NCBI GenBank assembly: GCA_013360465.1
Contig: JABWBO010000001.1
Location: 1-64,000, forward strand
DNA length: 64,000 nt
From: Anaerolineae bacterium
Lineage (GTDB): Bacteria; Chloroflexota; Anaerolineae; Aggregatilineales; Phototrophicaceae
Direction: 5' to 3'
In this document: positions 1 through 64,000 of the stretch, in pieces
Layout: each line of letters opens with the position of its first letter
Position numbering within the stretch: the stretch's first letter is position 1
The notes under the pieces: model-generated
Seen by the model: only the letters and a program-made list of their open reading frames with translations
Database searches by the model: none
What the model was told of the DNA's origin: nothing
Program-made: the position numbers and the translations under genes

Positions 1-270
1 CGGCGTGGGCGCTGCGCATCGTCACTGCGCGATTCACCGGCAGGACGCGGACGGCGTGGGCGCTGCGCATCGTCACTGCGCGATTCGCCGGCAGGACGCG
101 GACGGCGTGGGCGCTGCGCATCTTCACTGAGCGATTCACCGGCAGGACGCGGACGGCGTGGGCGCTGCGCATCGTCACTGCGCGATTCACCGGCAGGACG
201 CGGACGGCGTGGGCGCTGCGCATCGTCACTGCGCGATTCACCGGCAGGACGCGGACGGCGTGGGCGCGGT
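1..270 (-). repeat. 51-bp in-frame tandem repeat
   Basis: Five complete copies (starts at 1, 52, 103, 154 and 205) and a degenerate sixth from 256. Copies 1, 4 and 5 are identical, copy 2 has one change and copy 3 has two. The period is 17 codons, and read on the minus strand it continues the reading frame of the pseudouridine synthase that ends here. The encoded unit is PRPAGESRSDDAQRPRR. The copy 2 change is silent (Gly), while the copy 3 changes give Arg to Leu and Asp to Glu. The array reaches the window edge, so the true copy number is unknown. Confidence 0.93.
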
Positions 271-1124
271 GCATCCTCGTCAAGGTCCGTCTCGACCGGG
301 CGTGAGCGACGTATAGGGCGGACTGCTGCGTCGCTGCCTTCGAGTCGGGGACGTCCAAACGGGTGACTGCGCCGCGCAGCTTTCAGGCGACGGAGTTCTG
401 GCGCAGGCGTCATCAAAAGCTTAATATCGCTCGCGGTCAGTTCTTTCCACTCACCGGGGCGCAGTTCACCGAGCGACAGCAGTCCGATATGCGTGCGGAC
501 CAACTTGCGCACCTGATGACCCAGCTTCATGCCAACGCGGCGGATCTGACGTTTTTTGCCTTCGCTCATGATGATGCGCAGTGTCGAAAGGCGGTTATCG
601 CCCTGGATCAATGTGACGATACAAGGCGAGGTGTGTTCGTCTTCATCCAGGATGACCCCATTGCGCCATTTATCCAGCACATCGAGACCGGGCAGCCCAA
701 CGACTTCCACCTTGTAGGTTTTGCTGTGCTGGTAGCGCGGATGGGTGAGCCGCTGCGCCGCTGCGCCGTCGTTGGTCAGGACGATCAGCCCCTCGCTGTC
801 GGCGTCAAGCCGACCGATCGGGAAGAGGTTTTCCGACACATCAATCAGATCGTAGATGGTGGGACGCCGATCCCCTTGATGCGGTTCGCGCGTCGTCAGC
901 ACGTGCTTGGGTTTGTTGAGGGCGATGAAGATCTTCTTGCCGAGATCCAGCTTGAGACGCGCGCCATCGACGGTGATGACATCGATCTCAGGATCGGCTT
1001 TGTCGCCCAGGTGGGCTTTCTCTCCGTTGATGAAAACGCGCCCTCGTTCAATCAGTTCTTCCGCCGCCCGGCGCGAAGTCGCGGCGTTCGCCTGGGCGAG
1101 GATCTTTTGCAGCCTTATTTTCAC
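1..1124 (-). CDS. RsuA/RluB-family rRNA pseudouridine synthase, 3' end outside window
   Basis: The frame is open from a TAA at 1148 to the left edge, and the first usable start is GTG 1124. The N-terminus is an S4 RNA-binding domain (RLQKILAQANAATSRRAAEE, about residues 4-23, continuing to about 60). The catalytic domain has the family signature PIGRLDADSEGLIVLTNDG with the nucleophilic Asp in GRLD, followed by KTYKVEV and the GKKRQIRR motif. This family converts specific 16S or 23S rRNA uridines to pseudouridine. After the catalytic core comes an Arg/Pro-rich basic tail made of 17-residue repeats, reminiscent of the charged C-terminal tail of RluB. Which rRNA site is modified cannot be told from the sequence. 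The gene is divergent from the recombinase-like gene. Confidence 0.92.
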   Translation of the reverse strand, partial: MKIRLQKILAQANAATSRRAAEELIERGRVFINGEKAHLGDKADPEIDVITVDGARLKLDLGKKIFIALNKPKHVLTTREPHQGDRRPTIYDLIDVSENLFPIGRLDADSEGLIVLTNDGAAAQRLTHPRYQHSKTYKVEVVGLPGLDVLDKWRNGVILDEDEHTSPCIVTLIQGDNRLSTLRIIMSEGKKRQIRRVGMKLGHQVRKLVRTHIGLLSLGELRPGEWKELTASDIKLLMTPAPELRRLKAARRSHPFGRPRLEGSDAAVRPIRRSRPVETDLDEDAPRPRRPRPAGESRSDDAQRPRRPRPAGESRSDDAQRPRRPRPAGESLSEDAQRPRRPRPAGESRSDDAQRPRRPRPAGESRSDDAQRPR

Positions 1125-1160
1125 GATCTTGTTTGCAGTATCCTGTTATTCAGTTGGACG

Positions 1161-1189
1161 ATTATACAGGTTTCGTCGTTTTGCTTGAC
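1161..1189 (-). promoter_or_regulatory. Candidate promoter of the pseudouridine synthase gene
   Basis: A perfect TATAAT lies on the minus strand at 1166-1161, about 37 bases before the GTG start. No good -35 hexamer is seen at 16-18 bases, so only the -10 is well supported. Confidence 0.4.
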
Positions 1190-1214
1190 AGGGTAAAGAG
1201 GATTGTGCTACGGT
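1185..1214 (+). promoter_or_regulatory. Candidate promoter of the recombinase-like gene
   Basis: Perfect TTGACA at 1185-1190, 18-base spacer, weak -10 TACGGT at 1209-1214. The start codon follows at 1246 behind GAGGAA (1235-1240). Confidence 0.45.
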
Positions 1215-1245
1215 TGCCGCATCCGCTCGGTAATGAGGAATTGTG

Positions 1246-2187
1246 ATGTCCGATCAGCGCCAGCTGCCTTTGTTCGCGTCACAGCCGACTACTGTCGCTG
1301 ACCTGAGCATTCATACCCGGCTGGTCGACGCGATTCCGTTCTTTCAGGCACATCTGCACAGTCAGGGGAAAACTCAGCACACCATCGACGCCTTCACCGC
1401 CGATCTGGAACTCCTGACGGAGTATTATGGGGGTGCGCAGGACCTTGGCTGGTATACGACCAGCCGCCTCAACGATTTTCTGATCTGGATGGAAGAGAGA
1501 CGCGGTATTCCATGCAGCCGAAAAACCTACGCGCGCCGCGTGACGACGCTCAAAGTCTTGTTCCGGTGGCTGAAAGAGATCGAAGCAATCCCGTATGATC
1601 CGGCAACTGCGCTGCTCCAGCGTTCGGGACCCGCTCCGCTGGCGGTGATCCTGACCTCAGGTGAAACCGAGGCGGTGATGGCGTATGCGCGCGGATTTCG
1701 TTTCGGCGACAAACCCGACGCCCGTCCCGAACTACTGTTTCGTCTCATCCTGAGTACCGGCATCAAAAAAAACGAGGCGGTTCGCCTGGTCCCGGACGAT
1801 ATTCAGGCGGATGCGGCAGGTGGCTGGCAGGTATTCATCCGCCATGAGGGGGTGAAAGACCGCTACCGCGAGCGCTTTCTCCCGCTTGACAGCGCGATCC
1901 AGCCTGCGCTCGACGCCTACCTGTCGCAGTATTCGCCGCAGACCGGGCTTTTCACCTGCACCGCGCGCAACCTGGAGTACATCCTGGAAGATCTGGGCAA
2001 AGGTGCAGGGATTCCGAATAAAATCTCGTTCGAGATGCTGCGCTGGATGTACGGCGTGCGTGCATTCCTGGCAGAAGCGGACCCCAATACTATTCGCGAG
2101 CGCCTTGGTTTGAGCGAGATCAGCTGGCTGGAAACGTTCGGCAAGATCAAGCAGCTCGCCGTCAAGTATTATCCCGCCCGGCTTTGA
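1246..2187 (+). CDS. Tyrosine-recombinase-like protein lacking catalytic residues
   Basis: A 313-residue protein with the two-domain layout of XerC/XerD recombinases: a SAM-like core-binding domain (about 20-125) and a catalytic-like domain (about 140-310). The start is ATG 1246 with GAGGAA six bases upstream; an in-frame GTG at 1243 is less likely. In the usual TGLR box the first Arg is Lys (STGIKKNEAVRL). The HxLRH box reads EMLRW, so only the second Arg remains. LGH reads LGL, and the nucleophilic Tyr position appears to be Phe in SWLETFGKI. By established knowledge such a protein should not cleave DNA; a DNA-binding or architectural role is inference. It has no attachment sites or mobile-element neighbours. 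Confidence 0.75.
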   Translation: MSDQRQLPLFASQPTTVADLSIHTRLVDAIPFFQAHLHSQGKTQHTIDAFTADLELLTEYYGGAQDLGWYTTSRLNDFLIWMEERRGIPCSRKTYARRVTTLKVLFRWLKEIEAIPYDPATALLQRSGPAPLAVILTSGETEAVMAYARGFRFGDKPDARPELLFRLILSTGIKKNEAVRLVPDDIQADAAGGWQVFIRHEGVKDRYRERFLPLDSAIQPALDAYLSQYSPQTGLFTCTARNLEYILEDLGKGAGIPNKISFEMLRWMYGVRAFLAEADPNTIRERLGLSEISWLETFGKIKQLAVKYYPARL

Positions 2188-2203
2188 AGCGACTCGACCT
2201 CAT

Positions 2204-6128
<3,925 letters not shown>

Positions 6129-6131
6129 GAT

Positions 6132-7877
6132 TTACCCTCGTCGTTTCACCCAGTCCATGAACTGTTCCAGTGACCACGTGTTGATCACCTGCTGCGGTTC
6201 AATCCAGCCGCGCCGCGCGGTCATCACGCCGTAGCGCAGTAGGTCCATATTGTGGATGCTGTGAGCGTCGGAGTCGATTGCCAGTGGGATTCTCAACTGT
6301 GCCGCGCGCCTGGCGTAGCGCGCTTCCAGGTCGAGCCGCTCTGGGTTGGCGTTGATCTCCAGGGCGATGCCGGATGCCGCCGCCGCCTCGAAGACGGCGT
6401 CCATATCCAGGTCCCCCCCGTCGCGCTCCGGGATGAGCTGCCCGCGCGGGTGTCCGATCAGATCGACGTGAGGGTTGCGAATCGCACGGATCAGCCGCTC
6501 GGTGATCTGCTCGCGCGGCTGGCGCAGGCTGACGTGAAGCGAGGCGACGACGAAATCCATCTGCGCCAGCACTTCATCGGGAAAATCCAGGTCGCCATCC
6601 GCCTTGATCTCAACCTCGCTGCCGTGAAAGATGCGAAAACTGGGCGCGAACTCGGCATCGATCTGGCGGATTTCCTGCTGCTGCGCCATCAGGCGCTCAA
6701 TGCTGAGTCCGTTGGCAACGGCAGCGCTGCGTGAATGGTCGGTGATGACAATCCAGCGCCGTCCGCGCGCCTGTGCGGCGGCAGCCATTTCGCGGATCGT
6801 CGCTTTACCGTCACTCCATACGGTATGCATGTGTAGATCGGCGCGCAGATCGCTTAACTGAATGAGCGCCGGCAGCTTCCCCAGGCGGGCGGCTTCAATC
6901 TCTCCCTGATCTTCCCGGAGTTCAGGCGGAATCCAGGGCAGACCGATTCGCGCATAGACCTCTGCTTCGTTGGCGCAGAGGATTTCCTCGCCGACAGGCT
7001 CGCCAGAGTTATCGACCGGGGTCAGCGCGTGTTCGTTCAGGCTCAAGCCGTGTTCGAGGGCGATCTCGCGGATGCGAATATTGTGCGCCTGACTGCCGCT
7101 GAAATATTGCAGCGCCGTTCCCCAACGTTCTGGAGGCAGGATGCGCAGATCGACCTGCAAACCGTTTTGCAGCTCGACAGCGCTCTTGGTAGAGCCGTGC
7201 CCCAGCACGCGCGCGACGGACTCGTCAGCGACGAAAGCGTCCATGATCGGCTGCGGGTCACGGCTGGCGATCAGCAGATCGACATCGCCAATGGTCGGGC
7301 GCGCTCGGCGGATACTGCCGGCGATCTCTCCTTGGAGTGCGCCGCTGATCTGCATCAGCCTGGATAGGATGGTTTCGGCAGCGGGCAGGGCGACGCCCAA
7401 CGGCGTGCGCGTGTCTGAGGCGCGGCGCTTAAATGACTCGATACTCTCCAGGATTTTCGCCTCGGACTTGGCTCCCATGCCCGGCAGATCGCGCAGCTTG
7501 CCGGTACGAGCGGCAGTTTCCAGCGTCTCAATCGTGGTGATACCTGCGGCGTCCCAGAAGAGCTTGGCTTTTTTCGGTCCCACGCCGCTGACGCGCAGCA
7601 TATCGACGATGCCCGCGGGAATCTCTGCTGCCAGTTCGTTGTAGAACCGCAGCTCGCCGGTCTCCAGGATCTCGGTGATCTTTTCGGCGATGATCTTACC
7701 GACGTGGGGGATCATACCCAGTTCGTTCGACGCAGCCATCGCGCGCAAATCGCGAGGCTGCTCGCGGATCGCCTCCGCCGCGTTGCGGTATGCCATGATC
7801 CGGTGGATGATCTCCCCTTTGATCTGGAGCATGTCGGCGATACGGTCGAACAGGTCCGCGATCTCTCGATTCGTCAT
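6132..7877 (-). CDS. polX: DNA polymerase/3'-5' exonuclease PolX
   Basis: 581 residues. The N-terminal helix-hairpin-helix and 8-kDa-like regions (IPHVGKIIAEKITEI; VSGVGPKKAKLFWDAAGI) precede a family X polymerase core with the metal-binding Asp pair in IGDVDLLIAS. The C-terminal PHP domain (from about 345) carries LRADLHMHTVWSDG and WIVITDHSRS, the metal ligands of the exonuclease. Bacterial PolX fills small gaps in base excision repair. It is first in the operon with the SH3 protein, ligA and the methyltransferase; pairing with a ligase fits a repair role. Confidence 0.95.
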   Translation of the reverse strand: MTNREIADLFDRIADMLQIKGEIIHRIMAYRNAAEAIREQPRDLRAMAASNELGMIPHVGKIIAEKITEILETGELRFYNELAAEIPAGIVDMLRVSGVGPKKAKLFWDAAGITTIETLETAARTGKLRDLPGMGAKSEAKILESIESFKRRASDTRTPLGVALPAAETILSRLMQISGALQGEIAGSIRRARPTIGDVDLLIASRDPQPIMDAFVADESVARVLGHGSTKSAVELQNGLQVDLRILPPERWGTALQYFSGSQAHNIRIREIALEHGLSLNEHALTPVDNSGEPVGEEILCANEAEVYARIGLPWIPPELREDQGEIEAARLGKLPALIQLSDLRADLHMHTVWSDGKATIREMAAAAQARGRRWIVITDHSRSAAVANGLSIERLMAQQQEIRQIDAEFAPSFRIFHGSEVEIKADGDLDFPDEVLAQMDFVVASLHVSLRQPREQITERLIRAIRNPHVDLIGHPRGQLIPERDGGDLDMDAVFEAAAASGIALEINANPERLDLEARYARRAAQLRIPLAIDSDAHSIHNMDLLRYGVMTARRGWIEPQQVINTWSLEQFMDWVKRRG

Positions 7878-7920
7878 GGGGCGTCTTGCCTCTGCCTTAG
7901 AACGTCTGTGTCATGCAGAG

Positions 7921-7950
7921 AGTATAGCCGACATGCCCGGTCCGAATCAA
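7921..7950 (-). promoter_or_regulatory. Candidate polX operon promoter
   Basis: On the minus strand TTGATT (7950-7945), 18-base spacer, TATACT (7926-7921). It lies about 44 bases before the polX ATG and is back to back with the trp promoter. Confidence 0.6.
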
Positions 7951-7979
7951 TCGCCCGCCAAGGCATCTTGCGCAATCTC

Positions 7980-8008
7980 TTGACAGCACTTCGTTTTCCC
8001 GTTACGCT
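7980..8008 (+). promoter_or_regulatory. Candidate trp operon promoter
   Basis: Perfect TTGACA (7980-7985), 17-base spacer, TACGCT (8003-8008). Transcription would begin near 8015, just before the T-box structure. Confidence 0.6.
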
Positions 8009-8015
8009 AAGTGCG

Positions 8016-8315
8016 GACAACTGAGATCTGCAATGACGTTGACCTGGACGAGTACGTCTTCAAACGGTGTTTCAGAGAGCCGCCGGCAGCTGTGAAGGTG
8101 GTACACACGCGAAGACTGAATGGACCAGCGAGTCGCAGGCGCGAACGCATGATGCTATGCCAATAGCGCCTGCCGGGTTCGCCGCCGTTATCATGGCGAG
8201 GGTATCGGCAGTTTGTACTGCCCGTACTCGAAAGCGGCATCTCCCTTCGGGAAAGATGCAAACAAGGTGGCACCACGGGAACCCCACTCGTCCTTGAACG
8301 AGACGGGGTTTTTTT
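8016..8315 (+). promoter_or_regulatory. T-box riboswitch responding to tRNA-Trp
   Basis: This 477-base gap holds no gene but a T-box leader. Stem I is supported by pairing of GTCTTC (8056-8061) with GAAGAC (8111-8116) and CTGG (8044-8047) with CCAG (8125-8128). A UGG specifier (8121-8123) follows GAA. A stem-III-like hairpin occupies 8238-8260. The T-box AAGGTGGCACCACGGG is at 8264-8279. CAAGG (8263-8267) can pair with CCTTG (8292-8296) as antiterminator, leaving bulge UGGC (8268-8271), which is complementary to GCCA, the end of a tRNA with discriminator G as in bacterial tRNA-Trp. Uncharged tRNA-Trp should therefore prevent termination and switch on trpE. Minor features of stem I were not fully folded by eye. 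Confidence 0.93.
8282..8315 (+). terminator. T-box-controlled intrinsic terminator before trpE
   Basis: The stem pairs CCCC with GGGG and CTCGT with ACGAG around the loop CCTTGA, followed by seven Ts (8309-8315). The left arm and loop overlap the antiterminator pairing region, as required for a T-box switch. Confidence 0.92.
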
Positions 8316-8354
8316 GATCCTGTGCTGCAAGCCTAATCTAAGGAGGTCTCAGCG

Positions 8355-9869
8355 ATGGTTTCTGTGATGATGGCGGCGGGAACGACCGTACACCCCAGCC
8401 GGGAACAGGTGAACCGCCTGTTCGATCAGGGCGATCTGGTCCCGGTATACCGCACCCTGCTGGCAGACCTGGAGACGCCTGTCTCGGTCTACATCAAGCT
8501 GTCTCAGATGGGTGAGGTTTCGTTTCTGCTGGAAAGCGTCGAGGGTGGAGAGCAGGTCGGACGTTATTCGTTCTTGGGCGTGAACCCCAAGGGTGTGATC
8601 AGCGTGCGCGACGGAACCGTCACGCGCATGCTGCACGGTGAACAAACCACGCGCCCTCTGGATGCCGGCGAAGACCCGCTCAAGGTGATCGAATCGGAAT
8701 TCGGACGGGTGACGCCGGTGAAGGTCGAAGGACTGCCGCGCTTCATCGGTGGGGCGGTGGGCTTCGTCGCCTATGACTGCGTGCGTTACTTCGAACGCCT
8801 GCCGGCGACGGCGGTCGATGAGCTGGATGTGCCCGACGTGGCGTTCCTGCTCGTCGATACCCTGGTGATCTTTGATCACGCCAAGCATCAGCTGATCGTG
8901 CTGGCGAATGCTCATGACAAGGGAGATCGCGACGAAGCCTTCGACGACGCGGTGCGGCGTATCGATGCCATCACCGAAGCGCTGCGCCAGCCTCTCATCA
9001 TGCCGGCGGAACATGCCGAACCTGCCCATGATGAACTGAGTTCGAACATGACCCGCGCTCAATATGAAGCTGGAGTCGAGGCGGCAAAAGAATATATCGC
9101 CGCCGGTGATGCCTTTCAGATCGTGCTGTCGCAGCGGCTCAGCCGGCGCACTAACGCTTCCCCGCTGACTATCTACCGTGCCCTTCGGGCGACCAATCCC
9201 TCTCCCTATATGTTCTTCCTGCGGTTCAGCGAGGATTTTTCGCTGGTGGGCGCATCCCCGGAAATGATGGTGCGCCTGGAAGATGGCATTGCGACCACTC
9301 GCCCTATCGCAGGATCGCGACGGCGTGGCGCAAACGAATCGGAGGATGCTGCGCTGGAGGATGAACTTCTGGCGGACCCTAAAGAGCGCGCCGAACACGT
9401 CATGCTGGTCGATCTTGGGCGCAATGATCTGGGGCGGGTCTCTGAATATGGTTCCGTCAACGTCACGGACATGATGTACATCGAGCGCTATTCCCACATC
9501 ATGCACATCGTCAGCAATGTCCAGGGGGTGCTGCGCTCCGGCATGAATGCCTTCGACCTGCTGCGGGCGACCTTTCCCGCGGGAACGCTCAGCGGCGCTC
9601 CTAAGGTTCGGGCGATGCAGATCATCGAGGAGCTGGAAGGGACCCGGCGCGGAACCTATGGTGGTGCGGTAGGTTACTTCAGCTTTGATGGATCGATGGA
9701 TACCTGCATCACAATTCGATCCGCCCTCATTCGTGGTGGAAAGGTGTATATTCAGTCGGGTGCGGGCATCGTCGCAGACAGCGTCCCCGCCACTGAATAT
9801 GAAGAAACGCTCAGCAAAGCGCGGGCGATGGCGGTGACCGTTCAGCGCGCCGAGCAGGGACTTCCCTAA
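8355..9869 (+). CDS. trpE: Anthranilate synthase component I
   Basis: 504 residues. Converts chorismate plus ammonia (from TrpG) to anthranilate, the first step of tryptophan synthesis. The N-terminal domain carries the LLES motif (about 58-61), the usual tryptophan feedback site. The C-terminal chorismate-binding domain shows GDAFQIVLSQRL, SPEMMVRLEDG, RPIAGSRRRG, DLGRNDLGRVS, SGAPKVRAM and YGGAVGYFSFDG. The ATG follows AAGGAGG closely. It is first in the operon and directly behind the T-box terminator, so it is controlled both by tRNA-Trp charging and probably by product inhibition. Confidence 0.97.
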   Translation: MVSVMMAAGTTVHPSREQVNRLFDQGDLVPVYRTLLADLETPVSVYIKLSQMGEVSFLLESVEGGEQVGRYSFLGVNPKGVISVRDGTVTRMLHGEQTTRPLDAGEDPLKVIESEFGRVTPVKVEGLPRFIGGAVGFVAYDCVRYFERLPATAVDELDVPDVAFLLVDTLVIFDHAKHQLIVLANAHDKGDRDEAFDDAVRRIDAITEALRQPLIMPAEHAEPAHDELSSNMTRAQYEAGVEAAKEYIAAGDAFQIVLSQRLSRRTNASPLTIYRALRATNPSPYMFFLRFSEDFSLVGASPEMMVRLEDGIATTRPIAGSRRRGANESEDAALEDELLADPKERAEHVMLVDLGRNDLGRVSEYGSVNVTDMMYIERYSHIMHIVSNVQGVLRSGMNAFDLLRATFPAGTLSGAPKVRAMQIIEELEGTRRGTYGGAVGYFSFDGSMDTCITIRSALIRGGKVYIQSGAGIVADSVPATEYEETLSKARAMAVTVQRAEQGLP

Positions 9870-9898
9870 TCCACCATCACGTAGAAGGGGTACTTTCG

Positions 9899-10549
9899 AT
9901 GAACGTTCGGCGCATCATTTTTCTCCGTCCCGGCGAGACCGACTGGAACAAGCATGGGCGCTGGCAGGGTTGGGTTGCGGCGCCTCTCAACGCGCATGGG
10001 CGGCAGCAGGCTGCATCGCTGGCGAAATTCGTCCGCAATATCGGCATGGGCGCGCTCTATTCAAGCGATCTTCGCCGCGCCGTCGAAACCGCTGAGATGC
10101 TGGGACATCCGCTGGGCTGTGAGCCAATCCTGGACGCTCGGCTGCGCGAACGTAATATCGGCTTGTGGCAGGGGCTGACCATCCACGAGATGGTCACCTG
10201 GTACGCAGACGAGTATGCGACGATGTTGGGCGACATTGACGGTTTTCGCCCGCCGGGCGGCGAGTCGCGCAATGATGTGCGCAAGCGTGTCATGGAAGCC
10301 TTGGAAGATATCCTCAGCACATCCGTGATCGAGACTGTCGGCATCCTTTCGCACACGACGGCGATCAAGATCATGCTGGCGGCGCTGGTCCCCAGTTATG
10401 ACCCGCTTTACGTTGACCTGGATAACACCTCGGTGACGACCATCCATCGCAAGGAAGGCGTATGGGAACTCATCGCTGTGAACGATCAGATGCATCTCGA
10501 AGGATTAGACGCCCGTTCGGTGGGCGAAATTGAGGCGCACGAAAGATGA
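9899..10549 (+). CDS. Histidine-phosphatase-superfamily protein with RHG changed to RPG
   Basis: 216 residues with the fold of cofactor-dependent phosphoglycerate mutases. The N-terminal motif should be RHGET with the phosphorylated His, but here it reads FLRPGETDWN, so Pro (codon CCC) replaces the catalytic His. The other active-site positions remain: SSDLRRAVETA (Arg), LRERNIGLWQG (Glu) and LSHTTAIKI (second His). By known mechanism the enzyme should not form a phosphohistidine, so it may be a pseudoenzyme or bind a phospho-ligand. It lies between trpE and trpG and overlaps trpG by ATGA, hence co-translated with the trp genes. I see no assigned step in tryptophan synthesis for it. Confidence 0.82.
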   Translation: MNVRRIIFLRPGETDWNKHGRWQGWVAAPLNAHGRQQAASLAKFVRNIGMGALYSSDLRRAVETAEMLGHPLGCEPILDARLRERNIGLWQGLTIHEMVTWYADEYATMLGDIDGFRPPGGESRNDVRKRVMEALEDILSTSVIETVGILSHTTAIKIMLAALVPSYDPLYVDLDNTSVTTIHRKEGVWELIAVNDQMHLEGLDARSVGEIEAHER

Positions 10550-11127
10550 TCCTGGTGATCGACAACTACGACAGCTTCACCTATAACCTCGTCCAGCTGC
10601 TCGGCGCGATGGGGTCAGACATACAGATTCATCGAAACGACCAGATCACGGTTGAGGCGATCCGCGCGCTGAACCCCAGCCATATCGTCATCTCGCCTGG
10701 TCCGGGGGAGCCGGAAGACGCCGGCGTGTCGTTAGACGTGATTCGCACCTTCGGCGCTGCTACGCCGATCCTGGGAGTCTGCCTGGGACACCAAGCCATC
10801 GGGCGGGCGTACGGCGGAATCGTCCAGCGTGCGCCCCGTCTGATGCATGGCAAGACCAGCCCGATCTATCACGAGCGCGAGGGAATTTTTGCCGGCGTTC
10901 CCAGCCCGTTTGAGGCGACTCGCTATCACAGCCTGATCGTCGATGGAGCGACCCTGCCTGCCGATCTCCTGATCACGGCGCGCACTGCCGACGGTGAGGT
11001 CATGGGACTCCAGCACCACAGACACCCGGTTTTCGGTGTGCAGTTCCACCCGGAAAGCATCCTGACCGACTGCGGCGTCCAAATCTTGGGCAACTTCCTT
11101 CAGGTCGGCATCCCGGTCCCGGTATGA
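10546..11127 (+). CDS. trpG: Anthranilate synthase component II (glutamine amidotransferase)
   Basis: 193 residues, a class I glutamine amidotransferase. It begins VIDNYDSFTYNLVQ, and has an oxyanion PGPGEP segment, the nucleophilic Cys79 in GVCLGHQAIG, and the His168/Glu170 pair in VQFHPES. It releases ammonia from glutamine for TrpE. Such proteins may also serve PabB; no pabB is visible here. The start overlaps the upstream phosphatase-like gene (ATGA), and trpD starts right after the stop. Confidence 0.96.
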   Translation: MILVIDNYDSFTYNLVQLLGAMGSDIQIHRNDQITVEAIRALNPSHIVISPGPGEPEDAGVSLDVIRTFGAATPILGVCLGHQAIGRAYGGIVQRAPRLMHGKTSPIYHEREGIFAGVPSPFEATRYHSLIVDGATLPADLLITARTADGEVMGLQHHRHPVFGVQFHPESILTDCGVQILGNFLQVGIPVPV

Positions 11128-11128
11128 G

Positions 11129-12175
11129 ATGATGGACATTCAGAAAGCGATTGACGTACTGAGCCGCTTCGGGCATTTGCAGCATGAGGAAGCCGAGGCG
11201 GTGATGAACCAGATTATGAGCGGCGGGGCGACGGATGCGCAGATTGGCGCATATCTGATGGCGCTGCGCATGAAGGGCGAGACGCAGGAAGAGATCGTCG
11301 GCAGCGCGCGGGCGATGCGCGACAATGCCGAAAAAGTGCCGACCGGCTTCGATGGCGCAGATCTGCTGGACACCTGCGGTACAGGCGGCGACAAATCTGG
11401 GACGTTCAACATCAGCACCACCGTCGCATTCGTCGCCGCCGGAGCCGGGATGCGCGTCGCCAAACATGGCAACCGAGCCGCCTCCAGCAAGTGCGGCAGC
11501 GCGGATGTTCTGGGCGAACTGGGCGTCAGCCTCGACCTGATGCCGGACCAGGTTGGGCGCTGCATCGATGAGGTCGGGATTGGCTTCTTATTCGCGGCGA
11601 AGCTGCACCCGGCGATGAAACACGCCATCCAGCCTCGACGTCAGATCGCCGTTCGCACGATTTTCAACATCCTGGGACCGCTGACCAACCCGGCTGGCGC
11701 GCGCCGCCAGCTGATGGGCGTTTTTGCCGGCGATCTGACCCCGATGCTGGCGCATGTCCTCGCTGAACTGGGCACGCTTTCAGCGCTGGTGGTGAGCGGT
11801 TACGGCGGGCTGGACGAACTGACGACGACGGGCATCAACCAGATCAGCCATCTCAAGGATGGGGTGGTCAGGACTTATGACCTGGAACCGGAGTCGCTTG
11901 GGTTCAGGGGCGCGAATATTCATGAACTGCTCGGAGGCGATGCGCCGGTGAATGCGGCGATTCTGCGCGGCGTGCTGAGCGGTGAGATCCGCGACGCCAA
12001 GCGTGATGTCGTACTCCTCAATGCCGCTGCCGCCCTGATCGCTGGGGGTAAGGCGGATGATTTCTCAGAGGGCGTCGCGCTGGCAGCAGAGACGATTGAC
12101 GGCGGAGCGGCATTGCAAAAGGTGGAAGCGCTGATCGCCTGTTCGCGCAAGCTGGCGGCGGAGGGTGCGGCGTAA
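11129..12175 (+). CDS. trpD: Anthranilate phosphoribosyltransferase
   Basis: 348 residues. Transfers the phosphoribosyl group of PRPP to anthranilate. The PRPP-binding glycine-rich loop CGTGGDKSGTFNIST begins at about residue 83, and KHGNRAASSKCGSADVLG follows, with the metal-binding DELTTTG further down. ATG 11129 and ATG 11132 are adjacent; either is possible. Its stop overlaps the trpC start (TAATG). Confidence 0.96.
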   Translation: MMDIQKAIDVLSRFGHLQHEEAEAVMNQIMSGGATDAQIGAYLMALRMKGETQEEIVGSARAMRDNAEKVPTGFDGADLLDTCGTGGDKSGTFNISTTVAFVAAGAGMRVAKHGNRAASSKCGSADVLGELGVSLDLMPDQVGRCIDEVGIGFLFAAKLHPAMKHAIQPRRQIAVRTIFNILGPLTNPAGARRQLMGVFAGDLTPMLAHVLAELGTLSALVVSGYGGLDELTTTGINQISHLKDGVVRTYDLEPESLGFRGANIHELLGGDAPVNAAILRGVLSGEIRDAKRDVVLLNAAAALIAGGKADDFSEGVALAAETIDGGAALQKVEALIACSRKLAAEGAA

Positions 12176-12990
12176 TGAGCTTCGTCCGCACGGAGACCAT
12201 CCTGGACCGCATCTTAACCCGCAAAGTCGAGGAAGTTGCGCGCTTGATGCCGGTACTGGCAGAACTGCGCAGTCTCGCCGAATCTGCGCCACCACCCCGT
12301 GATTTTGCTGGGGCGCTGAGTCGCGAAACGGTGGCGCTGATCGCTGAAGTGAAGCAGGCCTCGCCAAGCAAAGGGGTATTGATCGCCGACTTCGATCCGG
12401 TCAGGATTGCCCAGGCGTATGCGGCGAACGGGGCAGCGGCGATTTCCGTTCTGACGGATGAAGACTTCTTCATGGGGCATCTCGATCATCTGCGGGCAGT
12501 GCGCGCGGCGGTTGAACTGCCCGTACTGCGCAAGGATTTCGTCATTGATGCCGCACAGGTCTATGAAGCACGGGCTGCCGGAGCCGACGCCGTTTTGCTG
12601 ATCGTCATGGCGCTGGAAGACAGCCGGCTTGCCGATCTGCAGGTTTTGGCTCGTGGGCTGGGCATGGCAGCGCTGGTTGAGGTACACAACGAAGCAGAAC
12701 TGGAGCGGGCACTTCATATCGGAGCGACGCTGATCGGGGTCAATAACCGTGATCTGCGCACCTTCCGGGAGGATTTTGGTACGACCGCGCGCGTCAGCGC
12801 GCATTTGAGCGGCGAAGAAGGCGTGCTGCTGGTGGCAGAGTCCGCCATGCGGTCGCCGGAAGATGTGGCACAGATGGGACTGCTGGGTGTGAACGGGGTC
12901 CTGGTGGGCGAGGGGCTGCTAAGGGCGAACGACACGGCGGCGCAGGCGCGCGCCTTCAGCGGTCATCGGCGCGTCGTGCGACAGGATTGA
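12175..12990 (+). CDS. trpC: Indole-3-glycerol phosphate synthase
   Basis: 271 residues, a TIM barrel. Catalyses ring closure of CdRP to indole-3-glycerol phosphate. Key segments are IAEVKQASPSKG (Glu58, Lys60), VLRKDFVID with the catalytic Lys, ALVEVHNEAEL and GVNNRDLRTF, and the phosphate-binding ending VLVGEGLLR. Monofunctional; trpF is a separate gene starting three bases later. Translationally coupled to trpD. Confidence 0.96.
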   Translation: MSFVRTETILDRILTRKVEEVARLMPVLAELRSLAESAPPPRDFAGALSRETVALIAEVKQASPSKGVLIADFDPVRIAQAYAANGAAAISVLTDEDFFMGHLDHLRAVRAAVELPVLRKDFVIDAAQVYEARAAGADAVLLIVMALEDSRLADLQVLARGLGMAALVEVHNEAELERALHIGATLIGVNNRDLRTFREDFGTTARVSAHLSGEEGVLLVAESAMRSPEDVAQMGLLGVNGVLVGEGLLRANDTAAQARAFSGHRRVVRQD

Positions 12991-12993
12991 TGG

Positions 12994-13653
12994 ATGATGC
13001 GTGTTAAGATTTGCGGAATCACCACGCTGGATGACGCTCGCATCTGCGCTGAAGCCGGCGCGGATCTGATCGGGCTGAATTTCTACAAGAAAAGCCCTCG
13101 CATCATTACTCCGGATACGGCGCGGAATTTGTGTACGACACTTCGTGCGGAGTTTGGCGAGCGCTGTCCGCTTTTCGTCGGCGTATTTGTCAACGAGATC
13201 GTCAGCCATATCTCTATGACGATGGATGACACCGGGCTGGACTTTGCGCAGCTCAGCGGCGACGAGTCGCTTGAGATGCTGCGCGAACTGCGCGGTATCG
13301 CCTTCAAGGCGATCCGCCCGCGAAGTCAGTCGGAGGCGCTCGATGATGCGCGCTATTTTGCCTCTGGCGTGTCATCGAGCGAGCGAATCCCGTCACTCCT
13401 GCTTGATGCCTACAACCCGGCGTTGTACGGTGGGACCGGCGAAACCGCCGCTGAAGATGTTGCCCTGGCAGTTAAAGGGGAGACTTCTCGTTTGATGCTG
13501 GCAGGTGGGTTGACGCCGGAGAACGTCGCGGCGCGGATTGACGCGATCCAGCCCTGGGGTGTTGATGTTGCCAGCGGTGTCGAAGGGGATACCCCTGGAC
13601 GCAAAGACGGTGCGAAGATTCGCGCGTTCGTGGCTGCCGTTAAGACGCTGTGA
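12994..13653 (+). CDS. trpF: Phosphoribosylanthranilate isomerase
   Basis: 219 residues, TIM barrel. Performs the Amadori rearrangement of PRA to CdRP. The N-terminal MRVKICGIT holds the catalytic Cys (residue 7), and the C-terminal [10 protein letters not shown] holds the catalytic Asp and phosphate-binding region; [10 protein letters not shown] lies in between. Two adjacent ATGs are possible (12994, 12997). Confidence 0.95.
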
Positions 13654-13690
13654 TACGGGCGTCCTGTGGAAACCTGTTGAACAAACCGAG

Positions 13691-14923
13691 GTGAGCGTGA
13701 CTCAATCTGGGGGATACATCCCCACACACACGACCAACGTGCCGGATGAACGCGGCTACTACGGCGATTTTGGTGGGCGCTACGTGCCGGAGACGCTGAT
13801 TCCAGCGCTGGACGAGCTGCTGATCGCCTATCGTGAGGCGATGGCAGACCCGACATTTCAGAGGAGACTTGCCGATCTGCAGAAGAACTATACCGGACGC
13901 CCGACGCCCATCAGCTACGCCGAACGGCTGAGTGACTATCTCGGCGGCGCGCGCGTCTATCTCAAGCGAGAAGACCTGGCGCACACCGGTGCGCACAAGA
14001 TCAACAATGCCCTGGGGCAGGCGCTTCTAGCGCAGCGGATGGGCAAGCACCGCGTCGTCGCCGAAACTGGGGCAGGACAGCACGGCGTCGCCAGCGCGAC
14101 AGTGTCGGCGCTGCTCGGCTTGGAATGCCACGTATACATGGGCAGCGTCGATATGGCGCGTCAGGAGCCGAATGTCTTTCGCATGAAGCTGCTTGGCGCG
14201 GAAGTGATCCCGGTGGAGAGCGGCAGCAAGACGCTGAAGGACGCCATTAATGAGGCGATCCGAGACTGGGTGACGAACGTCAACACGACCTTCTATTTGC
14301 TGGGTTCGGCTCTGGGACCGCATCCTTATCCGATGATGGTGCGCGACTTCCAGAGCGTGATCGGAATCGAGGCGCGGGGGCAGATGCTCGAACGGACAGG
14401 ACGCCTGCCGGACGTCTGCATCGCCTGCGTGGGCGGTGGCAGCAATGCCATCGGCTTGTTTCATGCTTTTCGTGAGGATGAACAGGTCGAGCTGATCGGC
14501 GTCGAAGCGGGCGGGCACGGTATCGCCGCCGGCGAACACGCCGCGCGCTTCGCCGATCTCTCGATTAGCCGACCGGGGGTGCTGCACGGTACGCGCTCCT
14601 TTGTCATGCAGAACGCCGATGGGCAGATCATGAACACCCACAGTATCTCGGCAGGACTGGACTATGCGTCGGTCGGTCCAGAGCATGCCTACCTGCGCCA
14701 GCAGGAGCGCGCTTATTACACCTACGCCACCGATGAAGAAGCGTTGGCGGCGCTGCAAACACTGAGCCGCATGGAGGGCATCATCCCGGCTTTGGAGAGC
14801 GCTCATGCGGTCGCCGAGGCGATCAAACGCGCGCCGACCCTGCCGAAAGACGCGATCCTGCTGGTCAACCTGTCCGGGCGCGGCGATAAGGACCTGAACA
14901 CCGTCATCGGAGCGCTGGCGTGA
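13691..14923 (+). CDS. trpB: Tryptophan synthase beta subunit
   Basis: About 410 residues. A PLP enzyme condensing indole and serine into tryptophan. It shows [16 protein letters not shown], the PLP-binding Lys in [23 protein letters not shown] and the phosphate-binding GGGSNAIG. The frame is open back to 13538 inside trpF, but homology begins near 13700, so GTG 13691 is the likely start (GTG 13697 is an alternative); the ribosome-binding site is weak (CCGAG). Its stop overlaps the next gene by ATGA. Confidence 0.95.
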
Positions 14924-16179
14924 ACCAGAAACATATGGTCTGCGCGTTACCGGTGACGCCGACGCGGGAAGTGCTGCTTCAGCAGCGTGATCACACCCCC
15001 GGAATCGCCTATCCGGGCGCATGGACGATCTTCGGCGGGGCGGTCGAACCGGGTGAGACGCCCGACCAGGCGATTCGCCGCGAGCTGACAGAAGAACTTG
15101 AACTGGAAATGCCGCTGCGCTACTGGCACACCTATGTCTGTCCGGTGCGCAGCATCCCCGGCGAACTCGATGTGCTGGTCCACGTTTTTGTGGGCGATCT
15201 CATGCGCCCGGTCGAGTCGCTGACGCTGCACGAAGGGCAGGCGATGGCGCTGGTGGACGAGGCGAAGGCGAAGACCATGTCGCTCGGCTTTGGCAAGACG
15301 CCGGTGCTGCATCGCCTCTTCGATGAGTATCTGCGAGGCAACAACATGACCGTCAGGACGAATGTAGGATTGGACGCGCTCCGATCTATGTTTGCGGCAT
15401 CAAAAGCGCAGGGGAGGGCGGCTTTTCTGCCCTACTACCCGATCGGCTATCCCGACTATGAGGCATCACTGGAGGCGATCCGCGCGATGGCGGCGGCGGG
15501 CGTCGATGGTTTCGAGATCGGCATGCCCTTCAGCGACCCGCTGGCGGATGGTCCGGTCATTCAGGCGGCGACGCAGCGCGCTTTAGAGAACGGCGTCACC
15601 GTACGCAAATGTCTGGACGCGGTGCGGACGCTGCGCGACCAGGGCGTCACACAGCCGATGCTGATGATGGGGTATCTGAATCCGATCCTGGCATACGGCG
15701 CAGATCGCTTTATAGAAGACGCCAGAGCCGCCGGCGCAGACGGTGTAATCGTCCCAGACCTGCCGCCGGAAGAAGCGGCGGAGCTTGCTGCCGCTTGCGA
15801 CCGGCACTGCATGGGGTTGATCTTCTTCCTTGCTCCGACCAGTCGACCGGAGCGCATCCCCCTGATCGCAGAGCGCACGCGCGGGTTCATCTATGTGGTC
15901 TCACTGACGGGCGTCACGGGGGAGCGCAACCAGCTTTCGGCGGAACTAGAGCCGTTCATCGCCCGCGTTCGCGCCCACAGCGCTGATGTGCCGCTGGTGA
16001 TGGGCTTTGGCATCAGCACGCCTGAACACGCTCGTCGGGTCAGCGGACTGGTGGATGGGTTCATCGTGGGAAGCGCGCTGGTGCGGGCAGGCGCGCAGGG
16101 GGTCGAGGCGGTGGCGTCGCTGGCGCGCGACCTGCGTGCGGCGCTCGATCTGCCGGATGATGGAAAGAAAGCCTGTTGA
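14920..16179 (+). CDS. trpA: Nudix hydrolase domain fused to tryptophan synthase alpha subunit
   Basis: 419 residues in one uninterrupted frame. Residues 1-142 form a Nudix domain. Its box runs from Gly40 to Leu62 (Gx5E, then RELTEE) and keeps all residues except the last Gly, which is Glu61. From Met143 a complete TrpA follows with [16 protein letters not shown] (catalytic Glu199 and Asp210) and [12 protein letters not shown]. TrpA cleaves indole-3-glycerol phosphate and passes indole to TrpB. ATG 15346 at the domain junction is preceded by GAGG eight bases upstream, so free TrpA could also be made by internal initiation. The Nudix substrate is unknown. Starts as ATGA overlap with trpB. Confidence 0.93.
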
Positions 16180-16281
16180 GGAATCTGGTTTGCGAAATTC
16201 GGAGATTCTTCAGATTGCTGTGCGTGCTGTTCGTCGCTATGCGAGACACTTTTTGCTTTCATCGGAGGTGAAGACACTGCG

Positions 16282-16311
16282 TTGACAAGGTCTCTGCGCT
16301 CATGCTATCCT
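16282..16311 (+). promoter_or_regulatory. Candidate aro operon promoter
   Basis: Perfect TTGACA (16282-16287), 18-base spacer, TATCCT (16306-16311). A 9-base direct repeat CTCTGCGCT occurs at 16292-16300 and 16310-16318, in the spacer and at the -10/start site, which could be an operator. The upstream stretch 16180-16281 holds no gene I can support. Confidence 0.6.
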
Positions 16312-16334
16312 CTGCGCTGAAGGAGTTCCGGCAC

Positions 16335-16433
16335 ATGCGCGCGTTCTACCGTCGGTTCAGTTTTCGCACCTATCCTGGTTATTACTACAGCGGCGAGAAC
16401 CCGGCGGATCGCGTGCTGCCACGTCTGAACTGA
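16335..16433 (+). CDS. Phe/Tyr-rich leader peptide of the aro operon
   Basis: A 32-codon frame, ATG 16335 to TGA 16431-16433, with GAAGGAG (16319-16325) nine bases upstream. Residues 4-18 read FYRRFSFRTYPGYYY: three Phe and five Tyr in 15 codons, including three Tyr in a row. It sits between a promoter and an intrinsic terminator ahead of aroH-tyrA-aroA, the layout of ribosome-mediated attenuators such as E. coli pheA. When charged tRNA-Phe or tRNA-Tyr is scarce, a ribosome stalled here should favour an antiterminator. The peptide itself need have no function. Too short for most gene finders. Confidence 0.88.
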   Translation: MRAFYRRFSFRTYPGYYYSGENPADRVLPRLN

Positions 16434-16457
16434 CCTTCTCAGGTGAGTAGACCGTAA

Positions 16458-16488
16458 GGCGCAGAGCGACCCGCTCCGCGCCTTTTTT
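16458..16488 (+). terminator. Attenuator terminator of the aro operon
   Basis: GGCGC-A-GAGCG (16458-16468) pairs with CGCTC-C-GCGCC (16472-16482) around a 3-base loop with one A/C mismatch, followed by six Ts (16483-16488). It lies 24 bases after the leader-peptide stop and about 50 bases before aroH. Competing pairing by the preceding leader region (for example TGC-T-GCC at 16414-16420 with GGCGCA) is possible but short. Confidence 0.88.
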
Positions 16489-16536
16489 GTGATCTGCGTG
16501 CGGTCATCGACCCGGCGGCGGTGAAGGAGAGTGGGG

Positions 16537-16908
16537 ATGAGTTTTAGAGGCGTTCGCGGCGCGATTACTATTGACGAAGACAGTGTAGAGGCGATCTTGT
16601 CGGCGACGCGCGAGCTGCTGATCGCCCTGATTGAGGCGAACGAAATCGAAGAAGAGGATGTTGCCAGCGCGATTTTCACGACGACGCCTGACCTGACCGC
16701 GATCTACCCCGCCAGGGCGGCGCGCGATCTTGGATGGACGCAGGTGGCGTTGATTGGCTGTCAGGAAATGCAGGTTCCCGGCGGACTGCCACGCTGCATC
16801 CGGGTGTTGATCCACTGGAACACGCCGAAGTCGAATCGTGAGCTGAAGCACGTTTTTCTGCGAGATGCCATACACCTGCGCCCAGATTTGCACGGACAGC
16901 AGACCTGA
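16537..16908 (+). CDS. aroH: Chorismate mutase, AroH type
   Basis: 123 residues, the size of the monofunctional trimeric B. subtilis-type enzyme. It rearranges chorismate to prephenate, opening the Phe/Tyr branch. Characteristic stretches are [10 protein letters not shown] near the N-terminus, [21 protein letters not shown] and [22 protein letters not shown] 16537 is preceded by AAGGAGA; an in-frame GTG at 16531 is within the ribosome-binding site. First gene after the attenuator. Confidence 0.95.
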
Positions 16909-16969
16909 GGGGCGTACGAGCGTCCAGGGGGATGGTCCCGCGCCATGCGAAAGTCATAAGGAGGCTCGC

Positions 16970-17860
16970 TTGAGCAGTTTCTTTGCCCGACACCTGACGG
17001 TTGTCGGCTTAGGGTTGATGGGAGGGTCTCTGGCGCTCGCTCTGCGCGACAAGGCGCAGACCGTCACCGGGGTGGATATGAGCGCTGAAGCACGCGCCTA
17101 TGCCTTGGCGCACGGCATCGTCGATCAGGTCACGGATGATCTGCGCCTTGGAGTTTCCGAAGCCGATGTTGTGCTGCTGGCTGCGCCGGTCAAAGGGATC
17201 ATCAGCATGATACGTGGCAGGCTTGGAGCCTATCTGCGGTCGAACACGCTGGTCGTGGATATTGGCAGCACCAAGGCGGATATCTGCGAGGCGATGCGAG
17301 AACTGCCGATCGGCATTCAGGCGATAGGGGGACATCCCATGACCGGGAAGGAGTCGCCGGGGATCGACCACTGCGATGCTAACCTATACCGGGATCGTCC
17401 GTTCGTGCTGTGCCCTTCACGGCGGACTACGCCGGCGGCGCGTGACCGCGCGCTCGCGATGGTCGATGCGCTTGGCGCTGTTCCCATCGAGATGGATGCA
17501 GCCCGGCACGACCGCGTAGTCGCCGCTATCAGCCACCTGCCGTACCTGCTGAGCGCTGCGCTGGTGGCGACGGTGAGCAAGGAGGGTGAAAAGGATGACG
17601 CTGTCTGGGGGCTGGCTGCCGGTGGGTTTCGCGACATGTCGCGTCTCGCTGCACAGGATTTGAGCATGATGGGTGACATCCTCAGCACCAACACGCGCGC
17701 GGTGGCGACCCTGCTGGCACAGTTTCGTATGCAGCTCGCCATGATGGAAGCGGCGCTGATCGCTCAGGAGAACGGCACGTTAACGGATATGCTCCGGCCG
17801 GTGCGTCAGGCGCGCCTGGCATGGGCGCATCGACAGGAGAAGACTAAACGTGGCAGTTGA
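16970..17860 (+). CDS. tyrA: Prephenate dehydrogenase
   Basis: About 296 residues. Oxidatively decarboxylates prephenate to 4-hydroxyphenylpyruvate. The N-terminal Rossmann motif is LTVVGLGLMGGSLAL; GGHPMTGKE and the helical C-terminal dimerisation domain with HDRVVAAISHLPYLLS follow. I chose TTG 16970 because AAGGAGG ends six bases upstream and the family sequence begins there; the frame is open to 16865 inside aroH. The end overlaps aroA by 11 bases. Confidence 0.93.
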   Translation: MSSFFARHLTVVGLGLMGGSLALALRDKAQTVTGVDMSAEARAYALAHGIVDQVTDDLRLGVSEADVVLLAAPVKGIISMIRGRLGAYLRSNTLVVDIGSTKADICEAMRELPIGIQAIGGHPMTGKESPGIDHCDANLYRDRPFVLCPSRRTTPAARDRALAMVDALGAVPIEMDAARHDRVVAAISHLPYLLSAALVATVSKEGEKDDAVWGLAAGGFRDMSRLAAQDLSMMGDILSTNTRAVATLLAQFRMQLAMMEAALIAQENGTLTDMLRPVRQARLAWAHRQEKTKRGS

Positions 17861-19160
17861 CCAGTTCATCGTTCAATCGGGGCAGGCGCTTCGCCATGAA
17901 GCCACCGTCCCGGGCGACAAATCTATCTCGCATCGCGCTGTGTTGTTTGCGACGCTGGCGCATGGAGAGACGCGGGTGCGGGGTTGGCTGGCGGCAGGGG
18001 ATACCGAGGCGTCACTTCGTGCTGTGCAGACGCTCGGTGTGGGGGTGGAACGGCACAGCAGAAACGAACTGACGCTTCACGGTGGGGTGTTTCGTCAGCC
18101 GGATGCGCCGCTCGATCTGGTCAATGCTGGTACGGGCATTCGCCTGCTGACCGGGATTATGGTTGGGCAGCCGTTCCCCAGCACCCTGGATGGTAGCGCG
18201 CAGCTGCGCCGGCGACCGATGAACCGGATCATTAATCCGCTGCGCGAGATGGGCGCGGATATCGAGGGCACGGCTGGTTATGCTCCGCTCTATGTGCGCC
18301 CGGCTGCTCTACGAGGAATCCGCTACGATATGCCGGTCGCCAGCGCCCAGGTCAAGAGCGCTCTGATTCTGGCGGCACTTTTCGCCGAAGGGGAAACGAT
18401 CATCACCCAACCAGGTCCCGCTCGCGATCACACCGAGCGCATGCTGATGGCGATGGGGGCGAACCTGATCAGCGAGAACGGTGGGAGCGCTGTGCATGTT
18501 CGGTCAGGTGCAAGACTGCGCCCGCTTGATTTCACCGTGCCGGGCGATGCCTCCTCGGCGGCGTTCCCGACCGTCGCGGCGCTGATCGTGCCGGAGAGCG
18601 CCATCCGCCTGACCAACATCAACCTGAATCCCACGCGCACCGGCATCTTCGATGTGCTGACGGCGATGGGCGGCGATGTCGTCGTCGAAGAGACTGGAAC
18701 CGCCGCCGGGGACCCGGTGGGGACGATCACCGTGCGGCACAGCACCCTGCGCGGCGTCGAAGTCGGCGGGGAAATGGTCGTCCGCATGATCGATGAGTTT
18801 CCGGTCTTCATGGTGGCAGCACTCCTCGCCGAAGGCGAAACTATCGTGCGTGACGCGCAGGAGCTGCGGGTGAAAGAGACCGATCGTATCGCCGTCATGG
18901 CGGGCGAGCTGCGTAAGCTGGGCGCACAGATCGAAGAGCTGCCGGATGGCTTCCGCGTCGTCGGACCTCAGCGACTGCGTGGTGCGGTCGTCGACGGTCA
19001 CGACGATCACCGGGTCGCCATGAGCATGGTCGTGGCGGGACTGGCTGCCGAAGGCGTCACGCATGTACGCGATGCCAGGTGCGCCGCCGATTCTTTCCCT
19101 GGCTATGCAGAGACGATGGCGTCGCTGGGCGCGGCGGTGCGGGTCGAGGCGCTGGGATGA
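17850..19160 (+). CDS. aroA: 3-phosphoshikimate 1-carboxyvinyltransferase (EPSP synthase)
   Basis: 436 residues. Joins shikimate 3-phosphate and PEP. The N-terminus has PGDKSISHRAVLFATLAHGET, then LVNAGTGIRLLTGI, PVASAQVKSALILAALFAEG, and the C-terminal VKETDRIAVMAGELRKLGA and DGHDDHRVAMSM. GTG start with AGGAGA upstream, overlapping tyrA. The NAGTGIRLL loop has Ile where many enzymes read TxxRP, a region linked to inhibitor sensitivity in this family; no claim is made on the phenotype. Confidence 0.96.
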   Translation: MAVDQFIVQSGQALRHEATVPGDKSISHRAVLFATLAHGETRVRGWLAAGDTEASLRAVQTLGVGVERHSRNELTLHGGVFRQPDAPLDLVNAGTGIRLLTGIMVGQPFPSTLDGSAQLRRRPMNRIINPLREMGADIEGTAGYAPLYVRPAALRGIRYDMPVASAQVKSALILAALFAEGETIITQPGPARDHTERMLMAMGANLISENGGSAVHVRSGARLRPLDFTVPGDASSAAFPTVAALIVPESAIRLTNINLNPTRTGIFDVLTAMGGDVVVEETGTAAGDPVGTITVRHSTLRGVEVGGEMVVRMIDEFPVFMVAALLAEGETIVRDAQELRVKETDRIAVMAGELRKLGAQIEELPDGFRVVGPQRLRGAVVDGHDDHRVAMSMVVAGLAAEGVTHVRDARCAADSFPGYAETMASLGAAVRVEALG

Positions 19161-19972
19161 CCGACTACATCGTCGGAGCTATCGGCTGGCCCATCGAGCA
19201 TTCGCTCAGCCCGGCGATGCATAACGCCGCCTTCGCTGCCCTCGGGCTGACGAACTGGCGTTATGAGAAGATGGCGGTTCCGCCCGATGTGCTGCGCCAC
19301 AGCCTGAACGAATTTCGCAATCACGGCTTGATCGGTATCAATGTGACGATCCCGCATAAGCGGGCGGTAATGCCTTTCGTCAAGTGCGATGCTCAGGCGC
19401 GAGCGGTCGGCGCGGTCAACACCATCGACTTTCGTACCAACATCGGCACCAACACCGATGTCGCCGGATTCATGGACGATCTGGCGGCGCACGGCGTCGA
19501 GGTGCGCGGGATGCGCGCCATTGTCCTGGGAGCGGGGGGGGCAGCGCGGGCGGCGGTCTATGGGCTGGTGCAGGCGGGCGCGAACGTGGCGATCCTGAAT
19601 CGGTCACCCGAACATGCTGTGCATCTCATCAATGAGATGGGGGTGAATGCCGATCTCGCCATCCTGGAGAGTCTGCGCGATGCCGACCTGATCGTCAATG
19701 CGACGCCGGTCGGCATGTCGCCGCATGTCGATGCCTCACCCGTTCCAGATGACGCTGTTTTGTCTGCGAAAGTCATTCTTTACGATATGATCTATCGACC
19801 GGCGCGCACACGGCTGATGGCGCAGGTTGAAGCAGCGGGCGGAGTCGCAGTTGGCGGCTTGGGAATGCTGGCGCGCCAGGGCGCGGCGGCGTTCACCTTA
19901 TGGACGAGTGTCGCTGCGCCGGTCGAAACCATGCTGCAAGCGGCGCGCGCTGCTCTCGCCGAAAGATCATGA
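19157..19972 (+). CDS. aroE: Shikimate dehydrogenase
   Basis: 271 residues. Reduces 3-dehydroshikimate to shikimate with NADPH. The substrate domain has SLSPAMHNAAF and NVTIPHKRAVMPF (catalytic Lys68), then GTNTDVAGF (Asp101), and the nucleotide domain has LGAGGAARAAVYGL and LNRSPEHA. The ATG overlaps the aroA stop (ATGA); the longer frame from 19079 inside aroA is not homologous. Confidence 0.95.
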   Translation: MTDYIVGAIGWPIEHSLSPAMHNAAFAALGLTNWRYEKMAVPPDVLRHSLNEFRNHGLIGINVTIPHKRAVMPFVKCDAQARAVGAVNTIDFRTNIGTNTDVAGFMDDLAAHGVEVRGMRAIVLGAGGAARAAVYGLVQAGANVAILNRSPEHAVHLINEMGVNADLAILESLRDADLIVNATPVGMSPHVDASPVPDDAVLSAKVILYDMIYRPARTRLMAQVEAAGGVAVGGLGMLARQGAAAFTLWTSVAAPVETMLQAARAALAERS

Positions 19973-20041
19973 GTACCTACTGATGCCAGGCACATTGTCC
20001 TGATATTGCGGTTGGCAGATCTGCCGACCACCGGAGGCGTT

Positions 20042-21220
20042 ATGCTGCGATTTTTAACCGCTGGGGAGAGTCACGGTCCGTCACTCACCGCGATCCTAGA
20101 GGGAATGCCCGCCGGGCTACCTCTACAGAACGAAGATATCGACCGGGAGCTGCTGCGCCGCCAGACCGGATACGGTTCCGGCGGGCGCATGAACATCGAG
20201 CAGGACACCGCGCAGATCACCAGCGGTGTGATGAACGGCATGACCACCGGTGCGCCGATTGCGCTGGTGGTCGAAAACCGCGACTACAAGAACTGGCGCG
20301 AGAAAGACATCACGCCGATGACCACGCCGCGCCCAGGACATGCCGATCTGACCGGAGCGGTCAAGTACGGCTACCGCGATCTGCGGGTGGCGCTGGAACG
20401 CGCCAGCGCCCGCGAGACGACGATGCGCGTCGCCGTCGGCGCGATCTGCCGCCGTCTTCTGGAGACATTTGATATTCAGATCGGCGGCTACGTCGTCCAG
20501 ATTGGTGGTGTCGCCGCCAATATCGATTCAAATCTCGCCTATGCGGATCGCTTCGCTGCCGCTGAGCAGAGCGACGTACGCTGTCCGGATTCGACGGCAG
20601 CCGAGAGGATGCACGAAGCGATTCGGCAGGCGAAGATCGATAAAGACACGCTCGGCGGGATCATCGAAGTGGTCGCCCTCAACCTCCCGCCCGGTCTGGG
20701 ATCGCACGTCCACTATGACCGCCGGCTGGATGCGCGCCTCGTGGCGGCGATGGTCAGCGTTCATGCCATGAAGGGCGCGGAGATCGGCAGTGCTTTCGAG
20801 AACGCCGGCAAGCGCGGCTCGGAAGTGCATGATATCCTACTGCGCCGTGAAGATGGTGCGCTGACACGCCCGACGAACCGAGCCGGCGGGCTGGAAGGCG
20901 GCATCACGACCGGTGAGCCGATCCTCTGCCGGGTGGCGATGAAGCCGATCTCAACCGTCATGAAGTCGCTCGCCTCGGTCAATCTGGCGACGGGTGAACC
21001 GGAACAGACGACCTATGAACGCAGCGATCACTGTGCCACACCCCGCGCTGTGCCGATCCTGGAGGCAATGATGGCATTTGTGATCGCCGATGTGCTGCTG
21101 GAGAAGCTGGGCGGCGACAGCATTGACGAGATGAAACCCCGCTTTGCGGCACTGCGTCGTTCCCACCTGGACGACTTGCCGATGGATAACGCTGCCTGGC
21201 GGTTCGGCTATGACCGCTGA
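20042..21220 (+). CDS. aroC: Chorismate synthase
   Basis: 392 residues. Converts EPSP to chorismate with reduced FMN. Signatures are FLTAGESHGPSLTAILEGMPAGL at the N-terminus (first conserved His), the RRQTGYGSGGRMNIE segment, and near the C-terminus the RSDHCATPRAVPI region with the second catalytic His. The start ATG 20042 has GGAGG five bases upstream. The 69-base gap after aroE contains nothing else I can support. Confidence 0.96.
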   Translation: MLRFLTAGESHGPSLTAILEGMPAGLPLQNEDIDRELLRRQTGYGSGGRMNIEQDTAQITSGVMNGMTTGAPIALVVENRDYKNWREKDITPMTTPRPGHADLTGAVKYGYRDLRVALERASARETTMRVAVGAICRRLLETFDIQIGGYVVQIGGVAANIDSNLAYADRFAAAEQSDVRCPDSTAAERMHEAIRQAKIDKDTLGGIIEVVALNLPPGLGSHVHYDRRLDARLVAAMVSVHAMKGAEIGSAFENAGKRGSEVHDILLRREDGALTRPTNRAGGLEGGITTGEPILCRVAMKPISTVMKSLASVNLATGEPEQTTYERSDHCATPRAVPILEAMMAFVIADVLLEKLGGDSIDEMKPRFAALRRSHLDDLPMDNAAWRFGYDR

Positions 21221-21719
21221 CACCGACCGCAACATTGTACTGACCGGATTCATGGCGACCGGCAAGACAACTGTGGGGCAGACGGTGGCAAAGCTGCTGA
21301 ACCGCCCGTTTGTGGATGCAGACGAAGCCATCATCCGCCGCGCCGGCATGTCGATACCACAGATTTTCGAGCGCGACGGCGAAGCCGGGTTCCGCGCCCT
21401 GGAGCGTGATGTCTGCTACGATCTGGCAGTCGAACGAGGTAAGGTCATTGCGACCGGCGGTGGTATGCTGGTCGATCCTGAAAATCGCCGGCGGATGCTC
21501 GCTTCCGGGATAGTGGTGTGCCTGGATGCTCCTAAAGAGGTCATTGGGGCGCGGTTGGCGGCGTCGCAGGATCGTCCGCTTGCCGGGGACTGGGCGGCGC
21601 TGCTCGACAAACGCCGCGCGGCTTATGCGGCGATTCCGCTGCACATCAACACCGAAGGAAAGACGCCGGAGATCATCGCGCAGGAGATCATCACGCTGTG
21701 GCGGAACGACTCAGAGTAA
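21210..21719 (+). CDS. aroK: Shikimate kinase
   Basis: 169 residues. Phosphorylates shikimate with ATP. P-loop GFMATGKTT (13-21), substrate-binding DADEAIIRRAGMSIPQIFERDGEAGFRALE, the GGGMLV segment, and a lid Arg in RPLAGD. ATG 21210 overlaps the end of aroC by 11 bases and the gene overlaps aroB at its end, so the three are tightly coupled. Confidence 0.95.
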   Translation: MTADTDRNIVLTGFMATGKTTVGQTVAKLLNRPFVDADEAIIRRAGMSIPQIFERDGEAGFRALERDVCYDLAVERGKVIATGGGMLVDPENRRRMLASGIVVCLDAPKEVIGARLAASQDRPLAGDWAALLDKRRAAYAAIPLHINTEGKTPEIIAQEIITLWRNDSE

Positions 21720-22756
21720 TTGCGCCGGACTCTCAATACGATATCGTGATTGAGGCGGGGTTGTTCGCCGGAGCGAAACTCGTCGATCAGTTCCGCTCCG
21801 ACGGGCGCGTGGCGATCATCACCAATGTCACCCTCCAGCGCTTGTATGGCGACCTGCTGCGTCGAACGCTGCCGGAAGCGCTGATCGTCACCGTGCCCGA
21901 TGGCGAAACGCATAAGACCCTGGCGACGGTGGCGCAGATATACGCTGAAATGGTCGATGGCGGACTGGATCGCCAGTCGACGGTTGTCGCTTTCGGCGGC
22001 GGGGTTGTCGGCGACATGGCGGGATTTGCTGCTGCGACGTACATGCGCGGGGTGAATCTAGTGCAGGTTCCGACCAGCCTGCTGTCGATGGTCGATTCGA
22101 GCGTGGGTGGCAAAGTAGGGGTTGATCTTCCGCAGGGAAAAAACCTGGTCGGTTCTTTCAAGCAGCCGGAAGTCGTCCTGATCGATCCGGCGCTGCTCGC
22201 TACACTCCCTGCGCGCGAACGCGCCTGCGGCATGGCGGAGATCATCAAGCATGGACTGATTGCCGATCCGATCCTGCTCGATCTGATCGCGCGACCTGGC
22301 AGTCTGGAATACGACGCTGAGTTGATTCGCCGGGCGGTGCAGGTCAAAATCGATGTGGTACAGCAGGACCCCTATGAGCAGGGCATTCGGGCGTACCTCA
22401 ATCTGGGGCATACTTTCGGACATGCCATCGAACAAGCTTCTGACTATGCCTTTGCACACGGAGAAGCGGTCGGAATCGGCTTGGTCGCCGCTGCCATGCT
22501 TTCCGCGCGGTTGGGGATGATCGATGCTGGACTCGTCAAGGAAGTACGCCGGTTAGTGGTGCAGGTGGGACTGCCCACCCGCATGGGATCGCTCGATCCT
22601 GAGATCGTGTACGATTTCATGAAATCGGACAAGAAGAAGAAGGCGGGGAAACTCCGGTTCATCCTGCTCAGCGGGATCGCCCAACCGCAGATTGCCGCCG
22701 ATGTAGATGTTCAGGATATCCTCGCGGTGCTGGCTGAGTTACGCGGACATGGCTGA
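21698..22756 (+). CDS. aroB: 3-dehydroquinate synthase
   Basis: 352 residues. Cyclises DAHP to 3-dehydroquinate using NAD and a divalent metal. It contains PDGETHKTL, FGGGVVGDMAGFAAATYMRGV, PTSLLSMVDSSVGGKVGVD, and the metal-binding GLNLGHTFGHAIE-type region (YLNLGHTFGHAIEQ). GTG start, overlapping aroK by 22 bases. Confidence 0.95.
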   Translation: MAERLRVIAPDSQYDIVIEAGLFAGAKLVDQFRSDGRVAIITNVTLQRLYGDLLRRTLPEALIVTVPDGETHKTLATVAQIYAEMVDGGLDRQSTVVAFGGGVVGDMAGFAAATYMRGVNLVQVPTSLLSMVDSSVGGKVGVDLPQGKNLVGSFKQPEVVLIDPALLATLPARERACGMAEIIKHGLIADPILLDLIARPGSLEYDAELIRRAVQVKIDVVQQDPYEQGIRAYLNLGHTFGHAIEQASDYAFAHGEAVGIGLVAAAMLSARLGMIDAGLVKEVRRLVVQVGLPTRMGSLDPEIVYDFMKSDKKKKAGKLRFILLSGIAQPQIAADVDVQDILAVLAELRGHG

Positions 22757-22789
22757 TCGCCGATGATCATGCCTGAGGAAGAGGCGAAG

Positions 22790-23236
22790 ATGTCGAAAAA
22801 GGTCCTGCTGCTGCATGGTCCAAACCTGAACCTGCTAGGTACGCGCGAACCGGAGGTCTATGGCAAGACGACACTCGACGAGATCAACCAGCGCGTCGCC
22901 AGCTATGCCCGCAAATTCGGCGTCGAGCTGCGCGCCGAACAGTCCAACCACGAGGGCGCGTTGATCGATATCCTGCATGTGGCGCGCAATTGGGCGGACG
23001 GCGCGATCTTCAATCCTGGAGCCTACACCCATACCTCCATTGCGCTGCGGGATGCCATTTCCGGCATTCATTTGCCGGTGGTTGAAATACACCTCTCGAA
23101 TGTTCATGCGCGCGAGGAGTTCCGTCACAAATCGCTGCTGGCACCCGTCTGTCTGGGACAGATCAGCGGCTTCGGGTGGCGGGGCTACCTGCTGGCGCTT
23201 GATGCGCTGCTCGGCAGCTGGGGGCTGCTCGATTAG
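22790..23236 (+). CDS. aroQ: 3-dehydroquinate dehydratase, type II
   Basis: 148 residues, the usual size of the dodecameric type II enzyme. It dehydrates 3-dehydroquinate to 3-dehydroshikimate. Signatures: [20 protein letters not shown] (active-site Asn and Tyr), [26 protein letters not shown] and [18 protein letters not shown] 22790 is preceded by GAGG five bases upstream; ATG 22763 would add nine residues. Last gene of the aro operon; a T-run follows at about 23260 but I cannot draw a convincing hairpin. Confidence 0.95.
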
Positions 23237-23347
23237 CACTTGCCGCCAATCAGCGTTAGTTTTTTTTGTCAGGATGCAACGAAGAGCTTGAGATCGCGCC
23301 GCAATACCCTTAGATGTGATCGACGCTGGTAGATGATTTGGTAGAAG

Positions 23348-24688
23348 ATGATGAACAAGGCTGTTGTACTGCAAGAGATCGAGAAGCGTGGGGTGAGATT
23401 TGTGAACCTGTGGTTCACAGATATTGCCGGAATCGTGAAGAGTGTGAGCGTTCCGGCATCCCGCATCGAAAGTGTCATCGACAACGGGTTGCATTTCGAC
23501 GGGTCTTCGGTGGAAGGGTTCTCGCGCGTCGCCGAAAGCGACATGGTGCTTCGTCCAGACCTGACGACATTTGCGGTGCTGCCCTGGGATGCACCAGAAG
23601 AGCGGACAGCGCGCTTGATCTGCTCGGTAGAAACGATCAACGGTGAAGCCTTCATCGGCGACCCGCGAAACGCCCTGATCCGGGTGCTGCGCCGTGCAGA
23701 AGAGATCGGTTTTCGACTCAAGACTGGCATGGAACTGGAATACTTTCTGTTTCGTCGTCATGGAGACGCCGGCATCCTTCCTTTGGAGCCGCTGGACGAC
23801 GCCAGCTACTTCGATCAATCAGACGATGAGTCGGAGCGCCTGCGGCGCAGGATGGTTTCGACGCTGATCGAGCTGGGGATTCAGGTCGATTCGTCACACA
23901 ACGAGATCGGTGCCGGACAGCATGAAATCGACTTCACTTATCACGAGGCGTTGGTCTCGGCGGACAATGTGACCACAGCGCGGGTGGCGCTGCGGACCAT
24001 CGCTCAGCGTCACGGGGTGTACTGCACCTTCATGCCGCGCCCCAGCGCGTCGTTCCCTGGTTCCGGGATGCACACGCATCAGAGCCTGCATGACAGCGCG
24101 ACGGATGCCAACATCTTCGTCGATGCCGGACATGAATATGGTCTGTCGGAGACTGCGCAGCACTTCCTTGCCGGACAGCTCGCCCATGCTCGCGCCATGA
24201 CGGCGATCCTCGCGCCGCTGGTGAACTCGTATAAGCGGCTGTCGATCAGCTTTGAAGCGCCAAAGTATGTTACTTGGGCACATGTCAACCGAGCGGGTGA
24301 GGCGATGATTCGCGTCCCTCACATCGCTCCAGGGCGAGAAGCCCATACCCGTATCGAGATCCGCTGTCCCGATTCGAGCGCCAATCCTTACCTGGCGACG
24401 GCGGTGATGCTGGCTGCGGGCTTGGACGGAATCGAGCAGCGAACGTCGCTGCCAGAGGCATTCGAAGGATCGCTGCTTCGGCAGGATCGCTCACGGTTGC
24501 GGCAATTGGCGACTCTGCCGACCTCTCTCGGTGAGGCGCTGAATGCGCTGATGCAGGATGATGTGATCATGGAAGCGCTTGGTCCGTTTATCAGCGACCG
24601 CTATATGGCGTTGAAAGAACAGGAATTGGAAGACTACAATCGACAGATCACCGCCTGGGAGCTGGACTACTACCTGAGCCGGTTCTGA
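23348..24688 (+). CDS. glnA: Glutamine synthetase, type I
   Basis: 446 residues. Makes glutamine from glutamate and ammonia. Family motifs are FDGSSVEGFSRVAESDM, MELEYFLF, EIGAGQHEIDF, GSGMHTHQSL, NSYKRL and IRCPDSSANPYLATAVMLAAGLDGIE. The short length and absence of the LYDLPPEE-type tyrosine motif in the C-terminal third suggest the alpha subtype that is not adenylylated. Start ATG 23348 or 23351; the ribosome-binding site is weak. Convergent with the aspartokinase gene, with 19 bases of 3' overlap. Confidence 0.95.
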   Translation: MMNKAVVLQEIEKRGVRFVNLWFTDIAGIVKSVSVPASRIESVIDNGLHFDGSSVEGFSRVAESDMVLRPDLTTFAVLPWDAPEERTARLICSVETINGEAFIGDPRNALIRVLRRAEEIGFRLKTGMELEYFLFRRHGDAGILPLEPLDDASYFDQSDDESERLRRRMVSTLIELGIQVDSSHNEIGAGQHEIDFTYHEALVSADNVTTARVALRTIAQRHGVYCTFMPRPSASFPGSGMHTHQSLHDSATDANIFVDAGHEYGLSETAQHFLAGQLAHARAMTAILAPLVNSYKRLSISFEAPKYVTWAHVNRAGEAMIRVPHIAPGREAHTRIEIRCPDSSANPYLATAVMLAAGLDGIEQRTSLPEAFEGSLLRQDRSRLRQLATLPTSLGEALNALMQDDVIMEALGPFISDRYMALKEQELEDYNRQITAWELDYYLSRF

Positions 24689-26082
24689 TTCGCAATCATC
24701 TCATGGATGCGGCTCGCAGCTGTCTCGACATGATGCAGCGGCACGATTACGGACAGGCTGCAATTCGACGGATTGCGGGCACAGGCATACAGCGCCAGCC
24801 CCTCCAGCCGGGCGAGAATCTGCGCCATCTGCGGCAGATTCGACCCGACTTCCGCGCCAACCGCTGTAACAATGCCAACGGCTTCCATGGACCAAACTAT
24901 TCCGTCGTCAATCTGCGCCAGGCTGGGCGCCAGCGCCGCTTGCAGCAGGTGTTGGGCGTCGGGACCGATGTAAGTGGGAACGACGAAACAGACCAGGGAG
25001 TGCGTCGCGGATTGCGTGGTGATCATCACCTCCAACCGGCCGCCGGTCTCTCTGCTGAACGCCGTTTCTACGAAGCTGCCCAGTGCCATGAGTGAGCCGC
25101 TGCGCGGAGCCGTCAGCGCCAGCCCTTCGATCACCGTGACGCCCTTTAAGCCGGGCTGAGGAATTCGATCGTCGATCACCGTGCCATGCAGCGCGGGACG
25201 AAAGACATTCTTCACGCGCAGAGGAATATGCCTGTCGCGCAGCGGCGCAATCATACGCGCATGCAGGATACGCGCTCCGTAGAACGCCATCTCGGCGACC
25301 TCTTCGTAGGAGAGGAATGGGATAACCTGGGCTTCTGGCAGTTCTTTCGGGTCGGCGCTCATCATGCCATCAACATCGGCATACATCCAGACTTCGGCGG
25401 CGTCGACACAGGCAGCGATGATGGACGCCGTATAGTCGCTGCCGCCGCGCCCAAGCGTAGTCGGCGTGCCGGTCGGCGTGGCGGCGATAAAGCCGGTGAT
25501 AACCGGGATAATGCTGCGATTCAGCAGCGGTTTGAGGCGCTCATCGACGCGCGCCTGGGTGAGCGGCAGCAGCGGTGTGGCGCTGCCTGATATGTCGTCG
25601 GTGACGATCAAATCGGTAGCATCCAGGGCGACCGCACGCAGATGGTTCTGGCGCAGGAGTGCCGCGATGATGCGCGCCGTAAGCCGCTCGCCGGAACCGG
25701 TGATTCGGTCGATGATCTGGTTGGTGTTCTTGCGTTCGGTGGTTTCGCTCAACTGCTGGCAGGCGTCATGCAGGTCAAAAAGGATGCGGTCGATATCGGT
25801 CTGGAGCGCGCTGCGCTCATTGACGCCAAAGGGAAGATCGCTGATCAGCGACACGTGGCGTGTGCGCACCGTCGCGACGATGCGCCGATAGCCTCGACTG
25901 TTGCTCATCAGAGCGAACTGTGACGCCTCGATGAGCTGGTCGGTGATGCCATCCAGCGCGGAGACCACCAGGATGATCTGATCCCAGCGCGGAGACTCGT
26001 GCAGAACGATGCTCAAGAGCTGGGTGATGCCTGGCGTAATGCCGATAGAACTCCCGCCGAACTTCATCAAGAGCGTTTTCAT
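24670..26082 (-). CDS. Aspartokinase
   Basis: 470 residues. Phosphorylates aspartate for the Lys/Thr/Met family. N-terminal KFGGSSIG (residues 7-14), LVVSALDGITDQLI, TGSGERLTARIIAALL, GRGGSDYTASIIAACVDA and YADVDGMMSADPKELP are typical; the last 170 residues carry two ACT-like regulatory domains (VTVIEGLALTAPRSGSL; VGIVTAVGAEVGSNLP). Length resembles E. coli LysC or the kinase part of ThrA; no dehydrogenase domain is attached. Which amino acid inhibits it cannot be told. Confidence 0.93.
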   Translation of the reverse strand: MKTLLMKFGGSSIGITPGITQLLSIVLHESPRWDQIILVVSALDGITDQLIEASQFALMSNSRGYRRIVATVRTRHVSLISDLPFGVNERSALQTDIDRILFDLHDACQQLSETTERKNTNQIIDRITGSGERLTARIIAALLRQNHLRAVALDATDLIVTDDISGSATPLLPLTQARVDERLKPLLNRSIIPVITGFIAATPTGTPTTLGRGGSDYTASIIAACVDAAEVWMYADVDGMMSADPKELPEAQVIPFLSYEEVAEMAFYGARILHARMIAPLRDRHIPLRVKNVFRPALHGTVIDDRIPQPGLKGVTVIEGLALTAPRSGSLMALGSFVETAFSRETGGRLEVMITTQSATHSLVCFVVPTYIGPDAQHLLQAALAPSLAQIDDGIVWSMEAVGIVTAVGAEVGSNLPQMAQILARLEGLALYACARNPSNCSLSVIVPLHHVETAASRIHEMIANQNRLR

Positions 26083-26121
26083 AGGCTTTGTACTTTGCGC
26101 CGGAGACGTGATCGCCTATCA

Positions 26122-26150
26122 TTGTTCAAGGAATCGCACGTAAGTGTAAT
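26122..26150 (+). promoter_or_regulatory. Candidate ricT promoter
   Basis: TTGTTC (26122-26127), 17-base spacer, TGTAAT (26145-26150), 28 bases before the ricT start. It lies in a 95-base divergent gap shared with the aspartokinase gene. Confidence 0.45.
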
Positions 26151-26177
26151 TCAACTATCCAATATCGGGTACACCAC

Positions 26178-27119
26178 ATGACGGATCAGACGATTGAAAG
26201 ACAGCACACCGTTGCCGGAATCCGGTTTCACCGGGTAGGCAAGGTGTATCACTTCGAGTATTCCGAATTCCCTGAACTGCAGATCGGCGATTATGTCATC
26301 GTCGAGACGGCGCGCGGACGACAGATGGGGGAGGTTATCAGCTTCAACGTCGTCGAACAGCCAGACCAGGAGTACAAACCGATCATGCGGGTTGCCACCC
26401 CGCGCGATCTTGTGCTGCGTCATCACTGGGAGCTTCAGCAGGACGAGGCGATGCGCATCCTGCAGGCGAAAGTAAGCGAGTTGAGCGGGCTGGATGGCGT
26501 CAAGTTCATCTCCGCCATCTACAACTACGATGGCAGTACGCTGACTTTTCTATACACCGCCGAAGACAAGATCAACTTGAACCGACTGCACAATGATCTG
26601 CGCAAAGCCTTCAACACGCAGGTAGAGATGCGGCAGATCGGACCGCGCGATGTCGCCAAGCTGCTCGGCGGTTTCGGAGCCTGTGGTGAACTGCGCTGCT
26701 GCAGCACCTTCCTGACCGATTTCAGCCCGATCTCGATCAAGATGGCGAAGATGCAGGGGATTTCACTCAACCCTTCCGAGATCACCGGGATGTGCGGGCG
26801 TCTGCGCTGCTGCCTGGTCTACGAGTACGAAACCTATATCGAGGCGCGCCAGAAGCTTCCGAAGAAGAACAAACGTGTGGGCACGCCCCAGGGCGAGGGC
26901 CGGGTGATCGACGTCATGCCTTTGCAGGATGCTGTGCTGGTGCTGGTTGAAGAGGGTATGATCGTCGTGCGGCGCGAGGAGCTTGTGCCGCTGGATGAGC
27001 TTGAAGCGCTGGCGAAGAAGGCGAAAGCCCCCTGCGACAAGCACGGCGACGGTCCCTGCGAGTGCGGAGCGAAGCCCGGCAATGCCCAGGATGCGGATGA
27101 CGCCGACTCGAACGAGTAG
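26178..27119 (+). CDS. ricT: PSP1-domain protein RicT (YaaT family)
   Basis: 313 residues. The PSP1 domain covers about residues 50-240. Conserved Cys clusters GGFGACGELRCCSTF and GMCGRLRCCLVYEYETY are typical of RicT, which in Bacillus joins RicA and RicF in a complex that binds iron-sulfur clusters and affects RNase Y-dependent RNA maturation. After about 270 a Lys/Ala-rich tail contains a further group CDKHGDGPCECG. RicA and RicF homologues are not in the window. In many genomes ricT lies near holB; not here. Confidence 0.92.
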   Translation: MTDQTIERQHTVAGIRFHRVGKVYHFEYSEFPELQIGDYVIVETARGRQMGEVISFNVVEQPDQEYKPIMRVATPRDLVLRHHWELQQDEAMRILQAKVSELSGLDGVKFISAIYNYDGSTLTFLYTAEDKINLNRLHNDLRKAFNTQVEMRQIGPRDVAKLLGGFGACGELRCCSTFLTDFSPISIKMAKMQGISLNPSEITGMCGRLRCCLVYEYETYIEARQKLPKKNKRVGTPQGEGRVIDVMPLQDAVLVLVEEGMIVVRREELVPLDELEALAKKAKAPCDKHGDGPCECGAKPGNAQDADDADSNE

Positions 27120-27203
27120 GCGGGAATGGAACCCATGCCGACCCCACATGTGAGGTTGGAGATCGGTTCAGCGGCAGAATTCGAGAAGGCATAAGGGGAA
27201 GAT

Positions 27204-28385
27204 ATGGTTGATTTCCTGGCACAGGCGGATGCCCTGAGCGAAAAATTGATCGCGCGGCGGCGCGACCTGCATCGTCATCCAGAGACCGCTTTTGAGGAAG
27301 TTCGTACAGCCGGGATCGTCGCGGACGCGCTGCGCGAGCTGGGGCTTGAAGTTCAGACGGGCGTTGGCAAGACCGGCGTGGTGGCGATCCTGGAAGGCGC
27401 GCAGGACGGACCGACCGTGCTGGTGCGTGCCGACATGGATGCGCTCCCGATTCATGAAGAGAACGATTTCGACTATGCGTCGCAGAGCGCCGGTAAGATG
27501 CACGCCTGCGGTCACGACGGGCATACCAGTATTGCGCTGGGTGTCGCCGAGCTGTTGAGCGGGCGTCGTGATTCCCTAGCGGGGCGTGTGAAATTCGTCT
27601 TTCAGCCTGCCGAAGAAGTCGGTCGCGGCGCGCAGGCGATGGTCAGTGACGGCGTGCTGCGCGATCCGCACCCGGACGTGACGATGGGTCTGCATCTGTG
27701 GAACAGTCTGCCCTACGGCGAAATCGGCATTGCCGACGGGGCAACGATGGCGGGGGCGACGGTATTTCACATCAGGATCATCGGCAAGGGAAGCCACGCC
27801 GCCTCGCCGCACCTGGGCATCGACCCGGTGGTCTGTGCTGCCCAAATCATCAATGCCTTTCAGACGATTGTCAGCCGCAACATCGACCCGATGGACACGC
27901 TGGTCATCTCCATCACCAAAGTAAATGCCGGCGATACACACAATGTCATCCCGCAGACCGCAGAACTGACCGGGACGGTGCGCGCGTTTTCCCGTCAGGT
28001 ACGCGACCTCGCCTTTGAGCGGATGAAGACCATCGCCGAACAGGTCGCGGCGGCTTTCGGATGCACGGCAGAACTTCGTTATGAACATCTGACCATTCCG
28101 GTCATCAACCATCCACAGGTCACGGAGAAGCTGCGTTCCCTGTTCGCGGCGCAGACGGAAGTGACGAGACTTGATCTGAACGCGCGAACCATGGGATCAG
28201 AAGATGTCAGCCTGTTCATGGACGATATTCCAGGCGTGTACTTCTTTGTCGGCGCGCGCGACCCGCAGCAGTCCGAATACTACGGACATCATCACCCGCG
28301 TTTCAGCATCGATGAGCGCGCTTTGGTCCTGGGGACAGCGCTGCTGACCAGCGCGGTGGCTTCCTACGTATTGAGCGAGGGATGA
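27204..28385 (+). CDS. M20-family metal-dependent amidohydrolase
   Basis: 393 residues of the M20D (N-acyl-amino-acid amidohydrolase / hippurate hydrolase) type. Metal-binding motifs include VLVRADMDALP, MHACGHDGHTSIALG and FQPAEEVGRGAQAMV, with a dimerisation lid starting at about 185 (GSHAASPHLGIDPV) and the C-terminal GSEDVSLFMDDIPGVYFFVG. It should cleave an acyl group from an amino acid or similar amide; the substrate is not known. AGGGGAAG precedes the ATG. Six bases before purA. Confidence 0.92.
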   Translation: MVDFLAQADALSEKLIARRRDLHRHPETAFEEVRTAGIVADALRELGLEVQTGVGKTGVVAILEGAQDGPTVLVRADMDALPIHEENDFDYASQSAGKMHACGHDGHTSIALGVAELLSGRRDSLAGRVKFVFQPAEEVGRGAQAMVSDGVLRDPHPDVTMGLHLWNSLPYGEIGIADGATMAGATVFHIRIIGKGSHAASPHLGIDPVVCAAQIINAFQTIVSRNIDPMDTLVISITKVNAGDTHNVIPQTAELTGTVRAFSRQVRDLAFERMKTIAEQVAAAFGCTAELRYEHLTIPVINHPQVTEKLRSLFAAQTEVTRLDLNARTMGSEDVSLFMDDIPGVYFFVGARDPQQSEYYGHHHPRFSIDERALVLGTALLTSAVASYVLSEG

Positions 28386-28391
28386 ACGACC

Positions 28392-29681
28392 ATGCCTGCG
28401 ACGATACTGATCGGTGCCCAATGGGGCGATGAAGGTAAGGGCAGGGTAGCCGACTGGCTGGCGGCTGACTCCGATGTAGTGGCACGTTATGCCGGCGGAG
28501 ACAACGCCGGGCATACGGTTGCGGTAGGGGGGAAAGTTTACAAGCTGCATCTCATCCCCTCTGGCATCCTTCATTCCAGGGTAACATGCGTCCTTGGCAA
28601 TGGGATGGTGGTGAACCCCATTCATCTGATGCGCGAAATCTGCGACTTACAGGCGCAGAGTGTGCCCGTGACGCCGCAAAACCTCCAGATCAGCAGCCGC
28701 GCTCACCTGATCACGCCGGGGCACATCGCGCTGGATGCTGCATCCGAAGCGAAGCGCGGCGCGGGCAAGATCGGCACGACGCTGCGCGGAATTGGTCCCG
28801 CCTATATGGATAAAACAGGGCGGTCCGGCATTCGCGCCGGGCAGATGGTGGATGCCGAGGAATTCGCCGAAGCGCTTCAGGCGCATCTTGAGGCGACCAA
28901 CGACAAGCTGCGTCGCGATGGGTTCGCGCCGATTGCGATTGAAGCGGCGATTGCCGAGTCGGTTGAGGCAGCAGCATTTCTTCGCCCCTTCATCCGCGAT
29001 ACCAGTCTGGCGATCAACGAGTGGCTGCAAACGGGGGCGCGCGTACTGTGCGAAGGCGCTCAAGGGACGTTCCTCGATGTCGATCACGGCGATTACCCAT
29101 TTGTGACCAGTTCGTCCCCGACGGCGGGCGGCGCGCTGACGGGGTTAGGCATTGGTCCGTTGAGCGTTGACCGGGTTGTCGGCGTTGCGAAAGCCTACAG
29201 CACGCGGGTGGGTTCCGGTCCCATGCCGACGGAGCTGGAAGGCGAACTGGCGGACAAGCTGCGCGGGACGGGCGAGAATTTCTGGGATGAATTTGGCACG
29301 ACGACGCGCCGTCCGCGCCGCTGCGGCTGGCTTGATCTGGTGACGCTGCGCTACGCGGCGATGGTCAACGGATTCACGGAACTGGTGGTCACCAAGCTGG
29401 ATATACTGAGCGGGTTCGAGACGCTGCAAATTGCTACCGCTTATCGCCTTAGAGGCGAGGTGGTCGAGACCGTGCCCGCGACTGCGGCAGCGCTGGAAGC
29501 GGCTCAACCGATCTACGAATCGCTGCCCGGCTGGAGTGAAGATCTGAGCCGCATCCGCCGCTGGGAAGATCTGCCCGGCTCTGTGCGGGGCTATATTGAC
29601 CGGGTGTCTGTGCTGGTGGGCGTACCCATCAGGACGATCAGCGTGGGACCAGAGCGCGAACAACTGGTTCATCGTCCCTGA
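28392..29681 (+). CDS. purA: Adenylosuccinate synthetase
   Basis: 429 residues. Joins IMP and aspartate using GTP, first committed step to AMP. Signatures are ILIGAQWGDEGKGRVADWLA with the catalytic Asp, GGDNAGHTV with the catalytic His, GTTLRGIGPAY, EGAQGTFLDVDHGDYPFVTSS and TTTRRPRRCGWLD. Co-directional and close to the M20 gene. Confidence 0.97.
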   Translation: MPATILIGAQWGDEGKGRVADWLAADSDVVARYAGGDNAGHTVAVGGKVYKLHLIPSGILHSRVTCVLGNGMVVNPIHLMREICDLQAQSVPVTPQNLQISSRAHLITPGHIALDAASEAKRGAGKIGTTLRGIGPAYMDKTGRSGIRAGQMVDAEEFAEALQAHLEATNDKLRRDGFAPIAIEAAIAESVEAAAFLRPFIRDTSLAINEWLQTGARVLCEGAQGTFLDVDHGDYPFVTSSSPTAGGALTGLGIGPLSVDRVVGVAKAYSTRVGSGPMPTELEGELADKLRGTGENFWDEFGTTTRRPRRCGWLDLVTLRYAAMVNGFTELVVTKLDILSGFETLQIATAYRLRGEVVETVPATAAALEAAQPIYESLPGWSEDLSRIRRWEDLPGSVRGYIDRVSVLVGVPIRTISVGPEREQLVHRP

Positions 29682-29708
29682 CATCCCTGATTTGCTGAGG
29701 AGGGGTGC

Positions 29709-30518
29709 GTGACCGACTATCAGTACACGCAGGACCTGCCGTTCTCCACGCCGCCCCGCCGAGTCGTCTCGCTGGTGCCGAGTGTGACGGAATCGCTGTT
29801 TGAGTTAGGTATGGGCGGGCGGTTGGTCGGCCGCACCCGGTCTTGTGTTCATCCCGCCGGGCAGGTCGAGCGGGTTCCGGCGGTCGGCGGTACGAAGACT
29901 CCCGATATTGGGGCGATCTGCGCATTGCAGCCCGACCTGATCATCGCTAACCAGGAAGAGAACCGCCGCGAAGATGTCGAGGCGCTGACCGCTGCTGGTC
30001 TGACGGTCTGGGTGACCTTTCCCCAAAGTGTGCGCCAGGCGTTCAATTTGCTGTGGACGATCATGTATGCGTTCGAGCAGCCGGAACACAGCGAAAGCGT
30101 CCGGCAGATCGAGCGGCTGGCGGACGTGCTGGAACTGCTGGAACGCGATAAACCCTGTCGTGTCTTTGTGCCGGTCTGGAATGCGCCGCTGATGACTTTC
30201 AATGCCGGGACGTTTGCCCACGACCTGCTGCGAGTCTGCGGCGGGCAGAATATTTTCGGGGACCGCGATCAGCGTTATCCGCAGGTGACCCTGGGGGAGG
30301 TTGAAGCTGGACAGCCTGATGTGATCCTCCTGCCCAGCGAACCCTATGCTTTCACTGAAGCGCATATCGCCATGTTTGATGCGCTTGATACGCCGGCATC
30401 GCGAGAGCGGGGGGTCCGGTTGGTGGATGGTTCACTGCTGACCTGGCACGGCACCCGCATCGCGCGGGCGCTGCTGACGCTGCCTGCCATGCTGTGTCCC
30501 TCGGCAGATGTGGGATGA
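29709..30518 (+). CDS. BtuF-like substrate-binding protein without signal peptide
   Basis: 269 residues of the helical-backbone metal-receptor / cobalamin-binding superfamily: RRVVSLVPSVTESLFELGM at the start, VPAVGGTKTPDIGAICALQPDLIIANQEENRREDVEAL, then QPDVILLPSEPYAF. Unlike transporter-associated BtuF proteins it has no signal peptide or lipobox, and no permease or ATPase gene is adjacent, so a cytoplasmic role is likely but undefined. GTG 29709 follows GAGGAGG. Confidence 0.82.
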   Translation: MTDYQYTQDLPFSTPPRRVVSLVPSVTESLFELGMGGRLVGRTRSCVHPAGQVERVPAVGGTKTPDIGAICALQPDLIIANQEENRREDVEALTAAGLTVWVTFPQSVRQAFNLLWTIMYAFEQPEHSESVRQIERLADVLELLERDKPCRVFVPVWNAPLMTFNAGTFAHDLLRVCGGQNIFGDRDQRYPQVTLGEVEAGQPDVILLPSEPYAFTEAHIAMFDALDTPASRERGVRLVDGSLLTWHGTRIARALLTLPAMLCPSADVG

Positions 30519-30550
30519 GGCAGTGCGGTGTGTCGCAGCGCCGAACGTGC

Positions 30551-30579
30551 TTGCAGGGGCTTGTCCCAAATAGTACAAT
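30551..30579 (+). promoter_or_regulatory. Candidate promoter of the heme A / cytochrome c group
   Basis: TTGCAG (30551-30556), 17-base spacer, TACAAT (30574-30579), about 55 bases before the first small membrane protein. Confidence 0.55.
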
Positions 30580-30634
30580 CAGCAAATGTGCAAAGTGTGT
30601 TGATCTCGCCAGACTGCTTTGATGGAGGTATCGT

Positions 30635-30946
30635 GTGAGGCGCTTGCTTATCCTCATCGGTCTTGTCCTGCTGCTGCTGATCGGCGGCGGTTTGACCGCG
30701 CTCCTGAATGCGAGCGAGGGTCAGGTTTTGCCAATTCTTCAGCAGGTGAGCGCAGTCGATGCGTCACCGACGACGATGCTGCCCTGGAAGGCGAATCAGT
30801 TCATTCTCATGATCGGCTTCATCCTGTTCAATCTTATTGGCATGGCTGTGACGATCGGCATCGTCCTCTGGTTCGTTGATAGAGGCGTGCGCAAAGCCCG
30901 TGCCGAAGCTGCAGGGCAGGCAGCAAGCGACAAATCCCCCGCTTAG
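30635..30946 (+). CDS. Small two-span membrane protein, function unknown
   Basis: 103 residues with transmembrane segments at about 4-23 and 55-78, a short extracytoplasmic loop and an Ala/Lys-rich cytoplasmic tail. GTG start preceded by GGAGG within nine bases. It is first in a co-directional set leading to half-CtaA, ctaA, ctaB and cytochrome c, so a link with respiratory oxidase assembly is plausible by context only. No family recognised. Confidence 0.6.
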   Translation: MRRLLILIGLVLLLLIGGGLTALLNASEGQVLPILQQVSAVDASPTTMLPWKANQFILMIGFILFNLIGMAVTIGIVLWFVDRGVRKARAEAAGQAASDKSPA

Positions 30947-30991
30947 CGCGTCGCGCCGGGGAACTGTGTTCGTCCTAAAGAAAAGAACGAC

Positions 30992-31531
30992 ATGCCTCAA
31001 CGAAGACGAATTGTGACTCTCACCATCGAGACGGTGGCGCTGCTGTTGATCGCAGCCGCCGTCATGCTGATCGCAGCACTGCGGTCCGACACGCTGATTG
31101 TGAATTACGCCTGCGGATGGTTCTCCTGCACAGGTGGACTGCTGCCGCCGCTTAACGATCAGTTTGCGATTTTCGAGTTTATCCACCACTGGGCGATCAT
31201 CGTAAGCGTCATTACGCTGCCGGTGTTCATCCTGCTTGCTGCTTTGACAGTTCGGCGCGATGACGAAGCGGTCATGGCGGGTATTCGCAATACATCGCTG
31301 CTGATCTTCCTCCAGGCGCTTGCGGCGCTGGCGACGACCATCGTTTCTTTGCTATGGCAGGGTCCAGCGCTGCACTTCATGGTCATCTCTATGCTTCTGA
31401 TCGTTTCTATCGGCGTCACTGCCTGGGCGATGTTCAGCCCAAACCAGGACTATTCGCCGCCGCTGGTACTGGGGGCGCTGGTAGTCGTTTCCGCCATCCC
31501 GGCGGTGGCGTATATCGGCGTTTTCATCTAG
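30992..31531 (+). CDS. Half-size CtaA-like four-helix membrane protein
   Basis: 179 residues with four predicted transmembrane helices. It repeats the pattern of one CtaA half: after helix 1 a Cys pair (CGWFSC) and GGLLPP, then His residues at the start of helix 2 (FIHHWAIIV), and a further His at the start of helix 4 region (GPALHFMVISML). These match CWPLCNG...PP, LHRL and HLGTAML in the full CtaA just downstream. It could be an ancestral-type or degenerate heme-binding paralogue. Function is inferred; conservation is at motif level only. Confidence 0.6.
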   Translation: MPQRRRIVTLTIETVALLLIAAAVMLIAALRSDTLIVNYACGWFSCTGGLLPPLNDQFAIFEFIHHWAIIVSVITLPVFILLAALTVRRDDEAVMAGIRNTSLLIFLQALAALATTIVSLLWQGPALHFMVISMLLIVSIGVTAWAMFSPNQDYSPPLVLGALVVVSAIPAVAYIGVFI

Positions 31532-31571
31532 TCCGTTGCTCTCTGATTGTTAGGTGGGCGGGTTCACAGAC

Positions 31572-32510
31572 ATGCGAAGCAGGCTCTTTTTTGCGCTCGC
31601 GCTGACGACGGCGCTGCTGACAATTGGCTTGATTGTTTTCGGCGCAGTAGTGAGAGTCACTGACTCCGGGTTGGGCTGCGGTAATCAGTGGCCCCTGTGT
31701 AACGGTACGATCATCCCGCCGCTGGACAATCTGACGGCGTGGATTGAGTGGCTGCATCGCCTGTTCGCGATTCTGATCGGACTGCTCGGTCTCGTTACGC
31801 TTGTGGTCGCCATGCGCGCCTATCGCAAGCAGAACAGCAGGGTTTTGGCGGCGACGGTCGTGGCGGCGCTGCTCTTTGCCTTTCAGAGCGCCCTTGGCGC
31901 GCTGGTTGTTGTACTTGACCTGCCGCCTACGGCGGTTACGCTGCATTTGGGGACGGCAATGCTGCTCCTGGGCGCACTTCTGGTGGCGGCGGTGCTTTCA
32001 ACGTATAAGCCACGCCGAGTCTATGGGCGCAGCGCCTTCACGATGCTGGCATACATAACGACGGCGCTGTCTCTGGTCGTGATCCTGAGCGGGGCGCTGG
32101 TGCGAGGCAGCGGCGCAACGCTGGCATGTACAGACTGGCCCCTGTGTAACGGCGAGCTTCTCCCGTTCAGTCAAGGCGCGCTGGCAACCATCCACGTCCT
32201 GCACCGTCTGATTGTTGTGGCACTGGGGCTGTCACTCGTCTTTCTGCTGGCGGCTGCCCGGCGGTCCGCTGTGGATCGGCGGATGCAATCGCTCACGATC
32301 TTGGCGCTCGTGATGTATCTGGCGCAGGTTGGGGTAGGTGCGCTGTTCGTCCTCAGTGCAGCTGCGCCCCTGTGGGGGGCGGCACATGTCGGAATGGCAG
32401 CGGCAACCTGGGCGCTGCTGATCGTAGTCAGTACCTTCGAGAGTCTCAACACAGGTGAGTCGCGGCAGCAAACCGGATGGCAACAACAGTCAGAACCTCT
32501 TCGGAGTTGA
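31572..32510 (+). CDS. ctaA: Heme A synthase
   Basis: About 312 residues, eight transmembrane helices as two four-helix halves. Oxidises the C8 methyl of heme O to the formyl of heme A. Each half has a Cys pair (CGNQWPLCNG; CTDWPLCNG) and heme-ligand His residues (LHRLFAIL and HLGTAMLLL; LHRLIVVAL and AHVGMAAAT). ATG 31572 is taken as start; GTG 31554 is in frame and would add six residues. The 3' end overlaps ctaB by 34 bases. Confidence 0.92.
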   Translation: MRSRLFFALALTTALLTIGLIVFGAVVRVTDSGLGCGNQWPLCNGTIIPPLDNLTAWIEWLHRLFAILIGLLGLVTLVVAMRAYRKQNSRVLAATVVAALLFAFQSALGALVVVLDLPPTAVTLHLGTAMLLLGALLVAAVLSTYKPRRVYGRSAFTMLAYITTALSLVVILSGALVRGSGATLACTDWPLCNGELLPFSQGALATIHVLHRLIVVALGLSLVFLLAAARRSAVDRRMQSLTILALVMYLAQVGVGALFVLSAAAPLWGAAHVGMAAATWALLIVVSTFESLNTGESRQQTGWQQQSEPLRS

Positions 32511-33379
32511 TCAAGCTCACGCCTCGACAGATCGTTGGCGCGTACCTCGAACTCACCAAACTGAGGATCGTCACGCTGCTGCTGTTCACGACCATTACCG
32601 CGATGGTTGTTGCTGCGGATGGCGTGCCGCCGCTGCATCTCCTGCTGCCGACGATTCTCGGCGGAGCGCTTGCGTCTGGCGGCGCAAGCGTGATCAACCA
32701 GTATTATGACCGGGATATGGACGCAATCATGATGCGCACTGCGCGGCGTCCGATCCCGTCTGGCAGAGTGAAACCGCTCTCTGCGCTGATCTACGGCGTC
32801 GTACTGGTAGTGCTGTCCGTCGTCGTGCTTGGCGTATTGGTCAACTGGCTGGCGGCACTTCTGGCGCTGGGCGGCGCGGTCTACTATGTCGTCATCTACA
32901 CGATGGTGCTGAAGCGCAATACCGTCCTGAACATCCTGATCGGCGGTGGCGCCGGGGCGATGCCGGTGCTGGTCGGCTGGTCCGCTGTCACCGGAGATCT
33001 TTCGACCCCGGCGTGGCTGCTTTTTGCCATCGTATTTCTTTGGACACCGCCGCATAGTTGGGCGCTGGCGCTTCTGGTGAATCAGGATTACACGCGCGCC
33101 AATGTGCCGATGATGCCCGTCGCCAAAGGCGAAGATGCCACCCGCAGCCAGATCATCATCTACTCGGTGATCCTGCTGGCAGTGAGCATGGTCCCGTTCC
33201 AGACGTTTAGCTGGATCTATCTGGTGGCGGCGTTTACCCTGGGGCTGCGCCTGGTGTCGATGGCAGTGATGCTGAAGCGGGATCGCTCTCTGATGGCGGC
33301 TCGCGCTACCTACAAGTATTCGACCGCCTACCTCGCCTTTCTGTTTCTGGCGATGATGATGGATCGCATTCTTCTGTAG
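32477..33379 (+). CDS. ctaB: Heme O synthase (protoheme IX farnesyltransferase)
   Basis: 300 residues, a UbiA-superfamily prenyltransferase with about eight or nine helices. Adds the farnesyl chain to heme B, the step before CtaA. The prenyl-diphosphate-binding motif is NQYYDRDMDAIMMRTARRP, with SGRVKP after it, and the second Asp-rich loop reads VNQDYTRANVPMMPVAKG. ATG lies inside the end of ctaA. Confidence 0.95.
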   Translation: MATTVRTSSELIKLTPRQIVGAYLELTKLRIVTLLLFTTITAMVVAADGVPPLHLLLPTILGGALASGGASVINQYYDRDMDAIMMRTARRPIPSGRVKPLSALIYGVVLVVLSVVVLGVLVNWLAALLALGGAVYYVVIYTMVLKRNTVLNILIGGGAGAMPVLVGWSAVTGDLSTPAWLLFAIVFLWTPPHSWALALLVNQDYTRANVPMMPVAKGEDATRSQIIIYSVILLAVSMVPFQTFSWIYLVAAFTLGLRLVSMAVMLKRDRSLMAARATYKYSTAYLAFLFLAMMMDRILL

Positions 33380-33428
33380 ATGGAAGACAGGAATACATCG
33401 CCGTTTCTGATAAGGATTCGACGTAACC

Positions 33429-33896
33429 ATGCAGAACCCTAAACCCGTCGCGGTGACCGCTCCGGTGATCATCGCGGTTGTCCTGCTGCTCACCGCCGCT
33501 GTTGCCTTCTTCGTTACGCTGCTTATCTTCAGCCCTTCGAATCCTACGGAACAGGCGACCAACCGGCTGGCGGACGACTATGCCGCAGTGACCGATCGTC
33601 TGCTGGCGATAGGGGATGCCTCGCGGGCAGAGCCGCTGCTGGAAAAGTACGCCTGTGCTGCCTGTCACCTCCTGGGCGGCGAGCGAGTCGCCCCGCCCTG
33701 GGAAGAGGTGCCAGGCGTCGCCGCCGACCGCCGACCGCCGCTGACCGCCGCCGAATACGTGTATGAGTCGATCATTCACCCCGGGGCGTATCTGGTCGAA
33801 GGCTACCCCCCGTCGATGCCGCAGGATTATGCCAGCCGCATGAGCGAGCAAGAGATCGCCGATGTGCTGGCATACCTGCTCCACAGCGAGCCTTGA
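33429..33896 (+). CDS. Membrane-anchored monoheme cytochrome c
   Basis: 155 residues. One N-terminal transmembrane segment (about 10-36) anchors an extracytoplasmic class I cytochrome c domain. The heme motif is CAACH (about 76-80), and the sixth ligand Met is probably in YPPSMPQDY. The C-terminal helix is EQEIADVLAYLLHSE. It probably carries electrons to the terminal oxidase served by ctaA/ctaB. A run of CCG-rich triplets near 33720-33755 encodes a short Arg/Pro stretch. Confidence 0.88.
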   Translation: MQNPKPVAVTAPVIIAVVLLLTAAVAFFVTLLIFSPSNPTEQATNRLADDYAAVTDRLLAIGDASRAEPLLEKYACAACHLLGGERVAPPWEEVPGVAADRRPPLTAAEYVYESIIHPGAYLVEGYPPSMPQDYASRMSEQEIADVLAYLLHSEP

Positions 33897-33899
33897 ACG

Positions 33900-35621
33900 A
33901 TGCCTCTGGACGTATTTGCCCTGTCGGCGCTCGTCGATGAGTTTCTGGACGTGCTGGTCGGTGGGCGCGTCCAGGATTCAGTCTGTATCGACTCGGACAC
34001 CCTTGGACTGGAAATCTACGCCAACCACCGGCGGCAGTATCTGCTGCTTTCGGCGGATGCACAGCGCCCGCGCGTACATCTGGTCGGCGATAAACTTCGG
34101 CGCGGTCTGGAACGACCCACCCCGCTCGGTCTGTTGATTCGCAGTCAGGTCGAAGGCGGCAAGATCGCTCACGTCAGCCAACCTCCCTGGGAACGGGTGC
34201 TGCAATTCGACATCGACGGTCCTGAGGGGCTGGTCTCGCTGATCATCGAGCCGATGGAACGGCGGAGCAACGTGCTGCTCGTCAAGGGCGGGATAATCCT
34301 CGACTGCGTTCGCCGCGTTGGACCCGAAGACAATCGTGTCCGGCTCAGCCTGCCGGCGCATCAGTATGTGCCGCCTCCGCCGCAGACCGGCAAGATCAGC
34401 CCGTTCATGCTGGTCCAGGATGAACTGAACAGCCTGTTCGAGCAGGCTCGGCAAGAGGCTCCGTCCAAACGAAAGGCGCACCAGGTCCTGACCTCTGGAC
34501 TGCTGGGCATCAGTCCGCTGCTGGCGAAGGAGATCCTCTACTGCGCCGCCGGAGACTCGAACGCAGACATTCGGAATGTGGATACTGAAGCCCTGATGCG
34601 GGCGCTTGTGCAGGTGATGGATCCGCTGAAGCGGCGGCAATGGACCCCCGGCGTCGTTGAAGAAGACGGCGTCACTACCGATTTCAGCGCTTATCATCTG
34701 ACGTGGCAGCCCGGCTGGCACACGGTCGGTTCGATCAATGAGGCGATGGCGATGTTCTTCGGCGCCCCGGTGGGCGAAGAGGCTTACGAAGCGGCAAAGC
34801 TGCCGGTCCGTGAGGCGATTCGTGCTGCGCATCTGCGCCTGGAGACCAAGCTGGCGTCATTGCGGCGCTCGCTTACCGACGATGCCGAGCGCGAGACTCT
34901 GCGACAAAGCGGCGAACTGATCCTGGCTTACCAATACGCTATCCGACCAGGACAGGCGGAACTGCGCGCGCCATACGAGGTCGAGGCATCCGATCTGGTG
35001 ATCGCTCTTGAGCCGTCCTTGACGCCGGTGGAGAATGCGCTGCGCTACTTCGAACGCTACAGCCGGGCGAAACGGGCGCTCGAAGATATCCCAGGATTGA
35101 TCGCCGAAGTCGAAAGTGAGATCGCCTATCTCCAACAGATGGCGGCAGATATCGATCTGGCGGCGAGCTGGCCCGACATCGAAGAAGTCCAGACGAACCT
35201 GCACGCCAGCGGTTACTGGCAGGGCAGACCGATTCGCCGCACAGGATCAAAGACCGCACCGCTTCGAGTCGTCACGCCTGATGGCTTCATCATCTGGATC
35301 GGGCGGAACAGCCGACAGAACGAGCAGGTCACATTTGACAAAGGGGGACCTGTCGATCTGTGGCTGCACGCGCGGGGAGTGGCTGGCGCGCACGTGATCG
35401 TCAAGAACGATGGACGGCGCATCCCGGACGCGGTGTTGGAGACAGCGGCTTCGCTGGCTGCCTACTACAGCGCGGGTCGGCAGGAAGGCAAGGTGATGGT
35501 CGATGTCACCGAGCGCCGCCATGTGCGCAAGATCAAGGGGGGACGCCCTGGTATGGTCACCTACCGGAATGAAGTGACGCGGACGGCGTCGCCCCGTCCC
35601 GCTTCCGATTTCGTGCGCTAA
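33900..35621 (+). CDS. rqcH: NFACT-family ribosome quality control protein RqcH
   Basis: 573 residues. N-terminal NFACT-N (FbpA-like) domain, a helix-hairpin-helix region near 200, a long coiled-coil region (about 300-425), and the C-terminal NFACT-R domain with GFIIWIGRNSRQNEQVTF, DLWLHARGVAGAHVIVK and RRHVRKIKGGRPGMVTY. In Bacillus RqcH adds C-terminal alanine tails to stalled peptides on 50S subunits. Starts three bases after the cytochrome gene, but a functional link is unlikely. Confidence 0.9.
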   Translation: MPLDVFALSALVDEFLDVLVGGRVQDSVCIDSDTLGLEIYANHRRQYLLLSADAQRPRVHLVGDKLRRGLERPTPLGLLIRSQVEGGKIAHVSQPPWERVLQFDIDGPEGLVSLIIEPMERRSNVLLVKGGIILDCVRRVGPEDNRVRLSLPAHQYVPPPPQTGKISPFMLVQDELNSLFEQARQEAPSKRKAHQVLTSGLLGISPLLAKEILYCAAGDSNADIRNVDTEALMRALVQVMDPLKRRQWTPGVVEEDGVTTDFSAYHLTWQPGWHTVGSINEAMAMFFGAPVGEEAYEAAKLPVREAIRAAHLRLETKLASLRRSLTDDAERETLRQSGELILAYQYAIRPGQAELRAPYEVEASDLVIALEPSLTPVENALRYFERYSRAKRALEDIPGLIAEVESEIAYLQQMAADIDLAASWPDIEEVQTNLHASGYWQGRPIRRTGSKTAPLRVVTPDGFIIWIGRNSRQNEQVTFDKGGPVDLWLHARGVAGAHVIVKNDGRRIPDAVLETAASLAAYYSAGRQEGKVMVDVTERRHVRKIKGGRPGMVTYRNEVTRTASPRPASDFVR

Positions 35622-35646
35622 GCGAAAAGATGGAGTGTAAAGTACG

Positions 35647-36453
35647 ATGGCAGATCAACCGCTCACCCCCCCATTTGGCAAGAAAGTCCGCCTCGAAGAT
35701 TATGATCCGAGCTTCACCAACGGAATGAGCAAGGATGATGCCAAAGCGCGCGAAAAGAAGTTGGAAGCGCGCATGGGCGAGCTTCAGGAGATGCTCTATG
35801 CCCAGGGGACGCAGTCGCTCCTGGTCGTGCTTCAGGCGATGGATGCTGGCGGGAAGGACGGGGCTATCAAACACGTCTTCGACGCGGTGAACCCCCAGGG
35901 TGTTCGCGTAACTTCCTTCAAGCAGCCCACCCCAGAGGAACTTGCCCACGACTTCCTGTGGCGGGTGCATCCACATGTGCCGCCGAAGGGATACATCGGT
36001 ATCTTTAATCGCAGCCACTATGAGGATGTCCTGGTCGTGCGCGTCAACCAGCTCGTGCCGCAGGATGTTTGGGAGCAGCGCTACGACCACATCAACGCTT
36101 TTGAGCGCCTGGTTGTCGAACGGGGCACGCGCGTCCTGAAGTTTTTTCTGCACATCTCGCGTGATGAGCAGAAGCGGCGTTTTCAGGAACGTCTCGACGA
36201 TCCCAGCAAACAGTGGAAATTCTCGACGGGCGATCTGCCGGTTCGTGAAAAGTGGGACGATTATATGAAGGCGTACGAGGCGGTGCTGACACGCTGCCAC
36301 ACCGAGGCTGCCCCCTGGCACATCATCGCTGCCAACAAGAAGTGGTATCGCGATCTGGTGATCACCCAATCGATAGTTCAGGCGCTCGAGGCGATGGACG
36401 TGCGCTACCCGGACCCAGAACCCGGACTGGAGTCGGTCGTCATTCCCGATTAG
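35647..36453 (+). CDS. ppk2: Polyphosphate kinase 2 family protein
   Basis: 268 residues. Transfers phosphate between polyphosphate and nucleotides. The Walker A region is LQAMDAGGKDGAIKHVFDAVNPQGV; a Walker B-like region is IGIFNRSHYEDVLVVRV, and the lid follows (FFLHISRDEQKRRFQERL). The layout without duplicated domains fits the short PPK2 classes acting on AMP and/or ADP; class assignment is inference. Convergent with the glycosyltransferase gene, 14-base 3' overlap. Confidence 0.93.
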   Translation: MADQPLTPPFGKKVRLEDYDPSFTNGMSKDDAKAREKKLEARMGELQEMLYAQGTQSLLVVLQAMDAGGKDGAIKHVFDAVNPQGVRVTSFKQPTPEELAHDFLWRVHPHVPPKGYIGIFNRSHYEDVLVVRVNQLVPQDVWEQRYDHINAFERLVVERGTRVLKFFLHISRDEQKRRFQERLDDPSKQWKFSTGDLPVREKWDDYMKAYEAVLTRCHTEAAPWHIIAANKKWYRDLVITQSIVQALEAMDVRYPDPEPGLESVVIPD

Positions 36454-37666
36454 TCGAGTCGCCGTATGCGGTTGCAGCGAGTACGCGGCGCGCGTTTTCC
36501 AGAACATCGGCTACACTGATGTCATGCACGCAGGGATGATTGGCGAAATCATCACCGGACCAATCCAGGACGCGGCAGGGACGGCAGGCTATTGTCGAAA
36601 CGACAATACGGTGTGAGGCAGGGACGCCCCAGGGGCGAAACTCGTCCGGGTCGGCAGCGCCGAAAAGTGTCACCGTCGGCGCTCCGACCGCCGCCGCCAG
36701 ATGGAGCGGTCCGCTGTCCGAACCCATGACCAGGCGCGCGTCGGCGAGCAGCGCCGCCAGACGCGGCAGGTCGGTTGCCCCTGTCAGGTTAACCGGTGAT
36801 ATTTTCATGCGGGCGGCGATCTGTTCCGCCAGCGCTGATTCGTGAAGGCTTCCGGTCAGGATGATGCTTCCTTCGAGATCGCCGCGCAGCGCATCTGCCG
36901 TTCTCGCCCACTTCTCTGGATTCCAGTTCTTGATAGCTGCACCCGAACCGACGTGAATCACAGTATATGGCGCGTTCAAGTCAGCCCCGCTGTGACGGAG
37001 CAGATCGCGAACAGCGAGTCTTGATGCCTCATCGACGGGATAGTTCAAGGCGACCTTGGGCAGATGACTCTGATCGGCATCGACGAGACGCAGATTCGCG
37101 GCGACAGCGTGCATCGGCTGATAAGGGAGAGCATCCGTCAGAAAACGCCCTGTGTCACCGAAATCGTAACCGATCCGCTGAGGGACGCCCGCCAGGAAGG
37201 CGACCAGCGCAGCCCACCAGTGGTCGCGGCGCAGCACGTAAGCGCGGTTGTAGCCGATGCGGCGGAGCCGCTGTGCGGTCTGCGCTGCCAGAAGGTAGGG
37301 AGCTGCCAGACTGCCGCCTTCGGCGCGCGTAAAGCCGGGGAAGGGCAGAGTCAGAATCAGGTCGATTTCCTTGATCGGGGCAAGGGTGTCTGCCGACCAG
37401 GGACCGAGCAAGGCATGAATCTCTGCCGAGGGATAGATGGCTCGCAGCCGGCGCAGCGCGGGCAGAGTCAGCAAAACGTCGCCGAGGTGATCTGGACGAA
37501 TCACCAGAATGCGCTCATCCGGGGAAGCCCCGCCGCGCGGTGGCGGGGGGATGGGCAGCCGGGCAACGGCGCGCAGCCCGGTGCTGCGAATCTGCTCCAT
37601 GAGCGAGGGCGTATGAAACGCCTCCGCCATGCGCAGGTTGCGGTGCGCCAGCGTTTCCTTATCCAA
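36440..37666 (-). CDS. Glycosyltransferase family 9 (heptosyltransferase-like)
   Basis: 408 residues. N-terminal Rossmann domain with ILVIRPDHLGDVLLTLPALRRLRAIYP, C-terminal domain with DTVIHVGSGA-like donor site (YTVIHVGSGAAIKNWNPEKW) and the family ending MGSDSGPLHLAAAVGAPTVTLFGAADPDEF. GT9 enzymes transfer heptose in LPS of diderms, but related proteins occur in other bacteria; the sugar here is unknown. Third gene of a glycosyltransferase operon; its start overlaps the preceding gene by eight bases. Confidence 0.88.
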   Translation of the reverse strand: MDKETLAHRNLRMAEAFHTPSLMEQIRSTGLRAVARLPIPPPPRGGASPDERILVIRPDHLGDVLLTLPALRRLRAIYPSAEIHALLGPWSADTLAPIKEIDLILTLPFPGFTRAEGGSLAAPYLLAAQTAQRLRRIGYNRAYVLRRDHWWAALVAFLAGVPQRIGYDFGDTGRFLTDALPYQPMHAVAANLRLVDADQSHLPKVALNYPVDEASRLAVRDLLRHSGADLNAPYTVIHVGSGAAIKNWNPEKWARTADALRGDLEGSIILTGSLHESALAEQIAARMKISPVNLTGATDLPRLAALLADARLVMGSDSGPLHLAAAVGAPTVTLFGAADPDEFRPWGVPASHRIVVSTIACRPCRVLDWSGDDFANHPCVHDISVADVLENARRVLAATAYGDSTNRE

Positions 37667-38885
37667 CGCCTAACCCTGCGTAGATCTGCCTGAGTCTTGG
37701 AGCCAGGATCGACCAATCGTAGCGCTCACAGGCATAGCGGCGGGCGGCGGCGCTCAATCGCTGGCGTGCCTCGCTGTCGCCGATCAGCCGATTGACTGCG
37801 GAGGAGAAACCCTGCGCGGTGTCGGCGACGATCAGCGCATCGCGCACGGCATCTTCCAGACCGGAGATCGCCACCGTGGTCGCCACAATCGCGCAACCAG
37901 CCGCCATCGCTTCCAGAATCTTCAGGCGCGTGCCGCTGCCCATGCGCAGCGGTGCGACAAATACGGTCGCGTGGTGGAGAAACGGTTTAACGCTCTCGAC
38001 CCATCCTGTGAAGGCAATGCTGGGGTTCGATTGCTGAAGTACGAGCAGTTTGCCTTGAACTGCCTGACCGACCACGTAGAGCTTCGCATCGTCGTTCTGC
38101 GCCAGGATGTCGCCGAAGATAGACTCGGCAAACCACTGGATGGCATCGACATTCGGACGGTAGTCCATCTTGCCGGTGAACACCAGCGGGATGCCGCTGA
38201 GTTCGAGATGATTTCCCCGCGCTGTATAGTCGTCGGCGAAAATCCCGTTCGGGAGCGTATGGATAGGAGTCGGTGTTCCCAGGCTGGATAGATGCTCGGC
38301 ATCGTCCTGAGAGACGGCGATCACAGCGTCGGCACGTTCGCAGACTGCGCGCTCGAAATGGGTGATGCGTTTCGCCTGAGTCCGCGAATAGAGCGCCGCC
38401 GGGAGCCGCCATAGAGACAGGCTTTCGACGCGCGCCATGCTGCGCTGCAAGGCGAATTCGGCGTTGTGAGCGTCGTAGACGATGCGGGCGTTCGGCTGAA
38501 GCCTGCGGACAATCGGCGCGTATGCAGCGGTCTCCAATCCTTCGAACTGCACGAGATCAAAGGACCGAGTTTGCAGAAGACTGGTCAGGCAACGCACGAA
38601 TTCCACAGAGTGCAGCCGGCGCGCCAGGTCTGGTTCGCGGGTCAGCAGCAAATCATGCAACCGCTGCGGCATCGAGCGAGGCGGAGCGGGGATGTAAATG
38701 ACCTGCTCGCACAGGTCCGCCAGGCGCGCTGGCGCAGCGGCTGGCATTGAATCGCTTTCGCTGAACGTGAGCAGCGTGACCTGTGCGCCAAACGACTTCA
38801 GACAGTGGAGAAGCCCAAGATTCCGCAGCGCTGCGCCCTGCTGGGCGGGAAATGGAGGATGGGGTGTGATGATCAGTGTGCGCAT
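37659..38885 (-). CDS. Glycosyltransferase, GT4-like, GT-B fold
   Basis: 408 residues. Starts TLIITPHPPFPAQQGAALRNLGLLHCLKSFGAQV, typical of a GT4-type acceptor domain; the donor domain has VFTGKMDYRPNVDAIQWF and RLKILEAMAAGCAIVATTVAISGLE with the conserved Glu. A cytosolic or peripheral membrane enzyme for a surface glycan is likely. Middle gene of the three-gene operon. Confidence 0.87.
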   Translation of the reverse strand: MRTLIITPHPPFPAQQGAALRNLGLLHCLKSFGAQVTLLTFSESDSMPAAAPARLADLCEQVIYIPAPPRSMPQRLHDLLLTREPDLARRLHSVEFVRCLTSLLQTRSFDLVQFEGLETAAYAPIVRRLQPNARIVYDAHNAEFALQRSMARVESLSLWRLPAALYSRTQAKRITHFERAVCERADAVIAVSQDDAEHLSSLGTPTPIHTLPNGIFADDYTARGNHLELSGIPLVFTGKMDYRPNVDAIQWFAESIFGDILAQNDDAKLYVVGQAVQGKLLVLQQSNPSIAFTGWVESVKPFLHHATVFVAPLRMGSGTRLKILEAMAAGCAIVATTVAISGLEDAVRDALIVADTAQGFSSAVNRLIGDSEARQRLSAAARRYACERYDWSILAPRLRQIYAGLGVG

Positions 38886-38897
38886 TTTCCATCAGTT

Positions 38898-39998
38898 TCA
38901 GGCAAACATCTCGTAGGCGGATAAGGCAGTTCTGGTCACCTGATCCCAGGTGAAAATCCTGGCGCGTTCCAAGCCTTTGCGTTCTTGTTCGGTTCGCCAG
39001 GCAGAGTCCTGCCATGCCCGGCGCATCGCCTCGGCGATGGCTGCTTCGTCTTCCGGGTGAACCAGGACGCCGACATCACCGACAACTTCCGGGAGCGCGG
39101 AACGGTCGCTTACGATGGGCATTGTACCGCACGCCATCGCTTCTAAGGCGGGCAAGCCAAAACCCTCGTAGAACGAGGGCATCAGCAGCGCCACCGCTCC
39201 ACCGTACAGCGCCGGCAGCGCTTCCTGGGGGATGCCATAGCGCCAGAGGATGCGGTCGGGCAGTTGGAGCGCGTCAACTGCCCGCTGAGTCTCCTCGAAA
39301 TTCCAGCCTGCCGTGCCCGCCAGCACGAGCGGCGGCGCGCCTGGCTGCGCATCTATCAGGCGCTTGTAGGCGCAGGCAAGCCCAAGGATATTCTTGCGCG
39401 GTTCGAATGTGCCGACGAAAAGAAAGTAGGTTTCCGGCAGTTCGAGGGCGCTCCGTCCTGCCGCGGCTGCGGCTGAGGTGAGCGGCTTGAAAGACTCGTC
39501 AGCCGCCAGCAGATGGACCGTAATCTTGTCCGGGGAAACTCCCAGCATGGCAATAATATCCTGCTTGCTGGCTTCGCTGATCGTCAGGATGTGATCGGCA
39601 TGATCAACCGCATAGACGATCTGGTCGGCATAGTAGCGGCGGCTCTCGTCCGTCAGAAACCGAGGATAGTGCAGAAACGCCAGGTCGTGGACGCTGATGA
39701 CATGATGATTCGCGCCCCGCAGCGGCGGGATGAAGTCCGTCGTGTGAAAAAGGTCCAGACGGTGGGGTATAAGCTCCGCGCTGAGGGCAATACGCTCCAG
39801 GCGATGGTGACAGGGTGTCCACAACTGCGCGTGCCTGATGCGCCCGCGAACGACGGGATGATCGGCTTTGCGGCTGTAGAAGAATGTGAATCGATGGGCG
39901 GTATCGAGGGACTCTAACCCGGCGGTGAGCCGCTCAATGTACAGACTGATGCCGCCCCGGCGATAGTAGGTCAGACGTGCGTCGATGCCGATGTGCAT
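38898..39998 (-). CDS. Glycosyltransferase, GT4 family
   Basis: 366 residues. The N-terminus MHIGIDARLTYYRRGGISLYIERL, the central TISEASKQDIIAML, the donor-site start FLFVGTFEPRKNILGL and the motif PSFYEGFGLPALEAMACGTMPIVSDRSALPEV show a typical GT4 enzyme of surface polysaccharide synthesis. The frame is open to 40073, but ATG 39998 matches the family start. The promoter lies only about ten bases before this ATG, so the message may be nearly leaderless. Confidence 0.9.
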   Translation of the reverse strand: MHIGIDARLTYYRRGGISLYIERLTAGLESLDTAHRFTFFYSRKADHPVVRGRIRHAQLWTPCHHRLERIALSAELIPHRLDLFHTTDFIPPLRGANHHVISVHDLAFLHYPRFLTDESRRYYADQIVYAVDHADHILTISEASKQDIIAMLGVSPDKITVHLLAADESFKPLTSAAAAAGRSALELPETYFLFVGTFEPRKNILGLACAYKRLIDAQPGAPPLVLAGTAGWNFEETQRAVDALQLPDRILWRYGIPQEALPALYGGAVALLMPSFYEGFGLPALEAMACGTMPIVSDRSALPEVVGDVGVLVHPEDEAAIAEAMRRAWQDSAWRTEQERKGLERARIFTWDQVTRTALSAYEMFA

Positions 39999-40007
39999 GA
40001 TGTGCGC

Positions 40008-40036
40008 AGTATAGACTGCACGAAACGGTCTGTCGA
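40008..40036 (-). promoter_or_regulatory. Candidate promoter of the glycosyltransferase operon
   Basis: Minus strand: TCGACA (40036-40031), 17-base spacer, TATACT (40013-40008). Expected transcription start near 40001, two to four bases before the ATG at 39998. Confidence 0.6.
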
Positions 40037-40061
40037 GACAAGGTTGCCTGCGATTGAAACG

Positions 40062-40091
40062 CCGCCGCCCCATGTCTTGATGGGGCGGCGG
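40062..40091 (-). terminator. Hairpin at the end of gltB
   Basis: CCGCCGCCCCAT (40062-40073) pairs perfectly with ATGGGGCGGCGG (40080-40091), loop of six bases. On the minus strand it lies 36 bases past the gltB stop and is followed by GTTTC rather than a clean T-run, so it may be a weak intrinsic terminator or a stabilising 3' hairpin. Confidence 0.65.
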
Positions 40092-40126
40092 ACATCATCA
40101 CTGTTCAGCGAATGCCAGATGTGCGA

Positions 40127-43100
40127 TTAGTTGAGCCGCTTGTAGCGCGATGGCGGCGCGAGCATGACGAAGTGCTGCGAAGGTGCGTCACGCAGCGCGG
40201 CGATATGTTTCGCTGCGTCCGCCTGGTTGTTGGCGCAGAGCGTATCGATGTAGTGCTGCAACAGCTCTTTGACATCCTGGACACCCTGTTGATCGAGAGG
40301 GAAGATGTCGACCATCGCGCCCTCAGCGATTCGCCGCCTAATCGCCGCTTCGGTCAGACCCATCTCCGGTTGGACGCGCTGATAGACGACTCCGCCGGAC
40401 ATGCCCGCGCACATCCAGGGACCCGGATCGCCCAGGATGACCACGCGCCCGGAAGTCATATACTCGCAGGCAAAACCTTTCAGGTTTGCCCGCGCACCGA
40501 TGCCGCCGAGTTCGTCACGCAGCGATGACTTGATCTCGCCGCCGAAGACCACATCTGCGCCGCTCAACCGAATGCAGGCGCGGGAGTCGGCGTTGCCCTG
40601 GACGATAAATCTGCCAGCCTGCGCGCCATAGGCGAAGCTCTTGCCGACCGACCCATCCAGGCGCGTTCCGTTATGGTTCAGACCTTTGAGGATAGCGACA
40701 ATACCCCCTCGTGAACACTTGGCAACTCCGTCCTGTGCGCCGCCCTCGACCAGGATATCCATGCGGTTGTCGATGAATGCGCCCAAGCCATTGCCAGGAA
40801 CAGCCGAGTTGCTGAAACGCAGGTGAACCAGCGGTGGCGCAGCGATCTCGCCGCGCTCCATCGCACCGGACGTGTGTGTGCCCAGTGCGCGGTCCATCGC
40901 CATCACCTGTTCGTCGTCGTAGGTCATCTCTTCGTCGCCGAACTCTGCAGAGCGTTCTACCAGACCGGTGATCTGCTTGGTCAGGAAGTTGCGCGGACGC
41001 GATACGAGGCGACCGACGCCGTTTTGCAGAGGCGCGCGGGCGGGTATCGGATTGTAGTGGAACAGTGGAGAGAGGTCGATCTGGTCGTGGAGGTCAATCT
41101 GCTCCAGGAGGTCAGCGCGTCCGACGAGGTCCTGCGTACGGGTGAAACCAAGGCGCGCCGTCCAACACTGGATGTCTTCGCCGAGCATCATGAAGACGTT
41201 ACAGATGCCCTGGACTGCCGTATCGAAGTCGCGTGGTTCGAAATGTTTGACGCCGGCTTCCAGCGCTTCTTCAACAGTAGTGAGGTGCGTTGTGATGCCG
41301 ACGTGACAGGTTCCCTCATGACATTTGCGACAGATCGTACAGCCCACAGCGACCATCGCCAGCGTACCGAAGCCAACTCGATTTGCGCCGAGGCACATCA
41401 TTTTAATCACATCGCGACCGCTCTTCATCCCGCCGTCGCACCACAGCTCGACATTCTGCCGCAAGCCGCTGGCGATCAGGGCGTGGTGCGCCAGCCAGAC
41501 GCCGATCTCGGCAGGAAGCCCGACATGACGCAGTGAATGAGCGCGGGCAGCGCCGGTGCCGCCTTCGTAGCCGGTGATGTTGATGATGTCCGCGCCTGCT
41601 TTGGCGACGCCGACGGCGATGATGCCGACGCCGGGGACGACAGGAATCTTGACCGAGACACGCGCTTTGGGATTGGCGATCTTCAATTCGTCGATCAGCT
41701 GCGCAAGGTCTTCAATCGAATACAGATCGTGATTGTTGCTCGGCGAGATGAGATCTACACCGACGGCGGTATGCCGCGCCTCGGCGACCTTAGGGGTCAC
41801 TTTGGTGCCGGGCAGCTGTCCGCCTTCACCCGGCTTTGCGCCCTGTCCGATCTTGATCTCCAGCACTGAGCAGGAGTTGAGAAACTCGATGTTCACGCCG
41901 AAGCGCGCCGAGGCGATCTGGTTTCCCCGATAGGGTTTGTACTTGCCCATGATGTCGGGCAGTTCGCCGCCTTCGCCGTTGACGCACAGGATTTCCATGC
42001 GGGCGGCTGCTTCGGCATAGGCTTTGTAAGCGAGTTCACCCTGCGAGCCGAAGGACATCGCGCCGATCAGGACGGGCATCGAGTGCTTGCCCACGCTGAT
42101 GTCTACAGACGCCGGATGGATGTTGGCTTCACTCTCCTTAAGACCGATGATGTGGCGCGGCGCGACCGGCATCTCCGACTCAAGCTTGAGCATCGATTCT
42201 TCGTAGTCGTGGCGCGAGAGTTCGCCGTGCGCAATATCCTCGATCTTCTTCCACATCTTCGGATACAGACGATCCGGGTTGTCGAGGCGGCTCTTGTCTT
42301 CGCCCCGGAACTCGCGCGCCCGCTGCCGCGCATCGCGCGTCACTGCCGACCAGGTGAGACCCCGCGCGTCAGAGCCGAAGTAGTTCGGCGCGCCGATCAG
42401 GTCGGCAATACCCGTCGTCAGCCCGATCGAGCTGAAAGAATGCCCATAACCGCGCAGCTCATGACAGCCAATGGTGGAAATGATCTTCTGGATGGCGATG
42501 GTGATCGCCGAAACCGCCGAATCCAGCAGCTTCGCAGCATTTTCCGGCGCAAGCGGTTCGCGCGGGGCGCGGGGCGCAATACCCAGCGCGACGGCATAGA
42601 TGGCGTAGGGGACAAGGGCGTTTGCGCCCATGCCCAGGCAGAGTACCAGATCGTGCATGTCGCGCAACGCACCAGACCGCACGATCACGCCGACCTGACG
42701 GCGCAGGTTGGGCGAATCGTCGGCTTCACGCAGCGCACGATCGACGGCGGCGGTTGCCAGCAGCGGATCGACCCAGAGGACATCACCGGCATAGGCTTGG
42801 CTGTCATCCAGAATGATGCAGCGCGCGCCAGCGCGCGCCAGCGCCACCGCCTGGGCTTTGAGGCGCTCAACAGCCGAGTCAATGTTTTCATCCAAGGCGG
42901 CGGACATGGACAGGAACGCCACCGCGTCGCCGAATTGATCGACAACGTCATCGAGGATCATCGTGCCGTGCTTGAGGGCAAGTTCGCGATGGAGTTCGAT
43001 GCTGCCCAGATCAGGATGTCCGCCGAGGATGAGCGGCATACGCAGGGGGACGACCGGGGCGGATGTCTGAGCCGATCTGCCGAGCGCCGGACGGCTTCCG

Positions 43101-44806
43101 AGCAGAACCTCCGTAGAGAACTGCGCGCGCTCACGCTCACGGTCAATCGCCGGGTTGGTGACGACCGCTACCGTCTCCTTGAAGTAATCGGCGAGGTTGA
43201 TCCGGGTCTTGCTCAGTGCCGCCAGAGGACCATCCCAGCCGAGTGAACCGACCTGTTCCTTCTTAGTCTCCGCCATCGTTTCGATGACAGCGAGGTGATA
43301 GCGTTCCCATCCGAGCGCCGCCATGTTCTGTGTGTTCAGGCTGTGGGCGACCGCCTGCCAGGGGCGTGGTTCAGCTAGTCGCAAAGGCTGGGCTTCAGGA
43401 ACGAAATCGGCTTCGGCAATGGCAGCGGGTGAAGCGACGACTTCTGCTGCGGCGCGCGCACCGTATCCGCTGCCGCCAGACGACGGGCGATAGGCGACCT
43501 CGCTTGTTGACCAGACAGATGGATGCTGCTGGTCCTCTGAACTGCTGCGCTCGTGGCGACGGCGTGTGACATGACGCTGAATGGCAGGGTAGTCGAGTAC
43601 TTCGACGTGCTGCCCAGGGCGGATAACGAGCGCAATTTTCTCGCCGGGGGCGAGCGGTTTAGAATCCGCCGACATGTTATCCAGTGGATAGACACCACGC
43701 TCGGAAGAGGCGAAGTACTCTTTTTCCGTTTCGCCATACCAGAGCGGACGAAGCCCCAGAGCATCGACACTGAGTACGACCTGATCGCCGACGCGCGCCA
43801 CAACGGCTGCCGGACCCTGTGCAAAGGGTCCGAACGAGCGGCGCATCGCTTCATAGGTATTGTGGATTTCTGGAGAACCCTGGATGAGATCGTGTTTGAA
43901 GGGCGGGAAGACGTGTTCCATCGCTTCAATCAGATCAAGACCGTAGTCCATACACAGGGCGTCCACCACTGCATCGACATCCTGCGAGTCAGAACCGTTC
44001 TCTGGCAGAGCGATGCCAAGCATCTGGGCTTCCAGGCGGAAACGCGAGATGGTGTTAAATTCACCGTTGTGCCCCAGGACATTGAACGGTTGGGCGCGCT
44101 CGAAGATGGGGTTGGTGTTCGTGCTGTAACGCGCGTGCCCCAGCGTTACCGTCGAGGCGTAATCGGGATCGCGCAGTTCCGGGTAGTAACGGCGAAGGAT
44201 TTCAATCGTACCCTGAACCTTATAGACGACGCTTCGGGACGAGAAGGACGGAAAATGAACCTTGAACTCCGTCTCGATAGACTTTTGCAGTCGGTAGATC
44301 GTCCGCTCCAGCTGATCAAGCGACATGCCCTCATTCGTGCCGGCAAACTGCACAAATAGCGGCTCGTTTGCCTGTGCGCTGCGACCCAGGACGTAGGACT
44401 CAACGCGCCCTGATCGCTGAATCAGCACATCGAGTCCCGCGCGGCGAATGCGGTCATCGATCTGCGAGATCAGGTAATCGCTTTCGGCGCGGCGCGCATT
44501 AGGGATCATCAGGTGAGCGACCCAGAAGCGCGGCGTCGTCACCAGCGAGGAGCGAATGTTGTTCTGCGCCAGAGTCTTCGCCCAGAGTTCGCGTGGGATG
44601 TCGGTCATGATGCCAACGCCGTCGCCTTCGCCGTCCACGAAACCGGTCCGGTGATTCATGCGGGTCAGCGCTTCAATGGTGCGTTTGACGTTGCCGTGCG
44701 TAGCCTGCCCACCTTTGCGCACGGCGCAGATGAGTGCGCAGGCATCGCGCTCACGCCGATCTTCGGAGTGCAGAGGAACGTCGTTCAGATAGTGCAAGTC
44801 AGGCAT
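40127..44806 (-). CDS. gltB: Glutamate synthase large subunit
   Basis: 1559 residues. Combines glutamine and 2-oxoglutarate to two glutamates. The N-terminal class II amidotransferase domain has its likely nucleophile at Cys22 in RDACALICAVRKGGQATHG, after a short propeptide; the family usually reads CGVGF here, so this is divergent. A central domain and the FMN/TIM-barrel domain (about 800-1200) follow with GEGGELPDIMGKYKPYRGNQIAS and IKIGQGAKPGEGGQLPG. The 3Fe-4S Cys motif is CTICRKCHEGTCHVGI. A C-terminal GXGXG beta-helix ends it. No gltD small subunit is adjacent. A long non-homologous stretch with Ser/Ala/Glu-rich composition lies near 415-475. Confidence 0.94.
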   Translation of the reverse strand: MPDLHYLNDVPLHSEDRRERDACALICAVRKGGQATHGNVKRTIEALTRMNHRTGFVDGEGDGVGIMTDIPRELWAKTLAQNNIRSSLVTTPRFWVAHLMIPNARRAESDYLISQIDDRIRRAGLDVLIQRSGRVESYVLGRSAQANEPLFVQFAGTNEGMSLDQLERTIYRLQKSIETEFKVHFPSFSSRSVVYKVQGTIEILRRYYPELRDPDYASTVTLGHARYSTNTNPIFERAQPFNVLGHNGEFNTISRFRLEAQMLGIALPENGSDSQDVDAVVDALCMDYGLDLIEAMEHVFPPFKHDLIQGSPEIHNTYEAMRRSFGPFAQGPAAVVARVGDQVVLSVDALGLRPLWYGETEKEYFASSERGVYPLDNMSADSKPLAPGEKIALVIRPGQHVEVLDYPAIQRHVTRRRHERSSSEDQQHPSVWSTSEVAYRPSSGGSGYGARAAAEVVASPAAIAEADFVPEAQPLRLAEPRPWQAVAHSLNTQNMAALGWERYHLAVIETMAETKKEQVGSLGWDGPLAALSKTRINLADYFKETVAVVTNPAIDRERERAQFSTEVLLGSRPALGRSAQTSAPVVPLRMPLILGGHPDLGSIELHRELALKHGTMILDDVVDQFGDAVAFLSMSAALDENIDSAVERLKAQAVALARAGARCIILDDSQAYAGDVLWVDPLLATAAVDRALREADDSPNLRRQVGVIVRSGALRDMHDLVLCLGMGANALVPYAIYAVALGIAPRAPREPLAPENAAKLLDSAVSAITIAIQKIISTIGCHELRGYGHSFSSIGLTTGIADLIGAPNYFGSDARGLTWSAVTRDARQRAREFRGEDKSRLDNPDRLYPKMWKKIEDIAHGELSRHDYEESMLKLESEMPVAPRHIIGLKESEANIHPASVDISVGKHSMPVLIGAMSFGSQGELAYKAYAEAAARMEILCVNGEGGELPDIMGKYKPYRGNQIASARFGVNIEFLNSCSVLEIKIGQGAKPGEGGQLPGTKVTPKVAEARHTAVGVDLISPSNNHDLYSIEDLAQLIDELKIANPKARVSVKIPVVPGVGIIAVGVAKAGADIINITGYEGGTGAARAHSLRHVGLPAEIGVWLAHHALIASGLRQNVELWCDGGMKSGRDVIKMMCLGANRVGFGTLAMVAVGCTICRKCHEGTCHVGITTHLTTVEEALEAGVKHFEPRDFDTAVQGICNVFMMLGEDIQCWTARLGFTRTQDLVGRADLLEQIDLHDQIDLSPLFHYNPIPARAPLQNGVGRLVSRPRNFLTKQITGLVERSAEFGDEEMTYDDEQVMAMDRALGTHTSGAMERGEIAAPPLVHLRFSNSAVPGNGLGAFIDNRMDILVEGGAQDGVAKCSRGGIVAILKGLNHNGTRLDGSVGKSFAYGAQAGRFIVQGNADSRACIRLSGADVVFGGEIKSSLRDELGGIGARANLKGFACEYMTSGRVVILGDPGPWMCAGMSGGVVYQRVQPEMGLTEAAIRRRIAEGAMVDIFPLDQQGVQDVKELLQHYIDTLCANNQADAAKHIAALRDAPSQHFVMLAPPSRYKRLN

Positions 44807-44867
44807 CCCGCTCCTCGATTCTGTCTTTGCTAGCCGGAACGATGTGACATCTCCAGGGACAAAAAGC

Positions 44868-44902
44868 GACAGTTAGCGTGCTACCATGCATCGTCAACTG
44901 TC
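44868..44902. promoter_or_regulatory. Inverted repeat upstream of gltB
   Basis: GACAGTT (44868-44874) and AACTGTC (44896-44902) form perfect 7-base arms 21 bases apart, 62-96 bases before the gltB start. Could be a regulator site or a leader hairpin. No confident -35/-10 pair was found in this 211-base AT-richer gap. Confidence 0.35.
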
Positions 44903-44993
44903 ACCAAAAACAATTTGCCTAAAGGGTGAGAATAATACAAACAAGAAGCGGGTTGTACTTCAGACAAAATCTAAAGAATCCCGACTTGTTTCA

Positions 44994-45010
44994 TTGTGCA
45001 TCAAGCACAA
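44994..45010. promoter_or_regulatory. Palindromic operator candidate between pucR and gltB
   Basis: TTGTGC-ATCAA-GCACAA, a perfect 6-5-6 palindrome about 190 bases upstream of gltB and just after the pucR stop. The same half-site recurs twice in the pucR promoter region. There is no T-run, so terminator function is less likely. Confidence 0.5.
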
Positions 45011-45017
45011 GTGGGGG

Positions 45018-46664
45018 TCAATTGGCGCTGAGAAGCCGCCGGATTGTCAGGGCGAGATGAAACGCCAGGCGTATCTCCGGTCGGTCCAGATCGACGCCTG
45101 CAATCTCATTGATCCTGTTCATTCGGTACAAAAGCGTGTTTCTGTGGACAATGAGCTGTTTGGCGGTCTCCGACAGATTGCCGTGACACTGGAAGAACGC
45201 CTCCAGCGTCTTGACGAGATCGGCATGCTGACGCATGTCGTAATCGATGAGCGGTCCAAGCGTCTGCTCACAGAACCCCATCAGGCGTTCTTTGTCGTTG
45301 AGCCGGATGAGCAGTTGATATACACCCAGATCGCCGATGTAGAGCGGCGTATCGCTGTGAAGGCGCACGGCGAGATCACGCGCCTGGACGGCTTCACCAT
45401 AGGAGCGCCGCCAGTTGGCGACATCTGTCGCCGGTTGTCCCACTCCGACGGCGACATGGTAGCCTGGATATTGGCGCTGCACCTCGGCAGGAAAAGCCTT
45501 GGACAGCTTCATACCGCTGATGACCGCATCCTGTTCATCAATCGCCAGGAAGACGATCACCTCGTTCTCTTTCTCCCGCTGCCATACCAGGGCATGTGCC
45601 TTGGTGTTGGAGACGACCGTATTGACAATCGTTTCCAGCCGCCGCATCGAGGCAGCCTTTTCTCCCTGCCACTTGAGGACGACGGCAATGTGAGGACGGC
45701 TCATATCGTGTTCCAGGCGTTCGCCTTGCTGAAGTGCCTCCTGCTGGCTGACATCACCAAAGAGCAGGCGATCTAGGAAAGTGCCGCGCAGCCGCTTCTC
45801 GGCGTCGCTGATAGCTTTCGCCTTCGCCATCTCGATGGCACAGGCGGCGGCACCATGTTCCGCAACCAGCAGATCGACCTCATCCAGGTCACTGTCGAAG
45901 CCGATGATCGAGAGATAGCCTCTTCCGATCTCCTTGGTGACGACCGGGGCGACGTAACGGGCGATGCCGGTCGTCGGCAGCGACTGCATGAGGACCGGAT
46001 TATCCATCTCGCTCACGCGCAGTCGGTCCTGCATTTCCACCGGGAGATTGTCCAGCTTGCGCAGGAAGGTCTCTACTTCATCCCAGAAGGCGACGAACTG
46101 CGGCTGAACGCTGCTGACGATCATCTGCAGCCGCTTGTCCTGTACGACGACCGACTTGTTGGTCAGGCGCGCCATCTCACTGACAAGCTCCGCCATGCCC
46201 TCGTTTCGCGACGTAATCTGCGTGAGCTGGCGGTAAATCTGCGTGCCGCGTCGCTCGAGCTGCCCTTTGTGATCCACCAGAAGGCTGACGACAACTTTTT
46301 CGACGACCCGAATGCGGCTGCCCGACGGGAGTACCAGCAGGGGGATTCCATAGGCGTTGGCTTCAGCGATGGCGGTTGATGACGGGCTGTCGTGAAGGAC
46401 GACCGCTGACGCCTGCTGTTCAGACGCCCAGCGTACGATATCCACGTCGCGCAGACGCGGCGTGTTGGGTCCCTCGGCAGGGGCGACCAGAATCAGCTCG
46501 GCTTCATGTCCGCTCTTGCTCAGCAGTCCATCGTCGGTGTAGATCACTGCTGCCCAGGTGATGACCCGGCTTTGCAGTAAGCCTTCACCTGCCGCAATCC
46601 GCGTACCGAGGGGAAGGGCAAGTTTCCGAACATCTTCGACAGTGATGCGTTCCGGCTCAGTCAT
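45018..46664 (-). CDS. PucR-family transcriptional regulator
   Basis: About 548 residues. An N-terminal PucR ligand-sensing domain (about 1-130) is followed by a GGDEF-like CdaR region in the middle (about 280-400). The C-terminal helix-turn-helix of the PucR_C type runs TLEAFFQCHGNLSETAKQL, then HRNTLLYRMNRI. Family members control purine catabolism and nitrogen assimilation. Upstream of and co-directional with gltB, so control of glutamate synthesis is suggested. ATG 46664 or GTG 46670 is the start. Confidence 0.88.
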   Translation of the reverse strand: MTEPERITVEDVRKLALPLGTRIAAGEGLLQSRVITWAAVIYTDDGLLSKSGHEAELILVAPAEGPNTPRLRDVDIVRWASEQQASAVVLHDSPSSTAIAEANAYGIPLLVLPSGSRIRVVEKVVVSLLVDHKGQLERRGTQIYRQLTQITSRNEGMAELVSEMARLTNKSVVVQDKRLQMIVSSVQPQFVAFWDEVETFLRKLDNLPVEMQDRLRVSEMDNPVLMQSLPTTGIARYVAPVVTKEIGRGYLSIIGFDSDLDEVDLLVAEHGAAACAIEMAKAKAISDAEKRLRGTFLDRLLFGDVSQQEALQQGERLEHDMSRPHIAVVLKWQGEKAASMRRLETIVNTVVSNTKAHALVWQREKENEVIVFLAIDEQDAVISGMKLSKAFPAEVQRQYPGYHVAVGVGQPATDVANWRRSYGEAVQARDLAVRLHSDTPLYIGDLGVYQLLIRLNDKERLMGFCEQTLGPLIDYDMRQHADLVKTLEAFFQCHGNLSETAKQLIVHRNTLLYRMNRINEIAGVDLDRPEIRLAFHLALTIRRLLSAN

Positions 46665-46686
46665 AATCACGCCATGTGGTCAAACT

Positions 46687-46733
46687 GCACAAATTCCATT
46701 GTCTGAGATAACCCAGATTGTGCGGATTGTCAA
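46687..46733 (-). promoter_or_regulatory. pucR promoter with two TTGTGC half-sites
   Basis: Minus-strand TTGACA (46733-46728), 17-base spacer, TATCTC (46710-46705). On the plus strand TTGTGC lies at 46718-46723, inside the spacer, and GCACAA at 46687-46692, 31 bases away, about three helical turns. This fits autoregulation by a dimeric or tetrameric regulator. Confidence 0.5.
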
Positions 46734-46793
46734 CCTCCGCTGCGCCGGATGTTTCGATCTGTGAGATGGGTTGGTCGGATATCCGGCAGTGGT

Positions 46794-47156
46794 TCAGGTT
46801 TCGCCGGTCAGCACGCCGAAGGCGATTACTGCGAAAAAGACCAGAAGCGACTCGCCGACGAAGTCGCTCTGGGGGTTTACCTGCATACCGTAATATGCGA
46901 GCGCCGCCATGATCGCGCCGCCGACCCAGGTAATGGGGCTGACGCGCCAGCGCTGCGCGTATTGGAACAACCCTGAACCGAGCAGTATAACCGCGCCTGA
47001 AAGCGGGACGAAGTAGTTGGCCAGCGTTCCATCCGGCAGAATTTGCAGCACCGCAAAGACCAGGACCAGCAGCGCCCAGGTCATCATCTCCACACGACGT
47101 TCCCGCTCCGTTTTCCCGCGATACCCATCGCCATTCTGTCCCCGTCTGCGTGCCAT
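46794..47156 (-). CDS. Small multi-span membrane protein, unknown
   Basis: 120 residues with a charged N-terminus (first 22 residues rich in Arg, Lys, Glu) followed by four short hydrophobic segments at about 25-41, 46-64, 73-90 and 98-116. No family recognised. It ends 130 bases upstream of pucR and is divergent from pfkA. The start is the ATG at 47156; a second ATG pair (EMM) lies about 23 residues in. Confidence 0.55.
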   Translation of the reverse strand: MARRRGQNGDGYRGKTERERRVEMMTWALLVLVFAVLQILPDGTLANYFVPLSGAVILLGSGLFQYAQRWRVSPITWVGGAIMAALAYYGMQVNPQSDFVGESLLVFFAVIAFGVLTGET

Positions 47157-47204
47157 TACCGCTCCCCTGTCTCAATCCTGTAAGTTGTGACTCCGTTAGA
47201 TGCG

Positions 47205-47234
47205 CTGACATTTTAACATGATCTCTCGTATAAT
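47205..47234 (+). promoter_or_regulatory. Candidate pfkA promoter
   Basis: CTGACA (47205-47210), 18-base spacer, perfect TATAAT (47229-47234), about 58 bases before the ATG. Confidence 0.68.
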
Positions 47235-47292
47235 CGCACGGCATGCCGTGCTTCCACTCTTTTCAGCGCTGTGTGTGCGCCTGGGCGGACTC

Positions 47293-48384
47293 ATGAACAA
47301 GAGAATTGGCATCATGACTGGCGGCGGCGACGCGCCAGGACTCAACGCCGTCATTCGTGCTGTCGTGATGACGGCGCAGAACTGCTACGGATGGCAGGTC
47401 GTCGGCATCCGCCAGGGATATGATGGACTGCTAACCCCGGAGACGCCGGTCGTCTCGCTTGATCCCGCCCATGTCCAGCCTCTGCTTACGCGAGGAGGGA
47501 CGATTCTGGGTGCTGTGAATCGCGGAAATCCGTTCATGCACGCCGTCAAGTACGCCGATGGTACGGTGCAGTACGTAGATATGGCACAGAATGCGGTGGA
47601 ACGGCTGGAGGCGCTCGACATCAATGCCCTGATCGTCGCCGGCGGAGACGGCACGATGGCAATTGCCCAACGTCTGATCGCGCTGGGCGCACGCATTGTG
47701 GGGGTGCCCAAGACGATTGATAACGATCTGGCGCAGACCGATGTCTCGTTTGGCTTCGACACCGCAATCCTGACGGCAACTGAGGCGCTGGATAAACTGC
47801 AAACGACCGCCGAAAGCCATCATCGCGTGATGGTCATGGAGGTGATGGGACGCAACAGCGGGTGGATCGCCCTCAAGACCGGGGTTGCCGGGGGAGCGGA
47901 TGTCATCCTGATACCGGAGATACCGTTCGATGTCGAACGAGTCTGCCTGCATCTGATGGAGATGCGCACACCAGAGCGAAATCACGCCCTGGTCGTCGTC
48001 GCCGAAGGGGCTGCGGTGGTCGGGGGACAGCAGCAGTACTATATCAAAGCCTCCGGACTCATGGACGCGCGCCTTGGAGGAATTGGCTACTCGCTGGGGA
48101 ACTCGATTGCTGAACGCACTGGCTTTGACGTGCGCGTGCTGCGCCTGGGACACCTACAGCGGGGCGGCTCGCCAACGCCGCATGACCGTTGGTTGGCGAC
48201 TCGCTTCGGCGCTGCTGCGGTTCACCTGGCGGCGCGGCAGCAGTGGGGGCAGATGGTCGCCCTTCAAGGCAACGACATCGTCTCGGCGCCGATGGCGGAG
48301 GCGGTGAAGATCAAGCGAGTAGATCCGTCTGGTGAAATGGTACAGATGGCGCGCGATCTGGGTATATCATTCGGTGACGCGTAG
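47293..48384 (+). CDS. pfkA: 6-phosphofructokinase
   Basis: 363 residues. Phosphorylates fructose 6-phosphate. The motifs are GIMTGGGDAPGLNAVIRA, VAGGDGTMAIAQRL, PKTIDNDLAQTDVSFGFDTA and VMEVMGRNSGWIAL. At the two positions that separate donors, it has Gly in GGDG (ATP-like) and Lys in PKTIDND (often PPi-type or actinobacterial ATP enzymes). This mixed pair most resembles the longer actinobacterial ATP-dependent group; donor is uncertain. ATG 47293 follows GGGCGGA; the open frame from 47218 overlaps the promoter. Confidence 0.93.
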   Translation: MNKRIGIMTGGGDAPGLNAVIRAVVMTAQNCYGWQVVGIRQGYDGLLTPETPVVSLDPAHVQPLLTRGGTILGAVNRGNPFMHAVKYADGTVQYVDMAQNAVERLEALDINALIVAGGDGTMAIAQRLIALGARIVGVPKTIDNDLAQTDVSFGFDTAILTATEALDKLQTTAESHHRVMVMEVMGRNSGWIALKTGVAGGADVILIPEIPFDVERVCLHLMEMRTPERNHALVVVAEGAAVVGGQQQYYIKASGLMDARLGGIGYSLGNSIAERTGFDVRVLRLGHLQRGGSPTPHDRWLATRFGAAAVHLAARQQWGQMVALQGNDIVSAPMAEAVKIKRVDPSGEMVQMARDLGISFGDA

Positions 48385-48454
48385 CGCTGCAAGAAATCAA
48401 GAAATCTGGAAGCGGCGCGCCTGAGTTCGTGAGCGTGCCGGTTCGATGATGCCG

Positions 48455-48880
48455 TCAGCGCCCGGGTCTTTCCATAAGCAGACGGCCGTAACTGCCGCGC
48501 CAGGTCGATTCTTTGCGAGTGAGTTTGTTCACGTCGATATCGCTGACGCGAGGCATCAGCTTGACCATCGTCGCCGGCAGGTCGTTCCAGCGCTCATCCA
48601 GCACCACCTGCTGAATCTGCGCCGCCAGCGCGCCCGCCCATGCCCAGCGGGTGCGCAGTTCATCCGCTTTCATCCAGTAGTCACGTTTCTCCCAGGCGGC
48701 TGCCGAGGAGTCGATACCCAGGTCTATATCGCGCAGGCAGAGTACAAGATGTGCCGCCATATCTTTGGCGTCCTCATCGATCTCCTGCTTCTGACTTAAC
48801 CTGCGCAGAAGCTCGGCAATCGTGCGCAGCAGTTGGTTGCGCTGTTTTCCCGTGCTGTCGGTGTTGATCACGCGGCTCAT
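48455..48880 (-). CDS. Uncharacterised protein, third gene of an unknown operon
   Basis: 141 residues, largely helical by eye, with no signal or membrane segment. The first 50 residues (QLLRTIAELLRRLSQKQEIDEDAKDMAAHLVLCLRDI) look like a helical bundle; the middle is Trp-rich (AAWEKRDYWMKADELRTRWAWAGALAA). Not recognised. Starts 24 bases after the 144-residue gene, so probably co-transcribed. Confidence 0.6.
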   Translation of the reverse strand: MSRVINTDSTGKQRNQLLRTIAELLRRLSQKQEIDEDAKDMAAHLVLCLRDIDLGIDSSAAAWEKRDYWMKADELRTRWAWAGALAAQIQQVVLDERWNDLPATMVKLMPRVSDIDVNKLTRKESTWRGSYGRLLMERPGR

Positions 48881-48904
48881 ATCACCAGGGACCTCACTCT
48901 GATT

Positions 48905-49339
48905 TCAGGTCGTGTTTTCAGTTGGGCGGATTCCTTTGTAAACCCTCGCCCCGCTCAGCATCTTCAGGATCGTTGGCGCGGGTCTTCCCAGGTGTGTACT
49001 CAGCTCGTTCGACGACATCGGATGATTGTTATTGGCGATCAGCACGCGAAAAATACCATCCACAAGTGACGTATGCGGCGTGATGAAATCGGGCGTGCGC
49101 GAATTCTTGAGCAGCCAGTAATGCAGATCATCAACCTGCGTAACCTCGCCGGTCTCAGGGTCAACGGCATCATACTGCTGGTGATCGGCACTCTTCGCCA
49201 GAAGGTCACGCTGTTCCTGGGGCAGATGGCTCAGCAGGTAGGTGCGCAAATCTTCACCGGAACGATCCCACCACGAGTAGTCGATGTGATAGCGAGTGTT
49301 TAGCGTTGGTTTGACCAACGTGCTGGGTCTTGGCTGCAT
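48905..49339 (-). CDS. Uncharacterised protein with C-terminal winged-helix-like segment
   Basis: 144 residues. The C-terminal part (about 90-140: SLVDGIFRVLIANNNHPMSS, then NELSTHLGRPAPTILKMLS) has the look of a winged helix-turn-helix, ending in RVYKGIRP, similar to a HARE-HTH-type fold. The N-terminal half includes a YSWWDRSGEDLRTYLL stretch. DNA or RNA binding is inference. Starts ten bases after the 519-residue gene. Confidence 0.6.
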   Translation of the reverse strand: MQPRPSTLVKPTLNTRYHIDYSWWDRSGEDLRTYLLSHLPQEQRDLLAKSADHQQYDAVDPETGEVTQVDDLHYWLLKNSRTPDFITPHTSLVDGIFRVLIANNNHPMSSNELSTHLGRPAPTILKMLSGARVYKGIRPTENTT

Positions 49340-49349
49340 AACTACGCCC

Positions 49350-50909
49350 TCAGGTACTGCCCAAACGCCAATAGTGATTTCCGACGGAATAGAACTCCGG
49401 CTCAGTGTTCAACGCTGCGAACAGCGGACCAGGCGGGCAGCGCCGCAGCATGTTAAGCGCGCTGTAAAGGGTCTTCGCATGTACCGCACCCTGCGGCATG
49501 TTGCGGCTGAGTTCGGTGACCAGGGGCTTCAGCAGTGCTGAAAGCGGACGCCGGCTCTGTTGGTAGTTCTGGAACAATCCGTCGATGAAGTCCTGATCAT
49601 CTGCGCCGAGGAGCATCAGATCATCGTATTCCGCGCCGATCGGGCGTTTCTGGTCTTCGAAACCGATTTGCCCATTGCGGTCGATCATCATGCGTACCCA
49701 TTCGGTACGCGGGCGATGCGCCAGAAAATCCACAACGACCTTGTCTGAGCCGGATTCCCGATGAACCGTGATGAGCGTGCCGATCGGCAGCCGGTGTTTG
49801 TCATAAAACGCTTTGAGTCCGTAGACATAGCGCCCCTGACGCACCACCCATCCTGCGAATTCTTCGCCATCCTGACCATCGACCAGCGTGAATGCGATGC
49901 GGTTGGAACTACGCGCCGTCGGGAAGATGGACTGCATCCGGGAGGTGAGCGGCAGTGTCCCCGCGCGCTGATGAGGATAGCTCAGGATCAAGCGGACACG
50001 ATCCGACGCCTGGTCGGAATCGAGCGGCAGGTCTGACCATTCATCGTCGATTTCGCGTTCCAGGGCATGCTGTTCGGGGGTGAGGGAATTCGTATCGTAG
50101 GCAGCCGGAACGTAACGCAGCCAGATCGGGGTCTGCTGTACTTCGGCGGGTTCGAGGCGGCGCAAATGCCACAGCACCGTGTCCAGCGGACCCACTTCAT
50201 CGAAACGGCTGTCGGCATTGAGGGCATCATTCAGGCAGAATTCCTGAAGGATGGGCGTGCCCCCATCTAACCCGCCGATCTGTTCGAGGATTTGCGGCGC
50301 GGTCAGCGGCGCGCTGTTCATGTCGAGGACCGCCTCCGCGAGATTCAGGTGTCCTTCATGGACATCGAGCATCAAGGCGCGAGAGAACCATCTGCCACTC
50401 AGGCGAACGAAATCCTGACTCTGCGCCAGTGATTCGTTGATCGCCTGATACAGAGACTCTCGATGCGCGTCGAGCAGGGCATCGGCGGAAACGCTGCCAG
50501 CCTGCACTGGGGCAAGACTGCCGCCGTCGTCGTTGAGCTTATGGGGGGAATTGAGGGCACTGGCATATTCACGCAACGAGCGATCGTCGAACTCGACCTG
50601 GATTACCCTGAACTGACCCAGATCGGGATTCCCCCCCTCGCGCACTGCGACCACACTGGCGATGGCGAAATCCTGGTGTGGAAAGACAAGGCGCTGGCCG
50701 ATATCGTAGGAATCGACGGGGCGGTAGCTCGCGACGCCGCGATACTGTTCCTGAAGGGCTGCCTGTTGTTCTTCTAGACGGCGTTCAATGAGAAAGCGCG
50801 CAATCTCTTCGAGGGAGAGGGGGATTTCGCGTTCTAGCAGCAGCCCCTGAATGTACTCGACATCATCAGGACTCACTGCAAAGTTTTGCGCCCACTGTTG
50901 TGTCAGCAT
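49350..50909 (-). CDS. Uncharacterised 519-residue protein, first gene of an unknown operon
   Basis: Soluble, acidic, without membrane segments. The N-terminus (MLTQQWAQNFAVSPDDVEYI) leads into a helical region with ERRLEEQQAALQEQYR. A DIGQRLVFPHQDFAIASVV segment resembles a small beta domain found before winged helices. The C-terminus TLYSALNMLRRCPPGPLF, then FYSVGNHYWRL, looks like a HARE-type winged helix. ATG 50909 is chosen because GGAGG lies 13 bases upstream; the frame is open to 51071 but overlaps the likely promoter. Divergent from rpmH. No family assigned. Confidence 0.6.
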   Translation of the reverse strand: MLTQQWAQNFAVSPDDVEYIQGLLLEREIPLSLEEIARFLIERRLEEQQAALQEQYRGVASYRPVDSYDIGQRLVFPHQDFAIASVVAVREGGNPDLGQFRVIQVEFDDRSLREYASALNSPHKLNDDGGSLAPVQAGSVSADALLDAHRESLYQAINESLAQSQDFVRLSGRWFSRALMLDVHEGHLNLAEAVLDMNSAPLTAPQILEQIGGLDGGTPILQEFCLNDALNADSRFDEVGPLDTVLWHLRRLEPAEVQQTPIWLRYVPAAYDTNSLTPEQHALEREIDDEWSDLPLDSDQASDRVRLILSYPHQRAGTLPLTSRMQSIFPTARSSNRIAFTLVDGQDGEEFAGWVVRQGRYVYGLKAFYDKHRLPIGTLITVHRESGSDKVVVDFLAHRPRTEWVRMMIDRNGQIGFEDQKRPIGAEYDDLMLLGADDQDFIDGLFQNYQQSRRPLSALLKPLVTELSRNMPQGAVHAKTLYSALNMLRRCPPGPLFAALNTEPEFYSVGNHYWRLGST

Positions 50910-51069
50910 TGACAGCGCACCACCTCCGAACGAGTTTGGTAGGGACTCGCTTCTGCGATTTGAGCATCGAAACAGGACAACACGTTCCAAAAACGCCCGC
51001 GATTGGACGTAGTGGTGGATGACCCTACCATAGACGAGGATAGAAGATACTAACCTGAACCTTACGGTC

Positions 51070-51097
51070 ATTATACGCGATCCGAGACGTTATGCAA
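51070..51097 (-). promoter_or_regulatory. Candidate promoter of the unknown three-gene operon
   Basis: Minus strand: TTGCAT (51097-51092), 16-base spacer, perfect TATAAT (51075-51070). The message would have about 155 bases of leader before ATG 50909. Confidence 0.5.
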
Positions 51098-51129
51098 GTG
51101 GAGGCGTACGCGGAAGCGCCATCGATGGG

Positions 51130-51159
51130 TTGACCCTGCGGCGGGACGGCATGTATACT
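51130..51159 (+). promoter_or_regulatory. rpmH operon promoter
   Basis: TTGACC (51130-51135), 18-base spacer, TATACT (51154-51159), 40 bases before the rpmH ATG. Both hexamers match five of six consensus bases. Confidence 0.7.
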
Positions 51160-51198
51160 ACTTGCTCTTGAGTCGAGAAACCTACGGATTGACAAAAG

Positions 51199-51378
51199 AT
51201 GTCAACGAAGCGTACATATCAGCCGAAGATACGTCGTCGTCAGCGCGTTCATGGCTACCGTCAGCGCATGGCGACCAGCAATGGACGCAATGTCCTGAAG
51301 CGCCGTCGTCAGAAGGGGCGCCACGTCCTGACGGTTCAGCCCGTACATGTCAAGAAGATCAACTGGAACGCGCATTAA
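51199..51378 (+). CDS. rpmH: Ribosomal protein bL34
   Basis: 59 residues, slightly longer than the usual 44-46 because of the C-terminal extension after the conserved core. It starts [20 protein letters not shown] and continues [20 protein letters not shown], the L34 signature in the large ribosomal subunit. The remaining residues ([16 protein letters not shown]) are an extra tail. The ribosome-binding site is poor. It precedes rnpA, the conserved order in bacteria. Confidence 0.95.
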
Positions 51379-51441
51379 AGCGGCGGCGGGTGTCTTGGGC
51401 GAGAGCGCAAGACGCCCGTTGCTTCTTTGGGGGTAGAACCG

Positions 51442-51789
51442 ATGCGCCGCGATTGGCGGTTACGCCGCCGTGCCGATTTCCAGCGACTGCGGCTGAATGG
51501 TCGAACGGTTCGCCTGCCCACCCTGGTGTTGAGCCTGATTGGAAACGGTTCCGAGCAAAACCGATACGGGGTGATCGTCAGCAAGCAGATCGGCGGGGCA
51601 GTGGTTCGGAACCGTGTGCGTCGCCGCCTGCGTGAAGTGTTGCGCATGCTTCACCCGTACTTGAAAACCGGCTTTGACATGGCACTGATCGCTCGTGTAG
51701 GAATCGTCGAGCGACCTTATGCCGAACTTCAGCGTACAGTGATTGAACTGACTCGTCGGGCTGGTCTGCTTCAAGAGAGCATGTTGTGA
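51442..51789 (+). CDS. rnpA: Ribonuclease P protein component
   Basis: 115 residues. The protein subunit of RNase P helps the RNA subunit cut 5' leaders from pre-tRNAs. N-terminal [16 protein letters not shown] and the RNR signature [16 protein letters not shown] are present. ATG 51442 is preferred; a TTG at 51427 is in frame. The end overlaps yidD by four bases. Confidence 0.95.
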
Positions 51790-51995
51790 AAGCTGTAGCT
51801 TTGGCGCTCATTCGGTTCTACAAGCGCTTTATCTCGCCGGTGCTGCCGTCTTCCTGTCGATACGAACCGACATGTTCGGTTTATACCTATCAGGCTATCG
51901 AGAAATACGGGGTGTTGAAAGGTGGATGGATGGGCGTGAAGCGCATCTCTCGATGCCATCCATTTCATCCCGGCGGGTATGACCCTGTTCCCTGA
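51786..51995 (+). CDS. yidD: Membrane protein insertion efficiency factor YidD
   Basis: 69 residues. Contains the family pattern [26 protein letters not shown] and [20 protein letters not shown] with conserved Cys residues. A small peripheral membrane protein thought to assist YidC. GTG start overlaps the rnpA stop. Confidence 0.96.
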
Positions 51996-52013
51996 ATATT
52001 GAGGAGTTGTCGA

Positions 52014-53183
52014 TTGTTTAGCCGAGCCTGGATTGCTCGTTCACGCTGGGTTGTGCTGGTTGGCTTGTTGCTGGCGCTGGCGGTGGGATGCACCAGCCTG
52101 CCGCTGGAAGCCAGCTGGGCGAGTGTGACCCTGTTGGGAAACCCTGCACAAGTTCTCGTCGCTTATGCAGATCGCATGGTTATGGTGGACCCTGTGGATG
52201 GCTCCGTTGCAGAGCTTCGTGATGCGGACGGAAACGTTCGCCTGGACGAGCAGGGCAATCCCCGGACGTGGATCGTCACCAACAGCAGCCCCAAATACAC
52301 GTTCTACACACGCCCTATCGAAATGCAGGAGGACACCCTGCTCGTCGCCGCTTATGAGAGCAGGCTGCTCGAAGTTGATACCATCACGGCGCGCGTCCTC
52401 AACTCTGAAGGTCACGTTCTGGCAGGGCACAGCATAGCTTCACCGCTGCAGAACGGCAGCCTGCTGTATGTGCCGCTCAGCTCTAACAGCCTTGATGCGC
52501 TGAATCTGGAGACCTTCGAGACGGTCTGGTCGTTCAAGACGGAACGCGGCGTCTGGGCTACGCCGCTGCTGCACGAAGGCGTTCTTTACGTTCCGTCGAT
52601 GGATCATACGCTGTATGCGCTGAATCCGACCACCGGCGAAGAAATCTGGCGGCTCGATCTGGGCGGCGCGATAGCCGCGACGCCGGTTGTCGCCAACGGG
52701 CATCTCTACATCGGCAGTTTTGCCAAGAAGGTGTTCAAGGTCAGCCTGGAGGGCAGCATCGTCGCCCAATACGAGACCTCGGAATGGATTTGGGGTGCGC
52801 CGGCGGTCGTCGAAGACCAGGTGTACGTCGCAGATCTTGCCGGATATGTGTATGCGCTGAGGGATACTGGCGATGCTTTCAGCGAAATCTGGTCGCGCCA
52901 GGTGGCGCTGCGCGGAATTCGGGCGACACCTCTGGTCACTGATGATTATGTTATCGTTGGCTCGCGCGATCACAACGTGTACTGGGTCTCGCGAGAGTCC
53001 GGTGAAGAAGTGAACAAGCGCGAGATGCGCGGCGAAGTCCTGGCAGATCTGCTTCTGCTTCAACCTGGTGACGGCACAGAGACTCGCGAACCCCTGGTCG
53101 TGGTCAGCACGCTGGCGCGCGAGGAACTGCTGGTCGCCTTCACGCTGGTCAACGGCGAACGTCGCTGGGTTTATGGGCTATAG
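52014..53183 (+). CDS. PQQ-like beta-propeller lipoprotein
   Basis: About 389 residues. TTG 52014 lies eight bases after GAGGAG; the frame opens earlier at TTG 51999. A signal peptide with lipobox (LALAVGC, Cys26) marks it as a lipoprotein. The rest shows PQQ/Pyrrolo-quinoline-quinone-like propeller repeats, such as GVLYVPSMDHTLYALNPTTGEEIW and GHLYIGSFAKKVFKVSLEG. BamB of Gram-negatives has a similar architecture. Its position between yidD and yidC suggests a role in export or folding of envelope proteins, but this is context only. Confidence 0.82.
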   Translation: MFSRAWIARSRWVVLVGLLLALAVGCTSLPLEASWASVTLLGNPAQVLVAYADRMVMVDPVDGSVAELRDADGNVRLDEQGNPRTWIVTNSSPKYTFYTRPIEMQEDTLLVAAYESRLLEVDTITARVLNSEGHVLAGHSIASPLQNGSLLYVPLSSNSLDALNLETFETVWSFKTERGVWATPLLHEGVLYVPSMDHTLYALNPTTGEEIWRLDLGGAIAATPVVANGHLYIGSFAKKVFKVSLEGSIVAQYETSEWIWGAPAVVEDQVYVADLAGYVYALRDTGDAFSEIWSRQVALRGIRATPLVTDDYVIVGSRDHNVYWVSRESGEEVNKREMRGEVLADLLLLQPGDGTETREPLVVVSTLAREELLVAFTLVNGERRWVYGL

Positions 53184-53195
53184 GGATCAGACGCG

Positions 53196-54077
53196 ATGGA
53201 TTTCATCCTCAACCCGTTTGTCACAATCCTCACACTGCTGTACTCGATCTTCAATCAGGATATGGTGCTGGCGATCATCGTCTTCACCGCGCTGATCAGG
53301 CTGTTGACTTATCCGCTGACCGCTCAGCAGATGAAATCGTCGAAGGCGATGCAGGTAGTCCAGCCTGAACTGAAGAAGCTGCAAGAGAAGTATAAGAACG
53401 ACCGCGAGAAACTGGCGGCGGAACAGATGCGTTTGTACCGCGAAAACGGCGTGAACCCGGTGGGCGGGTGTTTGCCACTTCTGATTCAGTTCCCCATCCT
53501 GATCGCGCTTTATCAGGCGGTCATTCATGCCTTGGCGGCGAGCCCGCTTTCGCTGATCGACTTGTCTGGACGTCTGCTGATCCCTGGGTTGGGTGACGTC
53601 ATCCCACTGGAAAACCGCTGGATGGGGATGAACCTGTCACTGCCTCCAGATATGACGACTGGTTCGATCATCGCCTATGCGCTTCCCGTGCTGGTGGTCA
53701 TCACAACCTGGCTCCAGTTCAAGGTGACGACGCCGCCTATGCCGCCCAGCGAGGATGGAAAGCCGAATGCCGCCGCATCGACCCAGCAGACGATGGGGAC
53801 CGTGATGCCTTTGATGTACGGTTTCTTCGCGCTGTCGTTCTCGGTTGGTCTGTCGATCTACTTCATCGCCTCTAACGTCATCGGCATCGCGCAGTATGTC
53901 TTGATGGGCAAAGCCGACTTCCGCAACATCCTGCCATTCGGGCTGGGGCGTACGCAGACCGCCGCGCCTGCTCTGACGACGCCAACCCCAACGCGCCGGG
54001 ATATATCAAAGGGCGGGAGCAGCACACCGCCGAAGGACAGCGCCAAGCCTTCTGGTGGAGGGAAACCTCGACGGTGA
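53196..54077 (+). CDS. yidC: Membrane protein insertase YidC/Oxa1
   Basis: 293 residues, the short Oxa1 type without the large periplasmic domain of proteobacteria. Hydrophobic segments start LNPFVTILTLLYSIF, then IIVFTALIRLLTYPLTAQQM with the conserved hydrophilic-groove Arg, the charged cytoplasmic loop KLQEKYKNDREKLAAEQMRLYRENGVNPVGG and PLLIQFPILIALYQAV. Lys/Gly/Ser-rich C-terminus after about 260. Inserts and folds inner-membrane proteins. Confidence 0.95.
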   Translation: MDFILNPFVTILTLLYSIFNQDMVLAIIVFTALIRLLTYPLTAQQMKSSKAMQVVQPELKKLQEKYKNDREKLAAEQMRLYRENGVNPVGGCLPLLIQFPILIALYQAVIHALAASPLSLIDLSGRLLIPGLGDVIPLENRWMGMNLSLPPDMTTGSIIAYALPVLVVITTWLQFKVTTPPMPPSEDGKPNAAASTQQTMGTVMPLMYGFFALSFSVGLSIYFIASNVIGIAQYVLMGKADFRNILPFGLGRTQTAAPALTTPTPTRRDISKGGSSTPPKDSAKPSGGGKPRR

Positions 54078-54118
54078 TAGCCGACCGGTTTAGAGGAATA
54101 ATCAGCTAGAATGATCGT

Positions 54119-54140
54119 GCAGACCCTGTCAGGGGTCTGC
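54119..54140 (+). terminator. Hairpin between yidC and jag
   Basis: GCAGACCC (54119-54126) pairs with GGGTCTGC (54133-54140), followed by ATCCTTTTG. The T-run is short, so this may be a weak terminator or attenuator lowering jag expression relative to yidC. Confidence 0.5.
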
Positions 54141-54164
54141 ATCCTTTTGTTGAAGGAATGCGCC

Positions 54165-55205
54165 ATGAGTTTGCAGAATGATGTTGAAGTTACCGGCGAG
54201 AGTATCGAGGATGCCATTCGCAAAGGCTTGGCATCGCTGAATGCTGCCCCCTACGAGGTCATCGTAGAGGTCCTGGAAGAGCCGTCCTCCGGGATGTTTG
54301 GCGGCGAGGCACGCCCGGCGCGAGTCCGGTTGAAACGTCTGTCCATGCCTATGCCCCCCATGCAGCCTCCACCCCCATCACCGCCGCCGCCGCGAGAGAC
54401 GGCACCGCCGACTCGGTCACCGGAGCGCGACAGTCAATCGCAGATGGAGCCGGCGCAGGGAGTACCTGCGACTTCTGCCGGGCGCGGTGAGCGCGGCGGG
54501 CAAACATCCAGGGACCGACAGGAACGCCCGCGTCAAGGGGGAGGGCGGGACCGCCGTGACGGTCGCGGCGCGAAACGGGGGTCCGACCGCCGCGAGCGCC
54601 AGCGCGAAGAGCCGAGCTTTGCCCATCTCGCCGAGTCTGATCTGCCGACTGGCGATGACTATGGCGTATCCGATGAGGAATCGCCCCTCTTTGAAGTGGC
54701 GGAGCTGGTGCTGGAGGCAGACCAGGACGAAGAGGCTCAGGTGGGCAAGGTCGTTCTGGAGACGCTTCTGGAACACATGGAGCTGAATTCGACCATCGAA
54801 GTTCGCCGTTCGAAGGCTGCCGAGGAGGGCGAAAGTGCGCCCTGGGTCCTCAATATCACCGGTTCGCGCTGGATCAACCGGCTTGTTGGGCGGCGAGGCG
54901 AGACGCTCGCCTCTCTCCAATACCTTACACGCCTGATCACCAGCCGAGAGCTTCAGCGCCGTGCCGAACTGATCGTCGATGTCGACGGCTATAAAGCGAA
55001 GCGTGCCGCTTCCCTTCGTGCGCTGGCAGTCCGGATGGCAGATGATGCGGTGCGGGATCGACGGGTCGTCACGCTCGAACCAATGCCGCCCCACGAGCGC
55101 CGGATCATTCATCTGGCGCTGCGCGAGCGTCCTGATGTGACGACGCGAAGCGTTGGCGAAGGTGCGGGTCGCAAAGTGACGATTGTGCCGAGTGCGCAGG
55201 AATGA
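54165..55205 (+). CDS. jag: Jag/KhpB RNA-binding protein
   Basis: 346 residues, longer than the usual 200-330. The N-terminal Jag-N domain (VEVTGESIEDAIRKGLASLN) is followed by a long disordered linker (about 65-160), first Pro-rich, then Arg/Gly/Asp-rich. A KH domain (about 205-280, WINRLVGRRGETLASLQYL) and a C-terminal R3H domain (EPMPPHERRIIHLALRER) complete it. Jag/KhpB binds RNA with KhpA in Gram-positives. ATG 54165 follows AAGGAA; the frame opens at 54111 but that part contains the hairpin. The stop overlaps the next gene by ATGA. Confidence 0.92.
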   Translation: MSLQNDVEVTGESIEDAIRKGLASLNAAPYEVIVEVLEEPSSGMFGGEARPARVRLKRLSMPMPPMQPPPPSPPPPRETAPPTRSPERDSQSQMEPAQGVPATSAGRGERGGQTSRDRQERPRQGGGRDRRDGRGAKRGSDRRERQREEPSFAHLAESDLPTGDDYGVSDEESPLFEVAELVLEADQDEEAQVGKVVLETLLEHMELNSTIEVRRSKAAEEGESAPWVLNITGSRWINRLVGRRGETLASLQYLTRLITSRELQRRAELIVDVDGYKAKRAASLRALAVRMADDAVRDRRVVTLEPMPPHERRIIHLALRERPDVTTRSVGEGAGRKVTIVPSAQE

Positions 55206-56032
55206 CAGCCGACTACGTATTGATCGGACATATCACCGCCGATCTGACTCCGCAGGGACGTATTGCCGGCGGAACGGTTTCTTACGCGGCGCGTACGGCT
55301 GCGGCGTTTGGATGGCGGGTGGGAATCGTCACCAGCTGCCGCCCCGATGAGCCGCTGCTGGATCCATTTCGGTCGTTCGCCGATATTCATATCATCCCGG
55401 CGGACGAAACGACCACTTACGAGAATATCTATACTGATCACGGACGCCTCCAGTACGTTCGAGGACGCGCCGGGGAGATCCTGGCTGAAAATATCCCGGA
55501 CAAACTGCGCTCCGCGCCACTGGTTCATCTCGCGCCGATAGCCGACGAGATCCGCTCCGGCGTTGCCGCCTACTTCGGCGAGTCGACCATCCTGGCGACG
55601 CTGCAAGGTTGGATGCGCCAGTGGGGACCCGATCAGGTGGTGCATTTCAAGCCGTTCGACCACGAAAACCTGCTCAAACGGGTGGATGTCGTCGTCTTCA
55701 GCGAAGAAGATATTGCTGCCGCGCCCGAGACGGAAGCCTGGGTCAGTGCGCGTGCCCGTCACACTTTCGTGACCCGCGCCGAAAAAGGCGGCAGTTACTA
55801 TCACGATGGACAGCATGACAGCTACACCACGCCGAAGGTGAGCGTCGTTGAACCGACGGGGGCGGGGGATGTTTTCGCGGCGTCGCTGTTGGCATCGCTG
55901 CCACTCGTCGCCTACGATATGTCGAAAGCGATCCGAATTGCCGCTCGGTTAGCGGCAAACGCCGTGACGCGCCCCGGCATTCAAGGGACGCCAAGTGCGG
56001 ATGAGGTTCGCGCGGTACTGGAAACCATCTAG
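55202..56032 (+). CDS. PfkB-family carbohydrate kinase
   Basis: 276 residues of the ribokinase/PfkB type, somewhat short. GGTVSYAARTAAAFGWRVGIV near the N-terminus and the C-terminal signature VVEPTGAGDVFAASLLASL with the catalytic Asp are present. The sugar or nucleoside substrate cannot be told. Translationally coupled to jag. Confidence 0.88.
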   Translation: MTADYVLIGHITADLTPQGRIAGGTVSYAARTAAAFGWRVGIVTSCRPDEPLLDPFRSFADIHIIPADETTTYENIYTDHGRLQYVRGRAGEILAENIPDKLRSAPLVHLAPIADEIRSGVAAYFGESTILATLQGWMRQWGPDQVVHFKPFDHENLLKRVDVVVFSEEDIAAAPETEAWVSARARHTFVTRAEKGGSYYHDGQHDSYTTPKVSVVEPTGAGDVFAASLLASLPLVAYDMSKAIRIAARLAANAVTRPGIQGTPSADEVRAVLETI

Positions 56033-56047
56033 CCGGAGCGCATCGTG

Positions 56048-57667
56048 ATGACACCTCGCATCGAACGGCTGCTGCTCAACGGGCGGGTCCGCACGCTCAA
56101 TGCCAGGCGTCCATCTGTGACTGCACTGGCACTCAGCGCAGGTCGAATTGTCGCTGTATCCGAGGACAGCGAGGCGCTGCGTGCCCTGGTGACTTCGGAA
56201 ACGGTGGTCGATGACCTTGAAGGTCGCGCGGTTCTGCCGGGCTTCGTTGACGCGCATTTGCACTGGCAGGGGACGACCGAAGGATTGTTCACGGTCGATC
56301 TGCATGATGTGCCGTCGCGGCATGAGTGCGCCGAGCGTGTCGCGCAGTTTGCGTCGAACAGTCCACCGGGAGAATGGATTCTCGGTTATGGATGGTCCCA
56401 GGATTCCTGGGCAGACGGATGTTTTCCGAGCGCCGATGATCTGGACGCGGCAACAACGGATCACCCCGTCTTCCTGAAGGCGCGCAGCGGACATGCCGCC
56501 TGGGTGAACAGCCTGGCGCTGCGTCTCTGCGGCGTAGACCGTGAGATGTCAGACCCCCCAGGTGGACAAATCCTCCGCAAGTCCGACGGGACCCCCAGCG
56601 GCGTCCTGCTGGAATGGACGGCGATGGGGCTGATTTCCAGCCGAATCCCGCCGATTTCCGTCGAGACGCTGGCGACCCGGATGTTGAAGGCGCAGGAATA
56701 CATGCTACGCCTGGGGCTGACCGGATTTCACGATTTCGACTGGCGCGACAGCTTCCTCGCGCTGCAAATCCTTCATGAGCGGCGAGAGCTGAACTTGCGC
56801 GTGGTCAAGCAGGTCAATGCCGAATACCTGGAGTCGGCGCTTGACCTGGGAGTGCGCCAGGGCTTCGGCGACGAGTGGATTCGGATTGGCAACCTCAAAA
56901 TCTTCGCAGACGGGGCGCTGGGTCCTCGCACTGCGTCCATGATAGCGCCTTACGACGGAGAGCCGGGTAACTTCGGCATCGTCGTCACCGACAAGGAAGA
57001 AATCCTTGAACTGGTCGGTAAGGCGAGCGCCGCCGGTTTCGCCTCGTCAGTACATGCGATCGGCGACCGCGCTGTACACGATCTGCTGGATGTGTACGAA
57101 CAGGTGCGCCGCCAGGAAGCAGTGAGCGGGGTTGTGCGCAGCCTGCGGCGTCATCGCATCGAACATGTGCAGTTGATCCATCCGGATGATGTGAGCCGCC
57201 TGGCGGAACTGGATGTGATCGCCTCGATGCAGCCCATTCATGCCACGTCCGACTATCCGTTTGCTGACCGCTACTGGGGCGCGCGCTGCGCCTGGGCATA
57301 CAATCCGCGTTTGCAGCTTGACCGGGGTGTTGTCGTGGCGTTCGGTTCGGATTCGCCGGTGGAACATCCCAGCCCGCTGCTGGGCATCCATGCAGCCGTG
57401 ACTCGACAGCGGCGCGATGGCAGCCCTGGACCGGAAGGCTGGTATCCGGCGGCGCGCCTGAGCGTGGACGAAGCGGTGCGCGGATATACGCTTGGACCCG
57501 CCTATGCGGCTGGGCTGGAAGATCGCCAGGGGAAGCTGGAACTGGGCTTCTGGGCTGACCTGGTCGTCCTGGACCGCGATCTATACGCCGTACCGCCTGA
57601 GGAGATTCCGGCGCTTCAGATCGTCGGGACGATGGTCGGCGGAGACTGGAAGTACCGGGAGTTCTGA
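56048..57667 (+). CDS. Amidohydrolase, YtcJ-like
   Basis: About 539 residues of amidohydrolase family 3. The metal motif is PGFVDAHLHWQG (HxH), with further ligands in RHRIEHVQLIHPDDV, a VHAIGDRAVHDLL segment and FGSDSPVEHPSPLLGIHAAVTR. GTG 56045 and ATG 56048 adjoin. Such enzymes hydrolyse cyclic or linear amides; the substrate is unknown. Shares the operon direction with the PfkB kinase. Confidence 0.88.
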   Translation: MTPRIERLLLNGRVRTLNARRPSVTALALSAGRIVAVSEDSEALRALVTSETVVDDLEGRAVLPGFVDAHLHWQGTTEGLFTVDLHDVPSRHECAERVAQFASNSPPGEWILGYGWSQDSWADGCFPSADDLDAATTDHPVFLKARSGHAAWVNSLALRLCGVDREMSDPPGGQILRKSDGTPSGVLLEWTAMGLISSRIPPISVETLATRMLKAQEYMLRLGLTGFHDFDWRDSFLALQILHERRELNLRVVKQVNAEYLESALDLGVRQGFGDEWIRIGNLKIFADGALGPRTASMIAPYDGEPGNFGIVVTDKEEILELVGKASAAGFASSVHAIGDRAVHDLLDVYEQVRRQEAVSGVVRSLRRHRIEHVQLIHPDDVSRLAELDVIASMQPIHATSDYPFADRYWGARCAWAYNPRLQLDRGVVVAFGSDSPVEHPSPLLGIHAAVTRQRRDGSPGPEGWYPAARLSVDEAVRGYTLGPAYAAGLEDRQGKLELGFWADLVVLDRDLYAVPPEEIPALQIVGTMVGGDWKYREF

Positions 57668-57754
57668 AACCAACCCGGGCAGCGTTCGACAGTATTGTTC
57701 AGATAGGCTCTTGTGAATCATCTTTCGAGTGAACTGGTGGAGAGTCGTATAACT

Positions 57755-58264
57755 ATGAGCAGACCTGGAATGTTGATCGGCAAGAAGGAATTCCTGGTCG
57801 AGGGTCCAATGCTGGAAGCGGGAGCGCCTGCGCCTGATTTCAGGCTAACGGCAAATAACTGGTCGATCAAGACGCTTTCCGACTACGCGGACAAGGTCAA
57901 GATTTTCAGCATCGTCCCCTCGCTGGACACGCGGGTCTGCGCTGCGCAGACCCGGCGCTTTAACCAGGAAGCCGGCGAGATGGGCGACAGTGCTGTGGTG
58001 CTGACCGTGAGTACCGATCTGCCGTATGCCCAGCAGCGCTGGTGCGGCGCAGAAGGCATCAGCAACGTAGAAACCCTGTCTGACCACCGCGATGTGAATT
58101 TTGGCGCCGCCTACGGGCTGCTGGTGCCGGAACTGCGCATTTTGCAGCGGGCGGTGATCATCCTCGACCGGCAGAATTTGGTGCAGTATGTCGAATACGT
58201 CCCGGTCATGGGCAATGAAGTGAACTTCAACGCCGCGCTGGAGGCAGCGCGCGCGCTGCTGTGA
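57755..58264 (+). CDS. tpx: Thiol peroxidase Tpx
   Basis: About 169 residues, same length as E. coli Tpx. An atypical 2-Cys peroxiredoxin: peroxidatic Cys in FSIVPSLDTRVCAAQTRRFN and resolving Cys in QQRWCGAEGISNVETLSD. Detoxifies hydroperoxides. ATG 57755 has GGAGAG ten bases upstream; GTG 57713 is in frame but adds an unrelated 14 residues. Confidence 0.94.
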   Translation: MSRPGMLIGKKEFLVEGPMLEAGAPAPDFRLTANNWSIKTLSDYADKVKIFSIVPSLDTRVCAAQTRRFNQEAGEMGDSAVVLTVSTDLPYAQQRWCGAEGISNVETLSDHRDVNFGAAYGLLVPELRILQRAVIILDRQNLVQYVEYVPVMGNEVNFNAALEAARALL

Positions 58265-58294
58265 TTGCGATAGGAGAGGGAGAGGAATACTTCA

Positions 58295-59398
58295 ATGACC
58301 GACATCCGTGTGAACCGTCTCGCCGATATCCTCGTCAATTACTCGACGCGCGTGCAGCCGGGCGAGTGGGTCGGCGTCCTGGGCGATGTCGCGGCGCTGC
58401 CGCTGATCCGCGCCGTTCACGACCACGTCGTCAAAGCCGGTGGCAACCCGGTGCTGATGCTGAGCGACGAGTACATGACCCGCTCATTTGCGCGCTTCGC
58501 CAACGACGAACAGGTCAAGTGGCTTGACCCGTCCCAGTCACTCTATTACGACAGCGCCGACGTGTACATCCGCTGCGGGGCGATTCCCAACACGCGCGCC
58601 AGCACCAATGTCGATCCGGTGCGCATGCAGCAGATCGCCGCAGCGCGCCGTTCCTGGTTGGATACGCGCATGCGGCGCGCCGCCGAAGGCAAGATGAAGT
58701 GGGTGGGCACCCTTTTCCCAACCGAAGGCAGCGCCCAGGAAGCCAATATGAGCCTTGAGGAATACGAGGATTTCGTGTTTGGTGCGACATTCGCCGACCG
58801 CGACGATCCGGTCACGGCGTGGCGGGCGATGGGGGAAATGCAGCAGAAGAAGATCGACTGGCTGAAGGGCAAGAAGCACGTCAAGCTGCAAGGACCGAAC
58901 ATCGATCTGGAACTGTCGATTGCCGACCGTGTCTTCATCAATGCCTGCGGCGAGCGCAATATGCCGGATGGTGAAATCTTCACGGGTCCGGTTGAGGACT
59001 CTGTCAATGGCTGGTATCGCGCAACTTTCCCGTCGATTGTGCAGGGACAGGTGATCGAGGGGATTGAGCTGCGCTTCGCCGAGGGTAAGGTGGTTGAGGC
59101 GAAAGCCAGGAATGCCGAGGCGCTGCTGTTCTCGCGGTTGGACGCAGACGCTCGCTCCCGCTATCTGGGCGAGTTCGCCATTGGCACCAACTTCGGCATT
59201 CAGAAGTTCACTGGCAGTATCCTGTTTGACGAGAAGATCGGCGGGACGGTTCACGTCGCCCTTGGACACGGCTATCCTGATACGGGCAGCAAGAACGTCA
59301 GCACTATCCACTGGGACATGATCTGCGACATGCGGACAGACAGCACCATCCACGTCGATGGAGAGTTGTTCTACAAGGATGGTCAGTTCGTGGTTTAA
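58295..59398 (+). CDS. M29-family aminopeptidase
   Basis: 367 residues of the thermophilic aminopeptidase (AmpS/PepS-like) family. The first half holds a SAM-unrelated N-terminal domain (LADILVNYSTRVQPGEWVGV); metal ligands are expected in NMPDGEIFTGPVEDSVNG (Glu), LGEFAIGTNFGIQKFTG, HVALGHGYPDTGSKN and IHWDMICDM. It removes N-terminal residues from peptides. Ends at a shared terminator with uvrB. Confidence 0.93.
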   Translation: MTDIRVNRLADILVNYSTRVQPGEWVGVLGDVAALPLIRAVHDHVVKAGGNPVLMLSDEYMTRSFARFANDEQVKWLDPSQSLYYDSADVYIRCGAIPNTRASTNVDPVRMQQIAAARRSWLDTRMRRAAEGKMKWVGTLFPTEGSAQEANMSLEEYEDFVFGATFADRDDPVTAWRAMGEMQQKKIDWLKGKKHVKLQGPNIDLELSIADRVFINACGERNMPDGEIFTGPVEDSVNGWYRATFPSIVQGQVIEGIELRFAEGKVVEAKARNAEALLFSRLDADARSRYLGEFAIGTNFGIQKFTGSILFDEKIGGTVHVALGHGYPDTGSKNVSTIHWDMICDMRTDSTIHVDGELFYKDGQFVV

Positions 59399-59405
59399 CC
59401 GACTC

Positions 59406-59439
59406 AAGAGAACCGGGAGCAGACGCCCCCGGTTCTCTT
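59406..59439. terminator. Bidirectional terminator between M29 peptidase and uvrB
   Basis: AAGAGAACCGGG (59406-59417) pairs perfectly with CCCGGTTCTCTT (59428-59439), ten-base loop. Symmetric A and T ends suit termination of both converging genes. Confidence 0.8.
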
Positions 59440-59449
59440 CGTTCCTGCC

Positions 59450-61465
59450 TTAGCCAATCAGCGCGTCCTCCGGTGCTTTCTCGGCAAGCGCCTGCTTCAG
59501 CTCGATCATCTGATCGCGCAGCAGCGCCGCCTTCTCGAACTCCAGCGCCTTCGCGGCGCTCTTCATCTCCTGCTCCAGCGCCTTGATCATGCGGTGTAGC
59601 TCGTCTTTCGGCAGGGCGCTGAGCGAAAGCTGCCCACCCGTCACCTGCTGCACTTCCGGTTCGATAGCGCCGCGCAGACGGTCGGTCAGATCGCGCACCT
59701 GCTTGACGATGGTCCTTGGCGTGATGCCGTGCTGTTCGTTGTACGCCTGCTGAATGGCGCGGCGGCGCTCCGTTTCGCTGATAGCGCGTTTCATCGAGTC
59801 CGTCATGTGGTCAGCATAAAGGATGACTTTGCCTTCAATGTGCCGCGCGGCGCGCCCGATGATCTGGATGAGCGCCTGTTCCGACCGCAGGAAACCTTCC
59901 TTGTCGGCGTCCAGGATGATGACCAGCGACACCTCCGGAAGATCGATACCTTCGCGCAGCAGATTGATACCAACGACCACGTCATAGACTCCGAGGCGAA
60001 GATCGCGCAGGATTTCCACCCGTTCAAGCGTCTGCACTTCGGCGTGGAGGTAGTGCGCCTTGATGCCCATCTCATTGATGTATCCCGCCAGCTCTTCCGC
60101 CATACGCTGCGTGAAGGTCGTGACCAGGGCGCGCTGCCCATTTTTGACGCGCGCGGCGATCTCCTGGAGCATGTCGTCGATCTGTCCCTTAGTCGGGCGG
60201 ACCTGGACTTCAGGATCGACGACGCCGGTCGGGCGGATGATCTGCTCCGCGATTGACTGCGCGATACGCCGTTCGTATGGACCGGGGGTCGCGCTGGTAT
60301 AGATGACGTAGCCGGCGCGCTGTTCGAACTCCTCGAACTTGAGCGGGCGGTTATCAAGGGCGCTCGGCAGTCGGAAGCCGTACTCGATCAGCGTCTCTTT
60401 GCGCGAACGGTCGCCGTTGTACATACCGTGAAGCTGCGGGATGGTCATGTGACTCTCGTCGATGACCAGCAGGTAATCCTTGGGGAAGTAATCGAGCAGC
60501 GTCCAGGGCGGCGTGCCGGGTGCGCGCTGATCCAGATGGCGGGAGTAGTTTTCGATACCCGAGGTGAAGCCCATCTCTCGAAGCATCTCGACATCATAGT
60601 TGACGCGCTGTTCAAGACGCTGCGCTTCGACCAGCTTTCCCTGACTTTTGAACCAGCGAATCTGCTCTTCGAGTTCGCTTTCGATATCATGGATCGCCTG
60701 CTTAAGCTTTTCGTCGTCGGCGATGAACTGCGCCGATGGAAAGAAGACCACGACTTCGTGCCCGACGAGCAGTTCACCCGTCAGCGGATCGAATTCAACG
60801 ATGCGTTCGATCTCGTCACCGAACAGCGTCACGCGATACGCCGTCTGGGTGTAAGACGGATAGATCTCCAGGACATCGCCGCGCGCTCGAAACGCGCCCG
60901 GTCCCAGGTCCATGTCGTTGCGCGTGTACTGAAGCTGTACCAACCGGCGCAGTATCGACTCGCGACGAATCTCGTCGCCCTTGCGCACCTCAAGGATGGT
61001 TTTTCCCCAGGTGACGGGATCGCCCGTACCATAGATGCACGACACGGAGGCGACGATGATCACGTCACGTCGCGAGAGCAGGGCTGCTTTGGCGGCGATG
61101 CGTAACCGCTCGATCTGCGTATTGATGTCGGTCTGTTTCTCGATGTAGAGGTCATAGCGTGGGACGTAGGATTCCGGCTGGTAGTAATCGTAGTAGCTGA
61201 CGTAGTACTCGACGGCATTGCGCGGAAAGAACTCCTTGAACTCGGAGTAAAGCTGCGCCGCCAGAGTCTTGTTGTGCGCCAGCACCAGCGCAGGGCGTTG
61301 AAGCCGCTGGATGCAGTGCCCGATGGTGAAGGTCTTTCCAGTTCCTGTCGCGCCAAGCAGCACCTGCTGCTGCTTACCGGAAAGGACGCCTTCGACGAGG
61401 CTTTCGATGGCTGTGGGTTGGTCGCCGGTGGGCTTGAAGTCCGAGACGAGTTCAAACTGGGGCAT
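59450..61465 (-). CDS. uvrB: Excinuclease ABC subunit B
   Basis: 671 residues. The helicase-like damage-verification subunit of nucleotide excision repair. Walker A GATGTGKT (38-45), the beta-hairpin region EYYVSYYDYYQPESYVP, VIDESHMTIPQ (Walker B), LVTTFTQRMAEELAGYI, IIGRAARHIEGKVILYAD and the C-terminal UVR motif for UvrC contact (LEFEKAALLRDQMIELKQ). An SOS-type operator precedes the gene. Confidence 0.97.
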   Translation of the reverse strand: MPQFELVSDFKPTGDQPTAIESLVEGVLSGKQQQVLLGATGTGKTFTIGHCIQRLQRPALVLAHNKTLAAQLYSEFKEFFPRNAVEYYVSYYDYYQPESYVPRYDLYIEKQTDINTQIERLRIAAKAALLSRRDVIIVASVSCIYGTGDPVTWGKTILEVRKGDEIRRESILRRLVQLQYTRNDMDLGPGAFRARGDVLEIYPSYTQTAYRVTLFGDEIERIVEFDPLTGELLVGHEVVVFFPSAQFIADDEKLKQAIHDIESELEEQIRWFKSQGKLVEAQRLEQRVNYDVEMLREMGFTSGIENYSRHLDQRAPGTPPWTLLDYFPKDYLLVIDESHMTIPQLHGMYNGDRSRKETLIEYGFRLPSALDNRPLKFEEFEQRAGYVIYTSATPGPYERRIAQSIAEQIIRPTGVVDPEVQVRPTKGQIDDMLQEIAARVKNGQRALVTTFTQRMAEELAGYINEMGIKAHYLHAEVQTLERVEILRDLRLGVYDVVVGINLLREGIDLPEVSLVIILDADKEGFLRSEQALIQIIGRAARHIEGKVILYADHMTDSMKRAISETERRRAIQQAYNEQHGITPRTIVKQVRDLTDRLRGAIEPEVQQVTGGQLSLSALPKDELHRMIKALEQEMKSAAKALEFEKAALLRDQMIELKQALAEKAPEDALIG

Positions 61466-61490
61466 CAGGAGATCGTCCTCTCTGAGAGGC

Positions 61491-61502
61491 GAACTGTAGT
61501 TC
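61491..61502. promoter_or_regulatory. LexA-type SOS box before uvrB
   Basis: GAACTGTAGTTC, a perfect GAACN4GTTC palindrome, the half-site arrangement used by Gram-positive-type LexA. It overlaps the expected uvrB transcription start, 26 bases before the ATG. Confidence 0.72.
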
Positions 61503-61506
61503 TATC

Positions 61507-61536
61507 ATTATAGCACAGATGTGCCTAAACTGTCGC
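61507..61536 (-). promoter_or_regulatory. uvrB promoter
   Basis: Minus strand: GCGACA (61536-61531), 18-base spacer, perfect TATAAT (61512-61507), start expected near 61500. Confidence 0.65.
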
Positions 61537-61661
61537 ACGAAATACCGCTTCGAATGCCCGCTGAAATGGTGGGATCACTGAGGTTGTGAGGGGCATTTCT
61601 GTGGTAGAGCCGGATTGACCGTTGACACTCCTTCCCTCGCATGATAACCTTCACAACATGT

Positions 61662-61733
61662 TGCGGGGTAGAGCAGTGGCAGCTCGTCGGGCTCATAACC
61701 CGGAGGTCGCAGGTTCGAATCCTGCCCCCGCTA
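61662..61733 (+). tRNA. Initiator tRNA-fMet (CAT)
   Basis: Cloverleaf with CAT anticodon in GGGCTCATAACCC; the three G-C pairs next to the anticodon loop are the initiator hallmark. The 1-72 pair is a T/T mismatch, another initiator feature. The T-arm is GCAGGTTCGAATCCTGC. CCA is not encoded (CTA follows the discriminator). Confidence 0.92.
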
Positions 61734-61742
61734 CTACACTAT

Positions 61743-61816
61743 GGTGATGTAGCTCAGCCGGTTAGAGCGATGCACTCATAATGCATAGGTCGCTGGTTCA
61801 AGTCCAGCCATCACCA
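61743..61816 (+). tRNA. tRNA with CAT anticodon, elongator Met or Ile2
   Basis: Acceptor GGTGATG pairs with CATCACC; anticodon arm ATGCACTCATAATGCAT; T-arm CGCTGGTTCAAGTCCAGC. The encoded sequence ends with discriminator A. The T-arm resembles E. coli tRNA-Ile2 (CAT, lysidine-modified), so Met versus Ile2 is open. Nine bases after tRNA-fMet. Confidence 0.88.
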
Positions 61817-61817
61817 C

Positions 61818-61844
61818 AAAGACCCCTCAGCCTGAGGGGTCTTT
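61818..61844 (+). terminator. Terminator after the tRNA pair
   Basis: AAAGACCCCTCA (61818-61829) pairs perfectly with TGAGGGGTCTTT (61833-61844), three-base loop, then GTTTCT. It starts two bases past the tRNA and may also serve the converging membrane protein gene. Confidence 0.85.
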
Positions 61845-61861
61845 GTTTCTATGTTCTGTTT

Positions 61862-62359
61862 CTATACGATGATGCTGGCGTAGAAGATGCCGATGATCGC
61901 CAGATTGATCCCCGCCTCGATAAACATCCCTTTGAGATAGGTATCCAGCGCGAAGACGCCCGCCTTCACAGCGGTATTCATGCTGCGCGCCCGGATGACC
62001 TCCAGGACGACGGCTCCGCCTATCGCGCCGAGGAGCGTGCCGAGGATCGGAATGGGGATCAGAAAAGTGCCGGCGAGACCTCCAACGAGGGTGCCGACCG
62101 CGCTGCTGCACGACATGTCGCTCCCGTTCATTCCGAGCAGCGGCAGCCAGAAACTGCTGGTCAGGGCAAGCAGCGCCAGCAGCGAGATGAGGATCATGGA
62201 TACCCAGGTCACTTCCTGGAAGCCGGTCAGTATGGCGTAGAGCAGACTGATTGCCCACAGGATTGTCGGTCCGGGAATGAAAGGGATGAGCGCGACGAAG
62301 AAGGTCACGACCATCGCGATTAGCGTGAAGAGTGTGAGCGCAGATTGCGCGAAATCCAC
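61862..62359 (-). CDS. DUF456-like membrane protein
   Basis: About 165 residues, nearly all hydrophobic with several glycine/proline-rich segments (VALIPFIPGPTILWAISLLYA, FLIPIPILGTLLGAIGGAV), the pattern of DUF456 proteins. GTG 62359 is chosen because GAGG lies eight bases upstream, overlapping the Mur ligase stop. The frame is open to 62446, but those residues overlap the ligase gene. Function unknown. Confidence 0.72.
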   Translation of the reverse strand: MDFAQSALTLFTLIAMVVTFFVALIPFIPGPTILWAISLLYAILTGFQEVTWVSMILISLLALLALTSSFWLPLLGMNGSDMSCSSAVGTLVGGLAGTFLIPIPILGTLLGAIGGAVVLEVIRARSMNTAVKAGVFALDTYLKGMFIEAGINLAIIGIFYASIIV

Positions 62360-62370
62360 AGCGGCAGCCT

Positions 62371-64000
62371 CTACGACGAATAGGTATCCGGCAGATCGTT
62401 CAAGAATAATACGGCGTCTCCGGGAGATAAGTTGCGCTTGTACCATTCGACCGCTTCACTCAGCGTCCGCACGACGTGCAGTCGATCTGAGGCGAAGTTC
62501 GCTGCCAGAAGACCCTCTTTGATCGGTGCGGTGCGCGCTTCGCCGACCAGGATCACGTCGGTCGCATGTCGCGCCGCCAGCTCGCCCAGCTGGCGATTCT
62601 CCTGGTCCATCAGCGCACCCAGCTCGACCATGCCGGGGGTGATCAGAAGCCGCTTACCGGCGTCGTGAAGCGACAGAACACGCAGCGCGTAGACGATGCC
62701 GACGGGATTGGCGCTGTAGGCGTCATTGATGATGGTGATTCCTTCGGGGGAGATGCTGCGTACCAGGCGGCTCTCGGCAGGTTTCAGCGAACGCGCCCGG
62801 AATGCCACTTCGCGCAGCGGCATACCTTCATGCACGGCGACGGCGGCTGCCAGCAGGATGTTGGTCACGTTATGCTCACCAAGCAGCGGCGTGGCGAAGT
62901 CTTCGCGAGCGCCGGTCAGGGTGTCGGTGACGGTGAAGCTCAACCCCTGGAGCGTCTCGCGGATCGATGACGCGACGAAACGAGGCGTTGCATCAGCGAT
63001 GGCTTGCGGATCGACCGTTCGACTCACCGTCAGACAGGTTTGCGGGTAACCGCGCGCCGCCATCGTTCGGATGTGTGGGTTATCCCAGTTGAAGACGCCG
63101 ACGCCGTCAGCCGGGAGCGCTTTGATGATCTCGTACTTGGCAGCGGCGATATTCTCCAGCGTCCCGAAGCGTTCCAGGTGCTGCGGTCCGACCTCGACGA
63201 CGATGCCGATGCGAGGGTGCGTGAGATCGCAGATCTGCTCGATCTCGCCGCGCACGTATGCGCCCATTTCGGCGATGAAATAATCGACGCTGTTATCGTG
63301 GGCGAGATCATTGTTGATGGCGATGCACACACCCATCAGCGTGTTGTAGCTCTTCGGGGTAGGGTAGGCGCGGAAACGACCATTCAGGATGTGGGCGAGA
63401 GTCATCTTGGTGGTGGTCTTGCCATAGCTGCCGGTGATGCCGATGACCGTCGGGTTCACTGCCGCGAGCGCCTGACGGGCGCGCTGCACGAAGCGCCGGC
63501 GCATGGCGGACTCCACCGGCATCATCACCAGGTTTCCGAGTGCGAGGAATAAGGGGGCGCTTAGGAAGGTCAGGAAGCCGAGCGCAGCCAGCGCCAGCGG
63601 TCGAAATCGATCAGGCAGCGTGACGGTGAAAAGCAGCGCCAGCAGCCCCGCCGTCCCAATGAGAATAAAGGTTGCACCCAGGAGCCGCCGGGCGCGTGAC
63701 GTGGCGCGGAACGGTTTCTTCACTTCGCCTGCGCGCGGTGGGATGACGGCGACTGCTGCTGCCGCTGTCAGCATGAGCGCCGGCAGCCCGCTGCCGGGTG
63801 ATTCGGCAAGGGCAAACGCCAGGATCGAGCCGATCAGCCAGGCGGTGACGGGGCGTCGGGGTAACCAGCGATCCCGCTGCGCCGCCAGCCAGCGAATGAA
63901 GCGGACGCCCATATACTCCTCGATCTGAAAGTAGCGGGCTTGTCGAAAAGCGCTGGCGGCGGCGCCGCCAAACCACACCACAGCCAGCAGGATCAGCAGG
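62371..64000 (-). CDS. Membrane-fused MurF-like Mur ligase, 5' end outside window
   Basis: At least 540 residues; the frame is open to the right edge, where hydrophobic residues continue (LLILLAVVWFGG), so the start lies beyond it. The N-terminal part has about five transmembrane segments, the Mur ligase domain begins near 175 residues from the last GTG with the P-loop GITGSYGKTTTK, then AEMGAYVRGEIEQI and NDAYSANPVG, the latter two typical of MurF. MurF adds D-Ala-D-Ala to the muropeptide; a membrane-linked variant may act near the lipid carrier. Whether it is the cell's MurF or a paralogue is unknown. Confidence 0.85.
   Translation of the reverse strand, partial: LLILLAVVWFGGAAASAFRQARYFQIEEYMGVRFIRWLAAQRDRWLPRRPVTAWLIGSILAFALAESPGSGLPALMLTAAAAVAVIPPRAGEVKKPFRATSRARRLLGATFILIGTAGLLALLFTVTLPDRFRPLALAALGFLTFLSAPLFLALGNLVMMPVESAMRRRFVQRARQALAAVNPTVIGITGSYGKTTTKMTLAHILNGRFRAYPTPKSYNTLMGVCIAINNDLAHDNSVDYFIAEMGAYVRGEIEQICDLTHPRIGIVVEVGPQHLERFGTLENIAAAKYEIIKALPADGVGVFNWDNPHIRTMAARGYPQTCLTVSRTVDPQAIADATPRFVASSIRETLQGLSFTVTDTLTGAREDFATPLLGEHNVTNILLAAAVAVHEGMPLREVAFRARSLKPAESRLVRSISPEGITIINDAYSANPVGIVYALRVLSLHDAGKRLLITPGMVELGALMDQENRQLGELAARHATDVILVGEARTAPIKEGLLAANFASDRLHVVRTLSEAVEWYKRNLSPGDAVLFLNDLPDTYSS

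Follow-up and report, generated by a model that had tools for sequence, protein, structure and literature searches.

The aroH gene of an Anaerolineae bacterium of the phylum Chloroflexota opens a shikimate operon and is preceded by a short open reading frame (ORF) in which Phe and Tyr codons are clustered. Does this ORF lie there by chance, or does a ribosome translating it decide whether transcription continues into the operon? Leader-peptide attenuation is a textbook mechanism in enteric bacteria, and an original prediction, made from the sequence alone, had proposed for this locus the arrangement known from E. coli pheA. We analyzed a stretch of 64,000 nucleotides (the whole of which is called the window hereafter) together with the aroH loci of related and more distant genomes. 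The comparisons make it very probable that the aroH leader is a ribosome-mediated transcription attenuator sensing charged Phe- and Tyr-tRNA.

Results

A Phe/Tyr leader ORF and a predicted terminator precede aroH

All elements named in the original prediction, namely the promoter, the ribosome-binding site, the 32-codon Phe/Tyr ORF and the intrinsic terminator, are present in the sequence (Table 1). The promoter carries a TG ahead of its second hexamer and matches at 10 of 12 positions; one such promoter was found in 16000-16800 against 0.2 expected, and it is identical in the sister genome L002. The leader peptide, MRAFYRRFSFRTYPGYYYSGENPADRVLPRLN, has Phe at positions 4, 8 and 10 and Tyr at positions 5, 13, 16, 17 and 18, so that the clustered codons of the putative leader are those of the end products of the pathway. 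Between this ORF and the first gene lies a predicted intrinsic terminator, the hairpin of which (16456-16484) comprises 12 pairs with one A.C mismatch and a loop of 3 (-19.9 kcal/mol) and is followed by a T run at 16483-16488. A repeat search returned a 13-nt inverted repeat at this hairpin, while the terminator was absent from the output of a simple terminator scan. The transcript 16318-16495 folded more stably than 200 of 200 shuffles (z -3.5).

Table 1. Positions in the window of the predicted attenuator elements, the downstream genes and the upstream T-box
Feature	Position	Strand	Basis
Trp T-box (RF00230), 110 bits, before trp genes	8030-8298		Rfam covariance model
Sigma-70-like promoter, TTGACA-18-TATCCT, extended -10	16282-16311	+	hexamer scan
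Ribosome-binding site AAGGAG of leader ORF	16320-16325	+	sequence
Leader peptide ORF, ATG at 16335, 32 codons and TGA (16431-16433)	16335-16433	+	sequence; counterpart aromatic ORFs in relatives
Segment 1, putative protector strand; pairs with 16393-16416 and masks much of the antiterminator strand	16337-16367	+	folds, swap test
Codons 4-18, with 3 Phe and 5 Tyr codons, putatively regulatory	16344-16388	+	sequence
Segment 2, predicted antiterminator 5′ strand, codons 23-29	16403-16421	+	folding, duplex energy, species-swap
Segment 3, predicted antiterminator 3′ strand: terminator 5′ arm, loop and first part of 3′ arm	16455-16475	+	folding
Predicted intrinsic terminator, 12-pair hairpin and six T	16456-16488	+	folding, inverted repeat, covariation in 34 aligned leaders
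aroH, monofunctional chorismate mutase (TIGR01796), ATG at 16537	16537-16908	+	family match
tyrA, prephenate dehydrogenase	16970-17860	+	family matches under curated cut-offs
aroA, EPSP synthase (TIGR01356)	17850-19160	+	family match
aroE, shikimate dehydrogenase (TIGR00507)	19157-19972	+	family match
aroC, chorismate synthase (TIGR00033)	20039-21220	+	family match
aroK, shikimate kinase	21210-21719	+	family matches under curated cut-offs
aroB, 3-dehydroquinate synthase (TIGR01357)	21698-22756	+	family match
aroQ, type II 3-dehydroquinate dehydratase (TIGR01088)	22790-23236	+	family match

The leader had been expected to place the whole common pathway under Phe/Tyr control. This would hold for the steps from aroB to aroC and fails here at the first step, because DAHP synthase is not in the operon: the genome has one match (PF00793), a CM-DAHPS fusion encoded on a different contig (L111, G000:C256). 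The single prephenate dehydratase gene is also located away from the operon, and neither of these two genes has an aromatic leader in the 350 bases upstream. Whereas aroH is followed by tyrA in the window genome, the next pathway gene in most leader-bearing relatives is DAHP synthase (62 of 76, with tyrA in 9 and too little sequence in 5), as in 28 of the 30 positives of the phylum sample described below. The leader consequently stands in most cases ahead of the pathway's entry step.

The leader is conserved in related Chloroflexota

The aromatic density in the window alone is a weak signal, since 7 of 100 sequences obtained by dinucleotide shuffling of the upstream region reached its 8-residue score. 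From the window alone, where the run is only marginal against shuffles, a chance ORF would be possible; this explanation was rejected by comparison with relatives. The gene aroH is present in 54 of 61 genomes (the own genome and members of its genus, family and order), and a phylum sample of 151 genomes contained 75 with a match. The loci read form three sets: the window with 53 relatives; the best 80 of 86 loci from a contig search; and, for the phylum sample, 69 of the 74 other genomes with an aroH match. Many of the relatives are metagenome-assembled genomes, and the sets overlap (L002 is the contig of L090 and L003 that of L107, and some phylum-sample leaders equal those of the titled set). 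A locus was scored positive if at least 4 aromatic residues fell within 8 and if a hairpin of -12 kcal/mol or lower with a T-tail lay at most 110 bases past the ORF stop.

An aromatic leader and a terminator precede aroH in 50 of the 54 genus, family and order loci, the window included; this number counts L085 and L119, whose ORFs were judged unconvincing. Of the four relatives negative by script, L127 does contain an ORF resembling a leader, in which three residues are aromatic. Among the Chloroflexota-titled loci of the contig search, 27 of 41 were positive (L015, titled only 'bacterium', is counted here), and the negatives include L014, L043 and L054, in which the leader is clear and the script located no terminator. 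The phylum sample gave 30 positives and 39 script negatives among its 69 loci. Other families of the class to which the window belongs gave 14 positives among 14 loci read (15 matched, one partial match being left out), and the 16 positives outside the class belong to f24 (8), f34 (6), f62 (one) and f47 (one); all loci read from f29, f30 and f52 were negative by script. The controls of the relatives, the Chloroflexota-titled set and the phylum sample were positive in 2/270, 1/205 and 1/345 shuffles and in none of the reverse complements. No aromatic leader was found before aroH in the 26 tested Planctomycetota-titled loci (28 given), and loci with other titles gave 1 of 11 (L065, titled Gracilibacteria, with a Chloroflexales-like leader), their reverse complements also giving 1.

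Both Phe and Tyr occur in 59 of 60 dereplicated leaders. The identity to the window peptide was 12-33% for 10 of the 11 other leaders aligned, and the aromatic run persists. Most of the related genomes read keep the aromatic codons in a changed peptide and the terminator before aroH, as the original prediction required. The predicted Phe/Tyr leader is not peculiar to the window genome but is kept in many related Chloroflexota. A bias of the leader Phe codons towards TTT (0.73 versus 0.38 in mixed gene ORFs) was smaller against aroH alone (98/186) and was hence not used.

Predicted antiterminator and protector strands

The original prediction had left the antiterminator pairing unclear by eye. 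It is now located: in the fold of 16400-16475 (-34.4 kcal/mol, z -3.1, 0/200 shuffles as good), segment 2 within the leader ORF pairs with segment 3, which includes the terminator 5′ arm. The energy of this duplex, -24.8 kcal/mol, was equalled in 0 of 60 shuffles and in 4 of 200 in a second run (p 0.02). A ribosome at the leader stop codon covers all or part of segment 2, and segment 1 pairs with 16393-16416 when the fold is computed without a ribosome. According to these models, the window shows the four-segment logic of classical attenuators.

We then compared the pairings between species. Structure counts omit by hand L017, L034, L068, L075, L085 and L119 (leader unconvincing) and L090 and L107 (duplicate contigs), from the first swap test on also L036, and throughout the loci without a located terminator. 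For the terminator, the alignment of 34 leaders from the aromatic run to the T-tail contained changes on both sides in 9 of 11 pairs, and 0 of 500 shuffles were as high. For the antiterminator, 72.6% of the cells of the same fixed-column alignment were paired (2/500 shuffles; at most 52% in slid versions), and its covariation in fixed columns was not above shuffles (102/500). Because this fixed-column signal is weak, we used an alignment-free species-swap test, in which segment 2 of each species was paired with its own terminator and with the terminators of all other species; this and the duplex test were carried out on 60 of 72 loci after removal of near-identical rows.

Segment 2 bound its own terminator with -22.7 kcal/mol versus -17.7 kcal/mol for the swapped ones (0/5000 permutations, z -12), although relatedness can inflate such z values even after the removal of near-identical rows. 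After stratification by clades set by rough patterns, z was -10 (0/20000); within these clades it was -7.4 (34 leaders) and -6.9 (23 leaders), and the smallest stratum of 3 leaders gave no signal (z -1.4). The spacer between leader stop and terminator gave no swap signal, and in ten runs with dinucleotide-shuffled segment 2 z ranged between -3.3 and +0.6. For the pairing of segment 1 with segment 2, z was -10.3 (0/5000, 60 leaders). In the comparison of duplex energy with shuffles of the leader's own segment 2, p 0.05 was reached by 39 of 60 leaders. Judged by calculated energies, the leaders fit their own terminators better than those of other species.

These data bear on the most serious alternative, a constitutive terminator that merely insulates the aro operon from trp read-through and in front of which the ORF is fortuitous. 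Such an insulator would lie in a suitable place, the end of trpA being at 16179 and the promoter some 100 bases further on, and the predicted terminator is strong; being placed between the promoter and the first gene, it would nevertheless shut off the operon's own promoter. The available upstream sequence lacks a trpA match in 56 of 76 and in 28 of 30 leader loci. Moreover, while the aromatic score of the window itself is equalled by the shuffles mentioned above (7/100), aromatic leaders persist among diverged peptides and the pairings of segments 1:2 and 2:3 co-vary. We consider an insulator very improbable, and favor the Phe/Tyr attenuator.

Several repeats were seen at the locus. Two copies of CTCTGCGCT lie around the -10 region (16292-16300 and 16310-16318), and 8 bases of this sequence are complementary to the 5′ arm of the terminator (GCGCAGAG); it could serve as a further antiterminator strand when transcription reads through from the trp genes. 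Separately, ACCCGGCGG of the antiterminator strand (16399-16407) recurs at 16510-16518, just 5′ of the aroH ribosome-binding site.

Modeling of ribosome stalling and release

In the models, the stalled ribosome was placed at the last clustered aromatic codon and the released ribosome at the stop codon. The first version (73 loci) was folded only to the loop and so lacked the terminator 3′ arm, some of which belongs to the antiterminator; later versions were extended by 5 bases. The first version gave a weak result, with a paired fraction of 0.71 in the stalled and 0.28 in the released state against 0.59 in shuffles; at most 6 of 60 shuffles were as good in 24 of 73 loci, and 14 of 60 for the window. 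In the extended version (72 loci), the upstream pairing of the terminator 5′ arm had a mean of 0.72 when stalled versus 0.25 when released (window, 0.81 versus 0.32), and a value of at least 0.5 was reached in 68 of 72 stalled and 2 of 72 released states. The same script returned 0.69-0.73 versus 0.00 for the E. coli thr, phe, trp and leu attenuators and did not recover the E. coli his attenuator (0.19 versus 0.12). The duplex-versus-shuffle score picked out only trp among the four E. coli leaders scored.

A further version allows the RNA behind the ribosome to pair (72 loci). The means were then 0.49 stalled, 0.06 at the stop codon and 0.38 without ribosome, with the stalled value above that of the ribosome at the stop codon in 70 of 72 loci; for the window the values were 0.81 stalled, 0.17 without ribosome and 0.00 at the stop codon. 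Segment 1 was masked in about 31% of the modeled stalls. A protector hairpin causing termination without translation is suggested by the segment 1:2 swap signal, but the stalled value exceeded that without ribosome in only 46 of 72 loci.

When the leader was folded with a ribosome at successive codons, the outcome depended on the position. Stalls at codons 4-13 gave the antiterminator with a probability of 0.93-0.95. With the ribosome stalled at Tyr16-18, segment 1 is not covered, and the probability was 0.16-0.39 if pairing across the ribosome was allowed and 0.95 if the RNA behind the ribosome could not pair across it. These Tyr16-18 stalls belong to the codon-by-codon fold only, the pipeline having placed the stall of the window locus (L001) at Phe10, in the densest 8-residue window. 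At equilibrium, the finished terminator of the window wins despite a stalled ribosome, with a probability of 0.89-0.97 at every codon (1-32) and of 0.73 when the hairpin core alone is folded (E. coli controls, 0.83-1.00). Since the complete terminator usually wins at equilibrium, here as in E. coli, the antiterminator must be a kinetic trap. With this proviso, and with fixed-column covariation at the level of shuffles, the modeled antiterminator is exclusive with the terminator, free in the stall and covered at the stop codon.

A T-box and further leaders in the same bacteria

An RNA element or a bound protein might also drive the terminator, the ORF being secondary. The lineage does use T-boxes, as a Trp T-box, the only one found in the window, lies 8 kb upstream before the trp genes, and the 34 aligned relatives resemble one another in the terminator core and in part of segment 2. 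A T-box or other known RNA at the aroH leader itself was nonetheless rejected, as a search of 16270-16545 with the 4227 models of Rfam release 15 returned nothing up to E 10 save a sub-threshold microRNA model. The aromatic codons are moreover kept while the remaining peptide changes. A riboswitch, T-box or protein-bound attenuator is thus an even fainter prospect than the insulator. The least likely reading is that the leader ORF encodes a functional small protein: a short ORF with a ribosome-binding site does recur across many genomes, but outside the aromatic run the peptide is unconserved (12-33% identity for 10 of 11 leaders) and its C-terminal half is constrained by RNA pairing.

The specifier position of the T-box is UGG by our reading of the alignment. 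A T-box binds tRNA directly, without a leader ORF, and resembles the predicted aroH attenuator in tying transcription of the aromatic pathway to tRNA charging. The Trp branch and Phe/Tyr would each have a different kind of tRNA-charging sensor, with a distance of 8 kb between the T-box and the leader.

At E 0.05, a covariance model built from the aroH leader (R1) had matches in 55 of 61 genomes, and nearly all of the strong ones were at aroH. Eleven matches away from aroH were fetched, and six of them have a fitting leader, judged partly by eye; the other five (L253, L254, L256, L257 and L259) have none. An aromatic leader precedes a DAHPS gene in L249, the genome of which also has an aroH leader, and DAHPS-aroA in L250, from a genome without an aroH match. 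In one relative (L251; G044:C19, minus strand), a leader beginning MLRNSNLYYYSK, with three Tyr and no Phe, and a terminator precede tyrS (TIGR00234). The remaining three (L252, L255 and L258) are Thr/Met-rich leaders before aspartate kinase. A match between leader codons and the downstream gene is a strong sign of function.

We therefore examined aspartate kinase in the 30 best-scoring loci of the 61 genomes (L260-L289), and scored a leader as present if 5 or more of 8 residues were Thr/Met and a terminator was located. Twenty-six loci have such a leader, about 100 bases ahead of the gene, with scores reached by 0-2 of 100 shuffles, stall and release means of 0.63 and 0.28, and a swap z of -4.6 (0/5000, 25 leaders). 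The own genome contributes one (L285:1322-1390; G000:C84), a Thr/Met-rich ORF with a terminator. By sequence, these leaders would be the second class of attenuators in these bacteria. Visual inspection of 100 bases upstream of the aspartate kinase gene within the window (24670-26082, minus strand) showed no such leader. L285:1-281, about 1 kb before the own-genome Thr/Met leader, is the 3′ portion of a tmRNA gene (Rfam RF00023).

Ten other own-genome genes (two tyrS/trpS, pheS, hisG, four HMGL-like genes, DAHPS and pheA) had at most 3 aromatic residues in 8 within 350 bases ahead of the first possible start, and no Rfam match. The ilvB region follows another open frame and gave no information on a leader.

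Discussion

The presence of the leader ORF, its codons, the terminator, the mutually exclusive pairings and their conservation are established by computation; from these we infer the stalling, the coupling of transcription to translation and the regulatory response. If Phe- and Tyr-tRNA are both plentiful, the ribosome would reach the leader stop codon and cover segment 2, the terminator would form, and transcription would stop before aroH. If either tRNA is short, the ribosome would stall in codons 4-18 and leave segment 2 free to pair with segment 3 before the terminator 3′ arm is complete, and the antiterminated polymerase would continue into aroH-tyrA-aroA-aroE-aroC-aroK-aroB-aroQ. Without translation of the leader, segment 1 would tend to mask segment 2 and the terminator would form.

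The proposal of ribosome-mediated attenuation as in E. coli pheA is supported by the conserved leaders and terminators and by the exclusive antiterminator. The predicted system shares with E. coli pheL-pheA a short Phe-rich ORF, an intrinsic terminator, an exclusive antiterminator and equal stall/release behavior; however, pheL has Phe codons, no Tyr, and precedes pheA, whereas the leader described here is a mixed Phe/Tyr one before an operon with aroH, tyrA and shikimate genes. As in E. coli thrL-thrA, a two-amino-acid leader would sense the products of a branched pathway, although the pair is Thr/Ile in thrL, Phe/Tyr here and Thr/Met in the Chloroflexota aspartate kinase leaders. The mechanism is known from trp, phe and thr attenuation in E. 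coli; the codon pair, the target and the phylum are new to us.

Leader-peptide systems outside Proteobacteria have been described in Actinobacteria and some Firmicutes; those in the parts consulted (PMC1262725, PMC2965389, PMC9413887) concern other phyla and other amino acids. According to the sections seen, the authors of PMC2965389 knew of no leader peptide system beyond Proteobacteria and Actinobacteria and added a His leader of hisS in Firmicutes; no word starting 'chloroflex' occurs in the main text. In the portions available, PMC3766115 places Chloroflexi among the T-box bearers and four Rfam amino-acid attenuators mainly in gamma-proteobacteria, and PMC2494555 describes T-boxes of tryptophan genes in Dehalococcoides. 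The parts seen of these papers and of PMC4833913 and PMC9413887 describe no such Chloroflexi leader, and our searches of an open-licence PMC library yielded no report of a Phe/Tyr leader of an aroH operon or of any leader attenuator in Chloroflexota.

We think it likely that in Anaerolineae and Chloroflexia attenuation is a general amino-acid control undescribed in this phylum, acting through Phe/Tyr leaders on the synthesis of chorismate and tyrosine (in most genomes including DAHP synthase), Tyr leaders on tyrS in some, and Thr/Met leaders on aspartate kinase, beside the Trp T-box; neighboring branches would then be served by two unlike sensors, and these leaders would have an origin independent of those of Proteobacteria. 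T-boxes and leader peptides would share one pathway. From the attenuator one would expect transcription and translation to be tightly coupled in Chloroflexota, of which we know no test. Dozens of leaders with one logic and different sequences constitute a natural experiment, and annotators gain a way to spot such leader ORFs. A conserved mixed Phe/Tyr case at the gate of aromatic synthesis would extend the range of the mechanism.
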